Positions 1-64,000 of a DNA stretch of 64,000 nt are shown piece after piece. The position numbers and the translations under genes are program-made. The stretch lies in contig JAGAVJ010000045.1 of assembly GCA_017942005.1 (NCBI GenBank), positions 1 through 64,000 of the forward strand, given 5' to 3'. Each line of letters begins with the position of its first letter. Position 1 is the first letter of the stretch. Origin of the DNA: Clostridia bacterium (GTDB lineage: Bacteria; Bacillota; Clostridia; Oscillospirales; CAG-272). The notes under the pieces are model-generated. The model was given only the letters and a program-made list of their open reading frames with translations. It was not told where the DNA came from and searched no databases.

Positions 1-61
1 CGGTTATGAATTATTAAAAATAAAAAAAGAAAATTCAATATTACAATGGAAAATAAGGTGA
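1..61 (+). CDS. C-terminal tail of a gene starting before the window (tentative)
   Basis: Frame 2 is open from the window edge to a TGA at 59-61 and would encode a short basic tail ending ILQWKIR. It overlaps the next gene's start by 16 bases, a spacing common in tightly packed immunity or toxin cassettes. With fewer than 20 codons visible, no family can be assigned, and it may be chance. Confidence 0.3.
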   Translation, partial: GYELLKIKKENSILQWKIR

Positions 62-327
62 CATATCAACATGTCAAAGAAATAATTGATACCTGGGATC
101 CTATTCATTTACTATCAATGCATTGTCCCCCGGATGAATATGATATTGAAATAAAATTAATTTATCAAAAGATATCTCATATGAAACACATATCCAAAGA
201 GAAATTGGCAGAAATAATATATCATGTATTTTTACAAGGTTTTGGTAATGATTTGTTTTGCTATCCTATTCATGATTGTAATGTAATTGCTGCCTTTATC
301 CTAAAAGAGGAATATTTTAATGAATAA
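46..327 (+). CDS. DUF1871-like small protein (YugE-type)
   Basis: This 93-residue protein carries the motif WDPIHLLSMHCPPDEYDIEI near its start. That resembles the Trp-Asp-Pro ... Pro-x-Asp-Glu-Tyr-Asp pattern I associate with the DUF1871 family (B. subtilis YugE). Such proteins are small, cytoplasmic and of unknown biochemical role, and often sit among immunity genes. The ATG at 46 has no clear Shine-Dalgarno sequence, so translation may be coupled to the gene ending at 61; a GTG at 58 is an alternative. The region is very AT-rich compared with sequence after 3700, which suggests acquisition by transfer. Its TAA stop overlaps the old ATG of the next gene. Confidence 0.6.
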   Translation: MENKVTYQHVKEIIDTWDPIHLLSMHCPPDEYDIEIKLIYQKISHMKHISKEKLAEIIYHVFLQGFGNDLFCYPIHDCNVIAAFILKEEYFNE

Positions 328-349
328 ATGAGAGCAGCTTTACTATGTT

Positions 350-601
350 TTGACTGAATACATCGCTGGACATTATGATACAAATACGTTTTGTTACACT
401 TTTTACGATATTTTTTATCCTAATATTCCGAAAGAAGAGTTATCGAAACAGGAATATACGGAATTTAACGCGCTCGCAAATGCGGTGGCTAGATTTTCGC
501 CATACACGAAAGATATTGTAAACGATCCAAATGCATTTACATCTAAGAAAGATATCCAAAGAATAGCGAAAAAGGCTTATGACCGTTTAATCAGTGGTTA
601 A
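350..601 (+). CDS. Immunity-like small helical protein, probable broken start
   Basis: The open frame from a TTG at 350 encodes 83 residues. The same frame extends upstream to an ATG at 320, which overlaps the previous gene's stop in the usual coupled way, but a TGA at 329-331 interrupts it after MNK. The upstream reading is MNK-stop-EQLYYVLTEYIAGHY; small immunity-type proteins I recall begin with W at that position, so a TGG-to-TGA change is likely. The TTG at 350 has no Shine-Dalgarno sequence. The gene is either a recent pseudogene, weakly read through, or re-initiated at TTG. The helical sequence with conserved RFSPY resembles bacteriocin or toxin immunity proteins; the partner toxin is not in the window. 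Confidence 0.55.
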   Translation: MTEYIAGHYDTNTFCYTFYDIFYPNIPKEELSKQEYTEFNALANAVARFSPYTKDIVNDPNAFTSKKDIQRIAKKAYDRLISG

Positions 602-633
602 TTTATGACATTCAATTTAAATTGGAGGTAAAA

Positions 634-1167
634 GTGAGTGCCCTGAGACAATTATATGGCAATTTTATATTGGAATGGTATGAGGTTGATTCCCACAACG
701 AAATGGAAGAAATTCTTTGCAAAAGTTGTTATGATAAATACGATGCACCAATGCCGGAAGATGATAATAGTTACGTTATTTTAAAATTAAAAACGAGTTG
801 TGATACCAAATGGTTTGGTATCGGAATTTGCTATTCAGGATACGAAGCGCCTGCATTGATATGTGGCAGCACATTAGATACTATAACATTATTATATAAT
901 AATCATATAATAAATTTTGATATTGTATCAAAAAGTGAAGTATTTCATTTTCAAACAGAATTACCAATTAGGTTTGCGAAATACCATAAAAACAATATTG
1001 TTATTATAACAGAAGCCAGTATTTTGCAAATCAATCTAAAAGGTAAAATCCTAATTCGGAAAAATATGGATGCAATTATGAATTATTGCATTGAAGAAGA
1101 TCATATTTTATATGAAACAGACAGTAATTCTGGAATATTTATGATCCAAGAAATAAATAACAATTGA
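634..1167 (+). CDS. Hypothetical protein of the immunity-like island
   Basis: I place the start at GTG 634 because GGAGG at 624-628 sits just upstream; a TTG at 622 would overlap that site. The product is 177 residues, soluble, with no signal peptide or membrane segment. Beta-rich stretches such as GSTLDTITLLYNNHIINFDI suggest a small beta-propeller or sandwich-like fold, but I do not recognise the family. It lies 32 bases after the preceding gene in the same AT-rich cluster. By context it may be an immunity or accessory factor; nothing in the sequence proves that. Confidence 0.6.
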   Translation: MSALRQLYGNFILEWYEVDSHNEMEEILCKSCYDKYDAPMPEDDNSYVILKLKTSCDTKWFGIGICYSGYEAPALICGSTLDTITLLYNNHIINFDIVSKSEVFHFQTELPIRFAKYHKNNIVIITEASILQINLKGKILIRKNMDAIMNYCIEEDHILYETDSNSGIFMIQEINNN

Positions 1168-1219
1168 TTATAATATCGCCAAATCGAATCCCTCTGACTT
1201 ATTAACAAAGGAGATATTC

Positions 1220-1717
1220 ATGGGAGAATGCTTTGAATTATCATTGTTTTTTCAACGACATAACCTCAATGTCAATGAGTTAATGAAACAAGTATATAGT
1301 ACGTTGTCAATATGTGACGGTATAAATCATATTGTCAATCATCCTTATTCCTTTTTTGAAAATCGAGAGATATATTGTACCTCTTATACACAAGGGGAAT
1401 ACTGTGTAATTATAATTAGTATTTATAATTTGACTTTTACCTGTAATAACTTAAAACAATTATTAGAAGAAATGGGTGAACTCATTCAAAGCTTTGAAAC
1501 AAATCAATACTTTTTATTTGCGGCTGGTATATACGAATTAACAATGTATTACCTGGGTGAAATTTATCAAATAAATCTCTTAAAAAAACAAATGCAATAT
1601 TTTCCGATTGTTTTTAGTTTTACGAAACTTCAATTAAATAATGAATATACACTATATCATATAAATGATTTATATTGCTCGTTTCAAAAAGGCGAAAATA
1701 TACAGCAGCTTTTTTAA
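1220..1717 (+). CDS. Hypothetical protein of the immunity-like island, possibly 3'-frameshifted
   Basis: The ATG at 1220 follows AAAGGAG with good spacing. The 165-residue product has no signal peptide or transmembrane helix and matches no family I know. The stop lies immediately after a run of six T (1710-1715). Adding one T there and one A near 1741 would extend the protein through FLNDQWFTKIKIAIFFEYD to a TAA at 1818-1820, a protein-like sequence rich in aromatic residues. The true C-terminus may therefore have been lost through homopolymer deletions. A role as an immunity protein is inferred from neighbours only. Confidence 0.6.
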   Translation: MGECFELSLFFQRHNLNVNELMKQVYSTLSICDGINHIVNHPYSFFENREIYCTSYTQGEYCVIIISIYNLTFTCNNLKQLLEEMGELIQSFETNQYFLFAAGIYELTMYYLGEIYQINLLKKQMQYFPIVFSFTKLQLNNEYTLYHINDLYCSFQKGENIQQLF

Positions 1718-1794
1718 ACGATCAATGGTTCACTAAAATAAAATTGCTATCTTTTTTGAATATGATCCACGTTTGTGGTATGAAGGAAATTTAA

Positions 1795-2679
1795 GTGATG
1801 AACTGGCAAATAATAAATAAGGAAGCATTCGATTTTTTAGAGCAGCAAAATTATTATCAAGCGCAGGAAAAATTTAAATACAATGCAAAAAACAATATTT
1901 GTGGTGAAACATTACATAACTTAGGATGCTTTTATATGGAAGAAGGACTTGAAACCCAAAATCATCAAACCCGTTCTGCACCATTTTTAGGATATCATTA
2001 TCTTTTTCATGCAAGTATGATTTTTTCTCATCCTTTAAATCATGCAGCACTTGCTATGTATCATTACAATATAAAAGATTACAATAAATCGTGCGAATAT
2101 TATAAAAAAATATCAGAAAGAGAAATAACAAGCGAAATATTATATAATTATGCCGTACCATGTTTTTTCATGCAATTATATCAAAAAACAGTAAGTACAT
2201 TAAATAAGGCAATACAAAAGGCAACAAAAGAAAATCTATCAAAAATGATTACATTATTAATTCATGGGTTATTATGCACTGACCATTTTGGTGAGGCCAA
2301 AGAATTCATATATCCTTATATAGATATCATGGATTATGATGATCAGTTTATCTTATTATTTTTGCTGCATGAATATGATGCTGCATATAAGAGAATTCCA
2401 TTTCTATATAAATATGACTTATCCTTTTCAGAATTGTCAATGGCAATTGAATGTGCAGAATATTATTATAATTTTGATATCATAAAAACTCTGATAAAGA
2501 TAAAACGGGATATAATTACAGATATTTCATATAAAAAAATTGAATGTAGAAAAATAATATCTCAAATTGAAGGATCAAAGAATTCAAGAAAACGATTTAT
2601 AGACCAATATCGATATATTCCTTCGGTTATACCAATATGTTATTATATTGATTGCTCAAACCATAATTTAACACTATAA
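1795..2679 (+). CDS. TPR-like repeat protein of the immunity-like island
   Basis: This 294-residue, all-helical protein has TPR/Sel1-like periodicity: helix pairs such as EAFDFLEQQNYYQAQEKFKY, LHNLGCFYMEEGL and AAYKRIPFLYKYDLSFSELS. TPR-like solenoids mediate protein binding and are frequent in toxin-immunity clusters. Adjacent GTG (1795) and ATG (1798) codons follow AAGGAAAT, and either may be used. The start overlaps the putative ancestral tail of the upstream gene. A long palindrome spans the final codons and stop (2657-2690) and probably ends transcription. Confidence 0.65.
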   Translation: MMNWQIINKEAFDFLEQQNYYQAQEKFKYNAKNNICGETLHNLGCFYMEEGLETQNHQTRSAPFLGYHYLFHASMIFSHPLNHAALAMYHYNIKDYNKSCEYYKKISEREITSEILYNYAVPCFFMQLYQKTVSTLNKAIQKATKENLSKMITLLIHGLLCTDHFGEAKEFIYPYIDIMDYDDQFILLFLLHEYDAAYKRIPFLYKYDLSFSELSMAIECAEYYYNFDIIKTLIKIKRDIITDISYKKIECRKIISQIEGSKNSRKRFIDQYRYIPSVIPICYYIDCSNHNLTL

Positions 2680-2690
2680 ATTATGGTTTG
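2657..2690 (+). terminator. Terminator hairpin overlapping a stop codon
   Basis: CAAACCATAATTT pairs perfectly with AAATTATGGTTTG around an 8-base loop, followed by a T-rich stretch. The TAA stop of the TPR-like gene at 2677-2679 lies inside the structure. Confidence 0.6.
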
Positions 2691-2765
2691 TTTATAACCA
2701 AAACAGAGGCTATCACCTGTAATTTCAAAACAGTAGTAGATATTTTCGTTAAAATGAGGTAAAAT

Positions 2766-3314
2766 ATGATTTTTTTACAGCGGAACGAAATCATTCTTTA
2801 TGAAAAAAAGCAAGACTGGAAATTTATTATAAATTACTTATATAATTTATGGCACCAAAATCAATATAACATTCCAAAATATTGCAGATTAGTAACTGAA
2901 TATTGGTATGTTATATCTGAATTGAGAAGTCCGGCATACACTACTAAGATCGAATATGATGAAATGCAGCGTCGTCTATATAAAATTACCAATTTTGGAC
3001 TTGAAAACTTTGGTCATGATCCTACTTTTTTATGGATGATAGGCTATTTTATTTCATTGCAGCCTTATCATTTTTTTGATATGAAATTCATTTCATATGA
3101 AGATGCAGAAACGATTGGTCACGAGATGTTAAGAAAAGCAACAGAATTGGAGCCGGATAATCTCATTGCAAGGGTGTTGTACTTAGGTACAAACAATGAC
3201 AATTTTGATGAATATAGAAAAGCAAGAAAACAATTATCCAATAAATTAGATGAATTTTTTTCTGAAAATACAATTGTAGAAAGATATTTTCGTGATATAT
3301 TTGTGAAACCTTAA
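2766..3314 (+). CDS. Hypothetical helical protein of the immunity-like island
   Basis: The ATG at 2766 follows GAGGTAAAAT. The product is 182 residues, soluble, helical, and contains ATELEPDNLIARVLYLG, which resembles a TPR-type helix pair. I do not recognise the family; similar helical proteins occur in polymorphic-toxin immunity loci. It is the last gene of the AT-rich island and is followed by a strong hairpin at 3328-3375 and then a dispersed repeat, which marks the island boundary. Confidence 0.6.
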   Translation: MIFLQRNEIILYEKKQDWKFIINYLYNLWHQNQYNIPKYCRLVTEYWYVISELRSPAYTTKIEYDEMQRRLYKITNFGLENFGHDPTFLWMIGYFISLQPYHFFDMKFISYEDAETIGHEMLRKATELEPDNLIARVLYLGTNNDNFDEYRKARKQLSNKLDEFFSENTIVERYFRDIFVKP

Positions 3315-3327
3315 TATGAGTGTAACA

Positions 3328-3375
3328 ATCAGACTGAAGACAATGTTCCGAAAAGGAGCTTTTCTTCAGTCTGAT
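3328..3375 (+). terminator. Hairpin after the immunity-like island
   Basis: ATCAGACTGAAG (3328-3339) pairs perfectly with CTTCAGTCTGAT (3364-3375) around a 24-base loop and is followed by AATTTATT. It is probably a terminator for the upstream gene. Confidence 0.6.
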
Positions 3376-3413
3376 AATTTATTGCTGTAAGTGGGATATT
3401 AAAATCATGTAAA

Positions 3414-3500
3414 TTGGTTTCTCTGTTTAAAAGTTTTTGCGGTAGAGTTTGAGGAGATGCTTTTTTCAAAAAGCATCTCCTCATCGAACTCACGTTAAAA
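3414..3500 (-). repeat. MITE-like element, left half (copy 1)
   Basis: In reverse complement this segment matches 56678-56762 almost base for base and 16475-16546 closely. It begins AACGTGAGTTCGATGA, has a GAGGAGATGCTTTTT/AAAAAGCATCTCCTC hairpin, and ends with the ACTTTTAAACAGAGAAACC section. Only one half-element is present here, at the border between the island and the ABC exporter. Confidence 0.8.
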
Positions 3501-3572
3501 TCGGAAAATCTTTCGTAATCAAAAACACAAAGTAAATTTTTAATAAGTGAATGTTAAAATATAAAGAAACGA

Positions 3573-3602
3573 TTGACAAGAAAAGCTGGAATTTGATATA
3601 AT
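3573..3602 (+). promoter_or_regulatory. Sigma-A-type promoter for the ABC exporter
   Basis: TTGACA at 3573-3578 and TATAAT at 3597-3602 are separated by 18 bases, about 100 bases before the exporter ATPase start. Confidence 0.75.
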
Positions 3603-3701
3603 GAATATAGATGCCTGTATGGTTGTAAAATGGGTAAATCGTATTATAAATCATCATAAAGTTTGTTTTTAATCACAGATAACAGAAAAAGGAGTGTAAG
3701 G

Positions 3702-4409
3702 ATGTCAAAACATTACATTGAATTCGATCATGTAACAAAAAGTTATGGCAGCGGCAACGCACAGATCAACGCCCTCTCCGATGTGAGTTTTTATGTTGAC
3801 AAAGGTGAGTTCTGCATGCTGCTTGGTTCATCAGGCGCCGGAAAGACAACACTGCTGAATATGCTTGGCGGTATGGATACTGTGACCGACGGTCAAATAT
3901 ATTTTGACGAAAAAGAAGTTTCCAAGTTTAACAAAAACACACTCATTGATTTTCGCCGTCATGATGTTGGTTTTGTATTTCAATTTTATAACCTGATTCC
4001 AAACCTGACAGCGCTTGAAAATGTAGAAATTGCTGCACAGCTATGCAAAGATCCCATTTCGGCAAAGGAAGCATTGTCTATGGTAGGACTTGCCGCCAGA
4101 GAAGATAATTTTCCGGCACAGCTTTCCGGCGGAGAACAGCAGCGTGTCGCAATTGCACGCGCACTTGCAAAAAATCCGCGGCTGCTTTTGTGTGATGAAC
4201 CGACCGGTGCACTGGATTATATGACCGGAAAAGCCGTTTTAAAGCTTTTGTATGACCTGAGCAAGGAACGCGGTACTACAGTCATTATCATTACGCATAA
4301 TCAAGCCATTGCGCCAATGGCTGACCGTATCATTCATATCAAAAGCGGTAAAATTATATCCAATGAAATCAATTCGCATATTGTTCCAATTGAAGAGATT
4401 GAGTGGTGA
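3702..4409 (+). CDS. ABC exporter ATP-binding protein (LolD/MacB/SalX type)
   Basis: This 235-residue ATPase has Walker [10 protein letters not shown], a Q-loop region [16 protein letters not shown], signature [15 protein letters not shown], Walker [14 protein letters not shown] and the H-loop ITHN. These identify the MacB/LolD/SalX class that pairs with FtsX-domain permeases. I chose ATG 3702 because AAAAAGGAG lies just upstream; an upstream TTG adds an unconserved extension. It ends 6 bases before its permease gene at 4416. Such pairs export peptides or lipoproteins, or act in antimicrobial-peptide resistance; the substrate cannot be told here. Confidence 0.93.
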
Positions 4410-4415
4410 TCTAAA

Positions 4416-6878
4416 ATGACAGCGATTTTAAAAATGACTCGGAGAACGATACGTACATTTTTCGGTCGTTTCATGGCTCTGCTTTTGATTGTAGCTGTCA
4501 GCGCCGGTTTTTTTGCAGGATTAAAGGTTACAACCGAGGCCATGATCAAAACTGGCGATCAATATCTCACAGAACAGAACTTTTATGATTTTCGTCTCTT
4601 TTCTACACTTGGATTCACGGAAGAAGATGTAGCTGCATTTTCTAAACTGGACGGAATCAAAGATGCAGAAGGCGTAAATACGATTGATGCTTTAATCAAA
4701 CACAACGACACTGTGCATCCCTTTCAGCTTTATGCACTTGGAGAAAAAATCAATCTCCCATCACTCACAGCCGGAAGACTTCCTGCTGCCGAAAATGAAT
4801 GCCTTGCTGACGCCAACCGATTTTCAGAAAATGATATCGGCACAGTTATCACCCTGGCAGACGAAAATGACAGCACCGTGACAGAGCGTCTGTGTATTCA
4901 TGAATATACGATTGTTGGATTGATTCACACACCGATGCATCTGGGGCTTGACCGCGGCACCACAAATATCGGAAACGGTTCTGTTTATACCTTTCTATAT
5001 GTACCCAAAGAAGCCTTTACCGACGATATCTTTACGGAAGTCAATCTGACACTCAAGGAAACCGCAAAAATATACAGTGATGATTATGATGCATATATCG
5101 AAACCAAAAAACCAGATGTCACAGCGTTATGCGAAGAACTTGCTGACAAGCGTTATGATGATATTCTTGCTTCCATGGGATTGACAGAAGAAGCCGCCAT
5201 CGCCATGGGAATCGAAGTGGAGAAGCCTGTGACCTATGTATTGACCAGAAATGAAAATGCTGGGTATGTAAGCTTTGAAAACGATACAAACATTCTTACA
5301 AGTGTTGCAAATATTTTTCCGATTTTCTTTATTGCAATTGCAATTCTCGTATGTGTGACAACGATGTCCCGTATGGTTGATGAAGAGCGTACACAAATTG
5401 GTGTTTTAAAGGCAATGGGTTTCAGTGACCATGCCATTATGGGGAAATATTGCTTATATGCAGGAAGCGCAACGCTTATCGGCTGGGCTGTCGGATTCTT
5501 TCTCTGTACATGGGCACTGCCGCAGATTTTCTGGTTTGCGTATAATTCTATTTATAATTTTGCGCCGCTGTCTTATGTATTCAGTACAAAGCTTGCCTTG
5601 ATCACACTGATTATTTCCTTGATCAGCATTCTTGGAAGTACGATCATTTCCTGCCGAAGTGAACTGAAAAGCGTCCCCGCAGCATTGATTCGTCCCCGTG
5701 CCGGAAAAACCGGAAAACGTGTGATTCTGGAACAAATAAAACCCATTTGGCAAAAACTCAGCTTTCTGCAAAAAATTACAGTACGAAATATGTTCCGTTA
5801 CAAACAGCGTCTGTTTATGATGCTGATTGGAATTGGCTGTTGTGCCGGGCTTGTCGTTACCGCGTTTGGAATTCGTGATTCCATGATCAACGTTGGCGTT
5901 CTGCAATACCATCAAATTCAAAAATATGATATAGAAGCAAGCTTTGACGCCGATGAAGTGGACGCAGTACAAAATATTCTGTCCCAAGTGGACTCTATTG
6001 ATCAATATCTCCTTGTTTCCGCAGGACATGTCGATCTGACAGCGAAAACGACGATGAATTCCGTCAATCTGCTCAGCTTTCACAGCGATGATGACGTCAA
6101 TTCCTTTTGGGATTTTCACAATGGAGAGTCCCCAGTAGCACTTCCCAAAGACGGTGAGGTAATCATCAGCCCGAAAATTGCGGAAAAGCTTTCACTGTCC
6201 GTAGGCGACACGGTGGAAATCCGGAATGCAGATCACAAAAAGGGAAGGGTACAGATATCTGCCATCTTTGATAACCACATTTATGATTATATTGTCATCT
6301 CGGAGAACACCTATACAGACTTATTCGATACGTGGATAGCAACCTCCGCATTGATCACTGTCTCAGCAGACAGTGATATCGATGACACAGCAAAAGAACT
6401 CATTGATCTTCGTATGATTACAAGTGTCAATCAATTAAGCACAATGGAAGCAAATATCAATGATGCACTGCAATGTTTAAATTATATCATCTGGCTTGTG
6501 GTATTCTTTTCCGGCGCGCTTGCATTTATTGTAATTTATAATTTAACAAACATTAATATTGCAGAACGCAGCCGTGAAATTGCAACTGTACAGGTACTCG
6601 GGTTTTATCCAAAGGAAACGGAAAGTTATGTATTAAAGGAGAATCTGATTTTATCTGTGGCTGCCAGTATTCTTGGTCTGCCGCTGGGAAAGCTGTTTCA
6701 TTCGACGGTCATGTACATGGTAAAAATCGATATGATTACTTTTTTGAATTGCATCAATCCCATCAGCTACTGCATCGGTTTTGTTCTTACCATGCTGTTT
6801 GCAGTCATTGTCAATCAGTTCATGAAAAAGCAAATCAACAAAATCAATATGACAGAATCTTTAAAAGCGGTTGAATAA
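4416..6878 (+). CDS. FtsX-domain ABC permease (MacB-like, large form)
   Basis: This 820-residue membrane protein has an N-terminal helix (around residues 18-40), a long extracytoplasmic domain, three helices around residues 295-420, a second extracytoplasmic domain and three final helices. That is the two-FtsX-domain layout of Gram-positive exporters working with SalX/LolD-type ATPases. The stretch AGSATLIGWAVGFFLCTW and the motif MVDEERTQIGVLKAMGF are typical: the latter is the coupling region that recurs as ERSREIATVQVLGFYPKE before the C-terminal helices. It is co-transcribed with the ATPase and ends at a strong hairpin terminator. Cargo is unknown. Confidence 0.92.
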   Translation: MTAILKMTRRTIRTFFGRFMALLLIVAVSAGFFAGLKVTTEAMIKTGDQYLTEQNFYDFRLFSTLGFTEEDVAAFSKLDGIKDAEGVNTIDALIKHNDTVHPFQLYALGEKINLPSLTAGRLPAAENECLADANRFSENDIGTVITLADENDSTVTERLCIHEYTIVGLIHTPMHLGLDRGTTNIGNGSVYTFLYVPKEAFTDDIFTEVNLTLKETAKIYSDDYDAYIETKKPDVTALCEELADKRYDDILASMGLTEEAAIAMGIEVEKPVTYVLTRNENAGYVSFENDTNILTSVANIFPIFFIAIAILVCVTTMSRMVDEERTQIGVLKAMGFSDHAIMGKYCLYAGSATLIGWAVGFFLCTWALPQIFWFAYNSIYNFAPLSYVFSTKLALITLIISLISILGSTIISCRSELKSVPAALIRPRAGKTGKRVILEQIKPIWQKLSFLQKITVRNMFRYKQRLFMMLIGIGCCAGLVVTAFGIRDSMINVGVLQYHQIQKYDIEASFDADEVDAVQNILSQVDSIDQYLLVSAGHVDLTAKTTMNSVNLLSFHSDDDVNSFWDFHNGESPVALPKDGEVIISPKIAEKLSLSVGDTVEIRNADHKKGRVQISAIFDNHIYDYIVISENTYTDLFDTWIATSALITVSADSDIDDTAKELIDLRMITSVNQLSTMEANINDALQCLNYIIWLVVFFSGALAFIVIYNLTNINIAERSREIATVQVLGFYPKETESYVLKENLILSVAASILGLPLGKLFHSTVMYMVKIDMITFLNCINPISYCIGFVLTMLFAVIVNQFMKKQINKINMTESLKAVE

Positions 6879-6888
6879 CAAAATATGA

Positions 6889-6926
6889 GGCTGCTGCAAG
6901 TTGAAAACTTGCAGCAGCCCCTTTTT
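6889..6926. terminator. GGCTGCTGCAA-type terminator palindrome (copy 1)
   Basis: GGCTGCTGCAAGTT pairs perfectly with AACTTGCAGCAGCC and is followed by a T run on the plus strand. It separates the converging permease and htrA genes. Sequence-related hairpins recur at 11962, 36658 and 56629. Confidence 0.85.
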
Positions 6927-6945
6927 ATTCCTGGGTTATGATTCA

Positions 6946-8739
6946 TTATCTGGAAAATCCAAAGATATCACTCCAGCTAGGGATGCTTTCATCGTCATTG
7001 TTCGCTTTATCATTGCGATTTTGCGTATTGTCATCTTTTGTCGCGGTATCAGCCGGTCTTGCATCAAGTGTTACGGTAAGGTTTTTTTCGACATATTTGC
7101 CGTCTACATTGCGCTGTACCACAATCTCGATTTTTTCGCCAGCCTCATAATACTGAAGAAGCTTTTGCAAATCTTCCTTTGACGTAACGGTTTCATGATC
7201 AAATTTTGTGATAACATCACCGGAAATGATACCTGCTTTTTCTGCTGCCATTCCATCGGATACAGATGAAACATAAACGCCGACCGGCATATTAAACATG
7301 GTTGCCATTTGGGAGGTGACATCCTGAGGCACAATACCAAGATATCCCATCTTACTTGGATCATCGACAGCGATACGTGTGGTACGTGTCATCAACTCTT
7401 CCAGAATGGGAAGGGCGGTATTGACCGGAATGGCAAAACACATACCTTCAATTGCTTCATTCGAGTATTTTGCAGAGTTGATGCCGACGACCTGACCTTT
7501 TCTGTTCACCAGTGCGCCGCCGGAGTTACCGGGGTTAATCGCCGCATCGGTTTGAATCAGATATGTGGTATTGTTATTGGAATCTGTGACTGCACGGTTA
7601 AGTGCAGAAACAATACCGGAGGTAACAGACTGTCCGTAACCCAGCGCATTTCCGATGGCTACCACGCTTTCGCCGACAACCAGATCATCTGAATCTCCAA
7701 GCTCTGCATAAGCAATGGCGCTCATGGTTTCACTTGGAATATCTGATAGCTTGACAACAACAATTGCCAGGTCGTTGACGGAATCTGTCCCTTTGACATA
7801 TGCGGTAGACTGTGAATTATCCGCAAACGTAATGGTAATTTCATCTGCATTGTCAATGACATGATTGTTTGTAACAATCAAAAGCTCTGTATCATTTTCA
7901 CCGACAATAATACCGGAACCGGCAGAAGAAACCGGATAAACCTGCGTTCCGAAAATCGTATTATATTTGGTCTCCGATTTACAGTTGATAGAGACCATTG
8001 CAGGTTCCATGATGATATTGATTTGCGGAATCGTTAATTCCTCATTGGTAGTCAAAGAAGCCTTTTTCAGCGCCTCTGCCATAATTGCAGAAGCAGACTG
8101 TAAAGTTCCGGTATGAGATTCATTTAAGGAACCTTTTTTCTGGGTATTTGCATCATTTTCTGACGTATCGACATAGGGTTTTGTTGTATTTTCGTCCTTT
8201 TGACTGCTGGTTCCACGATTCATTGCATATATGACACCACCGGAAACAACACCAAAAATCAATGCAAATGCAACCGTACCTGCGAACCGGCGCAGTATGA
8301 CGCCGGACTTCTTTTCCTTCTTTTCTTTTTTCGGTGAATTGTTCTGTGCCGGCTGACCGTATGGCTGCCCCGTATAAGGATTAAAGCCCGCATGCATCGT
8401 ATTTTGCGGCTGTGTATTCTGCTGGGTATATGTTTGTTGTGCCTGCTGCGGCTGTGAGGATGCCTGTGAAGAAGTCTGCGTACTATTTGGCTGATACGTA
8501 CCGTCGGAAGTGGAGGTAACATTGGCATTTACAAAATTTGCTGTATCCGACGATGTGCCTTGACCTCCATTCTGGCTGGCTGTATCATATGGTGTTTCTC
8601 TATGAAATGCTGCGGATTGCTCGAATGCGGCATTCTGGTTATGATTGTCCTGTGCAAACACGTTGTCGTTTGCAGTACTGTGGTTATCCTGCACCGTGTT
8701 TTGTTCGTTTTCGTTTGATTGGCTGTTGAATTCGTTCAT
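6946..8739 (-). CDS. htrA: HtrA/DegP-like membrane-anchored serine protease with PDZ domain
   Basis: This 597-residue protein begins with about 145 low-complexity residues rich in Asn, Gln and Ser, then a basic patch and one membrane helix (about 150-172). The trypsin-like domain has the triad His293 (VTNNHV), Asp323 (VNDLAIV) and Ser406 (NPGNSGGAL). One PDZ domain follows (about 465-555). This is the HtrA/DegP architecture of Firmicutes, which degrades misfolded proteins outside the membrane. The unusually long N-terminal tail would lie in the cytoplasm. AGGAGG sits 7 bases before the ATG. The final residues carry an Asp/Asn-rich tail. Confidence 0.95.
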   Translation of the reverse strand: MNEFNSQSNENEQNTVQDNHSTANDNVFAQDNHNQNAAFEQSAAFHRETPYDTASQNGGQGTSSDTANFVNANVTSTSDGTYQPNSTQTSSQASSQPQQAQQTYTQQNTQPQNTMHAGFNPYTGQPYGQPAQNNSPKKEKKEKKSGVILRRFAGTVAFALIFGVVSGGVIYAMNRGTSSQKDENTTKPYVDTSENDANTQKKGSLNESHTGTLQSASAIMAEALKKASLTTNEELTIPQINIIMEPAMVSINCKSETKYNTIFGTQVYPVSSAGSGIIVGENDTELLIVTNNHVIDNADEITITFADNSQSTAYVKGTDSVNDLAIVVVKLSDIPSETMSAIAYAELGDSDDLVVGESVVAIGNALGYGQSVTSGIVSALNRAVTDSNNNTTYLIQTDAAINPGNSGGALVNRKGQVVGINSAKYSNEAIEGMCFAIPVNTALPILEELMTRTTRIAVDDPSKMGYLGIVPQDVTSQMATMFNMPVGVYVSSVSDGMAAEKAGIISGDVITKFDHETVTSKEDLQKLLQYYEAGEKIEIVVQRNVDGKYVEKNLTVTLDARPADTATKDDNTQNRNDKANNDDESIPSWSDIFGFSR

Positions 8740-9082
8740 AACATGTTTCCTCCTGTGATACTTCTATCATTCGTCCGGTTCTATAAAGAATACGGATACT
8801 GTATCAAATCAATCATTGTAAAGAAGGAACAATTCCTTTTTGTTCTCTTCCTTTTGACATCTATATTATACCGTACCTATTTGAAAGCTGGGTGATAAGA
8901 ATGTCATTTTTTTTGAAAATCTTTTGATTGTTATATAAAATCAGATTTAACCTATTGATCACTGCGTTATAATTATGTGAAAAAATCCATTGTATTATGA
9001 ACGTTTTTTAAAAAGAACGAATTTCTCGGTTTGCCTGTTCGCAAATAAGCTGCAATCACGCCGATTGATACACCGCTGTATA
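8740..9082. other. Intergenic region with htrA leader
   Basis: No gene is visible. On the minus strand a TATAAT lies at 8865-8870, without a convincing -35 box. An imperfect hairpin in the htrA leader spans about 8821-8853 (AAGAAGGAACA against TGTTCTCTTCCTT). The remainder, next to the end of the GTPase-nuclease gene, is AT-rich with no strong terminator. Confidence 0.45.
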
Positions 9083-11809
9083 TTATCGATTTTTTGCGTT
9101 GATCTGCGCAATGGTTTCTCTGACTTCTTCTGCTGTACTGCATACTTCCTCATATAATCCCAATGCAGACATACGCTGGGCGCCATGCCCCATGACAATG
9201 ACCTGTTCCAGCGCATCAGAAGTCGCTACACGAACACGATGTTCTTTGCCGATATCATAGGTGACTTTTTCAATATAGGTATCCGCGGTTTCATGAGAAC
9301 GGGTATAAATGACATACATACCGGCATGCCGTTCAACCGAACCGCGGCCGTCCCGGACACGGTATGCATCAAACACACAAATCAGGTTGCATTTTTTATA
9401 CCCTTGATAATTGGAGAGAATATGGATGAGCGTCTGCCGTGCAAGGTCAAGAGAATCCCGTGCCATGCGCTTCAATTCATCCCATGCAAAAATAATATTA
9501 TATCCGTCGACCAAAAGGTATTCTTCCTCGGGGTCAAGCAGCTTCATATAGGTTTCCCGCGTCGGTGACAGTTCTGTGACCGGAGGCGGCGGAACAAAAA
9601 TAGAACGCGGTGAAATTGGACCATAGGTGCGTTCAAATATGGTTTTCAGTTCGCGGTCTTCTTCTACCATATCCGCATATGTGTATGGACGTGTATAGGA
9701 GGTACCGCGTCTGGTACTGAAAGAAGGGGAAGACGAACGATCTTTTATTTTTCTATTGGCAGGTTCTGCTTTTGTGAGTTCTGCTGCCTTTTTGCGTGTA
9801 AGAACACTTTCCACATGCATACAGTCATCAGACTTGTCCCACGGAATATGGATGCTGCTCCCTTGATGGCAGAAAACAGAATCAGAAGGGAAATAGACGT
9901 CATGTTCCGGTGCATAACCGGTTGCTGCTACGACAGCTTCCTGCTCCGGACACGGCGCATATCCGTGAAACGTCAGCGAGATGTGACCGCGTCCGCACGT
10001 GTAGGTCTGTACCTCTAACGGATAGGGTTTGTTTTCCGGCGGGAATGCATGCATTTTCGCGGCAGGAGCACAGCCGCAGAGTACCGCCATACCGGTTGCT
10101 TCCTCCATTTCCACCGGTTTCAGGGTTGCCGCCATCAGCTGTAAATCGGAAATTGCACGGCCGGCACAGTCCTGTGGAAGCACCATGCGGAATTCATACC
10201 ACGGCTCCAGCAGCACACAAAGCTTGTCCCGCCGTGCTTTCATCAATCCCTGACGAAGGGCACGTACCGCAGCCTCCAGAAAATCGCCGCCTTCCGTATG
10301 CTTGATGTGCGCTCTGCCGCCGCATAAAATGATCCGCATATCGGTCAAAGCTGCTCCGACCAGTACACCAATCGGCAATGCTTCTTCCAGCTGAGAGAGA
10401 ATCAATCGCTGCCAGTTCCGCGCCAATAGATTCTCCGGAACAATCGAATCAAAAACGATACCGCCCCCGGGTTCTCCCGGTTCCAATAACAAATGCACCT
10501 CTGCGTAATGCCGCAGCGGTTCAAAATGTCCGGCGCACGCAACAGGCGCGGAAATGGTTTCTTTATACACAATGCTTCCTTGATCAAATGTGACATCAAT
10601 TCCGAAGCGGGATAAAATCATATGATGCAGCACGTCCATCTGGATTTCACCCATCAGAGAAATATGAATTTCTCCGGTCGTCTGGTGTAATGTCAGATGA
10701 AGCATGGGGTCTTCTTCTTCCAATTGGAACAGTTTTGCAAAGGTTTCTCTGACGGGTGTTCCCGTCGGAAGACCGATACGATATGTCAGTACCGGCTGCA
10801 ATACCGGAGCAGGCGCATCCTCTTCTGCGCCAAGTCCGTTTCCGGGAAATGCATGAGACAGCCCTGTTACACAGCAGACGTCACCACTTGAAACCGATTC
10901 AACCACCTTATACTTTTCCCCGGAATAAATGCGTATCTGGTCAATCTTCTCTTTCCAAATGTCCTGTGTATTGTCCTCTGTGTCTGGGACATCGTCGCTT
11001 TTTCGATTGGATAATACCGTCTTTACTTTCAAGCTGCCGCCTGTGATTTTCAAATACGTTAATCTGTTTCCATGCGGATCCCGCCCGATTTTAATCACCC
11101 GTGCGGCAAAGGCTGCTTTATACGCCGGCTCCAGTGTATAGAGATCAAGCGCCTTTAACAGCGATGCAACCCCCTCCAGTTTTAGTGCAGAACCGAAATA
11201 GCACGGAAACACCTCACGTCTGGAAATGGATTGTGTCAGAGAACGGTTGGACAGTTTCCCCTCGTTTAAATATTCCTCCATCAAAAACTCCGAATTCATT
11301 GCAGCCTGTTCGTCAAAAACACCTCTGTCTTCCTCTGCCAATGTAAAATCAACACAAAACGGAGAAAGCTTTGCATGCAATTCTTCCATTCGGCTTTGTC
11401 GGTCAAATCCGGGTAAATCGGTTTTATTGATAAAGAGAAATGTGGGAATGCCATTCTGACGCAGCAGCCGCCACAGTGTTTCCGTATGCACCTGTACGCC
11501 GTCTACAGCACTGACCACAAGAATGGCATAGTCCAGTACAGAAAGGGTCCGTTCCATTTCAGATGAAAAATCTGTATGACCCGGTGTGTCAAGCAGATAC
11601 ATTGTCATACCCGGTATTTCAAGAACAGCCTGCTTTGAAAAGATGGTGATACCGCGGGAACGCTCCATTTCTCCCGTATCAAGAAAGGTATCGCGGTGGT
11701 CTACCCGTCCAAGCGTCCGGATACAGCCGCAAAGATAGAGCAAACCTTCCGAAAGTGTCGTTTTTCCGGCATCAACATGTGCAAGAATTCCCAGAGTCAA
11801 TTTTTTCAT
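9083..11809 (-). CDS. Ribosomal-protection-type GTPase fused to Rae1/YacP-like NYN endoribonuclease
   Basis: This 908-residue protein joins two ribosome-acting modules. Residues 1 to about 680 form an EF-G/TetM-like translational GTPase: G1 AHVDAGKT (10-17), G2 RGIT (52-55), G3 DTPGH (74-78), G4 NKTD (128-131), then domains II-V. A charged, Ser/Arg-rich linker follows. Residues about 761-908 match YacP/Rae1: LLVDGYNIIFAW, VFDAYRV, ETADTY, VATSDALEQ and GHGAQRMSA, with the expected acidic residues at 768, 814, 843 and 865. In B. subtilis, Rae1 is a free protein that cuts mRNA in the ribosomal A site; TetM-class GTPases bind the same region. I infer a factor that engages A-site-blocked ribosomes and cleaves mRNA. 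Tetracycline resistance is possible but not shown. Confidence 0.9.
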   Translation of the reverse strand: MKKLTLGILAHVDAGKTTLSEGLLYLCGCIRTLGRVDHRDTFLDTGEMERSRGITIFSKQAVLEIPGMTMYLLDTPGHTDFSSEMERTLSVLDYAILVVSAVDGVQVHTETLWRLLRQNGIPTFLFINKTDLPGFDRQSRMEELHAKLSPFCVDFTLAEEDRGVFDEQAAMNSEFLMEEYLNEGKLSNRSLTQSISRREVFPCYFGSALKLEGVASLLKALDLYTLEPAYKAAFAARVIKIGRDPHGNRLTYLKITGGSLKVKTVLSNRKSDDVPDTEDNTQDIWKEKIDQIRIYSGEKYKVVESVSSGDVCCVTGLSHAFPGNGLGAEEDAPAPVLQPVLTYRIGLPTGTPVRETFAKLFQLEEEDPMLHLTLHQTTGEIHISLMGEIQMDVLHHMILSRFGIDVTFDQGSIVYKETISAPVACAGHFEPLRHYAEVHLLLEPGEPGGGIVFDSIVPENLLARNWQRLILSQLEEALPIGVLVGAALTDMRIILCGGRAHIKHTEGGDFLEAAVRALRQGLMKARRDKLCVLLEPWYEFRMVLPQDCAGRAISDLQLMAATLKPVEMEEATGMAVLCGCAPAAKMHAFPPENKPYPLEVQTYTCGRGHISLTFHGYAPCPEQEAVVAATGYAPEHDVYFPSDSVFCHQGSSIHIPWDKSDDCMHVESVLTRKKAAELTKAEPANRKIKDRSSSPSFSTRRGTSYTRPYTYADMVEEDRELKTIFERTYGPISPRSIFVPPPPVTELSPTRETYMKLLDPEEEYLLVDGYNIIFAWDELKRMARDSLDLARQTLIHILSNYQGYKKCNLICVFDAYRVRDGRGSVERHAGMYVIYTRSHETADTYIEKVTYDIGKEHRVRVATSDALEQVIVMGHGAQRMSALGLYEEVCSTAEEVRETIAQINAKNR

Positions 11810-11961
11810 CAGTTACATTCATCCTATGATTATTTGATTGATACTTCATTTTATGTGCTGTTATCATTGCTTTCTGCTATAGTATACCATATAATTTCAA
11901 AAAAAGCATCTGTTTTGATAAAATCGTTACGTAAAATTCACAAGCATAAAGGATGCAAAAA

Positions 11962-11998
11962 GGGGGCTGCTGCAAATTTCCAATTTGCAGCAGCCCCC
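11962..11998. terminator. GGCTGCTGCAA-type terminator palindrome (copy 2)
   Basis: GGGGGCTGCTGCAAAT pairs perfectly with ATTTGCAGCAGCCCCC. It lies between the sialidase stop (12011, minus strand) and the GTPase-nuclease gene, and can end minus-strand transcription of the sialic-acid operon. Confidence 0.8.
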
Positions 11999-12010
11999 TA
12001 TATTATGAAA

Positions 12011-13147
12011 TCAACGGTCATTCAAACGCCATCTGGTATACAGAATAGAAGGTTTGCCATCATAACGGTCTTCCTCTGCATGATACACTTTTTGATAATA
12101 TACCGTCATAATGCTGCCGTCATCCAGTTCGACAGACGCAGGATATCCAAGATCACCATCTTTGGCACGGTCATCAATGTTATACTCCTCGGTCCATGTT
12201 TCTCCATTGTCATAAGAAACAATCGCACGCTCACCAAATGGAGGCGTCCGTCTGCCAAAGGAGCAGATGATCGCACCGCTGGAATGACGCAGTAAATGGG
12301 GAGGAGAACCGCAAACACCGAGATTCCGCCATTCACTCCATGTTTTCCCTTGATCCTTTGATACGGTCGTGTAAATGGTAAAGGAAGGCGTAATGTTCTG
12401 TCCCTCTGCGCGGATAGCGCCGAGCAATGTTCCGTCCGGAAGCTCTATGACATGCGGTTCATGGAAATTATCCCAAATGGCATCGTCCGGTTTTTTACAG
12501 GAACCGCGCCGTTCCCACGTATATCCGCCGTCCTTTGATGCATACGCCGCAATGGTTTTTGCTTCCTCCGGCTGCGCCAATGCAGCGGAATAGTGTTCTT
12601 TGCCTAAATAAATCAATGTACCGTCTGCACAAAGGTTGGGACCGTGCGGTGCGGAAATCGGAAGCTGAATCGGGTCGCTCCATGTATAACCGTAATCCTC
12701 CGAAATACGGATAAAGGAGCCGCCGTGCGCATACTGCGGCTTCAGGTAGGGGTACATCGACAGCATACCAATGGTTGGTGCGGCTTCAATCGGCTGTGCA
12801 GAATTTTTAATACCGACAAAATACTCCTTCATATAAGTCTCTGCCGGGTGGGAAAACCAGGTGATCAGCATTCTGCCATTGCCCATATATAGAATTCCTG
12901 CATCACGGTCGTCAAGATACGTATCGTTTACAATAATCGGGGGTGACCATGTCTTTCCGTTGTTTTTACTGACATACATCGCATTTTTGCCGAATGGGCA
13001 GACATGCTCTGTGCGGAAGGACGATGCAACCGCGTACAATACGCCATTTTCGTCCCGTGCAACAGAAGGCCATCCCTGATAGCCAAATAAATTTCCCTGT
13101 ACACGGTTGACAATTCCGTGTTCTTTTGTCGTTGGATTCAGCAGCAT
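12011..13147 (-). CDS. Sialidase-like BNR/Asp-box protein without signal peptide
   Basis: This 378-residue protein has five Asp-box motifs: SKNNGKTW (60), SEDYGYTW (149), SKDGGYTW (204), SKDQGKTW (263) and SYDNGETW (311). They mark a six-bladed sialidase/BNR beta-propeller, close to exo-alpha-sialidases (GH33-like). It should release terminal sialic acid, in keeping with NanA in the same operon. There is no signal peptide, lipobox or anchor, so it probably acts in the cytoplasm on imported sialosides. AAGGAG precedes the ATG, and a hairpin lies just before that in the 148-base gap from the AraC gene. The catalytic Arg/Tyr set cannot be assigned by eye, so another BNR activity is possible. Confidence 0.85.
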   Translation of the reverse strand: MLLNPTTKEHGIVNRVQGNLFGYQGWPSVARDENGVLYAVASSFRTEHVCPFGKNAMYVSKNNGKTWSPPIIVNDTYLDDRDAGILYMGNGRMLITWFSHPAETYMKEYFVGIKNSAQPIEAAPTIGMLSMYPYLKPQYAHGGSFIRISEDYGYTWSDPIQLPISAPHGPNLCADGTLIYLGKEHYSAALAQPEEAKTIAAYASKDGGYTWERRGSCKKPDDAIWDNFHEPHVIELPDGTLLGAIRAEGQNITPSFTIYTTVSKDQGKTWSEWRNLGVCGSPPHLLRHSSGAIICSFGRRTPPFGERAIVSYDNGETWTEEYNIDDRAKDGDLGYPASVELDDGSIMTVYYQKVYHAEEDRYDGKPSILYTRWRLNDR

Positions 13148-13163
13148 GAATTGTTCTCCTTAC

Positions 13164-13191
13164 AAGGCATCCACATGTTCCCGGATGCCTT
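13164..13191. promoter_or_regulatory. Intra-operon hairpin before the sialidase gene
   Basis: AAGGCATCC pairs with GGATGCCTT. On the transcribed strand it lies just before the sialidase ribosome binding site and lacks a downstream T run there, so an mRNA-processing or stability role is more likely than termination. Confidence 0.5.
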
Positions 13192-13295
13192 TAAAATTTT
13201 TTAGTTTTTCACAGCAGGTATTAATAACAATTTTTATATATGGAGGATAAAGGTTGATATTGCTACGCAGCGCTTCGTTTTATATGTAACTGCAA

Positions 13296-14234
13296 TTATT
13301 TCGATTTTCGCCATGAAATCGGCGTCATATGAAAATAACGGCGGAATGCAACAAAAAACGCCGACGGCGCATTGTATCCAACGCGATATGCAATTTCTTC
13401 TGTTGACAAATTGGTGCGAGACAGCAGCTTGCAGGCATGATTCAAACGAACCTCTGTCAGTTTTTCCTTGAATGTCATTCCAAAATATTCGGTAAACAGA
13501 CGGCTGGTCTGCCGTGTGCTGAGATTCAGATGTGAGGCAAGCTGTGCTTCTGTAATCGGTTCCATATAGGAATTGTCCATAAACAATAAGATTTTGGTTT
13601 CTCTTGCGCTTCGGCTGTCCGTTTTGGAAAGAGGATATGTATTTAAAAGATTATTATTTTGCAAATCTTCCTTCCATATCGTTTCCTCACTGCCTTCCAG
13701 CACACGTATCAATCCCACAAGAAAAATACGCATATAGGATTCTGCCATATCCTGACTGCCTGTATGTTCCAGAGACAGCTCACAGCGGATATGTTCAAGC
13801 AGCCCTGCCGCTTCGGGATAATACAGCAAACCGGTATGATCTTTGCATTGTGCCGACCGCTGGAAGAGCTTACAGCAGGATGCATACGGTTCTGCGGTCT
13901 TTATGCCGATATCCTGTGGTATCTTTGATATCTTTAACCGAAAGGTCTGTTTGAGAAGTTGTGACTGCATTTCATTTTGTACAATGTTGTGATAACAAAA
14001 CGGCGGTATGATATATGCATATCCGCAAGGTAATGTCACAATACAGTCCGAATCTGACAGTTCTATTTGCAGCGGTTCATTAATTGCAAGATGTACCTCA
14101 TATTCCATATGCATATGCGGCTCATATGGAATGCGGTCCGGATAGAAAAAACCGGTGTCAAGTATACAGGTAAACTGCGTATCCGCAACGGGAACAGATA
14201 ACTCTTTGTGAAGAAACGGAGAAAAATATTCCAT
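13296..14234 (-). CDS. AraC-family regulator of the sialic-acid operon
   Basis: This 312-residue protein has an N-terminal cupin-like sensing domain (motif PYEPHMHMEYEVHLAI, about residues 35-50) and a C-terminal AraC double helix-turn-helix: LASHLNLSTRQTSRLFTEYF and IAYRVGYNAPSAFFVAFRRY, ending HMTPISWRKSK. AraC proteins of this layout bind a sugar through the cupin and activate nearby catabolic genes. The gene starts 11 bases after nanA, so the regulator is probably part of the operon it controls. The effector is likely sialic acid or N-acetylmannosamine, inferred from context only. Confidence 0.92.
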   Translation of the reverse strand: MEYFSPFLHKELSVPVADTQFTCILDTGFFYPDRIPYEPHMHMEYEVHLAINEPLQIELSDSDCIVTLPCGYAYIIPPFCYHNIVQNEMQSQLLKQTFRLKISKIPQDIGIKTAEPYASCCKLFQRSAQCKDHTGLLYYPEAAGLLEHIRCELSLEHTGSQDMAESYMRIFLVGLIRVLEGSEETIWKEDLQNNNLLNTYPLSKTDSRSARETKILLFMDNSYMEPITEAQLASHLNLSTRQTSRLFTEYFGMTFKEKLTEVRLNHACKLLSRTNLSTEEIAYRVGYNAPSAFFVAFRRYFHMTPISWRKSK

Positions 14235-14245
14235 ATCCGGGGCGT

Positions 14246-15148
14246 TTAATCCCGCATATAGTCTATACCGAGATTATCAACTGCTCTTTTTTTCAATTCC
14301 GTATACTGCGCAGCTGTCAGCGGCAAAAACGGCGGACGACAGGTTCCGTAGGGAAGACCGCCGATTTCAAGCAGCGCCTTGCATGCAGGCATGACGCCAA
14401 TCGACAGCGCCGCTTCAATGATTTTGTTTGCCTGGCTTTGCAGTGCAAGAGCTTTCTGCATTTCACCCTTATGATAAAAATCATAAATTGCAAGCATTCT
14501 GTCCGCCTGGAAGTTATAGGTTGTGCCGATACCGCCATCTGCTCCCGCGGCAAGACCGGACAGCAGCATTTCATCGGAACCGTTATAAAAAATCTGATCC
14601 GGATGATCTGCACGCAGCCGCTCCAGCTGGAAGAAATCGGATGCTGTAAATTTCATACCGCCAATGTTGGGAATGGAAAGCAATTCATGCAGCTGTGCTG
14701 CATTCAATGTCATTCCAGTACGCGCCGGAATATTATAAATGATAACGGGGAGGGTTGTTTCCGCAGCAAGCGCTTCATAAAAATACTTCACTTCCGCAAA
14801 GGAATATGCAAAATACAGGGGTGTTACAGAAGATAAGGCATTGGCACCGGCAGCCTCTGCATGTCTTGCAAGCGTTAGGGTGTCACGCATTCCGGCGCAG
14901 CCGACATGTGTAATGACAGTGATTTTCTTTTGTGTTTCCGCAAGAACTGCTTCTAAAAGCTGTTTTCGTTCTTCAACAGAACATAGCAGCATTTCACCGG
15001 ATGAGCCTCCTACATACAAACCGTGTACACCCTGCTTCATCAGATGACATACCAAACGACGGACACGGACGGTATCAATTCCACTGCCGTCATCGGTAAA
15101 TCCTGTCATCAAAGCAGGCATAATACCCTTTAAAAATTCCTGTTTCAT
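14246..15148 (-). CDS. nanA: N-acetylneuraminate lyase
   Basis: This 300-residue DapA/NanA-superfamily aldolase has the phosphate/carboxylate loop GGSSGE (47-52), Tyr138 in YNIPARTG, the Schiff-base lysine Lys166 in GGMKFTASDF, and GGIGTTYNF. The numbering is one residue off the E. coli NanA Tyr137/Lys165 pair. The TYN motif and the sialidase in the operon favour sialic-acid lyase (N-acetylneuraminate to N-acetylmannosamine plus pyruvate) over dihydrodipicolinate synthase. AAGGAG lies before the ATG. No nanE or nanK is in the window. Confidence 0.88.
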   Translation of the reverse strand: MKQEFLKGIMPALMTGFTDDGSGIDTVRVRRLVCHLMKQGVHGLYVGGSSGEMLLCSVEERKQLLEAVLAETQKKITVITHVGCAGMRDTLTLARHAEAAGANALSSVTPLYFAYSFAEVKYFYEALAAETTLPVIIYNIPARTGMTLNAAQLHELLSIPNIGGMKFTASDFFQLERLRADHPDQIFYNGSDEMLLSGLAAGADGGIGTTYNFQADRMLAIYDFYHKGEMQKALALQSQANKIIEAALSIGVMPACKALLEIGGLPYGTCRPPFLPLTAAQYTELKKRAVDNLGIDYMRD

Positions 15149-15202
15149 CGTAATTCTCCTTCTGGTTTATTTGTTGACCGTATGTTTTATGTTCAAATTT
15201 TT

Positions 15203-16291
15203 TTATGTATGAAAAAGATGTACCGATGCAGCCCAGTCAAGATACGCGTCCGCAGCAGCACGGCATCCCGCAGCGTTCGGGTGACCACCCCAAACAGAGC
15301 AGTGTTCCATCGGCGGTTCTTGTCCAAGAACACGTGCAAAATCGAAGACATGGTCTGCACCCGTGATTTCACCATTCCGTATGGCAGCATTGACCACATA
15401 CCAATTCTCCATGGCTTGACCTGTCATATCAAACGGCGGAACCGTAAAAAGAATGACACGGCACCCGGCATCAGAAAGCGCACACACGATCATCTGTAAA
15501 TCTGAGGTCAATTCTTTTGCAGTACGACCGCGCAGAAGATCATTGACTCCAAAGCAGACGTTGACATCGTCACAGGTTTTTGCACGCGCAAGCCATCCCG
15601 CATCTGTTGCGGCATCGTATGCCCGTGCATATCCGATACCGAGATTCCACACGCTGTAGGCTTTAGGCAGACTTTTGGCAATCACAGCCACCCAATGGGT
15701 ATAACTGTCCATCTCGGTACCGCAGCCTTGTGTGATGGAGTCGCCGATGAATGCAATCCGCTGTTCAATCCTCCGATTAGAACCGATCATCAATGGGACG
15801 GGAATCTGTTTATCGGGTACCCATGTTCCATCCTGCAATGAACAAATCGGGATATTAATCTCTTCATGATATGGAAAACATGTCCCGCATATTGTGACTT
15901 CATAACACAAAACATCGTCTGCATTTGCGGTCAATGCTACCGGATCACAGCAAAAAACGGTATTCCCTGAAACGTGCTTCGTTGACAAGCCGTCAAATGT
16001 ACAGGTATGCCATTCCGCTGGTTCTTCCATAGAAGCAGAACACCGTCCTATACGCATTTTCTGAATTTCCCATGTACCGCCAACCTTGTTGGCATGACCG
16101 AGACTGCCATCTCCGTATGTAGAATCGGCAGTATTGGAAAACAGCAGTGCAAACTGTGTCCCACCATGCGATAACGTATAATAACAGCGTCCGGTTTTTG
16201 ATACGGGAACAGCGTGATTTGCAATCAACTGGTTTGCACTGCCAGCGGTACAATCAGAAGAAAACGTTTTGTAAAATTCAGCAGCTGTCAT
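15203..16291 (-). CDS. SGNH/GDSL hydrolase, possible sialate O-acetylesterase
   Basis: The C-terminal half holds SGNH blocks: FIGDSITQGCG with the catalytic Ser, a Gly in NLGIGYARA, GVND, and HPNAAG with the catalytic His. An N-terminal beta-sandwich domain of about 170 residues precedes it, an arrangement seen in carbohydrate esterases. Being first in an operon with nanA and sialidase, it probably removes O-acetyl groups from sialic acids; this is inference. The start is uncertain: ATG 16291, ATG 16303 and ATG 16342 are in frame, none with a strong ribosome site. There is no signal peptide. A near-consensus promoter lies about 100 bases upstream. Confidence 0.82.
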   Translation of the reverse strand: MTAAEFYKTFSSDCTAGSANQLIANHAVPVSKTGRCYYTLSHGGTQFALLFSNTADSTYGDGSLGHANKVGGTWEIQKMRIGRCSASMEEPAEWHTCTFDGLSTKHVSGNTVFCCDPVALTANADDVLCYEVTICGTCFPYHEEINIPICSLQDGTWVPDKQIPVPLMIGSNRRIEQRIAFIGDSITQGCGTEMDSYTHWVAVIAKSLPKAYSVWNLGIGYARAYDAATDAGWLARAKTCDDVNVCFGVNDLLRGRTAKELTSDLQMIVCALSDAGCRVILFTVPPFDMTGQAMENWYVVNAAIRNGEITGADHVFDFARVLGQEPPMEHCSVWGGHPNAAGCRAAADAYLDWAASVHLFHT

Positions 16292-16388
16292 ATAGAAAAC
16301 CATCTCTTTTGTTTTAAAAAAGAGCGTTCCTTTCATTGTCATTGTGGAAAATCGGCTTTTCGCCGAAAGCAGAAATTTTTATGTATTG

Positions 16389-16417
16389 ATTGTAGCACAC
16401 TTTTTCTCAGATGTCAA
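16389..16417 (-). promoter_or_regulatory. Promoter of the sialic-acid operon
   Basis: On the minus strand TTGACA (16417-16412) and TACAAT (16394-16389) are 17 bases apart. It faces the SGNH-nanA-araC-sialidase genes. Confidence 0.8.
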
Positions 16418-16474
16418 TGGCAGGATGAAAAGTCAAAAAAAATAATTTTTTGAAATCGACTTTACATCATTTCA

Positions 16475-16656
16475 TGTGAGTTCGATGAGGAGATGCTTTT
16501 TGAAAAAAGCACCTCCTCAAACTCCGCCGCAAAAATTTTTCAGATACAAAAAACACAATCGTTGTCAGTTTACCCAGTTTAAAGTTTTTTGAATGGGGTT
16601 TGGGGAAAACTTTTTTTCAAAAAAGTTTTCCCCATGAAATTCATCGAACTCACGTT
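16475..16656 (+). repeat. MITE-like element (copy 2, complete)
   Basis: About 182 bp bounded by GTGAGTTCGATGA on the left and its inverted match TCATCGAACTCAC on the right. It contains two hairpins: GAGGAGATGCTTTTT/AAAAAGCACCTCCTC and GGGGAAAACTTTTTTT/AAAAAGTTTTCCCC. It lies between the divergent sialic-acid operon and the amidase gene. It has no coding capacity. It matches 56678-56895. Confidence 0.85.
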
Positions 16657-16735
16657 ATTTACAGCAGAACCAATTTCCGTATTTTGCATATGATAGTAAT
16701 GGAACACCAAAATCAAGAAAACAGGAGCGTAAACA

Positions 16736-17302
16736 ATGGCAATTAAAATTTATATCGACCAGGGACACAATCCTGAAAATCCAAACGGCGGATCAGAAGG
16801 AAACGGTGTGCGCGAGCAGGATATCACATATGCAGTCGGGCAGTCCCTTTATCAGAAGCTGACCGCGAATCCGAATTTTGAAGCACGTCTGTCTCGTCCT
16901 ACGCCGGAAACACAGCTGGGAACCAGCAATACCACCAGCCTTGCCGCACGTGTGGCGGACGCCAATGCATGGGGCGCCGATTACTTTATTTCCATCCACA
17001 CCAATGCAGCGCTGGAACCAAGTGCCAACGGAAGCGAGGCATTCGTCTACAGCCGTACATCTGCTGCGTACCCAATGGCAGAAGATATTCTTCTTTGGCT
17101 GCGCTATCTGACCGGACTGCGTACCCGCGGCGTCTTTGTTCGTCCTGGATTATATGTGCTGCGCAATACTGCAATGCCGGCAACACTTGTGGAGCTTGGC
17201 TTTATTTCCAATCCTGAGGAAGCCGCTTTGATGAGTGAGCAGCCAGATCTATTCGCAGAAGGTATTTATCGCGGAATCCTGCAATATTTCGGTTTGATTT
17301 AA
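16736..17302 (+). CDS. N-acetylmuramoyl-L-alanine amidase (Amidase_3)
   Basis: This 188-residue protein is a single Amidase_3 domain. The zinc ligands are His in YIDQGHNP, Glu in VREQDITY and His in FISIHTNA, and the catalytic Glu is in TLVELGFISN. It cleaves the amide bond between muramic acid and L-alanine in peptidoglycan. There is no signal peptide or cell-wall-binding domain, so it resembles stand-alone amidases of spore lysis or phage origin. CAGGAG lies before ATG 16736. It is a single gene followed by a hairpin terminator. Confidence 0.93.
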   Translation: MAIKIYIDQGHNPENPNGGSEGNGVREQDITYAVGQSLYQKLTANPNFEARLSRPTPETQLGTSNTTSLAARVADANAWGADYFISIHTNAALEPSANGSEAFVYSRTSAAYPMAEDILLWLRYLTGLRTRGVFVRPGLYVLRNTAMPATLVELGFISNPEEAALMSEQPDLFAEGIYRGILQYFGLI

Positions 17303-17318
17303 GTACATTTTATTGTTA

Positions 17319-17350
17319 AGAGGGTTGTTGTATATATATGACAGCCCTCT
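17319..17350 (+). terminator. Terminator of the amidase gene
   Basis: AGAGGG pairs with CCCTCT around a long AT-rich loop, shortly after the amidase stop and followed by CTGTTTT. Confidence 0.6.
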
Positions 17351-17473
17351 CTGTTTTATGTGGGCCGCATACTGCTCATCCCATAAAACGACCGGTTTCT
17401 ACCTTTTAAACAGCGCAGAAAAAGAAACATTTGTCCATATTGTATTATTTCTGTAAAGGATGAATTTTTCCCC

Positions 17474-17502
17474 TTGCATAATTTTTTTGTTTATGATATA
17501 AT
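17474..17502 (+). promoter_or_regulatory. Promoter of the ttcA leader
   Basis: TTGCAT at 17474-17479 and TATAAT at 17497-17502 are 17 bases apart. Transcription should begin about 17509, right at the first hairpin of the structured leader. Confidence 0.8.
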
Positions 17503-17510
17503 GGTATTAA

Positions 17511-17777
17511 GTCTGAAAATAAGATTTTCAAGAGAAACCATTAAAATGGTTTCTCTTACCGTGATTTTGTGACTTAACCGCCTACGGGCGCGTCACAACT
17601 CCACAATGAGAGGAGATCGGGCTGTCGCATTTACATGGCTCCATACGACTGTCGCATGCGACAGTCTGTAAAATTCGTCTTTTCGCTTTTTCAAGCGAAA
17701 AGGCGAATTCGGATCACTCCGTGATCCCGGGCTGTTGCATGTTTTCAACTTGCAACCACCCCATGGTCATATAAATG
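17511..17777 (+). repeat. Structured leader repeat, copy A (upstream of ttcA)
   Basis: It starts GTCTGAAAATAAGATTTTCA and continues through a GAGAAACCATT/AATGGTTTCTC hairpin, then TGACTTAACCGCC...GGGCGCGTCAC and AACTCCACAA. A second module follows, with CGGGCTGTCGC, AAAGCGAAAAG-type palindromes and GGATCACTCCGTGATCC. It ends in ATGGTCATATAAATG. The second module is an inverted version of the one at 36658-36830. The final ATG GTC ATA TAA is a three-codon open frame, not the ttcA start. Confidence 0.8.
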
Positions 17778-17821
17778 ATCATCATACGATATGGAATGTG
17801 AAAAGGAATACATCTTAGAAT

Positions 17822-18583
17822 ATGGATAATGGATTACGCAGAATGCTCAGTTATACGCGCCGTGCCATCGATGACTATGACATGATTGCTGAGGATGAAT
17901 GGATTGCAGTCGGTGTTTCCGGCGGAAAGGACAGCCTTTCCTTGCTTGTGACACTTGCAAATTTAGCAAAATTTCATCCAAAGCACTTTCATGTTGCAGC
18001 AATTATGGTCGATATGGGATGGGAGAACACGGACTTTTCAGGGATTCAGCATTTATGCGACACACTCGGCGTACCGCTTTACATTGAAGTGTCTGATATC
18101 ACACATATTGTGTTTGATGTACGGAAAGAAAAAAATCCATGTTCCCTGTGTGCAAAGCTGCGCCGCGGCACCTTGAATTCTGCTGCTGTTTCACATGGCT
18201 TTAAAAAAATTGCGCTGGGACATCACTTCGACGATGTCGTGGAAACCTTCATGCTGAATTTATTTTATGAAGGACGTCTCGGTGCGTTTCAGCCTGTAAC
18301 GTATCTTTCGCGTACCGATGTAACACTTATCCGTCCAATGATTTATGCGCCGGAAAAGGATATCCGCTATTTTGCCAGACATGCGGCACTGCCAATTCTG
18401 GAAAGTCAGTGTCCTGCAAACGGAAAAACCGAGCGCGAAACGATGAAGCAGTTTTTACACCAGCTTGACAAACAAAACAAAGGATTGAAGCACCGTATTT
18501 TCGGCGCATTACAAAAATCTGGAATTGACGGATATAAAGAAACCCATTTCAATACCTACGACGACCCAGATAAAAACGAATAA
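17822..18583 (+). CDS. ttcA: TtcA-like tRNA 2-thiocytidine biosynthesis protein
   Basis: This 253-residue PP-loop ATPase has SGGKDS at 33-38 and the paired cysteines Cys107 and Cys110 in NPCSLCAKLRRG, with a third at Cys197 in ESQCPANG. These match the TtcA iron-sulfur-cluster cysteines, which distinguish TtcA from TilS. The enzyme adenylates and thiolates a cytidine in tRNA. ALGHHFDDVVETF is another family signature. AAAAGGA at about 17801 serves the ATG at 17822. The gene has a long 5' leader (about 310 nt) formed by a dispersed structured repeat. Confidence 0.88.
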   Translation: MDNGLRRMLSYTRRAIDDYDMIAEDEWIAVGVSGGKDSLSLLVTLANLAKFHPKHFHVAAIMVDMGWENTDFSGIQHLCDTLGVPLYIEVSDITHIVFDVRKEKNPCSLCAKLRRGTLNSAAVSHGFKKIALGHHFDDVVETFMLNLFYEGRLGAFQPVTYLSRTDVTLIRPMIYAPEKDIRYFARHAALPILESQCPANGKTERETMKQFLHQLDKQNKGLKHRIFGALQKSGIDGYKETHFNTYDDPDKNE

Positions 18584-19008
18584 TTCTTTTCTGTATGTAC
18601 ATACTATCGGTATTCTAATCACGAAATCGAGTTTTTTGTATTTTTTCTGCGGATGAGCAGAATTACAAAACAGCTTCTTTTCTATGAGGAATCGCAATAT
18701 CATAAGAAAGGATGCTTTTGTACGTTCAGCATATCCTGTGCATACAAAAGCGCTGGTATGAACATGCAGAACCAAACACCCATCATCGCGTCCCGTTACT
18801 GTGACAATCTGGAACAAAGTGTGATTTTATGCAGACAAGCTTCCGACGACAGCACACAGCCGCCGCAGTACCGTTGTCTTTCTTCTCATTTATGCGGAAA
18901 AACGGATTGTATGCATGATCCCATGGAGTTAAGCAGCACAGAGGAAGGGTGATTTTTTCCTCCATTCTGTGAGCAGACAGAAAATCAAAAGGAATGCAAG
19001 CTTTCCCA
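18584..19008. other. Gene-poor interval between convergent ttcA and trmB
   Basis: No gene is convincing. An ATG at 18653, or the internal ATG 18758, opens a frame to 18952 whose C-terminal part contains CRQ, YRCLSSHLCGKTDC and acidic residues. It has no good ribosome binding site and no known relative, so I do not call it. The rest shows no repeats or RNA structure I recognise. Confidence 0.4.
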
Positions 19009-19040
19009 AAAAGAAAAAATCCTCCGCCAAAAAGCGGAGG
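19009..19040 (-). terminator. Terminator of trmB
   Basis: On the minus strand CCTCCGC, a short loop and GCGGAGG are followed by a T run, 26 bases after the trmB stop. Confidence 0.85.
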
Positions 19041-19065
19041 CATTACATCAAAACGATATGTATTT

Positions 19066-19788
19066 TTATTTGGAAGTGTCATCTTCTGTTGTTTCCGGTT
19101 TTTCAATTTTCGGCAGTATCTCCGGATTATGAGATGGTGCATATGCGACAACACGGTGGATAGGAAATCCTTTTTCAGAAAAATTCCGTTCGTATTCGGT
19201 GATGATATTCTCCTGATTCCATACACTATGGTGTAAATCATTGGTGATATTTTCACACCGCCATCCGTTTGCTTCAAATGACAATAGAGAATATGCAAAC
19301 AATCCGCTGTTATCGGTCTTAAACGTGACACTGCGGCCCGCATCCATGACCGTGCGGTATTGTGCCAAAATTGAACCGTACGTAAGACGTCGTTTTTCAT
19401 GACCGGATTTTGGCCATGGATCGGAAAAGTTCAGATAAATACCGTCGATTTCACCCGGTGCGAAATACTCTGTCAACGTATTTGCATTGGCAACGCAGAA
19501 CCGGATATTACAGTCTGCATCATCCGCAAACGCCGCGCTGCATTTTTCCATCGCGCAGAGGATGACATCCGGCACACGTTCTATTGCAAGAAAATTCCAT
19601 TCCGGATGTTTTTTTGCCATTCCTATTACAAAATCTCCCTTGCCGCAGCCAATTTCCAACATTAACGGCTTATCTGCATTCTGAAAAAAATGGCGTACAG
19701 TTCCTGGTTTTATGTCTGCGGCATCGATTAATAAATACGCAAGCGCCTGACGGCGCTCCTCACCGTGTTTCTTTTTTCTCATTCTCAT
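19066..19788 (-). CDS. trmB: tRNA (guanine-N7)-methyltransferase
   Basis: This 240-residue enzyme has the SAM-binding motif LEIGCGKGDF, ERVPDVI, and the signature YLNFSDPWPKSGHEKRRL with the catalytic Asp region, followed by TFKTDN. These identify TrmB, which makes m7G46 in tRNA. I chose ATG 19788 (MRMRKKKHGEERR) because GAAAGGA lies upstream and an upstream TTG would overlap it. The C-terminal 25 residues are acidic and variable. It is a single gene with its own terminator. Confidence 0.95.
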   Translation of the reverse strand: MRMRKKKHGEERRQALAYLLIDAADIKPGTVRHFFQNADKPLMLEIGCGKGDFVIGMAKKHPEWNFLAIERVPDVILCAMEKCSAAFADDADCNIRFCVANANTLTEYFAPGEIDGIYLNFSDPWPKSGHEKRRLTYGSILAQYRTVMDAGRSVTFKTDNSGLFAYSLLSFEANGWRCENITNDLHHSVWNQENIITEYERNFSEKGFPIHRVVAYAPSHNPEILPKIEKPETTEDDTSK

Positions 19789-20014
19789 GATGATAACAAT
19801 TCCTTTCAAATAACATGGAAATTATATAACGACTCCAGCAAAACCGGAACTTCCGCCCATGCGGATAACGTTTTTTCAGACCGTTGGAGACCTGAAGTTT
19901 TTGCACACAGGCAAAGAACAGCATATTCTGCCGCATATGATATAAAGTATACCACAATTCTTACCCAATTGCAAGATATCACAACAAAAAATAGCCAAAG
20001 GAGGCTAATTTCAA

Positions 20015-21364
20015 ATGGATAAGGACTTATTATTCCAATTCATGCGTACCCGGTTTCAAGAAGCAGGGTTCACGCCGGATGAAATAGATTTACATATTAC
20101 AAAATACAAAGAACAGTACAAAGATAAAACCGATGACGAAATGGAAGCGGATATCATGCGCCGCGGCGGTCCCTCCCGCATGGTTGCACGTGCCATTGAT
20201 AAACGGAATTCTGTGCTGATGAAAGACGCAGAGTATCGTGCATTTGTAGAAGGGTTGGACATTTCAAACGAAACTTCTGCAAAGCCGGACTCCAGTGGGA
20301 ATACAGCGGCATCTGCGGCGCAGCCGACGGAAACGGAACCGCCTTCCGAGAATACCGCAGTGTTCTCAGAGGAAGAAGACGTAAAAACCTATACCCCAGT
20401 ACAAAAAACGGATATGCAGGTGCAGAATCCTACACTGGAAGAAGATGACCCGCTCCGTACATGGTTTTCCGATGCTTCGTCAGCACAAAGTCTCAGAGAG
20501 GATGAACCGATTCCGGATGTTTTCCAAAAACGGATCAAGCCAGATTCGGTAAAGCAAACGGAAAAAACAGATTCAGTGCCCTTGATGTCTGAGGTACACA
20601 CCATTCCGCCGCTCAACGATCCGCCAATTCCCAGACCGCAAAACACACCGCCTCATAAAACCGCATCACAGGAAAACCGGTATTCGGCTTCTATGGAAGC
20701 AGATTTAAATCATACAAAAATCATCCACACTGCCTCCATTGAGCAGCAAGCAGTGCAGCACAATCCCACAGCACCGCGAAACGGAGACATGAATGGATCG
20801 CAGACAGAAACCAATGCATACCATTCCGATTCCTCAAGTCCCCATATGGTACGCAGAGAGCGCAGCCCGTCAAAAGCCAGCACAAAGCCAAAGAAGCAGC
20901 TGCCGGCGTTTCTGCGGCTCCCCGAAATTACCTATTGGGGAGAAGGCTCTGAAGAAGGGGTTCGGCGGTTCCGTATCCTGTTTGCAGTATCGCTGCCGTT
21001 TGTTATCATTCTGCTTCTTGCACTCACAGCCCTTTTGATTTTACTGACCGTCGGAATTACCGCCCTGATCATTGGACTTGTTGTATCTCTTGTTGCAGAG
21101 GTTGCCATTGGTTCCATCGTTTCGCTTGTGGGAATTATTTACGGCATTTCCCAATTGTTCCTCGTACTGCCAATCGGAATGTTTGAGCTTGGTCTTGGCA
21201 TTGCAGCCGTCGGTATCACCATGCTTGTCGGTATTTTGATTTACAATCTTGCTGTGCGGTTTCTGCCGTTTCTGCTTCGGAAGCTGTTCCACTTTGCAGG
21301 CTTTGCAAAAGGCTATGTACAGGATCTGTATTATTATGTGAAAGGAGAGTGCTATCGCAGATGA
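20015..21364 (+). CDS. DUF1700-like membrane protein with long linker
   Basis: This 449-residue protein starts with a HAAS/DUF1700-like helical domain (FMRTRFQEAGFTPDEIDLHI, about residues 8-75). A disordered Ser/Thr/Pro-rich linker of about 230 residues follows, then three or four hydrophobic helices (about 325-445). DUF1700 proteins are usually shorter and paired with PadR-type regulators and DUF4097 partners. Here its stop overlaps the DUF4097-like gene by 4 bases (ATGA), so the two are translationally coupled and probably form one envelope-associated unit. AAAGGAGG precedes the start. Molecular function is unknown. Confidence 0.75.
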   Translation: MDKDLLFQFMRTRFQEAGFTPDEIDLHITKYKEQYKDKTDDEMEADIMRRGGPSRMVARAIDKRNSVLMKDAEYRAFVEGLDISNETSAKPDSSGNTAASAAQPTETEPPSENTAVFSEEEDVKTYTPVQKTDMQVQNPTLEEDDPLRTWFSDASSAQSLREDEPIPDVFQKRIKPDSVKQTEKTDSVPLMSEVHTIPPLNDPPIPRPQNTPPHKTASQENRYSASMEADLNHTKIIHTASIEQQAVQHNPTAPRNGDMNGSQTETNAYHSDSSSPHMVRRERSPSKASTKPKKQLPAFLRLPEITYWGEGSEEGVRRFRILFAVSLPFVIILLLALTALLILLTVGITALIIGLVVSLVAEVAIGSIVSLVGIIYGISQLFLVLPIGMFELGLGIAAVGITMLVGILIYNLAVRFLPFLLRKLFHFAGFAKGYVQDLYYYVKGECYRR

Positions 21365-22407
21365 AACCCGGGTCTATCATTTTTTTGATCGTTTCTGTGT
21401 TCATTATTATTACTGGTCTTGTGTTGTGTACCATTGGCGGCAATATCGCCAAAGAACAGAACATCGCGCTGTTTTCTACCGATATCTCTGTCGTCAACGG
21501 AGATGTCATACGTTCTGAGATATTGGACGATACCGCAATCAACAAGGTGAAAATGAACCTGGATCACGTCAATATCCATATTCTGCACTCCGAAACCGGG
21601 AATGCTTATCTGGAACTGCGCAACTTTCAAGTCGGTACCTACGATTATTCCGTACAGAACAAAATGCTTCTCATTGATAATGAAACCAGCATTTTTTCCC
21701 TGATGCGCATTGCAGAAGGAAACTTTAATTTCAACGGCTTGCGGCACTATCTGACCTACCGGTCAGGGAAAAATACACAGAAAGAATTATATCTGTATTT
21801 GACCGATGATGCTTCTGTAAATTCCTTTGATATCACATGTAAAAGAGGCACGGTAACGCTGGAAAATCTGTCTTTCTCTACAGATTATAATGTCACATTA
21901 AGTGCAGGCGACATTGTCATGAATTCGATTTCTACAAAATCCATTATCAATCTGTCGACGAACAAAGGCATCATTACATTAAATGATGTCGCATTCCGGC
22001 AGGGAAATATCGTCGTTGGAAAAGGCGCTGCGGATTTGTACATCCATGGAATTCCCTTTGCTTTGGAGGTTCTCGTAGAGGAAGGCGACATCGACTGCGG
22101 ATATAAGGCGGCCAACGATTACGGCTTGAAATTTGTATTGGATGCAAACGGTACTGTGACATACAACGGCACAGAACAAACAGATCGGCCTTACATTTAT
22201 TCAAACAGTCCGACGCCTTATACACAAAGTCTTTCATCCGAAAGCGGCAATATTAATTGTGCAATCGGTGCCACTGGTATTTCCGGACGGTTTCGTCAAT
22301 TGTCTGAAGCACTTGCAAAAGAAGCAGAAACAGAAGATTTGGATGCAGTGGAAACCGTTCCGCCGCAATCAGAAGCCGTGGATTCCCATACAACGCAAAA
22401 CACATAA
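21361..22407 (+). CDS. DUF4097-like beta-helix membrane protein
   Basis: The ATG at 21361 overlaps the upstream stop (ATGA), with AAAGGAGAG upstream. The 348-residue product has an N-terminal membrane helix (about 5-28) and then regularly spaced short beta strands (VKMNLDHVNIHIL, VTLENLSFSTDYNVTLSAGDIVM, IITLNDVAF) typical of DUF4097 putative adhesin domains. The bulk should be extracytoplasmic. Pairing with a DUF1700-like protein is common in Firmicutes. The two-component system that starts 204 bases downstream could respond to the same envelope signal. Confidence 0.72.
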   Translation: MKPGSIIFLIVSVFIIITGLVLCTIGGNIAKEQNIALFSTDISVVNGDVIRSEILDDTAINKVKMNLDHVNIHILHSETGNAYLELRNFQVGTYDYSVQNKMLLIDNETSIFSLMRIAEGNFNFNGLRHYLTYRSGKNTQKELYLYLTDDASVNSFDITCKRGTVTLENLSFSTDYNVTLSAGDIVMNSISTKSIINLSTNKGIITLNDVAFRQGNIVVGKGAADLYIHGIPFALEVLVEEGDIDCGYKAANDYGLKFVLDANGTVTYNGTEQTDRPYIYSNSPTPYTQSLSSESGNINCAIGATGISGRFRQLSEALAKEAETEDLDAVETVPPQSEAVDSHTTQNT

Positions 22408-22439
22408 TTATATCCATTCTGAAAGAGATATATAAAACG

Positions 22440-22479
22440 CATGGGGCAGTATCAGTACCATACCTGATATTTCCCCATG
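22440..22479 (+). terminator. Terminator after the DUF4097-like gene
   Basis: CATGGGG and CCCCATG pair, extended by TATCAG/CTGATA, followed by a T-rich tract. Confidence 0.7.
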
Positions 22480-22611
22480 TATTATTATCTTATGAAACAC
22501 AAAACGATCAAATGGCGCTGCTTTTTGTTTCGTTTCAGTTTATATTATTGTGTTATGATAAGTTTGAGAATTAGATTTTCGCCGTTTAGAACGGAAATGA
22601 GGTGACCCGTT

Positions 22612-23286
22612 ATGTTTCATATCCTTGTAGTGGATGACGATAAACACTCACGACAGCTTTTCAAAGCAATCTTGGAAAACGAAAATTATACCGTATCAAC
22701 AGCGGAAGACGGAGAAAAGGCTTTGGAAATGATGGACAGTATGCATGTTGATCTTGTGGTTCTTGATGTTATGATGCCAAATATGGACGGATATGAGTTT
22801 ACACGGGTATTGCGTGAAACAGAAAACAATCTTCCGATTTTGATGGTTTCAGCAAAACAGCTTCCGGAAGATAAAAAGAAAGGGTTTCTTGTCGGTACGG
22901 ATGATTATATGACCAAACCGATAGACGAAGAAGAAATGCTGTTACGCATCAAAGCGCTTTTACGCCGTGCAAGAATTGTCAATGAGCGTAAAATTGAAAT
23001 TGGCAGTATCGTACTGAATTATGATACACTGACTGTGACAGGCCACGGACTGACACAGGAGCTGCCGCAAAAAGAATTTATGCTATTGTTCAAGCTGCTT
23101 TCCTATCCGGGAAAAATATTTACGCGAATTCAGCTTATGGACGAAATATGGGGTGCAGACAGCGATACCGGATGGGAAACCGTCACCGTACATATTGGAC
23201 GGCTGAGAAAACGGTTTGAAGGATGGGCAGAATTTTCGATTGAATCCGTCCGTGGGCTTGGATATAAGGCGGTGAAACATATTTGA
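22612..23286 (+). CDS. OmpR-family response regulator
   Basis: This 224-residue protein has a receiver domain with the acidic pocket Asp8/Asp9, phospho-acceptor Asp52 (VVLDVMMP) and Lys102 (MTKPID). A winged-helix DNA-binding domain of OmpR/PhoB type follows (KEFMLLFKLLSYPGKIFTRI, VTVHIGRLRKRFE). GAGGTGA lies before the ATG. It overlaps the kinase gene by 4 bases, so the pair is translationally coupled. Targets are unknown; the envelope genes just upstream are candidates. Confidence 0.95.
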   Translation: MFHILVVDDDKHSRQLFKAILENENYTVSTAEDGEKALEMMDSMHVDLVVLDVMMPNMDGYEFTRVLRETENNLPILMVSAKQLPEDKKKGFLVGTDDYMTKPIDEEEMLLRIKALLRRARIVNERKIEIGSIVLNYDTLTVTGHGLTQELPQKEFMLLFKLLSYPGKIFTRIQLMDEIWGADSDTGWETVTVHIGRLRKRFEGWAEFSIESVRGLGYKAVKHI

Positions 23287-24383
23287 AGCATGTACGAGTA
23301 CGAAAAAAACGAAATTGGGAAGAATGGTATCAGTATTTTTCCCTTGTCATGCTTTTTTCCGCAATTATATTCGGTATTTTGGTTGTGACAATCTGTCTGG
23401 CCGGTGTGATGCTGTGGCTGTTTATCAAAGTCGGGTGGATTGCGCAGCTGGAAACACTGGATCCGCTCAGAGTTGTTCTATTGATGGCATTGTTCAGCAT
23501 CATCATTAGTGCCTTGCTCACATTTTTCACAGTGAAAATACCGTTAAAACCGGTCAACCATATTGTAAATGATCTGAAACGGCTGGCATCCGGTGATTTC
23601 ACCACACGCCTGAAATATGGAAAACCCATTTCCAATCATCCGTATTTCAAAGCGATTGTAGTCAACTTTAATAAAATGGCAGAAGAGCTTGGCAATACCG
23701 AGATGCTGCGAAGCGATTTTATCAATAACTTTTCACACGAATTCAAAACACCGATTGTCTCTATTGCAGGATTTGCAAAGCTTTTGCGGCATGGAAATCT
23801 GACCCCCGAGCAACAGGATGAATACCTGCGTATCATTGAAGAGGAATCCATGCGGCTTTCTTATATGGCGACCAATGTATTGAATTTGACAAGAATTGAA
23901 AATCAATCCATTTTAACCGATATAACTGAATACAATCTTTCAGAACAGATTCGATCCTGTTTTTTAATTTTAGAAAACAAATGGTCAGTAAAAAATCTGG
24001 AGCTTGACATGGACTTCGGAGAATTCAACATCACAGCCAATGAAGAACTGTTAAAGCAAGTTTGGATTAATCTGCTCGATAATGCAATTAAATTTACTCC
24101 GGAATTCGGTTTGGTACGCATTGAAATCATGCAGGATGAAAATCAGCTGTCTGTTATTGTCTCCAATTCCGGAGATGAGATTCCGGCAGATAAAATTGAT
24201 AAGATTTTCAATAAATTTTATCAGGCAGATGAATCCCACAAGTCACAGGGAAACGGTGTCGGTCTTGCCGTTGTGAAAAAGATTGTCGATTTACACAAGG
24301 GAAATGTTTCTGTACAATCGCAAAACGGATGTACTTCATTTACTGTGGTGCTTCCGAATATTAATCATATCGAACTCACGTAA
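23283..24383 (+). CDS. Sensor histidine kinase with short extracellular loop
   Basis: The start is TTG 23283, overlapping the regulator's TGA. The 366-residue protein has two membrane helices (about 20-48 and 63-84) separated by only some 15 residues, then a HAMP domain, HisKA with His152 (NNFSHEFKTPI), and HATPase_c with N, G1 (SNSGDEI) and G2 (GVGLAVV) boxes. With almost no outside domain it may sense the membrane itself or a partner protein. The last codons (HIELT) and the stop are formed by a MITE-like end sequence (ATCGAACTCACGTAA), so the original C-terminus was probably replaced. Confidence 0.93.
   Translation: MKHVRVRKKRNWEEWYQYFSLVMLFSAIIFGILVVTICLAGVMLWLFIKVGWIAQLETLDPLRVVLLMALFSIIISALLTFFTVKIPLKPVNHIVNDLKRLASGDFTTRLKYGKPISNHPYFKAIVVNFNKMAEELGNTEMLRSDFINNFSHEFKTPIVSIAGFAKLLRHGNLTPEQQDEYLRIIEEESMRLSYMATNVLNLTRIENQSILTDITEYNLSEQIRSCFLILENKWSVKNLELDMDFGEFNITANEELLKQVWINLLDNAIKFTPEFGLVRIEIMQDENQLSVIVSNSGDEIPADKIDKIFNKFYQADESHKSQGNGVGLAVVKKIVDLHKGNVSVQSQNGCTSFTVVLPNINHIELT
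24369..24383 (-). repeat. MITE-like terminal repeat remnant inside the kinase 3' end
   Basis: ATCGAACTCACGT is identical to the right terminal repeat of the element at 16475-16656 and the end of the half-element at 3414-3500. It supplies the last four codons of the histidine kinase and, with the bases after it, the TAA stop. Confidence 0.7.
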
Positions 24384-24398
24384 AATAGAAAAAATGGG

Positions 24399-24426
24399 AA
24401 AAGGATGACATGTTTGTCATCCTTTT
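24399..24426. terminator. Bidirectional terminator between kinase and GH125 genes
   Basis: AAAAGGATGACA pairs perfectly with TGTCATCCTTTT. A and T runs on the two sides allow termination of both converging genes. Confidence 0.85.
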
Positions 24427-24521
24427 TCTATAGTTGGATTGGGAATGTGTATTCCGCAGAACCGTTAAAGAATTCCTTTTGCCAACACCGATTCGATGAA
24501 TTCTGCAAAGAGGGAATTGGA

Positions 24522-25778
24522 TCATGCAAACCAGGCACGTGTAAAGACGGAAGGATCATTTGCGTCAAAGCCTTCGTGCATATAACCGGTATCAGCATCG
24601 GTCGAAACAAGCGTATCAACCAAAGTGCGAATTTCTTCTTCATCCAACGCAGTCAATCCCTGCATAGAAAGCGCAATATGCCAGATATATCCTTTTGGTG
24701 TATGCGGACTGCCAACACCGCATGCCGCTTTTCCGCTGTAATAGAAGGGATTATCCTCACTTAATATAAAGCGGCGCGTATTCAGATAAACGGGATCATC
24801 CGGTGCACAGAAACCGAGATACGGTGCAGAAAGCAAGCTGGGTACATTGGCGTCATCCGCAAGAACACAGTTGCCAAAACCGTCTGTCTCGCAAGCATAC
24901 ATCTTCCCATATTTCGGATGGATCACGATACCGTAAATTTCAATGCCATGATAAATCTCTTCACAAAGCGTTTTGATTTTTTCAAGGAGCTTTGCAATAC
25001 GAACCTCATCTCCGCCAGCATTCGGGTATGCATGAAAAATTTCTTCAAGCTGCCGCAGAGAAACCACCGCAAACATGTTGGAAGCGATGGGGTAGCCAAA
25101 AGTACAGCTGTCATCGCTCGGACGGAAACCGGACCATGTCATACCGGTATAATTGACAGGATTTCCGCGTCCTTCATTGTGAAGGGTATCGATCCACGGA
25201 CAGCCGGTACGTGTGAAGCGATAAGAAGAGTTTTCCATATGATGCTGCTCTAAAATCCACAAATCGACAACCGTCTCTATGCTGGCAACAAATTTTTCAT
25301 CAAAGATGGAATCATCACCGCAGGACTTCCAATACAGGTATGCAAGTCGAATTGGATAACACAGAGAATCAATTTCATATTTACGTTCCCAGACCCAATC
25401 ATTCGCAACCGGTCTGTCATTGGTATAATGATGACCCACCGGCTCTAAATTGAAAGAATTGGCATATGGGTCACATCGGATATAAAACAACTGACGAACA
25501 ATCAATCCACGCAGAAGTGCACGAATTTCTGGATCTTCCTTTGTCAAAGGAAGATACTGTGTCACTTGTGCAGTAGAATCACGCAGCCACATTGCCGGAA
25601 TATCTCCGGTGTAAAGAAAGGTGGAACCATCCGGTAACAGTTCCGCCGTCGTTTCAAGCGTGTTTGGATAACAGTTGCGGTAAAGCTTTTCCAATTTCGG
25701 ATATTTTTTTAATTTTTCCGCAGTTTTTTCGATATGCGCAGTAACAGATGCTGGAATGGTTTTCATATTTTTGACCAT
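24522..25778 (-). CDS. GH125 exo-alpha-mannosidase, C-terminus cut by TGA
   Basis: This 418-residue enzyme matches the metal-independent GH125 family (former DUF1237): DIPAMWLRDSTAQVTQYL, NSFNLEPVGHHYTND, VWERKYEIDSLCYP, TGMTWSGFRPSDD and KGYIWHIALSMQGLTA. GH125 enzymes remove alpha-1,6-linked mannose. It stops at TGA after FTRAWFA, where relatives I recall read on as WFAW. The same frame continues SNSLFAEFIESVLAKGIL to TAA at 24465-24467, giving a normal-length 437-residue protein. So TGG has probably become TGA, removing the last helix. No signal peptide is present. Paired TTCAACTTTGTTGAA operators lie upstream. A start at ATG 25766 is possible. Confidence 0.88.
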   Translation of the reverse strand: MVKNMKTIPASVTAHIEKTAEKLKKYPKLEKLYRNCYPNTLETTAELLPDGSTFLYTGDIPAMWLRDSTAQVTQYLPLTKEDPEIRALLRGLIVRQLFYIRCDPYANSFNLEPVGHHYTNDRPVANDWVWERKYEIDSLCYPIRLAYLYWKSCGDDSIFDEKFVASIETVVDLWILEQHHMENSSYRFTRTGCPWIDTLHNEGRGNPVNYTGMTWSGFRPSDDSCTFGYPIASNMFAVVSLRQLEEIFHAYPNAGGDEVRIAKLLEKIKTLCEEIYHGIEIYGIVIHPKYGKMYACETDGFGNCVLADDANVPSLLSAPYLGFCAPDDPVYLNTRRFILSEDNPFYYSGKAACGVGSPHTPKGYIWHIALSMQGLTALDEEEIRTLVDTLVSTDADTGYMHEGFDANDPSVFTRAWFA

Positions 25779-25807
25779 GACTTCACACGTTCAGCATAGA
25801 TGAAACG

Positions 25808-25840
25808 TTCAACTTTGTTGAAATGTTCAACTTTGTTGAA
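25808..25840. promoter_or_regulatory. Tandem 15-bp palindromic operators before GH125
   Basis: TTCAACTTTGTTGAA occurs twice, at 25808-25822 and 25826-25840, starting 18 bases apart. Each is a TTCAAC/GTTGAA inverted repeat, the kind of site bound by dimeric repressors such as LacI or ROK regulators. No such regulator gene is in the window. Confidence 0.7.
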
Positions 25841-26041
25841 CAATGCGAAGATTTCCTTTTCCTTTCTTACTATAGTATGATTGTTTTTATTATATCATAT
25901 TCCTATAAAAAACACAAGAGTTACTATAACAAATTCATTTATTAAGATGATTTTAATATTGCACATTTTCAAATTCTGATCTTTACGCCTCATAGATATA
26001 TTGTTAAATGCAGCATAGAAATAAGGCAGGGAAGCTGTAAT

Positions 26042-26143
26042 ATGGCGATCCATTATGACAAAAAATTTCTACTCGAGTATTTTCATTACACCGATATTTT
26101 TGTAACAGGAACCGGAAGCAGCTTTTTCCTAAACTATATTTAG
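26042..26143 (+). CDS. Possible 33-residue small protein
   Basis: ATG 26042 opens a 33-codon frame (MAIHYDKKFLLEYFHYTDIF...) ending at TAG 26141-26143, preceded by GGGAAGC and followed at once by a strong terminator hairpin. That arrangement suits a small expressed gene in an otherwise empty 430-base interval. There is no homology I recognise, so it may be chance. Confidence 0.25.
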   Translation: MAIHYDKKFLLEYFHYTDIFVTGTGSSFFLNYI

Positions 26144-26151
26144 AATATAAA

Positions 26152-26185
26152 AGCTCTGCACAGGAAGTTCTTCTTGTGCAGAGCT
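26152..26185. terminator. Terminator between small ORF and SGNH gene
   Basis: AGCTCTGCACA pairs with TGTGCAGAGCT and GAA with TTC inside. It can serve the minus-strand SGNH gene ending at 26207. Confidence 0.8.
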
Positions 26186-26206
26186 ATTTATAAATTCACC
26201 TATGTA

Positions 26207-27223
26207 TTAAAAAAGAAATTCCATAATATATGGCGCAACTGCGTCTGCCATCATGGCGAAACCGGTATCATTTGGATGTATTGTATCCACAGAGCATTCC
26301 GACCGTCTCTGATCTGGGAAAAAGTTTCTGCCGTTGATAAAACGAACCAGTTTATCTCCCATCGACACTGCATCCTCATACGTCTCACGGATAATGGCAC
26401 GGCGCTGTTCTGCATCCTCATCACACACAAAATCCGGACGTGTCATCATAATAATGGGAAGGTTTGGCAGTGCCTTGCGAATTCGGTGATAGAACGGTGC
26501 ATGGGTATCTGCCAGCCACTGCGGTGTCGGTGCATTATGATCGTAATCATACACAAACAGACTTGGATTCTGTTCAATAATATAATCAGCAAATTGCAAT
26601 TCTCCGCGTGCATTGCCGGAAAAACCGTAATTTAAAACATCAATATTCAGACGGTTGGAAAGCAGGGAAACATAATTACAGCCGATTCGTGTCGGACAGC
26701 CGCCCTCTGTAATAGAAGAACCATAAAATACAACCGGACGTTCATTACGATACGGCGTCGGTGCACACAGTTCTGCTTCATCTTCTATTTCGACAGAAAA
26801 TGCAGTAAGCGTTTCGTTGCGCGGCAGCATAACCGTAATATCTTCCATTTCTGCGGACTTATAAAACGTGCGCTCTGCCGTGACATTTTCTTTTTCCCGC
26901 ATTTCCCCGGAAGGTGTCAGAAGACCTGCAAAATATGCCGTGGGGCGCGGACCTATGTACACATCGGCAGAAGAGCACGCAAATGTAGACATGCCAATGT
27001 CATAACAGACATACTTCAAGGTCATGCGCAGCGTAATCGATTTTGAATTGGTACGAAAACAAATCCGTCCGCCGCAGCTGCGGGAACCAAGCCCTTCAAC
27101 GCGTGGAATTTTTTCGAGAATTTCTTTATGGCATTTTGAAAAGCCTTCACCGTCATAATACGGATTCAAGCCATATACACGCAGCGGATTATCACGATTC
27201 GGTGTACAGGTATAGAGTTTCAT
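26207..27223 (-). CDS. SGNH/GDSL-type carbohydrate esterase
   Basis: This 338-residue protein has an N-terminal jelly-roll-like domain (about 1-165) and a C-terminal SGNH hydrolase domain: VVFYGSSITEGGC with the catalytic Ser, LNYGFSGNARG, and the late catalytic pair in DTIHPNDTGFAMMA. The two-domain layout resembles carbohydrate esterases that deacetylate polysaccharides or oligosaccharides. There is no signal peptide, so the substrate is likely an imported glycan. GAAAGGAACG precedes the ATG. It sits 22 bases after the YihY gene on the same strand. It is unlike the SGNH protein at 15203-16291 outside the catalytic blocks. Confidence 0.85.
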   Translation of the reverse strand: MKLYTCTPNRDNPLRVYGLNPYYDGEGFSKCHKEILEKIPRVEGLGSRSCGGRICFRTNSKSITLRMTLKYVCYDIGMSTFACSSADVYIGPRPTAYFAGLLTPSGEMREKENVTAERTFYKSAEMEDITVMLPRNETLTAFSVEIEDEAELCAPTPYRNERPVVFYGSSITEGGCPTRIGCNYVSLLSNRLNIDVLNYGFSGNARGELQFADYIIEQNPSLFVYDYDHNAPTPQWLADTHAPFYHRIRKALPNLPIIMMTRPDFVCDEDAEQRRAIIRETYEDAVSMGDKLVRFINGRNFFPDQRRSECSVDTIHPNDTGFAMMADAVAPYIMEFLF

Positions 27224-27245
27224 TTTATCGTTCCTTTCTGATATC

Positions 27246-28136
27246 CTATTTATAATTAGGTTTTATAAATTTATAATGCAATATCGTATTGATAGCAACG
27301 CCAAGCAGCACAAGATTTCCACAAATAAAAATCCACATCAGCAGCAAAATCAGAGAAGCGAGCGAACCGTATATCAGGGAATATTTTGCACTGCCGCGGA
27401 TAAAAATGGAGAAATACAGCGTAACAAATCCCATACCGACAGAACACAGCAAGGTTCCCGGCAAAAGTGCACGCCGCGAAAAATCACTTGGCTGCATCAG
27501 ATACTGCAATACATAACAAAAGAAGAAAAAGATCAAAAACAATAATAAAAATCGCAGTTTGCCAAAGAATTCAGCCGCTGCTGAAATCGCAATAAACCGC
27601 GTCAAGAACGCCGTAATTTCTTCCCACAACAGGACAATAAAAATGGACGCATAAACCGCCAAAAACAACAGCATTGCAAATAAATAACTGAATATGGTGC
27701 CAAAGATGCCGTTAAAGCGGTGCGTTACCAGTGGATTTTTTGTTACAGTCTGTTGAATTTCATCTGCGGTATGAGCAAGGCATCGAAAAGCGCCCGCTGA
27801 GGTGGAAATTAAAAGTGTTAATGCTGCAATAAAAATCACAGTTGATGAAGTTTCATCTGGATTTTGCCATGTAAAGGCTTCTAATGCTTCTAAATCGTCT
27901 GCAATCCATGATTCAATTAAATGCAGAATATCATTTTCATTTAATTGAAATTGTGTTACGACAATAGAAAAACAAATAATAAATGGAAATAATGCAAGAA
28001 TCAAATAATAGGAAAGCCCTGCCGCACTGCGGGATAGACTGCATGAACCGTATATCTGCATGATGCTTTTTGCAAAACAAAACCATCTGGATTCTGATAT
28101 TCTGCGCAGGCTATGCCATTTTTTCTGTACAATCAT
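27246..28136 (-). CDS. YihY/BrkB-family inner membrane protein
   Basis: This 296-residue protein has about six membrane helices and the family signature near the N-terminus: SAAGLSYYLILALFPFIICF. The C-terminus holds YGSLASLILLLMWIFICGNLVLLGVAIN, another conserved YihY region. The family was once labelled ribonuclease BN in error; its transport role is unknown. A minus-strand promoter at 28336-28364 would give a 5' leader of about 190 bases. The gene stops at TAG, rare in this window. Confidence 0.92.
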   Translation of the reverse strand: MIVQKKWHSLRRISESRWFCFAKSIMQIYGSCSLSRSAAGLSYYLILALFPFIICFSIVVTQFQLNENDILHLIESWIADDLEALEAFTWQNPDETSSTVIFIAALTLLISTSAGAFRCLAHTADEIQQTVTKNPLVTHRFNGIFGTIFSYLFAMLLFLAVYASIFIVLLWEEITAFLTRFIAISAAAEFFGKLRFLLLFLIFFFFCYVLQYLMQPSDFSRRALLPGTLLCSVGMGFVTLYFSIFIRGSAKYSLIYGSLASLILLLMWIFICGNLVLLGVAINTILHYKFIKPNYK

Positions 28137-28335
28137 CTGTCAAAATCCTCTCCCGTGAATTTTAAAGCACTATTTAGTTTCGCGCTTCTGCGGTTAATTT
28201 ATGCAAAGGAAATGCAGATTATGTCAAAAATGGTTGTCCAAGATATCTTCATCTGAAAAACACGAATACATACCGAAAAAATGATCGTGCAGTCGTTTTT
28301 ATTTTACAAAAGAACATCCTAAAAAATTTCAATTC

Positions 28336-28364
28336 ATTATATCATAACGAAAAGAAAAAGTAAA
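28336..28364 (-). promoter_or_regulatory. Promoter of the YihY gene
   Basis: On the minus strand TTTACT (28364-28359) and TATAAT (28341-28336) are 17 bases apart. Confidence 0.65.
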
Positions 28365-28402
28365 GTGTTTTTGTGAAAAAAATGAATATGACAGGTTCAG
28401 AA

Positions 28403-28445
28403 GTCTGAAAATAAATTTTCAGACCGTTCGATGGTCATATAAATG
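28403..28445 (+). repeat. Structured leader repeat, short copy B
   Basis: GTCTGAAAAT/ATTTTCAGAC hairpin, then CG, TTCG and the ATGGTCATATAAATG end. The central hairpins are missing, so this looks like an internally deleted copy. The ATG is followed after three codons by TAA, as in the copy at 17511-17777. Confidence 0.8.
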
Positions 28446-28640
28446 AATAGAGAAGTGTCTTTATCTATTAAATAAATTCTAATTTAATAAAATAATAGAA
28501 GAGGAACCTAAAATATACCAATTGCATATACCATGTATAGCGGCACATCATAGCGTAATCATTTTATGATATAAAGCATTCTGCCGTTTTAAGTATGAAA
28601 ATCATCTGCATGCATATAAAAGCGAAAGGAAAACCATTTC

Positions 28641-29522
28641 ATGAATACATTGATCATTACTGCACTTGGATGCATGTTTCCGTTTCTTATGACGATATGC
28701 GGTTCCGCTGCGGTATTCTTTTTCCGGCGCGAAATGAAGCCGGTATTTGAACAAATATTTTTAGGGTTTGCAGCCGGTGTCATGTTGGCTGCCTCGGTAT
28801 GGAGCTTATTAAATCCCGCAATTGATGCAGCGCAAAAGCTCGGCATTCCCGGATGGCTTCCGGCAGCGGTCGGACTTTCAATGGGCGTTTTGTTCCTGCT
28901 ACTATCAGATATTGCCGTGATGCGCTTGACCGCAAATAAAAATCAAGCGGCTGCAATGATCGGTGCAGAAACCGGAAAATCATCCGGTACAGCGTCACAG
29001 CGACACCGTACATTTCTTTTACAGTTAGCTATGACACTGCATAATATTCCGGAAGGTATGGCTGTCGGCTTATCGTTTGCACTTGCAGCACAATCAATTG
29101 CCGCAGCTGACAGTACAAATTTCATGACGGTATGCGGGATTACAGTCGATTCCAATGCATTTTATGCTGCTATCGCGCTTTCCCTTGGCATTGGAATACA
29201 AAATTTTCCAGAAGGCGCAGCAGTTTCGCTTCCGCTGCGGCAAGACGGGATGTCCGCCTCCAAAGCTTTTCTTCGCGGATGTCTTTCCGGTGTTGTAGAA
29301 CCCATTTTCGGCATGCTGACCGTTGCCATGCTGGGCAGTATCTCCGGCGTGATGCCGTGGCTGCTGTCGTTTGCAGCAGGCGCAATGCTTTATGTAGTTG
29401 CTGAAGAGCTTGTTCCGGCAGCAAATGCAGGAAACGGCGGAAATGGCGCTTCCTTTGTTGGAACCATCAGTATCATGGCGGGTTTTTTAATCATGATGGT
29501 GCTTGACGTAGCGCTCGGATAA
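28641..29522 (+). CDS. ZIP-family metal transporter
   Basis: This 293-residue membrane protein has about eight helices with the ZIP metal-site motifs HNIPEGMAVGLSFALAAQ in helix 4 and GIGIQNFPEGAAVSLPLR in helix 5. In the latter the usual His is replaced by Gln-Asn, common in bacterial GufA/ZupT-like members. It probably imports zinc, iron or other divalent cations. GAAAGGAAAACC precedes the ATG. It ends at paired hairpins that face the converging methyltransferase gene. Confidence 0.92.
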   Translation: MNTLIITALGCMFPFLMTICGSAAVFFFRREMKPVFEQIFLGFAAGVMLAASVWSLLNPAIDAAQKLGIPGWLPAAVGLSMGVLFLLLSDIAVMRLTANKNQAAAMIGAETGKSSGTASQRHRTFLLQLAMTLHNIPEGMAVGLSFALAAQSIAAADSTNFMTVCGITVDSNAFYAAIALSLGIGIQNFPEGAAVSLPLRQDGMSASKAFLRGCLSGVVEPIFGMLTVAMLGSISGVMPWLLSFAAGAMLYVVAEELVPAANAGNGGNGASFVGTISIMAGFLIMMVLDVALG

Positions 29523-29610
29523 AACAAAAATCTATTTATATATAGCATTTACAATAGTTTCGCCTTGTTAGTGCGGCAAACGACCTGTGCGTTAGCACAG
29601 GCGTTAGCAA

Positions 29611-29650
29611 GATGTCCCCCGCCGACATTAAAAAAGCGGCGGGAGACATC
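29611..29650. terminator. Strong palindrome between converging genes
   Basis: GATGTCCCCCGCCG pairs with CGGCGGGAGACATC around an A-rich loop. A smaller hairpin CCTGTGC/GCACAGG lies just before it (29584-29601). Together they separate the ZIP and methyltransferase genes. Confidence 0.75.
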
Positions 29651-29659
29651 AAATCGTTG

Positions 29660-31081
29660 TTATACTCCTTGTACGCGCAAACCTTTCGGATAATGGTTTT
29701 TCAATACCGTTCCAACACATTTTGCTCCGCCAAGTGCACATCCATCTACCATAACGCATCCAAAACCGTCACCGGGCTCACCAATTCCGTCAGAATTCGC
29801 AACAGAAATAACATCGCCATGTAAATAATGAATCATCCGCGGATCCTCTGCGGAAAAATTCCATTTCCGCCGCATATACATACCGTATGCAGAAAACAGC
29901 TGGTGATGCGGTACGATCCGACTGCCTCTGCATTCCCCAAACTTCACACCACAGCAAAAGCATTCTCCTGAAACAGCGAGCTGCGGAGGAACCGCATAAA
30001 GCTGTCCTCCACGTTTTTTCACAGAAAACAGTGCAGTTGAATGACCGAAAAGGTCGTCGAGCAGTGCCTGTACTGCGCGATTTTCGTCACCTGTCAGCGT
30101 TTCCCACGGTCGGGTCATTAGAATTGGCTTTCGTGCAGCCGCACAATCCTTTTGTTTGGTCATGATACAGACAAATTGCCCTTCGCCGCCGGTCACATGC
30201 GGATAGCACCGTGCAGTACGGGTTGTATCCTGTTCACAATCGGCAGCAGCAATACCGCGTGCGGTAATGTCCTGTATGCTTTTGGGAAACGCTTCTATCG
30301 TATATTCTGGAAAAGCCTTGACAAATCGTGCAATCAATTCCTCATTTTCTTCCGGTGCAAATGTGCATGTTGCATATATCAAAACACCGCCGGGACGAAG
30401 ACATTCCTGTGCATCACAAAGAATCTCAAAAGAACGTTTCGCACACATGGCAATATTTTCCTCCGACCATTCCGCAATGGCCTGGGGATTCTTACGAAAC
30501 ATTCCTTCCCCAGAACACGGGGCATCCACAAGGACAGCATCAAAACAGCCTGCATACCAGTTCCGCAAATGTGCACTATCTGTATTGGTCACAACAGCAT
30601 TCGGAATTCCTAAGCGTTCTATGTTGGAAAGCAGGATTTTTGCTCTTGACGGTACAAATTCGTTTGCAACGAGCAGCCCTTCTGTTCCGATTTTAGACGC
30701 AAGCTGTGTGCTTTTTCCTCCAGGTGCAGCACAAACGTCTAACACAAAGTCTCCTTTATGAAGATATGCTTCTGCCGCCGCGACCGGCAGCATTGCAGCA
30801 GGCTCCTGTAAATAGAACGCTCCTGCATGATGCAGTGGGTAATTGCCGCAGCCAGTTTCTTTACAGTCCAGATAGAATCCGTTTTCTTCAAACACCGTTG
30901 GACGAAGCGGAAAATCAACATTGGCAAGAAGCGCTTCCCGTTGGTATTTAAAGGGATTGACACGAAGTCCGCGCTGCGCGGCAGTATCATGATCATAAGA
31001 TGAAAGAAATGCGGCATAGTCTTCTCCAAGGATATGTTTCATACGGACACAAAACGCCTGCGGTAAATCCTGAATTGTCAT
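29660..31081 (-). CDS. RsmF-type rRNA/tRNA m5C methyltransferase
   Basis: This 473-residue enzyme has the NOL1/NOP2/Sun SAM domain: DVCAAPGGKSTQLA, NTDSAHLR, VDAPCSGEGMFRKNP with the PC-motif cysteine, and YATCTFAPEENEEL with the catalytic Cys. The C-terminal 150 residues (about 325-473) match the RsmF methyltransferase C-terminal region and end in a PUA-like segment (RMIHYLHGDVISV...KGLRVQGV). It methylates cytidine at C5 in rRNA or tRNA; the exact site cannot be read from sequence. It stands alone on the minus strand. Confidence 0.92.
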   Translation of the reverse strand: MTIQDLPQAFCVRMKHILGEDYAAFLSSYDHDTAAQRGLRVNPFKYQREALLANVDFPLRPTVFEENGFYLDCKETGCGNYPLHHAGAFYLQEPAAMLPVAAAEAYLHKGDFVLDVCAAPGGKSTQLASKIGTEGLLVANEFVPSRAKILLSNIERLGIPNAVVTNTDSAHLRNWYAGCFDAVLVDAPCSGEGMFRKNPQAIAEWSEENIAMCAKRSFEILCDAQECLRPGGVLIYATCTFAPEENEELIARFVKAFPEYTIEAFPKSIQDITARGIAAADCEQDTTRTARCYPHVTGGEGQFVCIMTKQKDCAAARKPILMTRPWETLTGDENRAVQALLDDLFGHSTALFSVKKRGGQLYAVPPQLAVSGECFCCGVKFGECRGSRIVPHHQLFSAYGMYMRRKWNFSAEDPRMIHYLHGDVISVANSDGIGEPGDGFGCVMVDGCALGGAKCVGTVLKNHYPKGLRVQGV

Positions 31082-31140
31082 GCTGAATAACTCCTACACT
31101 GATTTTTAGAATCAATTTTATGAAATAATATAAATTTGGT

Positions 31141-31207
31141 GGTTTTTTATGGGGAAAACTTTTTTGAAAAAAGATTTTCCCCAAACCCCTTTCAAAAAAC
31201 TTTATCG
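31141..31207 (-). repeat. MITE-like element, right-half fragment (copy 4)
   Basis: In reverse complement AAAGTTTTTTGAAAGGGGTTTGGGG with the GGGGAAAA hairpin matches the right half of the elements at 16581-16656 and 56818-56895. The terminal repeats are missing or degraded (TATCGAGAT). It lies in the gap before the RsmF-type gene. Confidence 0.7.
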
Positions 31208-31291
31208 AGATACTATACATTCTTTTTATTAATAATAATTATTTTATATAATTAGTATCAGTTCCTCGCTTCTCAGATACTGTATTTTTTC

Positions 31292-31963
31292 TTAAGATTT
31301 CAGTGCTTTCATCGTTTGCTGGCAAAAAGAAAACAATGTCGAAAACGCAGCATTAAAATCGTAGTCTTCCTGTTTCGCCTCTTCTGCAACAATATGGTAT
31401 ACATTCCGGTCTTCCTCGGTCATCATCTGCGTAAGCATCGCATGATTTTGTGGAAATATTCCGGTTTTCCAATAATAAAGACCCTGTAAAATAAAAAACA
31501 GTTCCTTTTCATGCGTATGCAGTTTACGTATATTCTTTTCTTCATTTGCATGGACAAACCGATGACACAATGCATGATATAAATTTCCGACAGACAGCAA
31601 GACATACTTTTTATGGTCTTCCAATGTGTATGGCGGGACAAATTCTTCCAGTGTCCCATAATATGCCTTAGTGCTATGCAAAACATGACAGATTTCCAGT
31701 GGATTCCACACAGAAAAATCTTCTGTACCGCATAGAAAACCGCAGGACTTTTCTGTATCACCGAGTGATATCAGAATGGTACGGTACGAAATCAAATCGT
31801 CTGGCTTCAGTGCATGAATCAATACCATAACATCAATATCACTGTTCTCTCCTGCTTCACCGCGCAGATAACTCCCCTGGAGTCCCACAAATGCCAATCG
31901 TGTACCAAATACCTGTTTTAATTTTAAAATAAGCTGCTCTAAATACAATTCGACTTGTATCAC
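31292..31963 (-). CDS. Nucleotidyltransferase-domain protein (MNT/ANT-like)
   Basis: This 223-residue protein has GLQGSYLRGEAGENSDIDVMV, the GSx10DxD signature of polymerase-beta-type nucleotidyltransferases, and a helical C-terminal domain like that of aminoglycoside adenylyltransferases or HEPN-type partners. I chose GTG 31963 because GGGGAGGGG lies 7-9 bases upstream; ATG 31984 would overlap that site. It may modify a small molecule, RNA or protein. No obvious toxin partner is adjacent, so it does not look like a standard MNT-HEPN pair. Confidence 0.8.
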   Translation of the reverse strand: MIQVELYLEQLILKLKQVFGTRLAFVGLQGSYLRGEAGENSDIDVMVLIHALKPDDLISYRTILISLGDTEKSCGFLCGTEDFSVWNPLEICHVLHSTKAYYGTLEEFVPPYTLEDHKKYVLLSVGNLYHALCHRFVHANEEKNIRKLHTHEKELFFILQGLYYWKTGIFPQNHAMLTQMMTEEDRNVYHIVAEEAKQEDYDFNAAFSTLFSFCQQTMKALKS

Positions 31964-32240
31964 TTCGATTCCCCTCCCCATCATCCAAAAAACTATACTA
32001 TTATTATATCAGAAATGTACTCCAATTGCAAGGAAAAGTTTGATTGTAATAAAAAATACGTATTTTATTGCCACCTTTTCTTTTTAACTGTATTTTATAA
32101 AAAGAAATGTGCAGCAGTATTGCATGGATTCATAATATTGTAACACAAATATAATACGATGTTTATATTTATTGTGTATGATGAATGTGTTTATTTTTGT
32201 ACGTTACAAGTTACAATCTTCAATGAAAGGACATAGCTTC

Positions 32241-34214
32241 ATGAAAGTAAAAGATCTACGATATCGTCAGGTTCATTTAGACTTCCACACGTCCCCTGCA
32301 ATTCCCTCTGTCGGAGAACGGTTCTCAAAAGAACAGTTTGCGGAAGCGCTCAAGCGCGGTCATGTTGATTCCATCACATTGTTTTCCAAATGCCACCACG
32401 GATATTCTTATCATCCAACGAAAGTCAATCAGATGCATCCCGGATTAAAGTTTGATTTACTTGGAGAACAGCTGGATGTCTGCCGCGAACTTCATGTAAA
32501 TGCTCCGGTCTATATTTCCGCCGGATTTGACGAAAAGGAAGCCAACATCCACCCCGAATGGCTGAACAAACCAACGCCTAATGCCGGAGCCGATTTCTTA
32601 AACGGTGCTTATTATAAGCTTTTCTGCTATAATACTCCATATATGGATCAACTGGAAGCAGAGGTTGCCGAGGTAATGGAGCGATATCATCCGATTGGAA
32701 TCTTCCTTGATATCTCCGCAGTCCGTACCTGCTATTGCCAGAATTGTTTGAAATCAATGCGGGAAAAAGGACTGGATCCGCACAATCCTGCTGATGTTGC
32801 AAAACAGGGCGAAGACGTATACGCAGAATACTGCCGTCGGATTGAACGCACCGTGCGCAAATATGATTCGGAGACGTATATTTTCCACAATGCCGGCAAC
32901 ATCACACGCGGACGCCGTGATATTGCAGACTATAATACACACTTGGAACTGGAATCTCTGCCGACCGGCGGTTGGGGATATGACCACTTCCCAATGAGCG
33001 CGGCATATGTACGCAATCTCGGTATGGAATACCTTGGCATGACAGGTAAATTCCATACGACATGGGGCGAATTCGGCGGCTTTAAGCATCCCAACGCGCT
33101 GCGTTATGAAACGGCTTTGTCATTGGCATTCGGTGCGAAATGTTCCATTGGAGATCAGATGCATCCGTCTGGTGAAATGAACCTTTCCACATATGATTTA
33201 ATCGGTGCTGCCTATCAGGAAGTGGAAGCAAAAGAGAAATTCTGCCGCGGAACAAAAGCAGTTTCTGATATTGCAGTACTGTCCTGTGAAGCAGTCGCAA
33301 AAACAAATGACCGCAATTCCAAACCGGACATCGGCGCATGCAGAATGCTTCTGGAAGGAAAATATCTTTTTGACCTGATTGATTTGGAAACAGCATTTGA
33401 TGCGTACAAGCTTCTCATTTTACCGGATTCGATCCGATTGGATAACAGTCTGACGGCACGGCTGCAAGCATATCTGGAACATGGTGGGAAGATCCTTGCG
33501 ACCGGCACATCCGGTCTCGATCAAACAGAGGATGCATTTGCCATTGATCTCGGTGTGACCTACTGCGGCAAAAACGAATACCGTCCTTCCTATATGGTGC
33601 CGGCAGAAACAACGAAAATGGTCAATGACAGTACCTCCTATGTCATGTATTCAGAGGCACAAAAGATTTCTGTGAATCCAGGAGCAAGTGTTTTTGCATA
33701 CCGTGCAGAACCGTATTTCAACCGCACACCGGAACACTTCTCTTCTCATCAGCATACGCCGGATCAACCGGATTCCCGTTCTCCTGCCGCAGTGTATACA
33801 AGTCAAACAGCATATATCGGTTGGAACATCTTTGAAGATTATGCAACCAAAGGCAGCCTGTGTTTGAAGGAATTGTTCCTAAACGCTATGGAATATTTGC
33901 TTCACAATGAAAAAACAATCATCGTTGAGGGACTTCCGGACCGCGGCGTCGTAACATTGACAAAATCTTTGGACGGTCAAAAGATGTATGTCCATCTGCT
34001 GTTTGCACATACCTGTGTGCGCGGCAATGGCATTGAAGTCATTGAAGATATCGTTGATCTGCATCAGCTGAAGGTCTCGGTACGCGGTGTCCATCCAAAG
34101 GCGGTCAAATCACAGCCAGATAACACCGATATGGAATATGTGCAGAACGGAGATACCGTTACCATTCCCGTCCCGGTTTTATCGATGCATAAAATCATTG
34201 AATTGTCTTTATAA
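32241..34214 (+). CDS. GHL6-type glycosidase with beta-galactosidase-trimerisation-like domain
   Basis: ATG 32241 follows GAAAGGACAT. The 657-residue protein begins RYRQVHLDFHTSPAIPSVG and has a TIM-barrel-like N-terminal part with YHPIGIFLDISAVRTCYC and LPTGGWGYDHFP, matching the alpha-amylase-fold family listed as hypothetical glycosyl hydrolase 6. A Rossmann-like middle domain (AYKLLILPDSIRLDN, YLEHGGKILATGTSGL) resembles the trimerisation domain of GH42 enzymes, and a small beta domain ends it. There is no signal peptide. It precedes a complete ABC sugar importer and probably acts on its cargo. Specificity is unknown. Confidence 0.82.
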   Translation: MKVKDLRYRQVHLDFHTSPAIPSVGERFSKEQFAEALKRGHVDSITLFSKCHHGYSYHPTKVNQMHPGLKFDLLGEQLDVCRELHVNAPVYISAGFDEKEANIHPEWLNKPTPNAGADFLNGAYYKLFCYNTPYMDQLEAEVAEVMERYHPIGIFLDISAVRTCYCQNCLKSMREKGLDPHNPADVAKQGEDVYAEYCRRIERTVRKYDSETYIFHNAGNITRGRRDIADYNTHLELESLPTGGWGYDHFPMSAAYVRNLGMEYLGMTGKFHTTWGEFGGFKHPNALRYETALSLAFGAKCSIGDQMHPSGEMNLSTYDLIGAAYQEVEAKEKFCRGTKAVSDIAVLSCEAVAKTNDRNSKPDIGACRMLLEGKYLFDLIDLETAFDAYKLLILPDSIRLDNSLTARLQAYLEHGGKILATGTSGLDQTEDAFAIDLGVTYCGKNEYRPSYMVPAETTKMVNDSTSYVMYSEAQKISVNPGASVFAYRAEPYFNRTPEHFSSHQHTPDQPDSRSPAAVYTSQTAYIGWNIFEDYATKGSLCLKELFLNAMEYLLHNEKTIIVEGLPDRGVVTLTKSLDGQKMYVHLLFAHTCVRGNGIEVIEDIVDLHQLKVSVRGVHPKAVKSQPDNTDMEYVQNGDTVTIPVPVLSMHKIIELSL

Positions 34215-34230
34215 CGAAAACAAGACAAAA

Positions 34231-34287
34231 AGCAATAGCCGAAAAATTACCGGAAACCGTTGTGTTTTCGGTAATTTTTCTATTGCT
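34231..34287 (+). terminator. Terminator of the GHL6 gene
   Basis: A long stem: AGCAATAG with CTATTGCT and GAAAAATTACCG with CGGTAATTTTTC. It overlaps the next promoter's -35 box. Confidence 0.8.
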
Positions 34288-34311
34288 ATTTTGCATCAGT
34301 TGTGGTATAAT
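34283..34311 (+). promoter_or_regulatory. Promoter of the sugar ABC transporter genes
   Basis: TTGCTA at 34283-34288 and TATAAT at 34306-34311 are 17 bases apart. The -35 box lies in the terminator stem, so folding of read-through RNA and promoter use share bases. Confidence 0.65.
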
Positions 34312-34503
34312 TTTTATGTATAAAGTAATATTTCCCAGCAAAAAAATATAAATTCAAAAATACGTGTCGTTGTATTTTTTGGTATTTACCGTAAAGAAAG
34401 CGATTTTTTTATAAAAACGACGCATCATATCTTTCCCCCTCAAATCCACAAGAAAGGACGTGTGATACAGCATCTCCATGCTGAATCTACAGAAGTCGTC
34501 ATC

Positions 34504-35607
34504 ATGAAAGTAATCTTACAGAATCTGACAAAAACATTTCCGCCAAGAGGAAAAAAAGGCGCCGCCCCAGTGACTGCCGTCGACAATTTTACATATGAAA
34601 TCCCTGATGGAAAGCTGATCGGTCTGCTTGGGCCATCCGGATGTGGAAAAAGCACCACACTCAGTTTAATCTGTGGTCTGCAAAAACCAACTTCCGGAAA
34701 AATTTTCTTTGGAGAAGATGATGTCACCGAGCTTCCGCCGGAAAACCGCGGTGTCGGCATGGTATTTCAGAACTATGCGCTTTACCCGCATTTGACCGTA
34801 CTTGAAAATATTATCTTCCCTCTGGAAAATCTGCGCGGCAAGGAGAAGATGACCAAAGCGGAGATGACAGCAAAAGCAAAGGAAATTGCTGCTCTTGTGC
34901 AGATTGATTCCCTGCTTGACCGTAAGCCAAGCGAGCTTTCCGGCGGTCAGCAGCAGCGCGTTGCCATTGCACGTGCGCTTGTGAAAGTACCGCGCGTATT
35001 GCTTCTGGACGAACCGCTTTCCAACCTGGACGCACGGCTCCGCCTGCAAACCCGTGAAGAAATTCGCCGTATTCAGCGGGAAACCGGCATTACCACTGTG
35101 TTTGTAACCCATGACCAGGACGAAGCGATGAGTATTTCCGACCAGATCGTCGTGATGAAGGCAGGCGTCATTCAGCAAATCGGAGAACCGCAGGAGGTTT
35201 ACAACAATCCTGCAAACCTTTTTGTCGCAAAATTTCTTGGAACACCGCCGATTAATGTATTCCATGGCAACGTTTCCGGCGGCAAGCTTTATATCGGCGA
35301 TGCCGCTGTGATGCAAACGAAAGGTGTTGACGACCGTGAGGTATTCATCGGCATACGTCCGGAAGGTTTTATCCCAACATCGGAGGGTGCACTGATCTGT
35401 GCGCAAAAACATATGGAAGTCATGGGACGGGATATCAGCATCATATCCACACATCCATCCTGTACAGCGCCGACCATCCGTACCATTATCAGCGCGGAAA
35501 CCGATGTGAATACACTGGCAGAAACCGTTCGTTATGCATTAAAACCCGGGAAAGTGTTCCTGTTTGATAGAGAAACAGAAGTACGTATCCCATGCAATTT
35601 TGTGTGA
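34504..35607 (+). CDS. ugpC: Carbohydrate ABC importer ATP-binding protein (UgpC/MalK type)
   Basis: This 367-residue ATPase has Walker [25 protein letters not shown], Walker B LLLDEPLSNLDA and VTHDQDEA, then the C-terminal TOBE/regulatory domain of MalK/UgpC proteins (residues about 240-367). Such ATPases power import of mono- and oligosaccharides and often serve several permeases. I chose ATG 34504, where homology begins; a GTG at 34462 lies only 3 bases from AAAGGA and would add 14 residues. The two permeases and the binding protein follow on the same strand. Confidence 0.93.
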   Translation: MKVILQNLTKTFPPRGKKGAAPVTAVDNFTYEIPDGKLIGLLGPSGCGKSTTLSLICGLQKPTSGKIFFGEDDVTELPPENRGVGMVFQNYALYPHLTVLENIIFPLENLRGKEKMTKAEMTAKAKEIAALVQIDSLLDRKPSELSGGQQQRVAIARALVKVPRVLLLDEPLSNLDARLRLQTREEIRRIQRETGITTVFVTHDQDEAMSISDQIVVMKAGVIQQIGEPQEVYNNPANLFVAKFLGTPPINVFHGNVSGGKLYIGDAAVMQTKGVDDREVFIGIRPEGFIPTSEGALICAQKHMEVMGRDISIISTHPSCTAPTIRTIISAETDVNTLAETVRYALKPGKVFLFDRETEVRIPCNFV

Positions 35608-35620
35608 GGTGACCGGACAG

Positions 35621-35723
35621 AAACCTGAAATGAGAATTTTCAGACCATGTTTTTTTGACTTCGTCACAATCTCGGTTAGAAAGGAAAAACTTTTACGATG
35701 TAAAGGTTTTGGTCATATTTATG
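35621..35723 (+). repeat. Structured leader repeat, copy C (before permease 1)
   Basis: Elements in order: CTGAAA...TTTTCAG hairpin, TGAC-ttc-GTCA hairpin, GAAAGGAAA, then the hairpin AACTTTTAC/GTAAAGGTT at 35688-35708, followed at once by TTG GTC ATA TTT ATG. The last ATG (35721) is the permease start; the TTG at 35709 is in frame 12 bases earlier. The hairpin bases differ from the other copies but pairing is kept. Confidence 0.75.
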
Positions 35724-36611
35724 GAGAAACATAACACAAAAGCCTGGCTGTACCTTCTGCCAGCAATTCTGTTCCTTGGCGCCTTTTTGGTGTATCCTTT
35801 GATCGATGTATTCATTTATTCATTTGAAGAAGGCTATAATTCCGCTTCTCAGACCTATTTTGGCGTCGGCGGTTTTAATTATTCTTATGTGCTGCATGAT
35901 CCCTATTTTTTACAGGCAGTAAAAAACACCTTTATTCTTGTAATCATTACTGTCCCACTTTCCACAGGTCTCGCGCTTTTGATATCGGTTGGACTTTCCT
36001 CCATTCAAAAGCTGCGCAGCCTGTTCCAGACCGTGTACTTTTTGCCGTATGTTACCAATACGCTTGCTGTCGGTCTTGTCTTTATGGTGCTGTTTAAAAA
36101 GACAGCCTATACCGACGGTCTTGCCAATCTGGTACTGCAATTGTTCGGCGCCGGTCCCATTGACTTTATCGATGGTCCGTACTGGGCAAAAATGTTTGTT
36201 CTTTGCTTTTATACCATCTGGGTTGTTATGCCGTTCAAAATTTTGATTCTGACAAGTGCACTTGCGTCTGTGAATCAGGATTACTACAATGCAGCGCGTG
36301 TAGACGGTACCTCCAAATTCCGGATTTTCCGCAAGATTACGCTGCCAATGATTTCACCCATGCTGTTTTATCTTGTCATCACCGGATTCATCGGTGCTTT
36401 TAAAGCGTATTCGGACGCGGTGGCGCTGTTTGGTACCAATTTGAATGCCGCCGAAATGAATACCATTGTCGGCTATGTCTATGATATGCTGTACGGAGAC
36501 TCCGGCGGATATCCGTCCTACGCTTCCTCCGCAGCGATTCTTTTATTCGCGATTGTAATGACAATTACCTGCATCAATCTTCTTGTCAGTCGTAAACATG
36601 TTCATTATTGA
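35721..36611 (+). CDS. Carbohydrate ABC permease (MalF/UgpA type)
   Basis: This 296-residue protein has six membrane helices and the EAA loop YNAARVDGTSKFRIFRKITLPMISPM, which contacts the ATPase. It is the MalF/UgpA-type subunit of a CUT1 sugar importer. The start is ATG 35721 or, in frame, TTG 35709, which abuts the leader hairpin. There is no ordinary ribosome site near ATG 35721; the GAAAGGAAA lies behind the hairpin. Confidence 0.93.
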   Translation: MEKHNTKAWLYLLPAILFLGAFLVYPLIDVFIYSFEEGYNSASQTYFGVGGFNYSYVLHDPYFLQAVKNTFILVIITVPLSTGLALLISVGLSSIQKLRSLFQTVYFLPYVTNTLAVGLVFMVLFKKTAYTDGLANLVLQLFGAGPIDFIDGPYWAKMFVLCFYTIWVVMPFKILILTSALASVNQDYYNAARVDGTSKFRIFRKITLPMISPMLFYLVITGFIGAFKAYSDAVALFGTNLNAAEMNTIVGYVYDMLYGDSGGYPSYASSAAILLFAIVMTITCINLLVSRKHVHY

Positions 36612-36657
36612 CATGGATTCTTTTAAAGAAGCGTATCCTTTCCAATAAAGAAAGGAA

Positions 36658-36830
36658 GGGGCTGTTGCAAATTGAAAATTTGCAACAGCCCGGGATCACG
36701 AAGTGATCCGAATTCGGCGTTTTCACAGTGGATTTTGTCAAAAATACACTGTGAAATTTCGCTTGAAAAAGCGAAAAGACGAATTTTATAGGATGGAGCA
36801 TGTTAATGCGACAGCCCGATGGTCATAAAA
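36658..36830 (+). repeat. Mosaic palindromic repeat between permease genes (leader copy D, first part)
   Basis: GGGCTGTTGCAAATT hairpin, GGGATCACGAAGTGATCC palindrome, a CACAGTG-based insert, CTTGAAAAAGCG, then AATGCGACAGCCC and ATGGTCATAAAAATG (36824-36838). It is an inverted relative of the second module in 17617-17760, with an extra palindromic insert of about 45 bases. Confidence 0.8.
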
Positions 36831-36840
36831 ATGATTCGTT

Positions 36841-36883
36841 GCAAAGGAGACTTCGCTTATGCGAAGCTATGGTCTTTCTCATG
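36841..36883 (+). repeat. Structured leader end, copy D (before permease 2)
   Basis: GCAAAGGAGA is followed by the hairpin CTTCGC-TTAT-GCGAAG (36851-36866), then CT and ATG GTC TTT CTC ATG. The first ATG (36869) is two bases from the stem and in frame with the permease ATG at 36881. Confidence 0.75.
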
Positions 36884-37756
36884 GATAATCAATCAAACTA
36901 TACACATATTGAAAAAAGAACCAATCTGAAAAATACGATCACAAAAGTGATTGTATATATTGGATTGGGTTTATGGGCACTGATGGTGCTGTTCCCCTTT
37001 TATTGGATGGTTTTAACCTCTGTAAAAAGCTATGGTTCCTACAACACGGAATACATCCCCAAATTTTTCACCGCATCTCCGACACTGCAAAATTACATAG
37101 ATGCGTTTACTACCGTCAACTTGGCGCAGTATTTTCTCAACACCCTGATTTTTACGTTAGCAACAACTGCCCTGATGCTGCTTGTGATCATCCCTGCGGC
37201 ATTTGCATTTGCAAGACTGCAATTCCGTTTTAAAAATATGGTATTTACCTTGTTTCTTTCATTTATGATGATCCCGAATGAACTTGTCATCATCACAAAT
37301 TATTCGACCATTACCAACCTCAATTTAAGAAATACCTTTGCCGGTTTAATTCTTCCGTCGGTCGCGTCTGTCTTTTATATTTATTTATTGAAGGAAAACT
37401 TCGCGCAGATTCCAGATGAATTATATTATGCGGCAAAGGTGGACGGCACTTCCGATTTTAAATATTTATGGAAAGTCATGATGCCCATTTGCAAACCGAC
37501 CGTTGTTACCGTTACGATTTTAAAAATCATTGAATGCTGGAATTCCTATGTGTGGCCGCGTCTGATCACAGACGATCCTGCATACTATCTTGTCTCCAAT
37601 GGAATTCAGGAAATCCGCGAAAACGGATTTGGCCGCGAAAATATCCCTGCCATGATGGCAGCTGTCACCGTCATTTCCATACCGCTTGTTGTGCTGTTTC
37701 TGATTTTCCGTAAAAAAATTATGGCAGGTGTGGCAAGAGGAGGTACCAAAGGATGA
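36881..37756 (+). CDS. Carbohydrate ABC permease (MalG/UgpE type)
   Basis: This 291-residue membrane protein has six helices and the EAA loop YYAAKVDGTSDFKYLWKVMMPICKPT, identifying the MalG/UgpE-type subunit. It pairs with the permease at 35721. An in-frame ATG at 36869, just after a GCAAAGGAGA-hairpin unit, would add MVFL. It overlaps the binding-protein gene by 4 bases (ATGA). The 270-base gap from permease 1 is filled by palindromic repeats rather than genes. Confidence 0.93.
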   Translation: MDNQSNYTHIEKRTNLKNTITKVIVYIGLGLWALMVLFPFYWMVLTSVKSYGSYNTEYIPKFFTASPTLQNYIDAFTTVNLAQYFLNTLIFTLATTALMLLVIIPAAFAFARLQFRFKNMVFTLFLSFMMIPNELVIITNYSTITNLNLRNTFAGLILPSVASVFYIYLLKENFAQIPDELYYAAKVDGTSDFKYLWKVMMPICKPTVVTVTILKIIECWNSYVWPRLITDDPAYYLVSNGIQEIRENGFGRENIPAMMAAVTVISIPLVVLFLIFRKKIMAGVARGGTKG

Positions 37757-39351
37757 AACGATATTGTATACTTCCACTCTGTCTCCTGATATGTTTCTTT
37801 TCTCTTTCTGTAATGAGCTGTCATGGATCCAGGGGAATGGATGCATTTGAAATGCCGAAGGTCTTTGATACCACACGCAATTATGAAATTACGTTCTGGG
37901 CAAAAAACGATACCAATAAAGCGCAGACCAACGTGTATGAGCAAGCCATTGCCGATTTTGAAGCGCTGTATCCGAATATCAAGGTCAATATGCGGCTATA
38001 TACGGATTATGGCAGAATCTACAACGACGTCATCACCAACATTGCCACCCATACAACGCCTAACATCTGCATCACGTATCCAGATCATATTGCGACATAT
38101 TTGACCGGAAACAACGTCATCGTCCCATTGGATACACTCATGCATGATGAAAACTACGGTCTTGGTGGGACAAACGTCCTGTTTGACAGCCCGTCCGCAG
38201 AGGAAATCGTTCCGCAGTTTCTGTCGGAAGGCGTCATCGGCGGCGTCCAGTATGCACTGCCGTATATGCGCTCTACAGAAGCATGCTATATTAATAAAAC
38301 CTATGTAGAAAAGCTTGGTTATACCCTTCCCCAAACACTGACGTGGGATTTTGTCTGGGAAGTATCCGCCGCAGCTGCAAAGCAGGATGATGACGGTACC
38401 TATTTGGTCAATGGTCAAAAGGTCATGATCCCGTTTATTTATAAGTCCACCGATAATATGATGATACAGATGCTGAAACAGCAAAATGCTGGCTATTCTA
38501 CCGAAGACGGACAAATTCTGCTTTTCAATGACATGACAAAATCTCTACTGTATCAAATTGCGGAATATACCCAAAAAGGCGCATTTTCCACATTTAAAAT
38601 TTCCAGCTATCCTGCAAACTTCTTAAATGCCGGTCAATGCATTTTTGCCGTCGACTCTACCGCAGGTGCAACCTGGATGGGTACAGATGCACCGCTTTCC
38701 GATATTTCTGAGGAAAATCTGGTGAGATTTGAGACCGTTGTCATGCCAATCCCTCAATTTGATCCGGATAATCCGCGTATGATCTCCCAGGGACCGTCCA
38801 TGTGTATCTTCAATAAAGAGGATCCGCAGGAGGTCATGGCATCGTGGCTGTTTATGCAATATCTTTTGACAGACGATGTTCAGATTGGGTATGCACAGAC
38901 AGAAGGATATGTTCCGGTGACCACAAAAGCACAGAATACAGAAGCCTACCAAAACTACTTAAGTCAGGCAGGTATAGACAATTCCCTGCACTATGCCATT
39001 AAAATTGAAGCCTCCAAGCTTCTTTTAGAGCATACCGACAGTACCTTTGTCACACCGGTGTTCAACGGTTCGACTTCCCTGCGTGACGCCGCTGGACAGC
39101 TCATTGAATCCGTTACAAAATCGGTTCGGCGTAAGGAAACCGTCGACGATGACTATATGGAAAAGCTGTTTGATGACACCGTTTCCCTATACCGTCTCGA
39201 CAATCAAAACGCTTCTGTGACGGATACGGGCAAGACCGATTTGGGTCCGCTTCCTCCCACTGCTGTCATACTGCTTGTCTCTCTTGGCATCACCTGGTTG
39301 TTGATTTTTGCCTATCTTGCCGTTCAAAAACTAAAAAAATCAAAAAATTAA
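37753..39351 (+). CDS. Sugar-binding lipoprotein with an added C-terminal membrane helix
   Basis: This 532-residue protein has a lipoprotein signal peptide with lipobox SVMSC (Cys23), then an extracellular solute-binding domain (ITFWAKNDTNKAQTNVYEQA, PYMRSTEACYINKTYVEKLG, MISQGPSMCIFN). Unusually, a C-terminal helix PPTAVILLVSLGITWLLIFA and a basic tail KLKKSKN follow, so both ends may be anchored in the membrane. Binding lipoproteins normally have only the N-terminal lipid. It is coupled to the permease by an ATGA overlap. The last codons lie in the 30-bp repeat beside the IS element. Confidence 0.92.
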   Translation: MKRYCILPLCLLICFFSLSVMSCHGSRGMDAFEMPKVFDTTRNYEITFWAKNDTNKAQTNVYEQAIADFEALYPNIKVNMRLYTDYGRIYNDVITNIATHTTPNICITYPDHIATYLTGNNVIVPLDTLMHDENYGLGGTNVLFDSPSAEEIVPQFLSEGVIGGVQYALPYMRSTEACYINKTYVEKLGYTLPQTLTWDFVWEVSAAAAKQDDDGTYLVNGQKVMIPFIYKSTDNMMIQMLKQQNAGYSTEDGQILLFNDMTKSLLYQIAEYTQKGAFSTFKISSYPANFLNAGQCIFAVDSTAGATWMGTDAPLSDISEENLVRFETVVMPIPQFDPDNPRMISQGPSMCIFNKEDPQEVMASWLFMQYLLTDDVQIGYAQTEGYVPVTTKAQNTEAYQNYLSQAGIDNSLHYAIKIEASKLLLEHTDSTFVTPVFNGSTSLRDAAGQLIESVTKSVRRKETVDDDYMEKLFDDTVSLYRLDNQNASVTDTGKTDLGPLPPTAVILLVSLGITWLLIFAYLAVQKLKKSKN

Positions 39352-39362
39352 CGAGGATGTAT
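39333..39362 (+). repeat. 30-bp direct repeat, left of IS
   Basis: Identical over 30 bases to 40527-40556, with mismatches immediately outside. It includes the last codons (KKSKN) and TAA of the binding-protein gene. Confidence 0.9.
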
Positions 39363-40526
39363 GTGATAAAATGATATGAGCCAATAAAAAAAGAGGAAAA
39401 AACTCCAAAGATATGGTATAATAGAATCACCACAAACCATCAAAGCATATCAAAGGAGAATCTTCCCATGAATATTATAACACAAGAAGCACGAAGACGT
39501 CAAGCGGTAGTTAAACTATCAAAGAGAAAAGGCAAAAGTTTTGCAAGCAGAATATACGGAGTGAGCTTGTCAAGTGTCAAACGATGGTGTAAACGTTATG
39601 ACGGAGATTGGAGATCATTAGTGGAAAGGTCACACCGTCCGAAAAGTCATCCCAAGAGGCACACGAAGGAGGAAGAAAAAAACATAATGAAAGCGTATAA
39701 GGAGCAATATCAGCGTTATGGATGGGATGGAGTATATGACGCAGCAGTCAAGGCAGGGTATACGCGCAGCTTCAGCGGAATGATATACGCAGCAAAACGA
39801 ATGGGACTTGGATCTGGGATGAAGGATAAAAAGCAGCCACGCACCAATAAAAGCCGATATCCTGAGCTGACATACCCAGGCGAAAAGGTACAAATAGATG
39901 TAAAAGAAGTACCATATGCCTGCTTAAGAGGCGCATTAAGGCGTGATGGCAAGCATTTGTACCAGTGGACAGCAATTGATGAGTGTACTCGTATCCGTTT
40001 TGTATATGGGTTTGAAGAACATACGCCTGAGAACACAGTTAAGTTTCTGAAAATGCTGATTAAAGTTTTTCCATTCCCAATAAAGACAATACAAACAGAT
40101 AATGGCACTGAATTCACATACAAATTCATCAGCGATACGGAAAGAAGCCCAATGGATACATATCTTGAGAAATTTGGAATAGAGCATATCCTAATCCCAC
40201 CGAGAACTCCATGGCATAACGGCAAAGTAGAACGCAGTCACCGTAATGATCAACGCTATTTCTATGATTGGGAAAAGTTCAAATCAGTTGAAGAATTGAA
40301 TCAGAAGCTCAAAGAGCACCTCAAATGGAGTAATAACAAGATTATGCGTACACTTGGCAATAAAAGCCCGAACCAGCTACTCAAGGAGAAGCTGGCGGTT
40401 TAAGTCGCCGCAATTGTAAGCCCCTATACTTCGCTTACGGCTCCGTTCCGTGGCTTACAATTGCCATTATCCATATCTTTTTATTTCTTTTCCATCTTTT
40501 TGGGTCATATCTATTTACAACGCAGA
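39363..40526 (+). mobile_element. IS481-like insertion sequence
   Basis: The segment between the two 30-bp direct repeats is 1,164 bp and contains one transposase gene. Its ends are imperfect inverted repeats: near the left end GATATGAGCCAA, near the right end (reverse complement) GATATGACCCAA, each followed further in by AAGATATGG and ATAAT. The exact tips are uncertain because the GATATGA anchors lie 10 and 15 bases from the repeats. The element separates the sugar transporter from the downstream lipoprotein promoter. Confidence 0.85.
39468..40403 (+). CDS. IS481-type DDE transposase
   Basis: This 311-residue protein has an N-terminal helix-turn-helix (RIYGVSLSSVKRWCKRYDG) and a retroviral-integrase-like catalytic core with Asp144 (VQIDVKEV), Asp211 (IQTDNGTEF) and Glu255 (NGKVERSHRND). 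PPRTPWHNGKVERSH is a typical IS481/IS3-group motif. It appears intact. CAAAGGAG lies before ATG 39468. It is the only gene of the element. Confidence 0.92.
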   Translation: MNIITQEARRRQAVVKLSKRKGKSFASRIYGVSLSSVKRWCKRYDGDWRSLVERSHRPKSHPKRHTKEEEKNIMKAYKEQYQRYGWDGVYDAAVKAGYTRSFSGMIYAAKRMGLGSGMKDKKQPRTNKSRYPELTYPGEKVQIDVKEVPYACLRGALRRDGKHLYQWTAIDECTRIRFVYGFEEHTPENTVKFLKMLIKVFPFPIKTIQTDNGTEFTYKFISDTERSPMDTYLEKFGIEHILIPPRTPWHNGKVERSHRNDQRYFYDWEKFKSVEELNQKLKEHLKWSNNKIMRTLGNKSPNQLLKEKLAV

Positions 40527-40556
40527 AAAAAAATCAAAAAATTAACGAGGATGTAT
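40527..40556 (+). repeat. 30-bp direct repeat, right of IS
   Basis: Identical to 39333-39362. It abuts the -35 box of the lipoprotein promoter at 40556. Confidence 0.9.
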
Positions 40557-40583
40557 TGACTTTTTTTAAAATATGAGTATAAT
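40556..40583 (+). promoter_or_regulatory. Promoter of the lipoprotein gene
   Basis: TTGACT at 40556-40561 and TATAAT at 40578-40583 are 16 bases apart. The 5' leader holds a GACAGT/ACTGTC hairpin with a TATGTGTACATA core (40613-40639). Confidence 0.75.
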
Positions 40584-40700
40584 ATAGTATAAGCATACTG
40601 TAAATTTAGGTGACAGTTATGTGTACATAGACACTGTCCGCATCACACAGAGCAATTTGTTTTTCGTGCGCGGTCGGTGAATACAAAAGGAGAAATCATC

Positions 40701-41441
40701 ATGAAAAAGATCATTGCATTACTCATGGCATGTATCCTTGTGTTCGCATTTGTCGGATGCAATTCTGAAAAGAAGGATGATGTCAATACCAAGTCGGAAG
40801 GTGTTATGACATATGCAGAATACATGGCAGCCGCAAACGACACGCAGGTTGTCATTGAAGCATATGTGCAGGCAAAGCAGTCCTGGTGGGAAGACAAAGC
40901 CACTGTTTACGCACAGGACAAAGACGGCGCTTACTTCCTCTACAACATGGCATGTTCCCAAGAGGATTATGCAAAGCTGACAACCGGCACAAAGATCAAG
41001 GTCACCGGCTACAAAGGCGAATGGGCTGGCGAAATTGAAATTATGGATGCAACTTTCGAGATTGAAGACGGCAATTTTGTCGCGACTGCATTTGACGCAA
41101 CCGCTCTGCTTGGAACGGACGACCTGATCAAGCATCAGAACGAATTTGTATCGTTCAAGGGTATGACTGTTGCTGCAAGCACTGATGCAAATGGAAATGA
41201 AGCTGCGTTCCTTTATAACTGGGACGGTTCCGGTGAAGAAGGCAACGACCTGTATTTCAACGTTTCCTACAATGGTCAGACCTACACCTTTACTGTAGAA
41301 TCTTACCTCTGCGACAGCTCCACAGAAGTGTATTCCGCTGTTAAGAACCTGAAGATTGGTGATAAGATCGATATGGAAGGTTTCCTGTACTGGTATGAAG
41401 GTGTCAACCCGCACATCACCAAGGTTACCGCTGCACAGTAA
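40701..41441 (+). CDS. Lipoprotein with OB-fold-like domains
   Basis: ATG 40701 follows AAAGGAGAAATC. The 246-residue protein has a lipoprotein signal (KKIIALLMACILVFAFVGC, Cys at 19-20). Two repeated halves follow: TYAEYMAAANDTQVVIEAYV and the segment around LIKHQNEFVSFKGMTVAAS. Both contain GTKIKVTGYKGEWAGEIEI-like or KIGDKIDMEGFLYWYEG strands typical of nucleic-acid-binding-type OB folds found in surface lipoproteins. Function unknown. It has its own promoter and terminator, so it is a single transcription unit. Confidence 0.8.
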   Translation: MKKIIALLMACILVFAFVGCNSEKKDDVNTKSEGVMTYAEYMAAANDTQVVIEAYVQAKQSWWEDKATVYAQDKDGAYFLYNMACSQEDYAKLTTGTKIKVTGYKGEWAGEIEIMDATFEIEDGNFVATAFDATALLGTDDLIKHQNEFVSFKGMTVAASTDANGNEAAFLYNWDGSGEEGNDLYFNVSYNGQTYTFTVESYLCDSSTEVYSAVKNLKIGDKIDMEGFLYWYEGVNPHITKVTAAQ

Positions 41442-41482
41442 GCAATCGGGCTGCAGCCACAAAACAATGTAAAAAAAATTGA

Positions 41483-41519
41483 GAGAATCGTTCTTTGAAA
41501 AAAGAATGATTCTCTTTTT
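41483..41519 (+). terminator. Terminator of the lipoprotein gene
   Basis: GAGAATCGTTCTTT pairs with AAAGAATGATTCTC (one T-T mismatch-type bulge) and is followed by TTTTTC. Confidence 0.85.
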
Positions 41520-41529
41520 CATTTTCTAC

Positions 41530-41558
41530 TTGAAATTTTTCTGCAAATATTGTATAAT
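41530..41558 (+). promoter_or_regulatory. Promoter of the GH28-like gene
   Basis: TTGAAA at 41530-41535 and TATAAT at 41553-41558 are 17 bases apart. Confidence 0.75.
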
Positions 41559-41704
41559 ACTATATAGACAAAATTGTATTGATTCAAGATGTCATGTTGC
41601 AAAATGACCGTAATCCGCCAGAAATACTGTATACAGCCATATATGCCGTCATGATATCTATATAGATGATGTATCCCCAGCATGAAAGGAGCGATCGTAT
41701 TTTC

Positions 41705-42871
41705 ATGAAAACCTATATTTTAACCGATTATGGTGTCAAAGCAGATGCCAATTACTTGCAGACAAAGGAAATACAAGCGGTATTTGATCTTTGTAAAAAG
41801 GAAGGCGGCAAGGTTGTCTTCCCGCGCGGGACGTACCAGGCTGCCAGTCTGCGGATGTGGTCAAATATGACATTATATTTTGCATCCGGAGCCCGCCTTC
41901 TCGGCAGTGAAGAATGTGATGATTACGAAGTGTATGAGGTTCCGCCGCAGGTGGAGCTTCGCACCGATATGGAAATGATCACACAGTATTACGGCACACC
42001 CTGGAAGGAATACCGCCGTGCGATGATTTCTGCTTATGGAGAAGAAAATATCGCGATTATTGGGGAAGCGGATGCTATGATCGACGGAAGAAACTGTTAC
42101 GATCCAAACGGAGAAGAACACTACCGCGGTCCTCACGGAATTTTTCTCACCAACTGTAAAAAGGTAACCCTGCATGGATATACCATCGGACATTCCGGGA
42201 ACTTCATGCATCAGCTTGACAAATGCGAGCATGTCATTATGACCAATGTCACATGCCTTGGCGGCTCTGACGGTATTCATCTGCATTGCTGCAATGAAAC
42301 CTTAATCGAAGATTGTATCTTTCATACTGGAGACGACTGTATTGCCGGAATCAATATCCGCAATCTGCGTGTGAACCGTTGTGAATTAAATACTTCCTGC
42401 AATTTGTTCCGTATGGGCGGTGTGCATATTGTGGTAGAAAATTGTAAGATGTGGGGCCCCGGTATTTATCCGCACCGTGTCACCATTGTGAAAAACCGAT
42501 ACGAAGTTCTTCCCCAAGAGGCAGGACGGCATAATATGATCGCGCTGCTTGACTATTTTGCAAGCATGAATTATCCGGACATCCCTTCCCGTGATATCGT
42601 GTTCCGGAACTGTACGGTGGAAAATCTGGATCATTTCTTATGGTATCATGCAGATCAAAAGCCGCTGCAATGCGGTACGCACCTGACAGAACTGATCCTT
42701 GAAAACGTAACTTTTCAAAATCAGGGATTCCCTTCCAATGTAACCGCATCTGAGGAAGAACCGTTAATAATAAAATTAAAAAATGTACAGGTTTCTTATC
42801 GAGATGGTGGAAATACCGCTGCCGGTCTGACAGACGGACAAGACCCCAACACAAAGATCGTCTTAGTATAA
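41705..42871 (+). CDS. GH28-like right-handed beta-helix glycosidase
   Basis: ATG 41705 follows AAAGGAGCG. The 388-residue protein starts with a pectate-lyase-superfamily N-motif (YGVKADANYLQTKEIQAVFD, KVVFPRGTY) and then short helical coils. The motifs GSDGIHLH and HTGDDCIAG correspond to the catalytic aspartates of GH28 (NTDG, GDDC), and GGVHIVVENC lies further on. It probably cleaves a uronic- or rhamnose-containing oligosaccharide. It has no signal peptide, in contrast to secreted pectinases. It stands alone between promoter and terminator. Confidence 0.82.
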   Translation: MKTYILTDYGVKADANYLQTKEIQAVFDLCKKEGGKVVFPRGTYQAASLRMWSNMTLYFASGARLLGSEECDDYEVYEVPPQVELRTDMEMITQYYGTPWKEYRRAMISAYGEENIAIIGEADAMIDGRNCYDPNGEEHYRGPHGIFLTNCKKVTLHGYTIGHSGNFMHQLDKCEHVIMTNVTCLGGSDGIHLHCCNETLIEDCIFHTGDDCIAGINIRNLRVNRCELNTSCNLFRMGGVHIVVENCKMWGPGIYPHRVTIVKNRYEVLPQEAGRHNMIALLDYFASMNYPDIPSRDIVFRNCTVENLDHFLWYHADQKPLQCGTHLTELILENVTFQNQGFPSNVTASEEEPLIIKLKNVQVSYRDGGNTAAGLTDGQDPNTKIVLV

Positions 42872-42908
42872 CGACTGCCTCTTATTAAAAAACAAACACA
42901 CTGCCGTA

Positions 42909-42960
42909 CTGCCGTTCCTTTTTTGCGAAATCGTTTTCGTATTTGGGACGGCAGTTTTTT
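42909..42960 (+). terminator. Terminator of the GH28-like gene
   Basis: CTGCCGT(TCC) pairs with (GGG)ACGGCAG across a 30-base loop that itself holds CGAAA/TTTCG, followed by six T. Confidence 0.8.
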
Positions 42961-43013
42961 GCATTAGAAATACATGAATTTTCATTTTTTTATATGTCTG
43001 TCTGTGGAATTCA

Positions 43014-43042
43014 TTGACATTTTCACAAATCTATGTTATTAT
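43014..43042 (+). promoter_or_regulatory. Promoter of the leader and DD-carboxypeptidase gene
   Basis: TTGACA at 43014-43019 and TATTAT at 43037-43042 are 17 bases apart, with the structured leader starting about 42 bases later. Confidence 0.7.
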
Positions 43043-43084
43043 ATTATATTGTAGAAACTTTTTACAATCGCAGAAAGGAGTCAA

Positions 43085-43198
43085 GTTTGAAAGATAAATC
43101 TTTCAAACCGTGTTTTGTGACTCAACCGCCTGCGGGCGCGTCACAACTCCACAAGGAAAGGAAAACTTCGCTTGCGCGAAGTTATGGTCATAAATATG
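43085..43198 (+). repeat. Structured leader repeat, copy E (before DD-carboxypeptidase)
   Basis: Hairpin 1 GTTTGAAAGAT/ATCTTTCAAAC (43085-43108), CGTGTTTT, hairpin 2 GTGAC...CCGCC-TGC-GGGCG...GTCAC, AACTCCACAAGGAAAGGA, hairpin 3 AACTTCGC-TTGC-GCGAAGTT (43164-43183), then ATG GTC ATA AAT ATG. This is the most complete copy. The first ATG directly abuts hairpin 3. Confidence 0.85.
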
Positions 43199-44470
43199 CA
43201 GCAAGACCCACGCCGTATACAACGACAAGACCCATTTGATACGACGCAGAGCAAACCCAATGCAAACGGTGTTCCAACACGTTCCGGAACAAAAAACGGT
43301 CAAAAAATTCCCGCTGCCCGTTTGAATGCAGATCGTTTTGATGCATCGGTGAACCAACCGCTTACACTGTCTCAGGCGGAAATGCAGAGAAGACGAAAAA
43401 TTTTGTATATAAGACGGAAACGCTATCGCCGTCGGATGTTTTTATTGGTATTGATTTGTCTTCTGTTGATTGCGCTCCTCATTTTTGCCGCGGTTTTATC
43501 TGTCCGGCATTATGTGCGCAGTCGAAACACTGTCAATGAAACAGATACGGTACCTTCGGTTGTTACTGAACCAGATACTGCACCTGTTACCGCCACTCCT
43601 CCCACAGCATCTCAGACAGTCGCTATACCATATACAGCCGCACATCAGGTCAATGCCATACCCATTACCCCCATGCGGGATGAACAAACCGTGCAGTTGA
43701 CCGATGACGAGATTTCCTGCAAATATGCAATGCTTGTGAACAGTAAAACCGGTAAAATCGAGGCAGAAAAGAATGGCGGAGAAACAATTTATCCCGCTTC
43801 CATGACAAAGCTGATGACGGTACTCGTTGCATATGAAAACATTCCGGACCTCAATGCCACCTTTCGTATGACAAATGAAATTATAGACCCATTATATCTG
43901 GCAGAATTATCCCTTGCCGGTTTTTCAGGAAACGAGGATGTCGTTATATGGGATCTCCTTTATGGCTCTGCTCTTCCGTCCGGTGCAGAAGCATCCGTAG
44001 CATTGGCAATTGCCGCATGTGAAACGGAAGACGCATTTGTGCAGAAAATGAACGAACGTGCCGCCTCTCTTGGCATGACGGGTACACATTTTGTCAACTG
44101 TACCGGAGAGCACAACGAAAACCATTACAGCACCTTATCTGATATCGCAATTTTAATGAATTTTGTCATGCAAAATGAAGATTTATACAAAATATTTTCT
44201 ACATATCAGCATACAACTACACCGACAAAGCAGCATCCGGAAGGAATTCTGCTTACAAGTACCGTATTCAGCCGTATGGAAGGCAATGAATCCTTGACAT
44301 GTACCGTTGTCGGCGGTAAAACCGGTTATACGGTACAGGCACAGCAGTGTCTCGCTACATATGCTGTCAAAAATGAAACCGGAGATATCTATGTCTGCGT
44401 AACAGCCGGCGGTGATACGAAATGGCGTCCGGTATATGACTCCATCTACTTATATCAATATTATACATGA
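43184..44470 (+). CDS. D-alanyl-D-alanine carboxypeptidase (S11 family), membrane-anchored
   Basis: The 428-residue protein has a basic cytoplasmic N-terminus of about 83 residues, one uncleaved membrane helix (about 85-105), a Thr/Pro-rich spacer and an S11 penicillin-binding domain. The catalytic SxxK is Ser206-Met-Thr-Lys209 and KTG is at 379-381. The middle motif, usually SGN, is SGA at 266-268, so its Asn is missing. There is no PBP5 C-terminal domain. It trims peptidoglycan stem peptides. Two in-frame starts, ATG 43184 and ATG 43196, lie just after a leader hairpin. Confidence 0.9.
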   Translation: MVINMQQDPRRIQRQDPFDTTQSKPNANGVPTRSGTKNGQKIPAARLNADRFDASVNQPLTLSQAEMQRRRKILYIRRKRYRRRMFLLVLICLLLIALLIFAAVLSVRHYVRSRNTVNETDTVPSVVTEPDTAPVTATPPTASQTVAIPYTAAHQVNAIPITPMRDEQTVQLTDDEISCKYAMLVNSKTGKIEAEKNGGETIYPASMTKLMTVLVAYENIPDLNATFRMTNEIIDPLYLAELSLAGFSGNEDVVIWDLLYGSALPSGAEASVALAIAACETEDAFVQKMNERAASLGMTGTHFVNCTGEHNENHYSTLSDIAILMNFVMQNEDLYKIFSTYQHTTTPTKQHPEGILLTSTVFSRMEGNESLTCTVVGGKTGYTVQAQQCLATYAVKNETGDIYVCVTAGGDTKWRPVYDSIYLYQYYT

Positions 44471-44491
44471 AATTCAAAGGGGTTTATCAAC

Positions 44492-45451
44492 ATGGAATAC
44501 TTATATCTTGCTGGCGCATGCTTCTTCTTTTCCATTCAATTTATTTTCAATAAGCTGTTTACCTCCAGATCGGATGGCTCGTTTGCTGCCGGTGTCTGGA
44601 ATGCACTTGCAACCGCACTTTTTATGCTCATCTATCTTCTGCCGATGGGCGGTTTTGCTGTCAGTATTTCGCAATCTGCCTTACTGTGTTCGCTGATTTA
44701 TACCGCAGCAACATTGATTTGCTCCGGTATGACAATTCTTGCAATGAAAAACGGAAAACTCTCTGTCATCACCACCTATATGCTGCTTGGCGGCTTGGTT
44801 CTTCCGTTTGTCTGGGGCATTATTGCATACAAAGAACCGTTTACATTGACCAAAGGAATTGGTGTCGTCATTTTGTTATTATCCATGGTTTCCGGAATTC
44901 TCTGGGATAAGCTGTTCCCGGGTAAAAATACAGAACCTTCGGAAAAAAGCGGAAACAGTATGCTGTTTCATATTTATTGTCTCATGCTGTTTCTTTCCAA
45001 CGGTCTTGTCTCCATTGCAACCACCGCAAGCCAAAAAGCTGAGGATGCCGTATCCTCCGATGCATTTTTAATTCTGTGTAAAATTGAAACCGCAGCTGCG
45101 GCACTTGTGATCATGGTGTTAATCGGTCTTGTAAATCGTAAAAAAGGAGATGCGCACGGCGTGAAAAATGCGTTTGTCGGTATCGTGAAAAATCCGCCGA
45201 TGACCGGAAAAATCTTTTTCATTCTGCTTGCCTCCTGCGCGCTGTATGCAGTCAGCAACGGTGTCGCCAATATTTTCTCTTTAAACTGTGCCCAAACGAT
45301 GGATGCATCCATTCAGTTCCCCATTTTAAGTGCGGTCGTTATTCTTTTCGGTGCAATCTTCGGCTGGCTCTTCTTTCACGAAAAAATCGAAAAGCGCGAT
45401 ATTGCCGGACTTCTGCTTGCCGCACTCGGCATTGTGTTCTTTATTATCTGA
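44492..45451 (+). CDS. EamA/DMT-family transporter
   Basis: This 319-residue protein has about ten membrane helices in two EamA-like halves (N-terminal AGACFFFSIQFIFNKLF; C-terminal QFPILSAVVILFGAIFGWLFFHEKIEKRD, a typical family end). DMT transporters move sugars, amino acids or other metabolites. It sits 21 bases after the carboxypeptidase gene and 30 bases before a GH36-like gene. An oligosaccharide or sugar role is therefore plausible but unproven. AAAGGGG precedes the ATG. Confidence 0.88.
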   Translation: MEYLYLAGACFFFSIQFIFNKLFTSRSDGSFAAGVWNALATALFMLIYLLPMGGFAVSISQSALLCSLIYTAATLICSGMTILAMKNGKLSVITTYMLLGGLVLPFVWGIIAYKEPFTLTKGIGVVILLLSMVSGILWDKLFPGKNTEPSEKSGNSMLFHIYCLMLFLSNGLVSIATTASQKAEDAVSSDAFLILCKIETAAAALVIMVLIGLVNRKKGDAHGVKNAFVGIVKNPPMTGKIFFILLASCALYAVSNGVANIFSLNCAQTMDASIQFPILSAVVILFGAIFGWLFFHEKIEKRDIAGLLLAALGIVFFII

Positions 45452-45481
45452 TTCCTTGAATTCTAATTATGGAGGTGCAGT

Positions 45482-47431
45482 ATGATACAGCTGCAAAACG
45501 AACGCGACACACTGGTGTTTGAAAATCATTGGATTCGCCGTGTTATCACGTTTCACTTTGGAAAACCGGTGCAATCCATGATAACACGACTTTCATCCGG
45601 CTATACCTGGACATCAAACAAAGATACCCCCATTCTGTCCCTGCCTGATTTTGATTGGACAAACGTAGAAACGACATATGATGACAATATCATCACATTT
45701 ACTTCCAATTATATTGTACGTTGGGTCATCTCCGTCTTTGACAATGTACCCGCCATCCGTACACAGCTGTTTGTCCGCGCATTGCCGCAGGCAGACAATA
45801 TCTCTCCGCTTGAATTCGACCATTTATCAAGCGATCCGACGGAAGCCATAGCAAAAGAACCCGACATCACAGACCGTGTCACACACACCGGACGTCATAT
45901 AGAACTGCGGCGCGTCCGTTTTTATGACCGCACAGACCGTGTCAATTCTCTCGTGCGGCATGAAGATATCCGCTTATATACCACAGAAGAAGCCTTTGAA
46001 GGCAGTCTCTTCTTTTTAACGGATCCCTGTGCCGCTGAAACCTGTATGATTCAGAAGGAAGCGCCTTGCGGCGATTCTCATGTCAATCGGTATGCGCCGG
46101 ATTTCCGCGCAAGCACTTCCCTTTTTTCTGTAACCGGTTCCGGTATTGATTACGACAATATCACCCCAGACGGATTTACCGCGGGTTATCCGGTCGTTAT
46201 CGCGCTTGGCAGAGCGGGAGAAGCAGAAAATGAGCATCTTGCACGCATGGTGTATGCATCCGACTGCGGCGGAACAGAAACCGACAGTGGATTTACGCCG
46301 TTTGTCATGTCCAACACATGGGGAGACCGTTCCCAGGATACGTGTATTTCCGAAACCTTTATAAAGCACGAAATTCTGCGCGCAGTACAAATCGGCGTAG
46401 ATATTGTACAGATTGACGACGGCTGGCAAACAGGACGCACTGCCAATTCTGCATTGACGAATAAAGGACGTTGGAACGGCGGATTTTATGCAGACAATCC
46501 GAATTTCTGGGTTCCTGACCCCGAAAAATTCCCATCTGGATTCGGTGAAATCTGTAAATTCGCATACGAAAACAACGTTGCACTCGGCTTGTGGTTCTCA
46601 CCCGACTGTGAAAACGAATATGCCAATTGGCAGCAGGATGCCCAAACACTGCTTGGATTTTATCATACTTACGGTATCCGTCATTTCAAGCTGGATGGTA
46701 TGCGCATTCATTCCAAAACTGCAGAAAAGAACTTTTTGCGTATGTGTCTCCATCTGTTGATTGAAAGCCAAGGCAGAATTTCTTTCCAGATGGATATTAC
46801 AAATGAAAGCCGTCTTGGCTATTTTTATGAAAAAGAGCTGGGAACTTTGTTTGTAGAAAATCGGTATTCCGACTGGGGTAACTACTATCCGCATAATACC
46901 CTGTGCAATCTCTGGCAGCTGTCACATTATATTCCAGCGCAAAAAATGTTGTTTGAAGTCTTGAATCTGAAGCGTAACATCGACCGCTATTACAATGAAG
47001 ACGGTTCCCCGGATGTTTTAGCGCCTGCCGGCTACGATATCGATTTTGTTTATGCGTCGGTCATGGCGGCAAATCCGTTGATCTGGTGTGAAATGCAGCA
47101 CCTGCCGGAAGAAGATTTGCGAAAGCTGCATGCGCTTGCAGTGGTATATCGCCAATACCGTGATGATTTTGTGGAAGTCATTCCTATGGGTGAATGCCCG
47201 AATGGCTTCTCGCTGACCGGATTCTATATCCTTGGCCGTGAACATGACTATTATATCGGTCTGCGTGAGCTGTCTGAACAGAATACCGTACAGATTCCCG
47301 TAGAACGCATCCTTCATACCAATGACGATGCCCTGCAAACAGACGGAAACAACGTGATTTTCTCAGAAAAGCGCAAGTATTTCTTTGCCCTTCTGTCAAA
47401 ATCCGTCTTGTTCGAGAGGGGTAACGGATAA
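45482..47431 (+). CDS. GH36-like alpha-galactosidase
   Basis: This 649-residue enzyme has an N-terminal beta-sandwich domain, then a barrel with VQIDDGWQTGR, VALGLWFSPDCEN and GIRHFKLDGMRI. In KLDG the Asp is the expected nucleophile of clan GH-D (GH27/GH36). The segment FQMDITNESRLGYFYEKELG and VENRYSDWGNYYPH follow, with the acid/base probably the Asp in YSDW. It likely hydrolyses alpha-galactosides or related alpha-linked sugars. It has no signal peptide. GGAGGTG precedes the ATG. The next two genes follow at 9- and 5-base gaps, forming an operon. Confidence 0.87.
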   Translation: MIQLQNERDTLVFENHWIRRVITFHFGKPVQSMITRLSSGYTWTSNKDTPILSLPDFDWTNVETTYDDNIITFTSNYIVRWVISVFDNVPAIRTQLFVRALPQADNISPLEFDHLSSDPTEAIAKEPDITDRVTHTGRHIELRRVRFYDRTDRVNSLVRHEDIRLYTTEEAFEGSLFFLTDPCAAETCMIQKEAPCGDSHVNRYAPDFRASTSLFSVTGSGIDYDNITPDGFTAGYPVVIALGRAGEAENEHLARMVYASDCGGTETDSGFTPFVMSNTWGDRSQDTCISETFIKHEILRAVQIGVDIVQIDDGWQTGRTANSALTNKGRWNGGFYADNPNFWVPDPEKFPSGFGEICKFAYENNVALGLWFSPDCENEYANWQQDAQTLLGFYHTYGIRHFKLDGMRIHSKTAEKNFLRMCLHLLIESQGRISFQMDITNESRLGYFYEKELGTLFVENRYSDWGNYYPHNTLCNLWQLSHYIPAQKMLFEVLNLKRNIDRYYNEDGSPDVLAPAGYDIDFVYASVMAANPLIWCEMQHLPEEDLRKLHALAVVYRQYRDDFVEVIPMGECPNGFSLTGFYILGREHDYYIGLRELSEQNTVQIPVERILHTNDDALQTDGNNVIFSEKRKYFFALLSKSVLFERGNG

Positions 47432-47440
47432 ACAATCGTT

Positions 47441-48070
47441 ATGCAGTATTCTAATCTATATTTTTGCCAGATTCCATATTATGAATTTTATGACGGTACA
47501 GAAAATGCGGATGTTCCGGAATGTATGAATTTTCTCCCTGTGGATATTGTCGGAGAAGATCACGAAACCCACGAGCTTCTGTTTGGCGCTTTGACCTCGA
47601 AAAAAACACTTCCGCAAAAAATCTGCGCACGTTGTACAGAAAACGACGGCGTGATTTCCGATGCAACCGTGGTATTCTGCGCAAAAGCGGAAAATGGCGC
47701 ATTGGTCACAGTCGGATGGTATTCCCATGCCAATGTCACTGCTGTCCCGGAGCTGCTTCCCCTATCCGATGAAGACGGCAGTGAAATCATGCATCCGTTC
47801 TTCTTCTGCACCTATAAAAAGAACGCAGTCCTTCTGCCGCCAGAGGAACGGTTTCAGCCAAAATGGCAGATTCCGCGCGGTAAAAGCACGGTAAAAGGAA
47901 ACAACAGACAGACCGTAAAATTTGGGTTTTCATCAGATACCCTCTGGCTTTGCGACGAACCATTATCAGCTGCACAGGCATGGAAACAAACATTTTATGA
48001 AACTATTTTGGACTATTCTCAAAACGGCGACAATATGCTTGACGATACAGAAACAAAGGAGAACGAATAA
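47441..48070 (+). CDS. Unknown protein in the alpha-galactosidase operon
   Basis: This 209-residue soluble protein lies 9 bases after the GH36-like gene and 5 bases before a HAD phosphatase gene, so it is certainly co-transcribed. I recognise no domain. It is acidic, beta-rich in the middle (VVFCAKAENGALVTVGWYSH), and has no signal peptide or helix bundle. A role in handling the sugar released by the alpha-galactosidase is guesswork. The start ATG 47441 has only a weak ribosome site (GAGAGGGG in the preceding gene). Confidence 0.7.
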   Translation: MQYSNLYFCQIPYYEFYDGTENADVPECMNFLPVDIVGEDHETHELLFGALTSKKTLPQKICARCTENDGVISDATVVFCAKAENGALVTVGWYSHANVTAVPELLPLSDEDGSEIMHPFFFCTYKKNAVLLPPEERFQPKWQIPRGKSTVKGNNRQTVKFGFSSDTLWLCDEPLSAAQAWKQTFYETILDYSQNGDNMLDDTETKENE

Positions 48071-48075
48071 AAACT

Positions 48076-48774
48076 ATGATTAAAGCCATCATCCTCGACC
48101 TGGACGGTACCGTCGGCTATACGATGCCGCAGCTTCACAAAGCGATGAACGAAATGCTGCGATTCTACCATTATCCGGAGCATACAGTAGAAGAACTTTA
48201 TCAATGGGTCAATCTGCATGCGCGCGCATGGATAGAAGGATGTCTGCCAAGCGGTCTTTCCGAGGATCAAATAACAGAGTGTCATAAACGTTATAATTCT
48301 TTTTATGGCAAGTGCTATCTGGATACAGAATATTATCCGGGAGTAGAAGACTTGCTTCATAAATGGGTTTCAGAAGGATATCCGATCTGTATGATGTCCA
48401 ACAAAGCGCATAATCACGTTGTCGGACTTGCAAAAAAGCTGTCACGCATCAAAGCCATTCCGAACGATCCGGATGATGATACCAATTTTGGTCCGGTTGG
48501 TATCTTTGCACGTGCCTGGGGTGTTTCTGACCGTTTTCCTCCAAAACCACAGCCGGACGCAGCGCTTGCCATTGCCGCGGAGCTTGGAGTGAAGCCGCAG
48601 GAAGTGGCGTTTGTCGGAGATTCTGAGGTCGATGTCAATACCGCACGGAATGCAGATATGATTCAAATCAGTGTTACATGGGGTTATCGCTCGCGTGCAT
48701 TTCATGAACAGATGGGTGTTGTCAATCTTGCAGATACACCGGCGGAACTGGATACATATATTCACCAATTATAA
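48076..48774 (+). CDS. HAD-superfamily phosphatase (phosphoglycolate-phosphatase-like)
   Basis: This 232-residue enzyme has HAD motif I LDLDGTVGYT, motif II CMMSN, and motif IV VAFVGDSEVDVNTARNAD, with an alpha-helical C1 cap. Such enzymes dephosphorylate sugar phosphates or phosphoglycolate. As the last gene of the alpha-galactosidase operon it may act on a sugar phosphate. AAAGGAGAACG precedes the ATG. The motif I second Asp is present, so it should be active. Confidence 0.88.
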   Translation: MIKAIILDLDGTVGYTMPQLHKAMNEMLRFYHYPEHTVEELYQWVNLHARAWIEGCLPSGLSEDQITECHKRYNSFYGKCYLDTEYYPGVEDLLHKWVSEGYPICMMSNKAHNHVVGLAKKLSRIKAIPNDPDDDTNFGPVGIFARAWGVSDRFPPKPQPDAALAIAAELGVKPQEVAFVGDSEVDVNTARNADMIQISVTWGYRSRAFHEQMGVVNLADTPAELDTYIHQL

Positions 48775-48858
48775 TTTTCAAATTGAACAACACAAAGCGC
48801 AAAATTTCATATTTTGCGCTTTATTTGTAAACAAACTAAGAATTTTGCAGGATTTCTA

Positions 48859-48887
48859 TTGCAAAAATTCATTTTTTGTTGTATCAT
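48859..48887 (+). promoter_or_regulatory. Promoter of the leader and citrate-synthase-like gene
   Basis: TTGCAA at 48859-48864 and TATCAT at 48882-48887 are 17 bases apart. A hairpin AATGAGAC/GTCTCATT lies at 48920-48950. Confidence 0.65.
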
Positions 48888-48955
48888 ATTATAAACACAA
48901 TTTTAAAAGCATGATTTTTGAATGAGACTTCGCTCACACAACGTCTCATTCATAC

Positions 48956-49089
48956 GTCTGAAAATAAATTTTTAAGACCGTGTTTTATAACTTTCGTTGC
49001 TTGAAAAGCAACGATGTCCGCCTGCGGGCGGTCGCAACCCCACAAGGAAAGGAAAGCTCCGCTTGCGCGGAGTTACGGGCATAATAATG
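48956..49089 (+). repeat. Structured leader repeat, copy F (before citrate-synthase-like gene)
   Basis: Hairpin 1 GTCTGAAAAT/ATTTTTAAGAC, CGTGTTTT, an extra hairpin CGTTGCTT/AAGCAACG, hairpin 2 CCGCC-TGC-GGGCGG, CACAAGGAAAGGAA, hairpin 3 AGCTCCGC-TTGC-GCGGAGTT (49055-49074), then ACG GGC ATA ATA ATG. The first triplet has decayed from ATG to ACG. The ATG at 49087 is used. Confidence 0.85.
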
Positions 49090-50514
49090 AAAGTAAACAA
49101 GAGCAATCCAACCCTTGAATTCGATACAACAACCAATCTCCTTGAACAGCACGCATACCGCTACAGCTTACAAGACCGGGCGACACCGAACTTATATCGG
49201 CATCTTTTCGATTATGACAGCATTCCCAAAGTTGCCTTCAATCATCGGAATGTCCCCATGCATATGCCGTCGGAAATCTGGATCACGGATACCACCTTCC
49301 GTGACGGTCAGCAGTCGACGTCCCCATTTACAGTGGATCAGATCGTACATCTTTATAAGCTGCTTGCCAAGCTTGGCGGACCGAAAGGTATTATTCGCCA
49401 AAGTGAGTTCTTTGTCTACACCGAAAAGGACAGACAGGCACTGAAGGCTTGTATGGAGCTGGGATTGCCTTTTCCTGAAATCACAACGTGGATTCGCGCA
49501 AATGAAAAAGATTTTCAGTTGGTAAAAGACCTTGGCATTCGTGAAACCGGAATCCTGTTCTCCTGCTCCGATTATCATATTTATAAAAAAATGGGGCTGA
49601 CCCGTGCGCAGGCAATGGAAAAATACCTTGATATTGCACGCAAGGTCATGGAATACGGCATTGCTCCGCGCTGCCATTTTGAAGATATCACACGTGCAGA
49701 TTTTTATGGATTTGTCGTTCCGCTTGCGGATGCACTCACACAGCTTGGCAATGAGACCGGCATTCCGGTAAAAATCCGTGCCTGCGATACCATGGGTTAC
49801 GGCGTAACATATCCCGGCGTTGCGCTTCCGCGGTCTGTACAGGGTATCATTTATGGTCTGATGCATTATGCAAGCGTTCCGTCCGGACTGCTTGAGTGGC
49901 ACGGTCACAATGACTTTTATAAGGTCGTTACAAATGCAGCAACTGCATGGCTGTACGGCTGTTCCAGTGTCAACTGCTCCATGCTCGGCATCGGTGAAAG
50001 GACCGGCAACTGTCCTCTGGAGGCAATGGTCATCGAATATTGTTCTCTGCGCGGTACCGATGACGGTATGGATTTATCCGCCATTACGGAAATTGCAGAA
50101 TATTTTGAGCGGGAAATCGGATATGAAATCCCGGTCAGAACTCCGTTTGTCGGACGAAATTTCAACGTGACCAGAGCCGGCATTCATGCAGACGGTCTGC
50201 TGAAAGACGAAGAAATTTACAACATCTTTAATACGGAAAAAATTCTTGGCCGTCCTGCAACAGTCGCCGTAGATTCTCATTCCGGACTTGCCGGCATTGC
50301 ACACTGGATGAATGGTTATTTCCATTTAAAAGGTGATGATATGGTCGATAAAAAGTCCCCTGTTATTGCGAAAATGAAGGAACTGGTTGACAAGGAATAT
50401 GCAGAAGGACGTACTACTGTCATGGGTGATGGTGAACTTGATCATCTTCTGTCCTTAGTGGATATCGATGAATATAAGCGTCTTTGTCACCTCCAGATGC
50501 GTGTCAATATCTGA
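49087..50514 (+). CDS. Re-citrate synthase-like / homocitrate-synthase-family enzyme
   Basis: This 475-residue DRE-TIM metallolyase has DTTFRDGQQ (metal site), RCHFEDITRADFYGFVVP, IRACDTMGYGVTYPG, LEWHGHNDFYKV (HxH metal ligands) and GERTGNCPLEA. Motifs such as GGPKGIIRQSEFF and RANEKDFQLVKDLGIRETGI match my memory of the Clostridium kluyveri Re-citrate synthase better than isopropylmalate or citramalate synthase. It would condense acetyl-CoA and oxaloacetate to citrate in an anaerobe without the usual Si-enzyme. Homocitrate or citramalate synthesis remains possible. Its start lies just after a structured leader. Confidence 0.82.
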   Translation: MKVNKSNPTLEFDTTTNLLEQHAYRYSLQDRATPNLYRHLFDYDSIPKVAFNHRNVPMHMPSEIWITDTTFRDGQQSTSPFTVDQIVHLYKLLAKLGGPKGIIRQSEFFVYTEKDRQALKACMELGLPFPEITTWIRANEKDFQLVKDLGIRETGILFSCSDYHIYKKMGLTRAQAMEKYLDIARKVMEYGIAPRCHFEDITRADFYGFVVPLADALTQLGNETGIPVKIRACDTMGYGVTYPGVALPRSVQGIIYGLMHYASVPSGLLEWHGHNDFYKVVTNAATAWLYGCSSVNCSMLGIGERTGNCPLEAMVIEYCSLRGTDDGMDLSAITEIAEYFEREIGYEIPVRTPFVGRNFNVTRAGIHADGLLKDEEIYNIFNTEKILGRPATVAVDSHSGLAGIAHWMNGYFHLKGDDMVDKKSPVIAKMKELVDKEYAEGRTTVMGDGELDHLLSLVDIDEYKRLCHLQMRVNI

Positions 50515-50519
50515 CAGAA

Positions 50520-51029
50520 ATGAAGAATCTGTTTTACCCGGACGATTATAAGAAATCCTTTGCGCAGTATGATGCAGCGTATCTGACAGCCCGCGGCATT
50601 CGGTATCTGACCTGTGATATCGACAATACCCTTGTTACATACGATGACCCAAAGCCGACAGAAGCCGTACTCCATTGGCTGCGCTCTCTGAATGAGGCTG
50701 GCATTACGGTAGCATTTTTATCAAACAACACACCGGAACGTGTCCATTTGTTCAATGAGGACCTTGCTTTTTATGCAGAGGCAGATGCGCATAAACCGCT
50801 TCCTCATGCATTGCATCGATTTCTCAAGAAAAACGGCTGTAAAAAGACAGAATGCGCACATCTTGGGGATCAGGTTTTTACAGATGTACTTTTGGCACGA
50901 TTTTGCGGTGTGACAGCGTTGCTTCTTCCGCCGATCAAAGATAAGAAAACCGCATTTTTTCGTTTCAAACGGGCGTTAGAAAAACCGATTGTCGCAAGCT
51001 ACATCAAAAAACAACAGAAAAAACATTAA
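50520..51029 (+). CDS. YqeG-family HAD phosphatase
   Basis: This 169-residue HAD IIIA protein has LTCDIDNTLVTYDDP (motif I), FLSNNTPERV (motif II) and HLGDQVFTDVLLARFCG (motif IV), matching YqeG of Firmicutes. I chose ATG 50520; an upstream TTG would overlap the previous gene. It starts 5 bases after the citrate-synthase-like gene, with translation probably coupled, since no clear ribosome site exists. Substrate unknown; in other Firmicutes it is grouped with yqeH and shikimate genes, absent here. Confidence 0.9.
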   Translation: MKNLFYPDDYKKSFAQYDAAYLTARGIRYLTCDIDNTLVTYDDPKPTEAVLHWLRSLNEAGITVAFLSNNTPERVHLFNEDLAFYAEADAHKPLPHALHRFLKKNGCKKTECAHLGDQVFTDVLLARFCGVTALLLPPIKDKKTAFFRFKRALEKPIVASYIKKQQKKH

Positions 51030-51045
51030 CTACAATCCATGATAT

Positions 51046-51078
51046 AGGCTGCTGCATACAGATACAGCAGCCTATTTT
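51046..51078 (+). terminator. Terminator of the YqeG gene
   Basis: AGGCTGCTG pairs with CAGCAGCCT and is followed by ATTTTTC. It resembles the recurring GGCTGCTGCAA hairpins but has a shorter stem. Confidence 0.85.
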
Positions 51079-51089
51079 TCCTTATTCCC

Positions 51090-51118
51090 TTTACAAATAC
51101 ATCAAAATCGTGTATAAT
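51090..51118 (+). promoter_or_regulatory. Promoter of the YqgF gene
   Basis: TTTACA at 51090-51095 and TATAAT at 51113-51118 are 17 bases apart. Confidence 0.75.
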
Positions 51119-51155
51119 ATAAAGGAAGAAATTTTTTACAAAGGATGATATCGAT

Positions 51156-51587
51156 ATGGCAGAAAAACAAAAACGGCTTCTTGGCGTTGATCTTGGTGAC
51201 GCCCGTACAGGTCTTGCGGTTTCCGATCCGCTTGGCATGCTTGCAAACGGTATCGGCTACATCAAATCGGGACATCCGCCAAAAATAGCGGAACAGGTAT
51301 TAGCAGCAGCAAAAGAATACGATGTCAGCACCATTGTCATCGGCAATCCGATCAATATGAACGGCACCATCGGTCCGCGTGCCGATAAAATACAGGCATT
51401 TGTGGAACTTATGGAAACCATGACCGATATCCCGATTGTAAAATTCGATGAGCGTCTGACCACTGCTGCCGCACATCGGATTTTGAATGAAACCAATATC
51501 AAATCACAAAAGCGCAAAACTGTCATCGACACCCTTTCCGCACAAATCATTCTGCAAAACTATATGGATGCACATCGTTTATCATAA
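51156..51587 (+). CDS. ruvX: YqgF/RuvX-family RNase H-fold nuclease
   Basis: This 143-residue protein has LGVDLGDARTGLAVSD (first acidic residue), VIGNPINMNGTIGPRADKI and FDERLTTAAAHRIL with the conserved catalytic Glu-Arg-Leu-Thr, all YqgF/RuvX signatures. The family acts in pre-16S rRNA processing and has been proposed as a Holliday-junction resolvase. AAAGGATGATATCG precedes the ATG. Full length. It stands apart from its frequent partners alaS and mltG. Confidence 0.93.
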   Translation: MAEKQKRLLGVDLGDARTGLAVSDPLGMLANGIGYIKSGHPPKIAEQVLAAAKEYDVSTIVIGNPINMNGTIGPRADKIQAFVELMETMTDIPIVKFDERLTTAAAHRILNETNIKSQKRKTVIDTLSAQIILQNYMDAHRLS

Positions 51588-51710
51588 AAACAACGAAAGC
51601 CGAAAAATCCGCGTGAAAATGTTTTTTCATGCTGCCTTCACACACATATAACAACCGTGTGATATACTGTTTGTATTAGAATTAGAAAAGAAAAGGATCT
51701 TCTGATACCT

Positions 51711-52577
51711 ATGAACAAAATCATAAAAACCGATGATAAACGTAAAGAAATCGCCGCAAAAGAAGCAATCCGTGCAGAAAAATCCAGAAAATCCAGCGCT
51801 GTAGAACGCGGCATGCGAAATCACATCTATATCTGGTCCGTCATCATGATGGTGATCATGCCGATTCTCACGGAGATTGGACTGCGTGCTGTAAACGTCT
51901 GGCTTGACACCTACATTTCCGTATATTATCCCTCCACTGCAATTACAGTGCTGCAATGGGTCACATATTATTTAAAAATCATCTTAACGCTCGTGTACCA
52001 ATTCGGCGGATTTGCAGTTTTAGGATACAGTGTCATGCGCTACAGTGTGAGAAAATCGCTGTGTCCACTGCTTTTGTCGATTGTATCAATCACAATTGGT
52101 TATGGAAGCGGCATTTTTGAAACGATCTATCTGTATGGTGTAAATGTCATAAAAAGCAACTTTGTATACTATGTTACATACTGGACTTTAAATTATTTTC
52201 TTTCATTGTTCACTACCCTATGCATTATCTTCCTGTGTGCAATGCTGCGATTTGCGTTTATGCACCACAGCAGATTGCAAATGCAGGTACAGATTGTTGA
52301 GGAACCCCGCGAAGAACGCAGAAAAAATGCTTTGCGCCGCCTCTATTTATGGATCACACTTTTGTTATTTGTGTTCAACTTTGTTCCTGACATCCAGAAT
52401 ATGATTGGGGAATACCGTAAAGTCGGTGCGCCTGAAGATATCTGGGATTTGATTACCTTTGTACAGCCGCTGATTACAACACCGCTGATGAGTGCGTTTG
52501 GATATTTCATCATGCTGCGCGTCGGTACGGTACTCACCAATCAATACACCGCACAGCAGGAATACGCCGAAAAATAA
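51711..52577 (+). CDS. Multi-pass membrane protein of unknown function
   Basis: This 288-residue protein begins with a highly charged Lys/Glu-rich segment of about 40 residues and then six or so membrane helices (around 42-60, 80-115, 120-145, 155-180, 210-225, 245-265), with a basic loop EEPREERRKNALRR. There is no known domain I recognise. AAAAGGAT lies upstream of ATG 51711. It has no close partner; the gap to pfkA is 322 bases. Confidence 0.7.
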   Translation: MNKIIKTDDKRKEIAAKEAIRAEKSRKSSAVERGMRNHIYIWSVIMMVIMPILTEIGLRAVNVWLDTYISVYYPSTAITVLQWVTYYLKIILTLVYQFGGFAVLGYSVMRYSVRKSLCPLLLSIVSITIGYGSGIFETIYLYGVNVIKSNFVYYVTYWTLNYFLSLFTTLCIIFLCAMLRFAFMHHSRLQMQVQIVEEPREERRKNALRRLYLWITLLLFVFNFVPDIQNMIGEYRKVGAPEDIWDLITFVQPLITTPLMSAFGYFIMLRVGTVLTNQYTAQQEYAEK

Positions 52578-52899
52578 ATTCCATTTATAGATTCTCCATT
52601 CTCTTTTAACTATTTTCCTGTTAATTTATATATTTATACCAAATTCCCATCAAAATCTACGGCATAGTATCAATTATACTATATAAAAAAGAGGTCTTTG
52701 GCTGATCCTATAAACACATGGATGAAATGGCCTATTTTATCTTTTAACGATTTGTTAAATATTTCCCAAATTTGAGAAATCTTTCACAAACCTATTGATT
52801 TTTTCAAGTAAATGCGGTATAATATAAAAGGTAAAATTTTTCAAATGCGAAGAATCAAAAGAGAACTTTCGTAAATTTTATATAAAAGAGGAAAAGTAC
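52578..52899 (+). other. pfkA upstream region
   Basis: No gene is seen in this AT-rich interval. It holds the pfkA promoter (52795-52823). Upstream of that I see no repeat or riboswitch-like structure. Confidence 0.5.
52795..52823 (+). promoter_or_regulatory. Promoter of pfkA
   Basis: TTGATT at 52795-52800 and TATAAT at 52818-52823 are 17 bases apart. Confidence 0.75.
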
Positions 52900-53961
52900 A
52901 TGGAAAATTTCAAAAGGATCGGTGTATTAACGTCTGGCGGCGATGCACCTGGTATGAATGCTGCGATCCGTGCGATTGTACGCGCTGCATTGGATCGCAA
53001 TGTAGAAGTAGTCGGTATTTACGACGGTTACAGCGGTATGATTAATGATCATATGGAATTGCTCTCTTCTGGTGATGTATCCAATATCATCAGCCATGGC
53101 GGTACCATTCTGTATTCTGCACGCTGCGATGAATTCCGCTATGAAGAAGGTATGCAGAAAGCCATTGCCAACTGCAAAAAACACGATATCGACGGTGTTG
53201 TCGCCATCGGCGGCGACGGTACCTTCCGCGGCGCAACAGATCTTTCCAATCGTGGTCTTCCCACCATTGGTGTTCCCGGCTCTATCGATAACGATATTAC
53301 TGCCTCTGACTATTCTGTGGGCTTCGATACTGCAATGAATACGGTTATCACCATGTGCGATGCGCTTCGTGATACCTGTGAATCTCATGCCCGCTGCAAT
53401 GTCGTAGAAGTCATGGGACGTACTGCCGGACATATTGCGCTCCGTTCCGGAATTGCGTCCGGCGCTTCCGCGGTCTGCATCAATGAAATTCCGTTTGATG
53501 AGGATTCCTGTATACAGCGTTTGATAAAAGAACGCAATAACGGCAAACGCAGTATGCTGGTTCTCGTGGCAGAAGGAAACGGTGATTTTGCAGAACAGCT
53601 GACCAAACGCATTGAAGAAAAAACCGGTATTGAAGCGCGCTTCACACGTCTTGGACACATTCAGCGCGGTGGTTCTCCAACATTGGAAGATCGCTTTATC
53701 GCCACCCAAATGGGTGCCAAAGCCGTAGAATGCCTCCTGGCAGGCCAAAGCAATGTTGTTGTATGTAAGCGCGGCAACGATATCGTCACATACGATATCA
53801 ATTATGCCCAGAATATCGACCGTATGTATAAAAAGAAGCTTACAGAGGAACAAATTGCCGCACTTTCCCCTGATATGAGAACAGAAATGGAAGCATTCTG
53901 CCAAATGCGCCGTGAACAGCTGGAAGCATTGTATAATCTTGCATATGAAGTTGCACGGTAA
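52900..53961 (+). CDS. pfkA: ATP-dependent 6-phosphofructokinase
   Basis: This 353-residue enzyme has GVLTSGGDAPGMNAAIR, VAIGGDGTFRGA, the catalytic loop PGSIDNDI (Asp base present; the usual Thr in TIDND is Ser), EVMGRTAGHIAL and LGHIQRGGSPTLEDRF. The GGDGT motif indicates ATP use. It phosphorylates fructose-6-phosphate in glycolysis. It is about 30 residues longer than E. coli PfkA because of a helical C-terminal extension rich in Glu, Met and Arg. It is a single gene with its own promoter; AGAGGAAAAG lies before the ATG. Confidence 0.96.
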   Translation: MENFKRIGVLTSGGDAPGMNAAIRAIVRAALDRNVEVVGIYDGYSGMINDHMELLSSGDVSNIISHGGTILYSARCDEFRYEEGMQKAIANCKKHDIDGVVAIGGDGTFRGATDLSNRGLPTIGVPGSIDNDITASDYSVGFDTAMNTVITMCDALRDTCESHARCNVVEVMGRTAGHIALRSGIASGASAVCINEIPFDEDSCIQRLIKERNNGKRSMLVLVAEGNGDFAEQLTKRIEEKTGIEARFTRLGHIQRGGSPTLEDRFIATQMGAKAVECLLAGQSNVVVCKRGNDIVTYDINYAQNIDRMYKKKLTEEQIAALSPDMRTEMEAFCQMRREQLEALYNLAYEVAR

Positions 53962-54046
53962 TTGATATAACAGCTTTTGTCCTTCCCTGTTCATATATCT
54001 CCATCATAAATTTTATATAAAAAATTCCTGATACAAATAAAAGATG

Positions 54047-54076
54047 AGCTGTACCGTAACGGTACAGCTTATTTTT
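54047..54076 (+). terminator. Terminator of pfkA
   Basis: AGCTGTACCG pairs perfectly with CGGTACAGCT around TTA, followed by ATTTTTT. Confidence 0.9.
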
Positions 54077-54242
54077 TATGATTCTGTGTTATTCTTTAAG
54101 GAAAATAAAAAATGTATTTACAAATTTTATATATTTTTAAATTATGCAGTTCATATAAAAACGGTATAATATAGTAAAGAAATAAATAGTTTCAGGTATA
54201 TGAAATGCAGCATATTACCTACATACCGGAAAGGAATTTTCA

Positions 54243-56609
54243 ATGAAACAAAACACAGCAAAAACCCGAATGACTTCATTCCTTCTGTCGTTGCTGCTGA
54301 CCGTTCCAGCAATTTCAATCACATCATGCGATCAAGTAACAGAAAAAGAAAACAAAAAAGTTGCAGAACCAGCCGCAGTTGACCACGTTTGGAAAACGGA
54401 ATACATCAGCTTACCGGATAATCTTTCTGTATACAGGCTTGGAAATTATCTTTATCAGGACGATACCATTTCCTTTTCTGCAGACCGCATTATTAATGAA
54501 GAAACATGGGAACGGGAACCCGTCACCGTCCATTATAATTTTACGACGGATGAAATTACCTATACACAAGCAAAAAAATTAGACACGGAAAAATACGGTT
54601 ATGAAAGTTACAGCTTTCAAACAGCCAACGGGGACCTTCTCCGTGTTTTTGAAAAATACGATGAACAAAATCAACAAAGTCTATACACGCTGTATAGATT
54701 TGATGCAGACGGCAATGAACTGTACAACGAAAGTTTAAATTCCTTGGTTCCAGAGTCCGACAGACCATATGGTCTTTATGTATCCGATGCATTTTTAACA
54801 ACAGATGGCATTCTTTATGTTATCATAGATTCACAGACAATTCTTGCATTATCGGCAGAAGACGGTTCAAAGTTATTTGATGTAAAGTCAGAAAATTATA
54901 TTGATTCCACATTCACCGCAGCAGACGGTACCGTATATGTCAGTATTTATGATTATGATGCAGGCCAGCGTGTTTTCCGCAGCATTGATAAAAATAAGAA
55001 AGCATTCGGCGATGCACTGCAAATTCCGGAATCACTTGATATAAACAACGCACAGGTTTTCATTACAGACGGATACGATCTCATGATCAAAAATGATACC
55101 GGTCTGTACGGTGTAAACTATACAGAACCGGAACCCACTCTTTTATGCAATTGGCTCAATTCCGACCTGGTCATTGATGATGTTCAAGATCTCGCTTTGC
55201 TCAATTCAGAGCTTGCAGCATTTATTGATGAAGATCCTGTATCCGGTACACCGCAGTTATGTTTGATGACGCCCGTTGCGCCGGAAGATGTGAAGCCGAA
55301 ATATTTGATCGAAGTAGCATATATAGAACGCGGCTACAGTTCTCTTCCGCGTAAGGTCGTTGCATTCAACCGGGAATCGGACGACTACCGTGTTGTCTTA
55401 AAGGATTATAATCAAAACCGAAATACGGATAGCTCCATAAACGAGCTTTTGACCAACGATATCGTTGCAGGAAATGTTCCGGATATCATTATTTTCGATT
55501 CCGATATGTACGATGGATTCGATTCCGCCGAATTGATTGACAAGGGCTTATTCCTTGATCTGTATTCTTATATGGATAAAGACGGTGAGGTCATGAACCG
55601 TGACGCTTTTATTCCCTGTGTTCTCGGTCCGATGGAGCATAACGGCACGCTTCCGCTGCTTGCACAAAGTGTCTCCTTCTTCACATTGTGCGGAAAAGAA
55701 TCCGTACTTGGGAAAAAATCTGTCTGGTCATTTTCTGATATCCTTGAATTTACCGAGTCCCTTAAAGATGATCAGTATCTAATGGCTGAATATCTCGGCT
55801 CTGCTTCTCAAAGTGAAATCACGAAAGAACTGTTCCAAGCCATGTTTTCTTATACCATACAGTCATTTATTGATGAAGAAACAGCCACCTGTTCCTTTGA
55901 TGACGGCCGTTTTGCATCACTTCTGCAATTCTGCAAAGAAGCGCCGATTCTCGATTCAAGCACGATTGACAGTGAAAAAACTGCAATACAAGAAAATAAG
56001 GTCGCTTTATTACAAGGTTCCATCAACGGTATCAGTGATTATCTTCAGTTAAAGTATTCCACCTTTTTAAAGGACATGACCTTAATCGGATTTCCAACTG
56101 CCGATGAAACTGCAAAAAGCGGTACAGTTTTAGTTCCATCCAGTATGTATGGTATTACAAAAGACAGTCCGGTTGCAGACGGCGCATGGGAATTTATCAA
56201 GCGTACCTTTGGCAGTACCTCACAGAATCGATATTACCATGAAGAAGGGATATCGTCTTCGATTGCAGCACTGGAAGAAGCCTTTGAAAAAGAAAAACTT
56301 ACATATTATGAATTCAGGGAACACGGTTGGGGTGCAACTACGTATGAGGAAGGTGATGAAATCAATCCGAATTGGGAACAGGACGCGCTTGATAACGGTG
56401 CAGTTCCCGGCCATTTTGAAGAAGAAGACCGGCAGGCAATCCTTGATCTTATCAACAACACCACACTCGTATTCAATATGGATCAAAAAATTTTGTCTCT
56501 GATTGAAGAAGATGTTTCCGCCTATTTTGCAGGTGTGAAATCTCTTGAAGAAACCGTTAATCTTGTGCAGAATCGCGTATCGATATATGTCAGTGAAACA
56601 AAAGGATAA
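54243..56609 (+). CDS. Large lipoprotein with C-terminal solute-binding domain
   Basis: This 788-residue protein has a lipoprotein signal with lipobox ISITSC (Cys29). Residues about 45-350 are rich in short beta strands with repeated DGTVYVS/DGILYV-like units, suggesting a beta-propeller. Residues about 370-780 match extracellular solute-binding proteins (KKVVAFNRESDDYRVVLKDYN-like start, VPDIIIFDSDMYDGFDS, PSSMYGITKDSPVADGAWEFIKR). Such fused binding proteins of about 800 residues occur in gut Clostridia, often without a permease nearby, as here. The ligand is unknown. GGAAAGGAATTTTC precedes the ATG, and a TATAAT lies at 54165-54170. Confidence 0.82.
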   Translation: MKQNTAKTRMTSFLLSLLLTVPAISITSCDQVTEKENKKVAEPAAVDHVWKTEYISLPDNLSVYRLGNYLYQDDTISFSADRIINEETWEREPVTVHYNFTTDEITYTQAKKLDTEKYGYESYSFQTANGDLLRVFEKYDEQNQQSLYTLYRFDADGNELYNESLNSLVPESDRPYGLYVSDAFLTTDGILYVIIDSQTILALSAEDGSKLFDVKSENYIDSTFTAADGTVYVSIYDYDAGQRVFRSIDKNKKAFGDALQIPESLDINNAQVFITDGYDLMIKNDTGLYGVNYTEPEPTLLCNWLNSDLVIDDVQDLALLNSELAAFIDEDPVSGTPQLCLMTPVAPEDVKPKYLIEVAYIERGYSSLPRKVVAFNRESDDYRVVLKDYNQNRNTDSSINELLTNDIVAGNVPDIIIFDSDMYDGFDSAELIDKGLFLDLYSYMDKDGEVMNRDAFIPCVLGPMEHNGTLPLLAQSVSFFTLCGKESVLGKKSVWSFSDILEFTESLKDDQYLMAEYLGSASQSEITKELFQAMFSYTIQSFIDEETATCSFDDGRFASLLQFCKEAPILDSSTIDSEKTAIQENKVALLQGSINGISDYLQLKYSTFLKDMTLIGFPTADETAKSGTVLVPSSMYGITKDSPVADGAWEFIKRTFGSTSQNRYYHEEGISSSIAALEEAFEKEKLTYYEFREHGWGATTYEEGDEINPNWEQDALDNGAVPGHFEEEDRQAILDLINNTTLVFNMDQKILSLIEEDVSAYFAGVKSLEETVNLVQNRVSIYVSETKG

Positions 56610-56628
56610 TCTCCCAAGATAACCAAAA

Positions 56629-56670
56629 GGGCTGTTGCAAGTTTTTAACTTGCAACAGCCCCATTTTTTG
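56629..56670. terminator. GGCTGTTGCAA-type terminator palindrome (copy 4)
   Basis: GGGCTGTTGCAAGTT pairs with AACTTGCAACAGCCC and is followed by ATTTTTTG. Compared with copies at 6889 and 11962, C-G pairs are replaced by T-A pairs while pairing is kept. Confidence 0.85.
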
Positions 56671-56677
56671 TAATAAA

Positions 56678-56895
56678 AACGTGAGTTCGATGAGGAGATG
56701 CTTTTTTTAAAAAAGCATCTCCTCAAACTCCACCGCAAAAACTTTTAAACAGAGAAACCAATAAAATATGTATAAATCAAGCAAAAAACGTACAGTTTTG
56801 ATTTGATTTATACATATAAAGTTTTTTGAAAAGGGTTTGGGGAAAACTTTTTCCCCAAAAAAGTTTTCCCCGAGAATTCTATCAAACTCACGTTA
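56678..56895 (+). repeat. MITE-like element (copy 3, complete)
   Basis: About 218 bp, from AACGTGAGTTCGATGA on the left to ATCAAACTCACGTT on the right. It has the same two hairpins as copy 2, separated by a longer spacer that contains TATGTATAAATCAA/TTGATTTATACATA inverted repeats. It fills the gap between the large lipoprotein gene and the converging membrane protein gene. Confidence 0.85.
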
Positions 56896-56897
56896 TT

Positions 56898-57623
56898 TTA
56901 TTCCGGCTGGTATGCTACAAGCTGGCGGAATAATGCAAGCTGTGCGGCATATTGATCTTCATTTTGCACTTTTTTATTAAAGTTATTTACATAACTTTTG
57001 GCACGGCAGCAGATGATTGTATCACGCGGCAGCTGACGAAAACCGTTTGCATTTCCTATCGGTAAATCCCCGATGAAAAATCCGCAGGTATCATATGCAT
57101 TTTCAGGCACATACCCGAGTACATCTTCCAGACTGCAAAATGCACCTGTATCAACCGTTTCCTGATATAAGGATTGATCTATGAGCAATATGACATATTC
57201 GCCGACCATAATGAAATTATCAAACTGTCCGCGTGACGACTGATTGGTCAATGCATTGAAATACACGCCGTCTTCCTGATATTGCTTTGCAAGAGCTTCT
57301 GACACGTAAATGATTTTATTAAAGTCCAGATTAAGCTTCTGATCTTTCGTATAATCTGCCGGATTGTCATTCACAGGCGCAGCTGCATGCGATGCTTCTT
57401 CCATGACAGAAAGAATGTCTGAAATGGTTTCTCCATCAAGATACGCCGGGCCGGTATACAAAATATGCGCATCATAAGAAGGTTTGCCTGTCATCTGTGC
57501 GATTGCAATGATAAAAAACACTACAAAAAATCCGATAATCAGGGTATGCCACTTATAGTGATACCAGAAATTTTCAAGCGCGGAACTTGGCTTGGAAAGC
57601 TGTTCTTCGTTTTGATTTTGCAT
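56898..57623 (-). CDS. Single-pass membrane protein of unknown function
   Basis: I chose ATG 57623 (MQNQNEEQLSKPSSALENFW), preceded by GAAAGGG; the longer frame overlaps greA. The 241-residue product has one membrane helix (about 28-48: WHTLIIGFFVVFFIIAIAQM) and an extracytoplasmic domain of about 190 residues with PSYDAHILYTGPAYLDGE and YETVDTG-type segments. I have seen similar architecture in proteins of Clostridia with no assigned function. It is the last gene of the envelope block, 91 bases after greA. Confidence 0.75.
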   Translation of the reverse strand: MQNQNEEQLSKPSSALENFWYHYKWHTLIIGFFVVFFIIAIAQMTGKPSYDAHILYTGPAYLDGETISDILSVMEEASHAAAPVNDNPADYTKDQKLNLDFNKIIYVSEALAKQYQEDGVYFNALTNQSSRGQFDNFIMVGEYVILLIDQSLYQETVDTGAFCSLEDVLGYVPENAYDTCGFFIGDLPIGNANGFRQLPRDTIICCRAKSYVNNFNKKVQNEDQYAAQLALFRQLVAYQPE

Positions 57624-57714
57624 AATCCGTAACCCTTTCTCTTCAATATGGGACAGTACCGCCCCGTCACGCAATGATCCGGTGGTGGATTCCGCCGTTG
57701 GAAAAAGCAAGCTT

Positions 57715-58188
57715 TTATTTGTTGATTTCCAGAATCTGAATACGCATCTGCCCCGACGGAATTGCAATACTCAGCATGTCACCAACCTTCGCGCCGATAA
57801 TGGCACGTCCGATCGGAGATTGGTCGGAAATCTTATTTTCAAGTGCATTCGCTTCATTGGAACCAACCAGAGTATATTCGATATCTTCGTCAAAGTCCAT
57901 ATCGTGAACTTTCACTTTTGTTCCAATACTGATTGCATCCGTATTGATCTGCGCAACAACATGAACATGTTTTAAGGTGTTTTCCAGTTCTGCGATTTGT
58001 GCTTCTACCTTTGCTTGTTCGTTCTTTGCTTCATCGTACTCACTGTTCTCGGAAAGGTCACCAAAACCTCTTGCAATTCCGATATTTTTCGTTACTTCCG
58101 GACGCTTAACATTGATTAAATACGCAAGCTCATCCTGTAACTTTTTTAAACCTTCTTCAGTTACTGTTATGGTTTTTTCTTCTGACAT
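57715..58188 (-). CDS. greA: Transcription elongation factor GreA
   Basis: This 157-residue protein has the N-terminal coiled coil (EEGLKKLQDELAYLINVKRPEVTKNI... with the acidic tip DLSENSEYDEAKNEQ) and the C-terminal domain (GTKVKVHDMDFDEDIEYTLVG, ISDQSPIGRAIIGAKVGD). Both are diagnostic of GreA, which rescues backtracked RNA polymerase by stimulating transcript cleavage. ATG 58188 follows TTGGAG. Normal length. It lies in the middle of a cell-envelope gene run. Confidence 0.97.
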   Translation of the reverse strand: MSEEKTITVTEEGLKKLQDELAYLINVKRPEVTKNIGIARGFGDLSENSEYDEAKNEQAKVEAQIAELENTLKHVHVVAQINTDAISIGTKVKVHDMDFDEDIEYTLVGSNEANALENKISDQSPIGRAIIGAKVGDMLSIAIPSGQMRIQILEINK

Positions 58189-58272
58189 GATTTGTACTCC
58201 AATCTGATACGTAATTTTTCGTATTTTTTGTAATGCTGCGAATTGTTTTTTCAAAAACAACTCGTAAATAAT

Positions 58273-59502
58273 TTATGAATTTGCTTCTTCTGCCGTAATT
58301 TCTCCGTTCAGAATTTTTACAGCCATTTGCAGCTGATTGTCCTCATCATCTGTGATTTTGTAGAAATTCTTCTGCTGCAAGGATTCGTCCAATGGCAGAA
58401 CGACATCCGGAGTAATGCCGATGCCTTCATAGTTTTCAGAAAATGGCGGATTATACATACGGTACGAAATAGAAATTCCAGAACCATCCGGCAACGGGAC
58501 CACGGTTTGCATCGTTCCCTTTCCATAGGTTTGTGTACCAATAATCGTTGCCAGGTGGTAATCCTGTAAGGCCGATGTAAACAGCTCTGCGGCACTTGCC
58601 GTACTGCCGTTGACAAGGACTGCCATCGGTATGTTCAGATAATCCGCATCAGAATCAATCGAATCCTCATTGCCCTGTTTATCGACAATACGAATGATCG
58701 GTCCTTCCGGCAGAAGGTCGTCCAGAGTATCGACGATTCCAGTCAGCGCACCGCCAGGGTTATAACGGACATCAAAAATCAACTTTTTTGCACCTTTGGA
58801 CTGTAAATCGGCAAGTGCAACACGTACACTTTCACCGGTATTTTCCGCAAACTGCGTGATACGAATGACACCGATTTCCGTGTTATACATATGATATTCC
58901 ACGGTCGTATCGACTACGGTATCGCGAATGATAGAAAAATCTAACGTTTCTGTATAATTGACACCGCGTCGTACCGAAAACTTCGCAACCGTTCCCTTAG
59001 CCCCCTGCATCTTTGCAACAGCAGGGTAATAACCAAGCTCTGCAACCGATTCGTCACCGACCATGTAAATCAAATCGCCAGGTTCTACCCCTGCCTCCAA
59101 AGCAGGAGAATCACGCATGACAGATATGACCTCCAGCGCGCCAAAGTCTCCGTTATAAATAATATGTACACCAATACCGACCATCTCGCCGGTGGATTCC
59201 TGCATATATTCCGTGAATTCATCGGCTGTCATATAGGAAGCGTATTTATCACCGACACCGACAATATAACCGCGTATCAAATAATCCGATAATTGTGTTT
59301 CATCGATTTCACCGACATAATTATTGCGGTACAATGCATCGACATAATTCAGCTTATCATAGGTACTGGTGCCAAGAGAGGCCTTCTGCAAAACCTCCTG
59401 GTATTTCTGCTGCAATGAAACATACGTGATCTGGAATGTCAGCAGCGCTGCAAGTAAAATAAGAACAATTGCTGCCGGTATTGAAATTTTTTTTGACATC
59501 AT
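58273..59502 (-). CDS. C-terminal processing protease (S41, CtpA-like)
   Basis: This 409-residue protein has an N-terminal membrane helix (about 6-25), a PDZ domain (about 110-190, LEVISVMRDSPALEAGVEPGD) and an S41 peptidase domain with catalytic Ser in NGSTASAAELFTSAL and Lys in GTQTYGKGTMQTV. The structure is that of CtpA/CtpB. Such proteases act outside the membrane, for example on cell-wall hydrolases and spore signals. Its place beside two M23 hydrolases suggests it may process them. GAAAGGAATGGTG precedes the ATG pair at 59502/59499. Confidence 0.93.
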   Translation of the reverse strand: MMSKKISIPAAIVLILLAALLTFQITYVSLQQKYQEVLQKASLGTSTYDKLNYVDALYRNNYVGEIDETQLSDYLIRGYIVGVGDKYASYMTADEFTEYMQESTGEMVGIGVHIIYNGDFGALEVISVMRDSPALEAGVEPGDLIYMVGDESVAELGYYPAVAKMQGAKGTVAKFSVRRGVNYTETLDFSIIRDTVVDTTVEYHMYNTEIGVIRITQFAENTGESVRVALADLQSKGAKKLIFDVRYNPGGALTGIVDTLDDLLPEGPIIRIVDKQGNEDSIDSDADYLNIPMAVLVNGSTASAAELFTSALQDYHLATIIGTQTYGKGTMQTVVPLPDGSGISISYRMYNPPFSENYEGIGITPDVVLPLDESLQQKNFYKITDDEDNQLQMAVKILNGEITAEEANS

Positions 59503-59613
59503 TCCATCACCATTCCTTTCTTTTCTCTTGATAGACGACCGATATTCCATCTACAACCCATTGTCGACAGAAAAATCGACTCCCCTTACCGAAATATGAT
59601 CCTGGCAGAAAAA

Positions 59614-60903
59614 TCAAGGTTGATTGACATAATTAAGCGGATTCACCGCAGCGCCATTTTCACGCACGGTAAAGTGACAGTGATTACCGGTGGAGTCTCC
59701 TGTAGAACCGGCTTTTGCAATTTGCTGTCCCTTTGTCACAGTATCCCCTGCGGAAACAAGCAGCTTGGAATTATGCCCATATAACGTGGAAATACCGCCG
59801 CCATGATCAATGACGACATAATATCCGTAGCTGTAATGGTATTCTGCCACAAGCACGGTTCCTGCATTGGCAGCATAGATTGCAGATCCGTATGGAACCG
59901 GAATGTCTATCCCATTGTGATATTCACGGTATCCGTAGATCGGATTGATACGGTTGGAAAATCCGGACGTAATGGTCCCGTATTGAATATCCACCGGCCA
60001 CCCAAGCGTACCGCCGACATAATTGGCAATTCGCTGTCTTTCTTCCTCTTCCTTTATTTTCTTTTCAATTTCAGCTTCTGCAGCTGCAACCTGTTTTTGT
60101 TTTGCAGCAATTTGATCTTCCAGTTTCTTTTTCTGCGCTTCCGATGCATCCTTATCATCTCGAAGCTTCAGAAAATCAGCTTCCAGCTGTGCAATCAACT
60201 CTTCGTTTTGCTTCCGTTTTTCTTCCAGTACCGGCATATCTGCCGATAACTTCTGCAAGGTTTGCTGTGCACTGTACTGCAGCGATTGATAATCGTTTTT
60301 TAATGCGGTTAAATCCTGTCTTGACTGATCCAATGCGCGCAGCACACGTTTATCATATTCCAGCAGACTCGCAATGATATCCACACGATACAGTAAATCC
60401 GAAAAACTGTCCGATGAGAGCATGATTTCCAGATAAGAGGTAAAACTGTCCTCGTAATTGATGCGCAGTCGTTGAATAAACACATCATACCGTTCATCAA
60501 TTTCCTGTTCCTTTTCCACAACAGCCGCTTCATAAATCGTAAGCTGTGTATTGTAGACATTAAGCAGTTCATTGGTTTTATCAATTTCTGATTCCAGTGC
60601 GGTAATCTCTTTGTCCAGTGATATTTTTAAAGCTTGTGCAGCGGCAATATCCGCTTCTGTCTTCCGATATGCTGACAGGGCATTTTCATAATCCTGCTGC
60701 GCAATAGCAGAAGAACCTCTGAGCGCTGCAAGCTCCTCTTCCATAATCTTCACCGCTTGCCGATCAGCAGCGGCATCGTATGCTGTCACAGGAATGATAA
60801 GCGACCATTTTGGAATGGCATAAGATGCCAGAAGGCCAACGATCAGAAAGAGTATCCCCGCTTTGACATGGGGCCGCACACTTCTTTTTTTATTCAATTT
60901 CAT
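59614..60903 (-). CDS. Coiled-coil M23 metallopeptidase (EnvC/PcsB-like), copy A
   Basis: This 429-residue protein has an N-terminal membrane helix or signal (about 14-34), a long coiled coil (about 40-280) and a LytM/M23 domain. The zinc residues are present: His/Asp in YHNGIDIP, and the final HxH in GNHCHFTV, with YGHNS between. So, unlike E. coli EnvC, it should be a catalytically active peptidoglycan endopeptidase. The coiled coil is where FtsX is known to bind in EnvC, PcsB and CwlO. ATG 60903 follows AAGGAAG. It is paralogous to the next gene upstream. Confidence 0.92.
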   Translation of the reverse strand: MKLNKKRSVRPHVKAGILFLIVGLLASYAIPKWSLIIPVTAYDAAADRQAVKIMEEELAALRGSSAIAQQDYENALSAYRKTEADIAAAQALKISLDKEITALESEIDKTNELLNVYNTQLTIYEAAVVEKEQEIDERYDVFIQRLRINYEDSFTSYLEIMLSSDSFSDLLYRVDIIASLLEYDKRVLRALDQSRQDLTALKNDYQSLQYSAQQTLQKLSADMPVLEEKRKQNEELIAQLEADFLKLRDDKDASEAQKKKLEDQIAAKQKQVAAAEAEIEKKIKEEEERQRIANYVGGTLGWPVDIQYGTITSGFSNRINPIYGYREYHNGIDIPVPYGSAIYAANAGTVLVAEYHYSYGYYVVIDHGGGISTLYGHNSKLLVSAGDTVTKGQQIAKAGSTGDSTGNHCHFTVRENGAAVNPLNYVNQP

Positions 60904-61041
60904 CTTCCGAATCTTCCTTGGCTTCAATTAGGGGCGATATCGCCCCGTCTTTCAACATTCGTAATTGTCTCCCACCGCCGATAGGGGCGATGGAAGGAAC
61001 ATCTTACTTTTCGTTATATCTTCGATGTATGAAATTCTATA

Positions 61042-62478
61042 TTATTTATTTGAGACATACTTCAGCGGATCTGTCGGAGAACCGTCAATCCGAACACTGA
61101 AGTGGCAATGGTTGCCATTGGAATCTCCTGTGCTTCCTGCCATAGCAATCTGCTGCCCTTGCTTTACCACATCCCCTACCTTGACGAGCAAGGAGGTGTT
61201 ATGTGCATAGAGAGTGGAAATTCCGTTGCCATGATCAATAACAATATACCGTCCATAACTGTAGTGTTCTTCTGCAATGATCACCGTACCGCCATCAGAG
61301 GCATAAATGGCGGAATTATATGCATATGGAATATCAATCCCGTTATGGAACTCTGTTTGTCCATAGAGACCAACTCTCCATCCAAACGAAGAAGACACTT
61401 TTTTATATGAAGACTCTGTTGGCCAGATATAGGTACCGGTTACCACATCAGATGCCGACAAGGTTCCTGTCGTCGATGAATCACCCGGTGTAGTAACGGT
61501 TGAAGCAGGCGGTGTCTGTGTCTGATTTTGATTTTTCCGCTCCTCTTCTTCTTTCCTTCTGCGTTCTTCCTCTTCCTTTTTTTTGCGTTCTGCTTCTTCT
61601 CTTGCTTTTCTTGCAGCTTCTTCCTGTGCTTTGCGGATTTTTTCTTCAATCTCAGCTTCCGCTTTTTCCAGTTCCGCTGCTTTTCGATTGTACGAGCTTT
61701 CAATTTGCTGCTTGATTTCTTGTGCAGTTTCTTTGGATTTATACGCTTCTGCCATTTTTTGATCAAGCTCCGCAAGCAAAGCGGCACTTTCCGAACGCTT
61801 ATCTTCCAAAAGCGGCATTTGTTCCGTTAGAGAAGTTAACGTTTCCTGCGCCCGGAACTGCAATGACTGGTACTCTGTCTGCATTTCCGTCAAATCTTTT
61901 TTTGCGGTATCCAGCGCTGCAAGTACGCGCTGATCATAATCCAGCAGGCTTGCAACAATATCTACACGGTATAAAAGATCGGAGAAACTGTCAGAAGATA
62001 ATACAATTTCCAGATAGGAGGTGAAACTGTCCTCATAATTGGCACGAACACGTTCTAAAAAGATTCCGTACCGCTTGTCAATTTCCGCTTGTTTCTCCTC
62101 AATGGCTGTACTGTAATAGGTCAACTGCGTATTATAGACATTCAACAACTCCTGGGTTGCATTGATTTCCGTTTCCAAGGCTGAAATATCTGCATCCAGT
62201 GCAATCTTTGCGTCATACGCTTTCATATAATCATATTCCGCATGATCATAAGCATCCATCGCTTCTTGATATTGATCCCGCGCCATGGAACGTTTCTCTT
62301 TTAAAATTGCAAGTTCTTCTTCCATTTTTTTCAGAGTCTGCGCATCAGATTCCGACATGGAAACTGCTTGCAGCGGTATCACAAGCAACCACTTGGGTAC
62401 AGCATAACCGAGCAGTACTGCACATAAACATAAGAGAACCGCCCGTTTTCCTAATTTTTTTAAAAATTTTTTATTCAT
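61042..62478 (-). CDS. Coiled-coil M23 metallopeptidase (EnvC/PcsB-like), copy B
   Basis: This 478-residue protein repeats the layout of copy A: N-terminal hydrophobic segment, coiled coil (about 38-285), then a Lys/Glu/Arg-rich stretch (about 245-305) and a Thr/Ser-rich spacer, and a terminal M23 domain with FHNGIDIP, YAHNT and GNHCHFSV. The extra charged stretch is the main difference. It lies directly after ftsX, so it is the likely primary FtsEX-controlled hydrolase. The ATG has no strong ribosome binding site. Confidence 0.92.
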   Translation of the reverse strand: MNKKFLKKLGKRAVLLCLCAVLLGYAVPKWLLVIPLQAVSMSESDAQTLKKMEEELAILKEKRSMARDQYQEAMDAYDHAEYDYMKAYDAKIALDADISALETEINATQELLNVYNTQLTYYSTAIEEKQAEIDKRYGIFLERVRANYEDSFTSYLEIVLSSDSFSDLLYRVDIVASLLDYDQRVLAALDTAKKDLTEMQTEYQSLQFRAQETLTSLTEQMPLLEDKRSESAALLAELDQKMAEAYKSKETAQEIKQQIESSYNRKAAELEKAEAEIEEKIRKAQEEAARKAREEAERKKKEEEERRRKEEEERKNQNQTQTPPASTVTTPGDSSTTGTLSASDVVTGTYIWPTESSYKKVSSSFGWRVGLYGQTEFHNGIDIPYAYNSAIYASDGGTVIIAEEHYSYGRYIVIDHGNGISTLYAHNTSLLVKVGDVVKQGQQIAMAGSTGDSNGNHCHFSVRIDGSPTDPLKYVSNK

Positions 62479-62502
62479 GATGATAAATTAACTTTTGCAA
62501 AA

Positions 62503-63393
62503 TTATACTTTCATATATTTCCGCAGCGAAATAGCAGAACCAAGTATACCTGCAATGACACCAATGACAATAAAACCGAGAATCAAATAGGTTTGCACCT
62601 CTGAAAGCGGCGTCACAGAGATCATTTTATAATCATTCGACATTGCATTGAAAATTGCATTGTAAAGAATCGTTTGAAGCAAATATGCAAGACCAGCGGA
62701 AATAAGACCGATGATAATACCTTCAATGATAAACGGCGTCATCATAAAAAAGTTTGTCGCGCCGATATATCGCATGGCAGAAATTTCGCGGTTTCTGGAT
62801 TCTACACCCAGCTTAATGGTGTTGATAATGATAAAGATACTGATAACAAACAGAATCGCCAAAAACCACACAAAAATAAAGGAAACACCGCTTTTGATAT
62901 TCTCGATATCATTTGCAATATCGGTACGGTTGTTGACCTTGCTGACGTGATCCAATTGACCAAGCTGATACACAAGGTTTGCAACACGGGAATTGTCTTC
63001 GTATGTAATTTTAAAAACATCCGGAAGAATATTTTCCTGATTTTCAAAAATATCGTCCACCAGATACGAATATTCACCGTAACGGAAACGCTCGGATTCC
63101 AGACCCTCTTCTTCAGAAATATATTTTACTTCTTTGATATTATCAAGTGCAGCAATCTCCTCTGACAATGCTGCAATTTGTTCATCGGTGGCATCCAGCT
63201 CTGCTATGACAACAATTTCATTCAGCTGAGCAACTTCTTCAATGTTAACATTGACATTATATACCAAAAGGGAAAAACTACCCATCAAAACAAGACAGGA
63301 CAGCAAAACGGTAATTGCCGCCAAGGACATAAGCCCGTTTCTCCATAATCCCTTAAATGCCTGCTGGAAAAAATAGAATATGTTATACCGTCT
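62503..63393 (-). CDS. ftsX: Cell division ABC permease FtsX
   Basis: This 296-residue protein has the FtsX layout: an N-terminal helix (about 20-42), an extracellular domain (about 45-165, VNIEEVAQLNEIVVIAELDAT) and three C-terminal helices. It contains the motif EIVGTNR-like ISAMRYIGATNFFMMTPFIIEG. ATG 63393 (MRRYNIFYFFQQAFKGLW) overlaps the ftsE 3' end by 11 bases, so the two are coupled. With FtsE it transmits ATP hydrolysis to peptidoglycan hydrolases outside the membrane. Confidence 0.96.
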   Translation of the reverse strand, partial: RRYNIFYFFQQAFKGLWRNGLMSLAAITVLLSCLVLMGSFSLLVYNVNVNIEEVAQLNEIVVIAELDATDEQIAALSEEIAALDNIKEVKYISEEEGLESERFRYGEYSYLVDDIFENQENILPDVFKITYEDNSRVANLVYQLGQLDHVSKVNNRTDIANDIENIKSGVSFIFVWFLAILFVISIFIIINTIKLGVESRNREISAMRYIGATNFFMMTPFIIEGIIIGLISAGLAYLLQTILYNAIFNAMSNDYKMISVTPLSEVQTYLILGFIVIGVIAGILGSAISLRKYMKV

Positions 63394-64000
63394 CATCTTC
63401 TTCAAACATACCTCCGATTCTGTCTTCGACAATATGGCCATCTCGAATCGTTATGACACGTTTTTGGAAATAATCGACAATATTTTTTTCATGTGTAACG
63501 ACAATCACCGTCTTGCCTTTGGAATTGATTTTCACAAGAAGATTCATAATTTCCATTTTCATTTTCGGATCAATGTTGGCAGTCGGCTCGTCCGCAATGA
63601 TAATTCTCGGATTGTTTGCAAGTGCACGCGCCAATGCGACACGCTGCTGTTCCCCTCCTGACAATTCCGATGGGAAATTTTTATATTTATCAACCAGACC
63701 GACAATTGATAAAATGGTCGGCACACGGCGTTTGATGACAGAGGTTGGTTCGCCGATGACACGCATTGCAAAAGCGACATTTTCATACACTGTTTTTTTA
63801 TCAAACAGACGAAAATCCTGGAATACCATGCCCAGCTGGCGTCTGTAATATGGGATTTTATAATTGGGAATTTTGTTCAGATTATAGTCTCCTACCCGAA
63901 GCACCCCGCTTGTGACCTGCTCTTCTCTCAGCAAAAGCCGCATCAGCGTGGATTTTCCTGCACCGGATGCACCAACGATAAACACAAATTCACCGTCTTC
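63383..64000 (-). CDS. ftsE: Cell division ATP-binding protein FtsE (5' end outside window)
   Basis: The visible 205 residues begin EDGEFVFIVGASGAGKSTLM (Walker A) and contain FQDFRLFDKKTVYENV, the signature [15 protein letters not shown], Walker B IIIADEPTANID and VTHEKNIVD, all typical of FtsE. About 25 N-terminal residues lie beyond 64000. It ends MFEEDETV, with 11 bases shared with ftsX. Confidence 0.96.
   Translation of the reverse strand, partial: EDGEFVFIVGASGAGKSTLMRLLLREEQVTSGVLRVGDYNLNKIPNYKIPYYRRQLGMVFQDFRLFDKKTVYENVAFAMRVIGEPTSVIKRRVPTILSIVGLVDKYKNFPSELSGGEQQRVALARALANNPRIIIADEPTANIDPKMKMEIMNLLVKINSKGKTVIVVTHEKNIVDYFQKRVITIRDGHIVEDRIGGMFEEDETV

Follow-up and report, generated by a model that had tools for sequence, protein, structure and literature searches.

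A conserved clostridial fusion of a TetM-like translational GTPase to a Rae1-type nuclease domain, and its relation to standalone Rae1

Introduction

Rae1 (YacP) of Bacillus subtilis is a ribosome-associated endonuclease that acts on mRNA in the A site (PMC6613710, PMC12320835), and one loss-of-function suppressor recovered in that organism, R166P, alters its C-terminal tail (PMC6613710). TetM-class factors also occupy the A site (PMC8161019), and the TetM of B. toyonensis (Btoyo_0322) has been proven experimentally, its knockout lowering the tetracycline MIC from 16 to 1 (PMC5209696). The two kinds of domain have been seen in one protein before: in ten Clostridiales species, Tet proteins were described that carry a YacP-like NYN domain, and a resistance mechanism was suggested for them (Atkinson 2015, BMC Genomics 16:78, PMC4342817).

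Here we analyse one such gene, found in a 64,000-nucleotide stretch of DNA from a Clostridia bacterium of the order Oscillospirales (GCA_017942005.1, contig JAGAVJ010000045.1; hereafter the window). A sequence-only reading of this DNA had left it undecided whether such fusions had been studied; their architecture was reported in 2015 (PMC4342817), and we found no experimental study of the fusion in the open-access literature. What we add is comparative evidence on what the fusion replaces and how it has changed: NYN_YacP is fused in this order, stands alone in most other Bacillota, and in no sampled genome takes both forms.

Results

The fusion is encoded on the minus strand at 9083-11809 by a single intact open reading frame of 908 amino acids, with its ATG at 11809 and its stop at 9083-9085, while the plus strand of the same interval is riddled with stop codons. 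The sequence-only reading had described one unbroken 908-residue frame joining an EF-G/TetM-type GTPase to a C-terminal YacP/Rae1 NYN domain; frame and joining were both borne out, by Pfam, structure and sequence matches, and we could add the strand, which it had not given, and locate every motif that it had named (the G motifs, VDGYN, VFDAY, TADTY and ATSD). Residues 1-665 (9815-11809) form the translational GTPase module, in which Pfam, alignment, an AlphaFold model and structure matches together delineate the EF-G/TetM domains G, II, III, IV and V followed by a subfamily-specific C-terminal extension, SVFCxxG...W, at residues 644-657. Pfam placed GTP_EFTU at residues 4-224 (1.2e-48) and found EFG_III, EFG_IV and EFG_C, reaching residue 623; domain III scored barely above its cut-off and domain II below its own, though the structure covers it. 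The NYN_YacP/Rae1 nuclease domain occupies residues 763-908 (9086-9523), the Pfam match spanning 765-906 with an E-value of 2.4e-46 and 158.2 bits against a curated cut-off of 24.6. Between the modules lies a linker of residues ~666-762 (9524-9814), the fastest-evolving part of the protein. The AlphaFold2 model, built with 68 relatives in the alignment, has a mean pLDDT of 87 and shows two confident modules with this partly disordered linker between them, in which pLDDT falls below 50 at 682-717 and 733-758 and a helix is predicted at 712-729.

Upstream, a strong intrinsic-terminator-like hairpin (11961-11999, minus strand; 18 pairs and a T run, identified by consensus match) sits between the fusion gene and a sialidase-like gene, and because it separates the two, the fusion gene probably has its own transcription unit, starting there. 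The upstream genes on the same strand (12011-16342) encode a sialidase-like BNR protein, an AraC-type regulator, a DHDPS/NanA-type lyase and a GDSL esterase, and may together serve the utilisation of sialic acid.

The fusion occurred in one frame in all 20 relatives sampled from other genera, families and classes of Bacillota, at 40-54% identity, and a scan of GTDB found relatives on at least 589 contigs; on these two grounds it is far beyond chance. Named loci among the GTDB relatives came from Oscillospiraceae, Lachnospiraceae, Ruminococcus and other Clostridia, and 67 of the 80 GTDB loci that we kept contained a clean full-length frame. With the window protein and the 20 fetched fusions, these 67 make up the set of 88 proteins used below. 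The architecture was retained in 88 of 88 full-length relatives, which rules out a frame or assembly artefact. GTPase residues K16, T17, D74, P76, G77, K129 and D131 are invariant throughout the set, H78, the catalytic histidine of the PGH motif, is kept in 87 of the 88, and NYN residues D768, N771, D814, D843 and D865 are invariant in all. Within the genus, identity to two congeners is highest in the NYN domain (87% and 83%), lower in the GTPase (80% and 74%) and lowest in the linker (62% and 64%); synonymous divergence was saturated, and the selection test therefore used dN alone. Judged by their sequences, both modules are intact and constrained. The sequence-only reading had pointed to loss of the acidic nuclease residues in homologues, and to separate starts for the two halves, as the places where a fused nuclease might fail. 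None of those residues was lost in the 88 fusions, and the linkers of the 20 fetched fusions have no conserved internal methionine from which the NYN half could be expressed separately, so that on the second point only one same-genus MAG stands on the other side. In that congener (G053; L232:7584-10283, minus strand; 78% identical) a single in-frame TAG lies in the linker between GTPase and NYN, and may be a genuine split of the gene or an error in the MAG.

The nuclease half matched the B. subtilis YacP/Rae1 structures 5MQ8 and 5MQ9 over ~140 residues (E 2.8e-22); PDB structure re-ranking of the whole model listed no Rae1 chain because the GTPase fills the list, so this match rests on sequence. 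The catalytic aspartates D768, D814, D843 and D865 are retained in 24 of 24 standalone Rae1 proteins as in 88 of 88 fusions, and the further Rae1-family residues T841, E847, S864 and Q869 are nearly invariant across both forms. The C-terminus differs: a hydrophobic-Arg-Arg tail is present in 36 of 42 standalone Rae1 proteins, with near-variants in three more, against one of 88 fusions, and the NYN domain of the window protein ends short of it, so that the basic tail has been lost in the fusion. We infer that this tail serves ribosome docking in Rae1. After the third catalytic aspartate many of the standalone proteins (L064-L093, L291-L308) read DERIE and the fusions DxYIE, and fused NYN domains are the more acidic, with a mean net charge of -4.6 against -0.3 for standalone Rae1. 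A Rae1-like nuclease is also present on Clostridioides difficile plasmids: twelve PLSDB records of 97-150 kb (for example NZ_CP149721.1:48824-49228) carry an NYN protein ~44% identical to the fusion NYN.

NYN_YacP was found in 47 of the 146 genomes of a family sample, 79 of 197 at the level of the order and 219 of 398 across the phylum. The frames of the family and order samples were of the long fusion type, the few exceptions being truncated, split by a stop or cut by a contig end, and no intact standalone frame of ~170 residues was found in either sample (146 and 197 genomes). In the phylum sample frame lengths were bimodal, almost all of the matches listed being 169-302 or 874-914 residues long. 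Fused and standalone forms occurred together in no sampled genome; among the two-match genomes that we checked, one had a duplicate standalone gene (G527) and two had contig splits (G292, G620), and the second NYN of G317 was rejected as a weak match, below the cut-off, in a different and unrelated ORF. Standalone rae1 lies directly downstream of rlmB in 24 of 24 cases, whereas rlmB of the window genome (G000:C12:8594-9580) is followed by an unrelated gene, without rae1. The single NYN_YacP of that genome is the fused one, though at 88% completeness the absence of a second is not absolute. In these gene inventories the fused form thus occurs instead of standalone Rae1 and not beside it, a pattern that is partly phylogenetic, reflecting a single origin of the fusion and a small number of independent events. 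Some 60% of the genomes sampled from the order lack both forms, which makes the function dispensable.

In a GTPase tree rooted on EF-G, a branch with SH-aLRT 98 has the fusions together on one side, and an unfused protein of 651 residues (L210, genome G500) joins them at 100; the NYN tree separates fused from standalone domains, also with support of 100. Among 199 Bacillales-type genomes of the order to which G500 belongs, about 17 encode unfused members of the subfamily, ~650 residues long and 40-47% identical to the fusions; G524, which is Paenibacillus-like, and Priestia megaterium (G928, named via its plasmid) encode them too. Where read, the members from Bacillales and G524 have the same KHTxGGDF loop III and the same extension, SxFCxKG...W. 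Standalone Rae1 was encoded in 18 of 18 checked genomes with the unfused GTPase, though Rae1 is common in Bacillales and this proves little alone. The simplest reading is that one fusion event in Clostridia brought together what in Bacilli are two distinct proteins. A homologue in a genome of the same genus as P. megaterium (G902) is split into two adjacent ORFs, L280 and L283. Many Ligilactobacillus salivarius plasmids in PLSDB (for example NZ_CP027645.1:225342-227225) encode a GTPase ~41% identical to L210 that bears the label TetM/TetW/TetO/TetS-family resistance and may be over-annotated.

The GTPase half matches EF-G, TetM and TetO structures, and model residues 1-658 align with TetM 2-639 (3j25) with a Z-score of 31.2 and an rmsd of 9.6 over 593 residues. 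It nevertheless scored below the curated cut-off of every Tet model (tet_protect, Tet(M/W/O/S), Tet(Q) and Otr(A)): its best family, tet_protect (NF012153), gave 351 bits against 775, and another score was 241 against 1100, whereas genuine Tet(M), our positive control, passed with 1512 against 1420. Loop III of domain IV, equal in length to that of TetM with no gaps, carries KHTxGGDF, whether or not the member is fused, at the place of TetM's YSPVSTPADF; in the window protein KHTEGGDF (residues 503-510; 10280-10303, minus strand) stands in place of the SPV tip, whose P509 lies at the drug site, and the H, T, G, G, D and F of the signature are invariant in the 88 fusions. The SxFCxxG...W extension after domain V is likewise present in unfused members. 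Two genomes, G156 and G453, encode a genuine ribosomal protection protein (RPP) scoring over its cut-off in addition to the fusion, and the NYN-bearing form is chromosomal save for a few large plasmid-labelled records. The window genome also encodes a second Tet-like GTPase of ~728 residues without NYN (L204; G000:C11:62512-64572, minus strand), with loop III HTHPLDF, a long insert and 481 bits to tet_protect, below the cut-off, which groups with Tet-like proteins of other genomes, apart from the fusion.

Discussion

We think it probable, if by no means assured, that the fusion is this Clostridia lineage's Rae1, permanently joined to a translational GTPase of its own, a member of the EF-G/Tet superfamily that supplies ribosome targeting. 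The GTPase would dock in the factor site of ribosomes whose A site is empty or blocked, its KHTxGGDF loop probing the decoding centre; GTP hydrolysis would then withdraw domain IV and let the tethered NYN domain cut the exposed A-site mRNA, so that tmRNA-type rescue could recover the ribosome and the fragments could decay. In such a scheme the GTPase would take over the ribosome targeting that the Rae1 tail may perform in standalone enzymes, and tetracycline is not the favoured cue. The model has the linker leaving from about the end of TetM's C-terminal extension, and ~95 flexible residues could let the NYN domain reach the A site, though only after domain IV has left, which favours a sequential cleavage timed by the GTPase; the order of events, the trigger and the substrate are our conjecture. 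A more specific version, in which GTP hydrolysis by the Tet-like factor sets the moment at which Rae1 swings into the A site, and in which the nuclease, once fused, shed the tail that had bound it to ribosomes, we advance tentatively and would not yet count on. Several observations weigh against attaching Rae1 function to the fusion: domain IV and a Rae1 domain cannot share the A site, which makes the sequential model an assumption; the missing tail is just as compatible with an NYN domain whose role on the ribosome has changed or gone; the either/or pattern partly reflects kinship; and G053 has its in-frame TAG between the modules.

The closest competitor keeps the function suggested in 2015 (PMC4342817), ribosomal protection against tetracycline or another A-site drug, with the added RNase assisting resistance. 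The GTPase does lie with the Tet proteins at the node that separates them from EF-G (support 100), has tet_protect as its best curated family, and has some relatives that database annotators label TetM/TetW/TetO/TetS family; its loop III has TetM's length, and the changes in that loop alone do not exclude drug release, because a TetM S508A/P509A/V510A triple mutant is still active, as cited in PMC4750697. The idea would gain weight if the B. toyonensis TetM belonged to the unfused sister subfamily. Yet the scores fall far under cut-offs that a real Tet(M) passes, the SPV tip is missing, G156 and G453 already carry a genuine RPP, the NYN-bearing form is mostly chromosomal, and destroying mRNA would be odd for a protein that restores translation; we therefore disfavour tetracycline protection by the fusion and regard it as unlikely. 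The sequence-only reading had proposed a single rescue or quality-control factor for drug- or sequence-stalled ribosomes. Its core fits what we see, a true fusion with both active sites conserved being consistent, as far as the sequences go, with one mRNA-cleaving ribosome factor, but the link to drug-stalled ribosomes fell away on the sub-cut-off scores, the different loop III and the coexistence with genuine RPPs.

The long disordered linker, the lost tail and the change from DERIE to DxYIE could instead suit a GTPase with an EF-G-like translation role of its own, to which the NYN domain is merely tethered on the ribosome, acting on rRNA or tRNA in maturation or quality control and not on A-site mRNA; NYN domains were indeed first predicted to act in rRNA/tRNA maturation, as cited by PMC4342817. 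We hold this to be quite improbable, since the catalytic core and T841, E847, S864 and Q869 hardly differ between fused and standalone forms, standalone B. subtilis Rae1 acts on A-site mRNA (PMC6613710, PMC12320835), and the two forms exclude each other across genomes. The patchy presence (79 of 197 genomes of the order) might also suggest an abortive-infection or other defence effector, a nuclease that the GTPase restrains until phage attack sets it free, but a PADLOC search for defence systems gave no match, no conserved operon partner or neighbourhood emerged across 91 loci, and the gene is single-copy and conserved across many families, leaving this idea with next to no credence. A viral fold search returned generic GTPases only.

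Should the fusion indeed be the Rae1 of these bacteria, a large share of gut Clostridia would rely on one GTPase-nuclease where other Bacillota employ free Rae1 for the same step, and the protein would offer a direct handle on how Rae1, with a possible GTPase partner, recognises paused ribosomes. If cleavage proves to be GTPase-gated, this would be, to our knowledge, the first translational GTPase to license cutting of the mRNA when ribosomes stall, and it would follow that the unfused KHTxGGDF GTPase may be a working partner of free Rae1 in Bacilli. Resistance surveillance is also affected: pipelines name some fusions and unfused relatives TetM/TetW/TetO/TetS resistance, those tested fail the curated cut-offs, and a resistance label on the fusion is annotation only, the drug-resistance half of the earlier inference being unsupported.

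Set against known systems, the protein shares its G motifs and domains II-V with the EF-G/EF2 family of translational GTPases, and with TetM and TetO its domain order, fold, GTPase motifs and loop III length, but differs from the latter in loop III sequence, C-terminal extension, sub-cut-off scores and the presence of a nuclease. With B. subtilis Rae1/YacP it shares the NYN/PIN fold and all acidic residues, although Rae1 is a free protein of ~170 residues encoded beside rlmB with a conserved basic tail, and the fusion lies elsewhere and is tail-less. The unfused ~650-residue members of Bacillales and Paenibacillus lack the NYN domain, and in the genomes checked Rae1 is encoded separately. The clostridial Tet-NYN proteins of Atkinson 2015 have the same domain order in the same ORF and likewise come from Clostridia, so that the window protein is another member of their group, which we extend to hundreds of relatives and for which we describe signatures of the subfamily, a sister that is unfused, the exclusion with standalone Rae1 and the loss of its tail.
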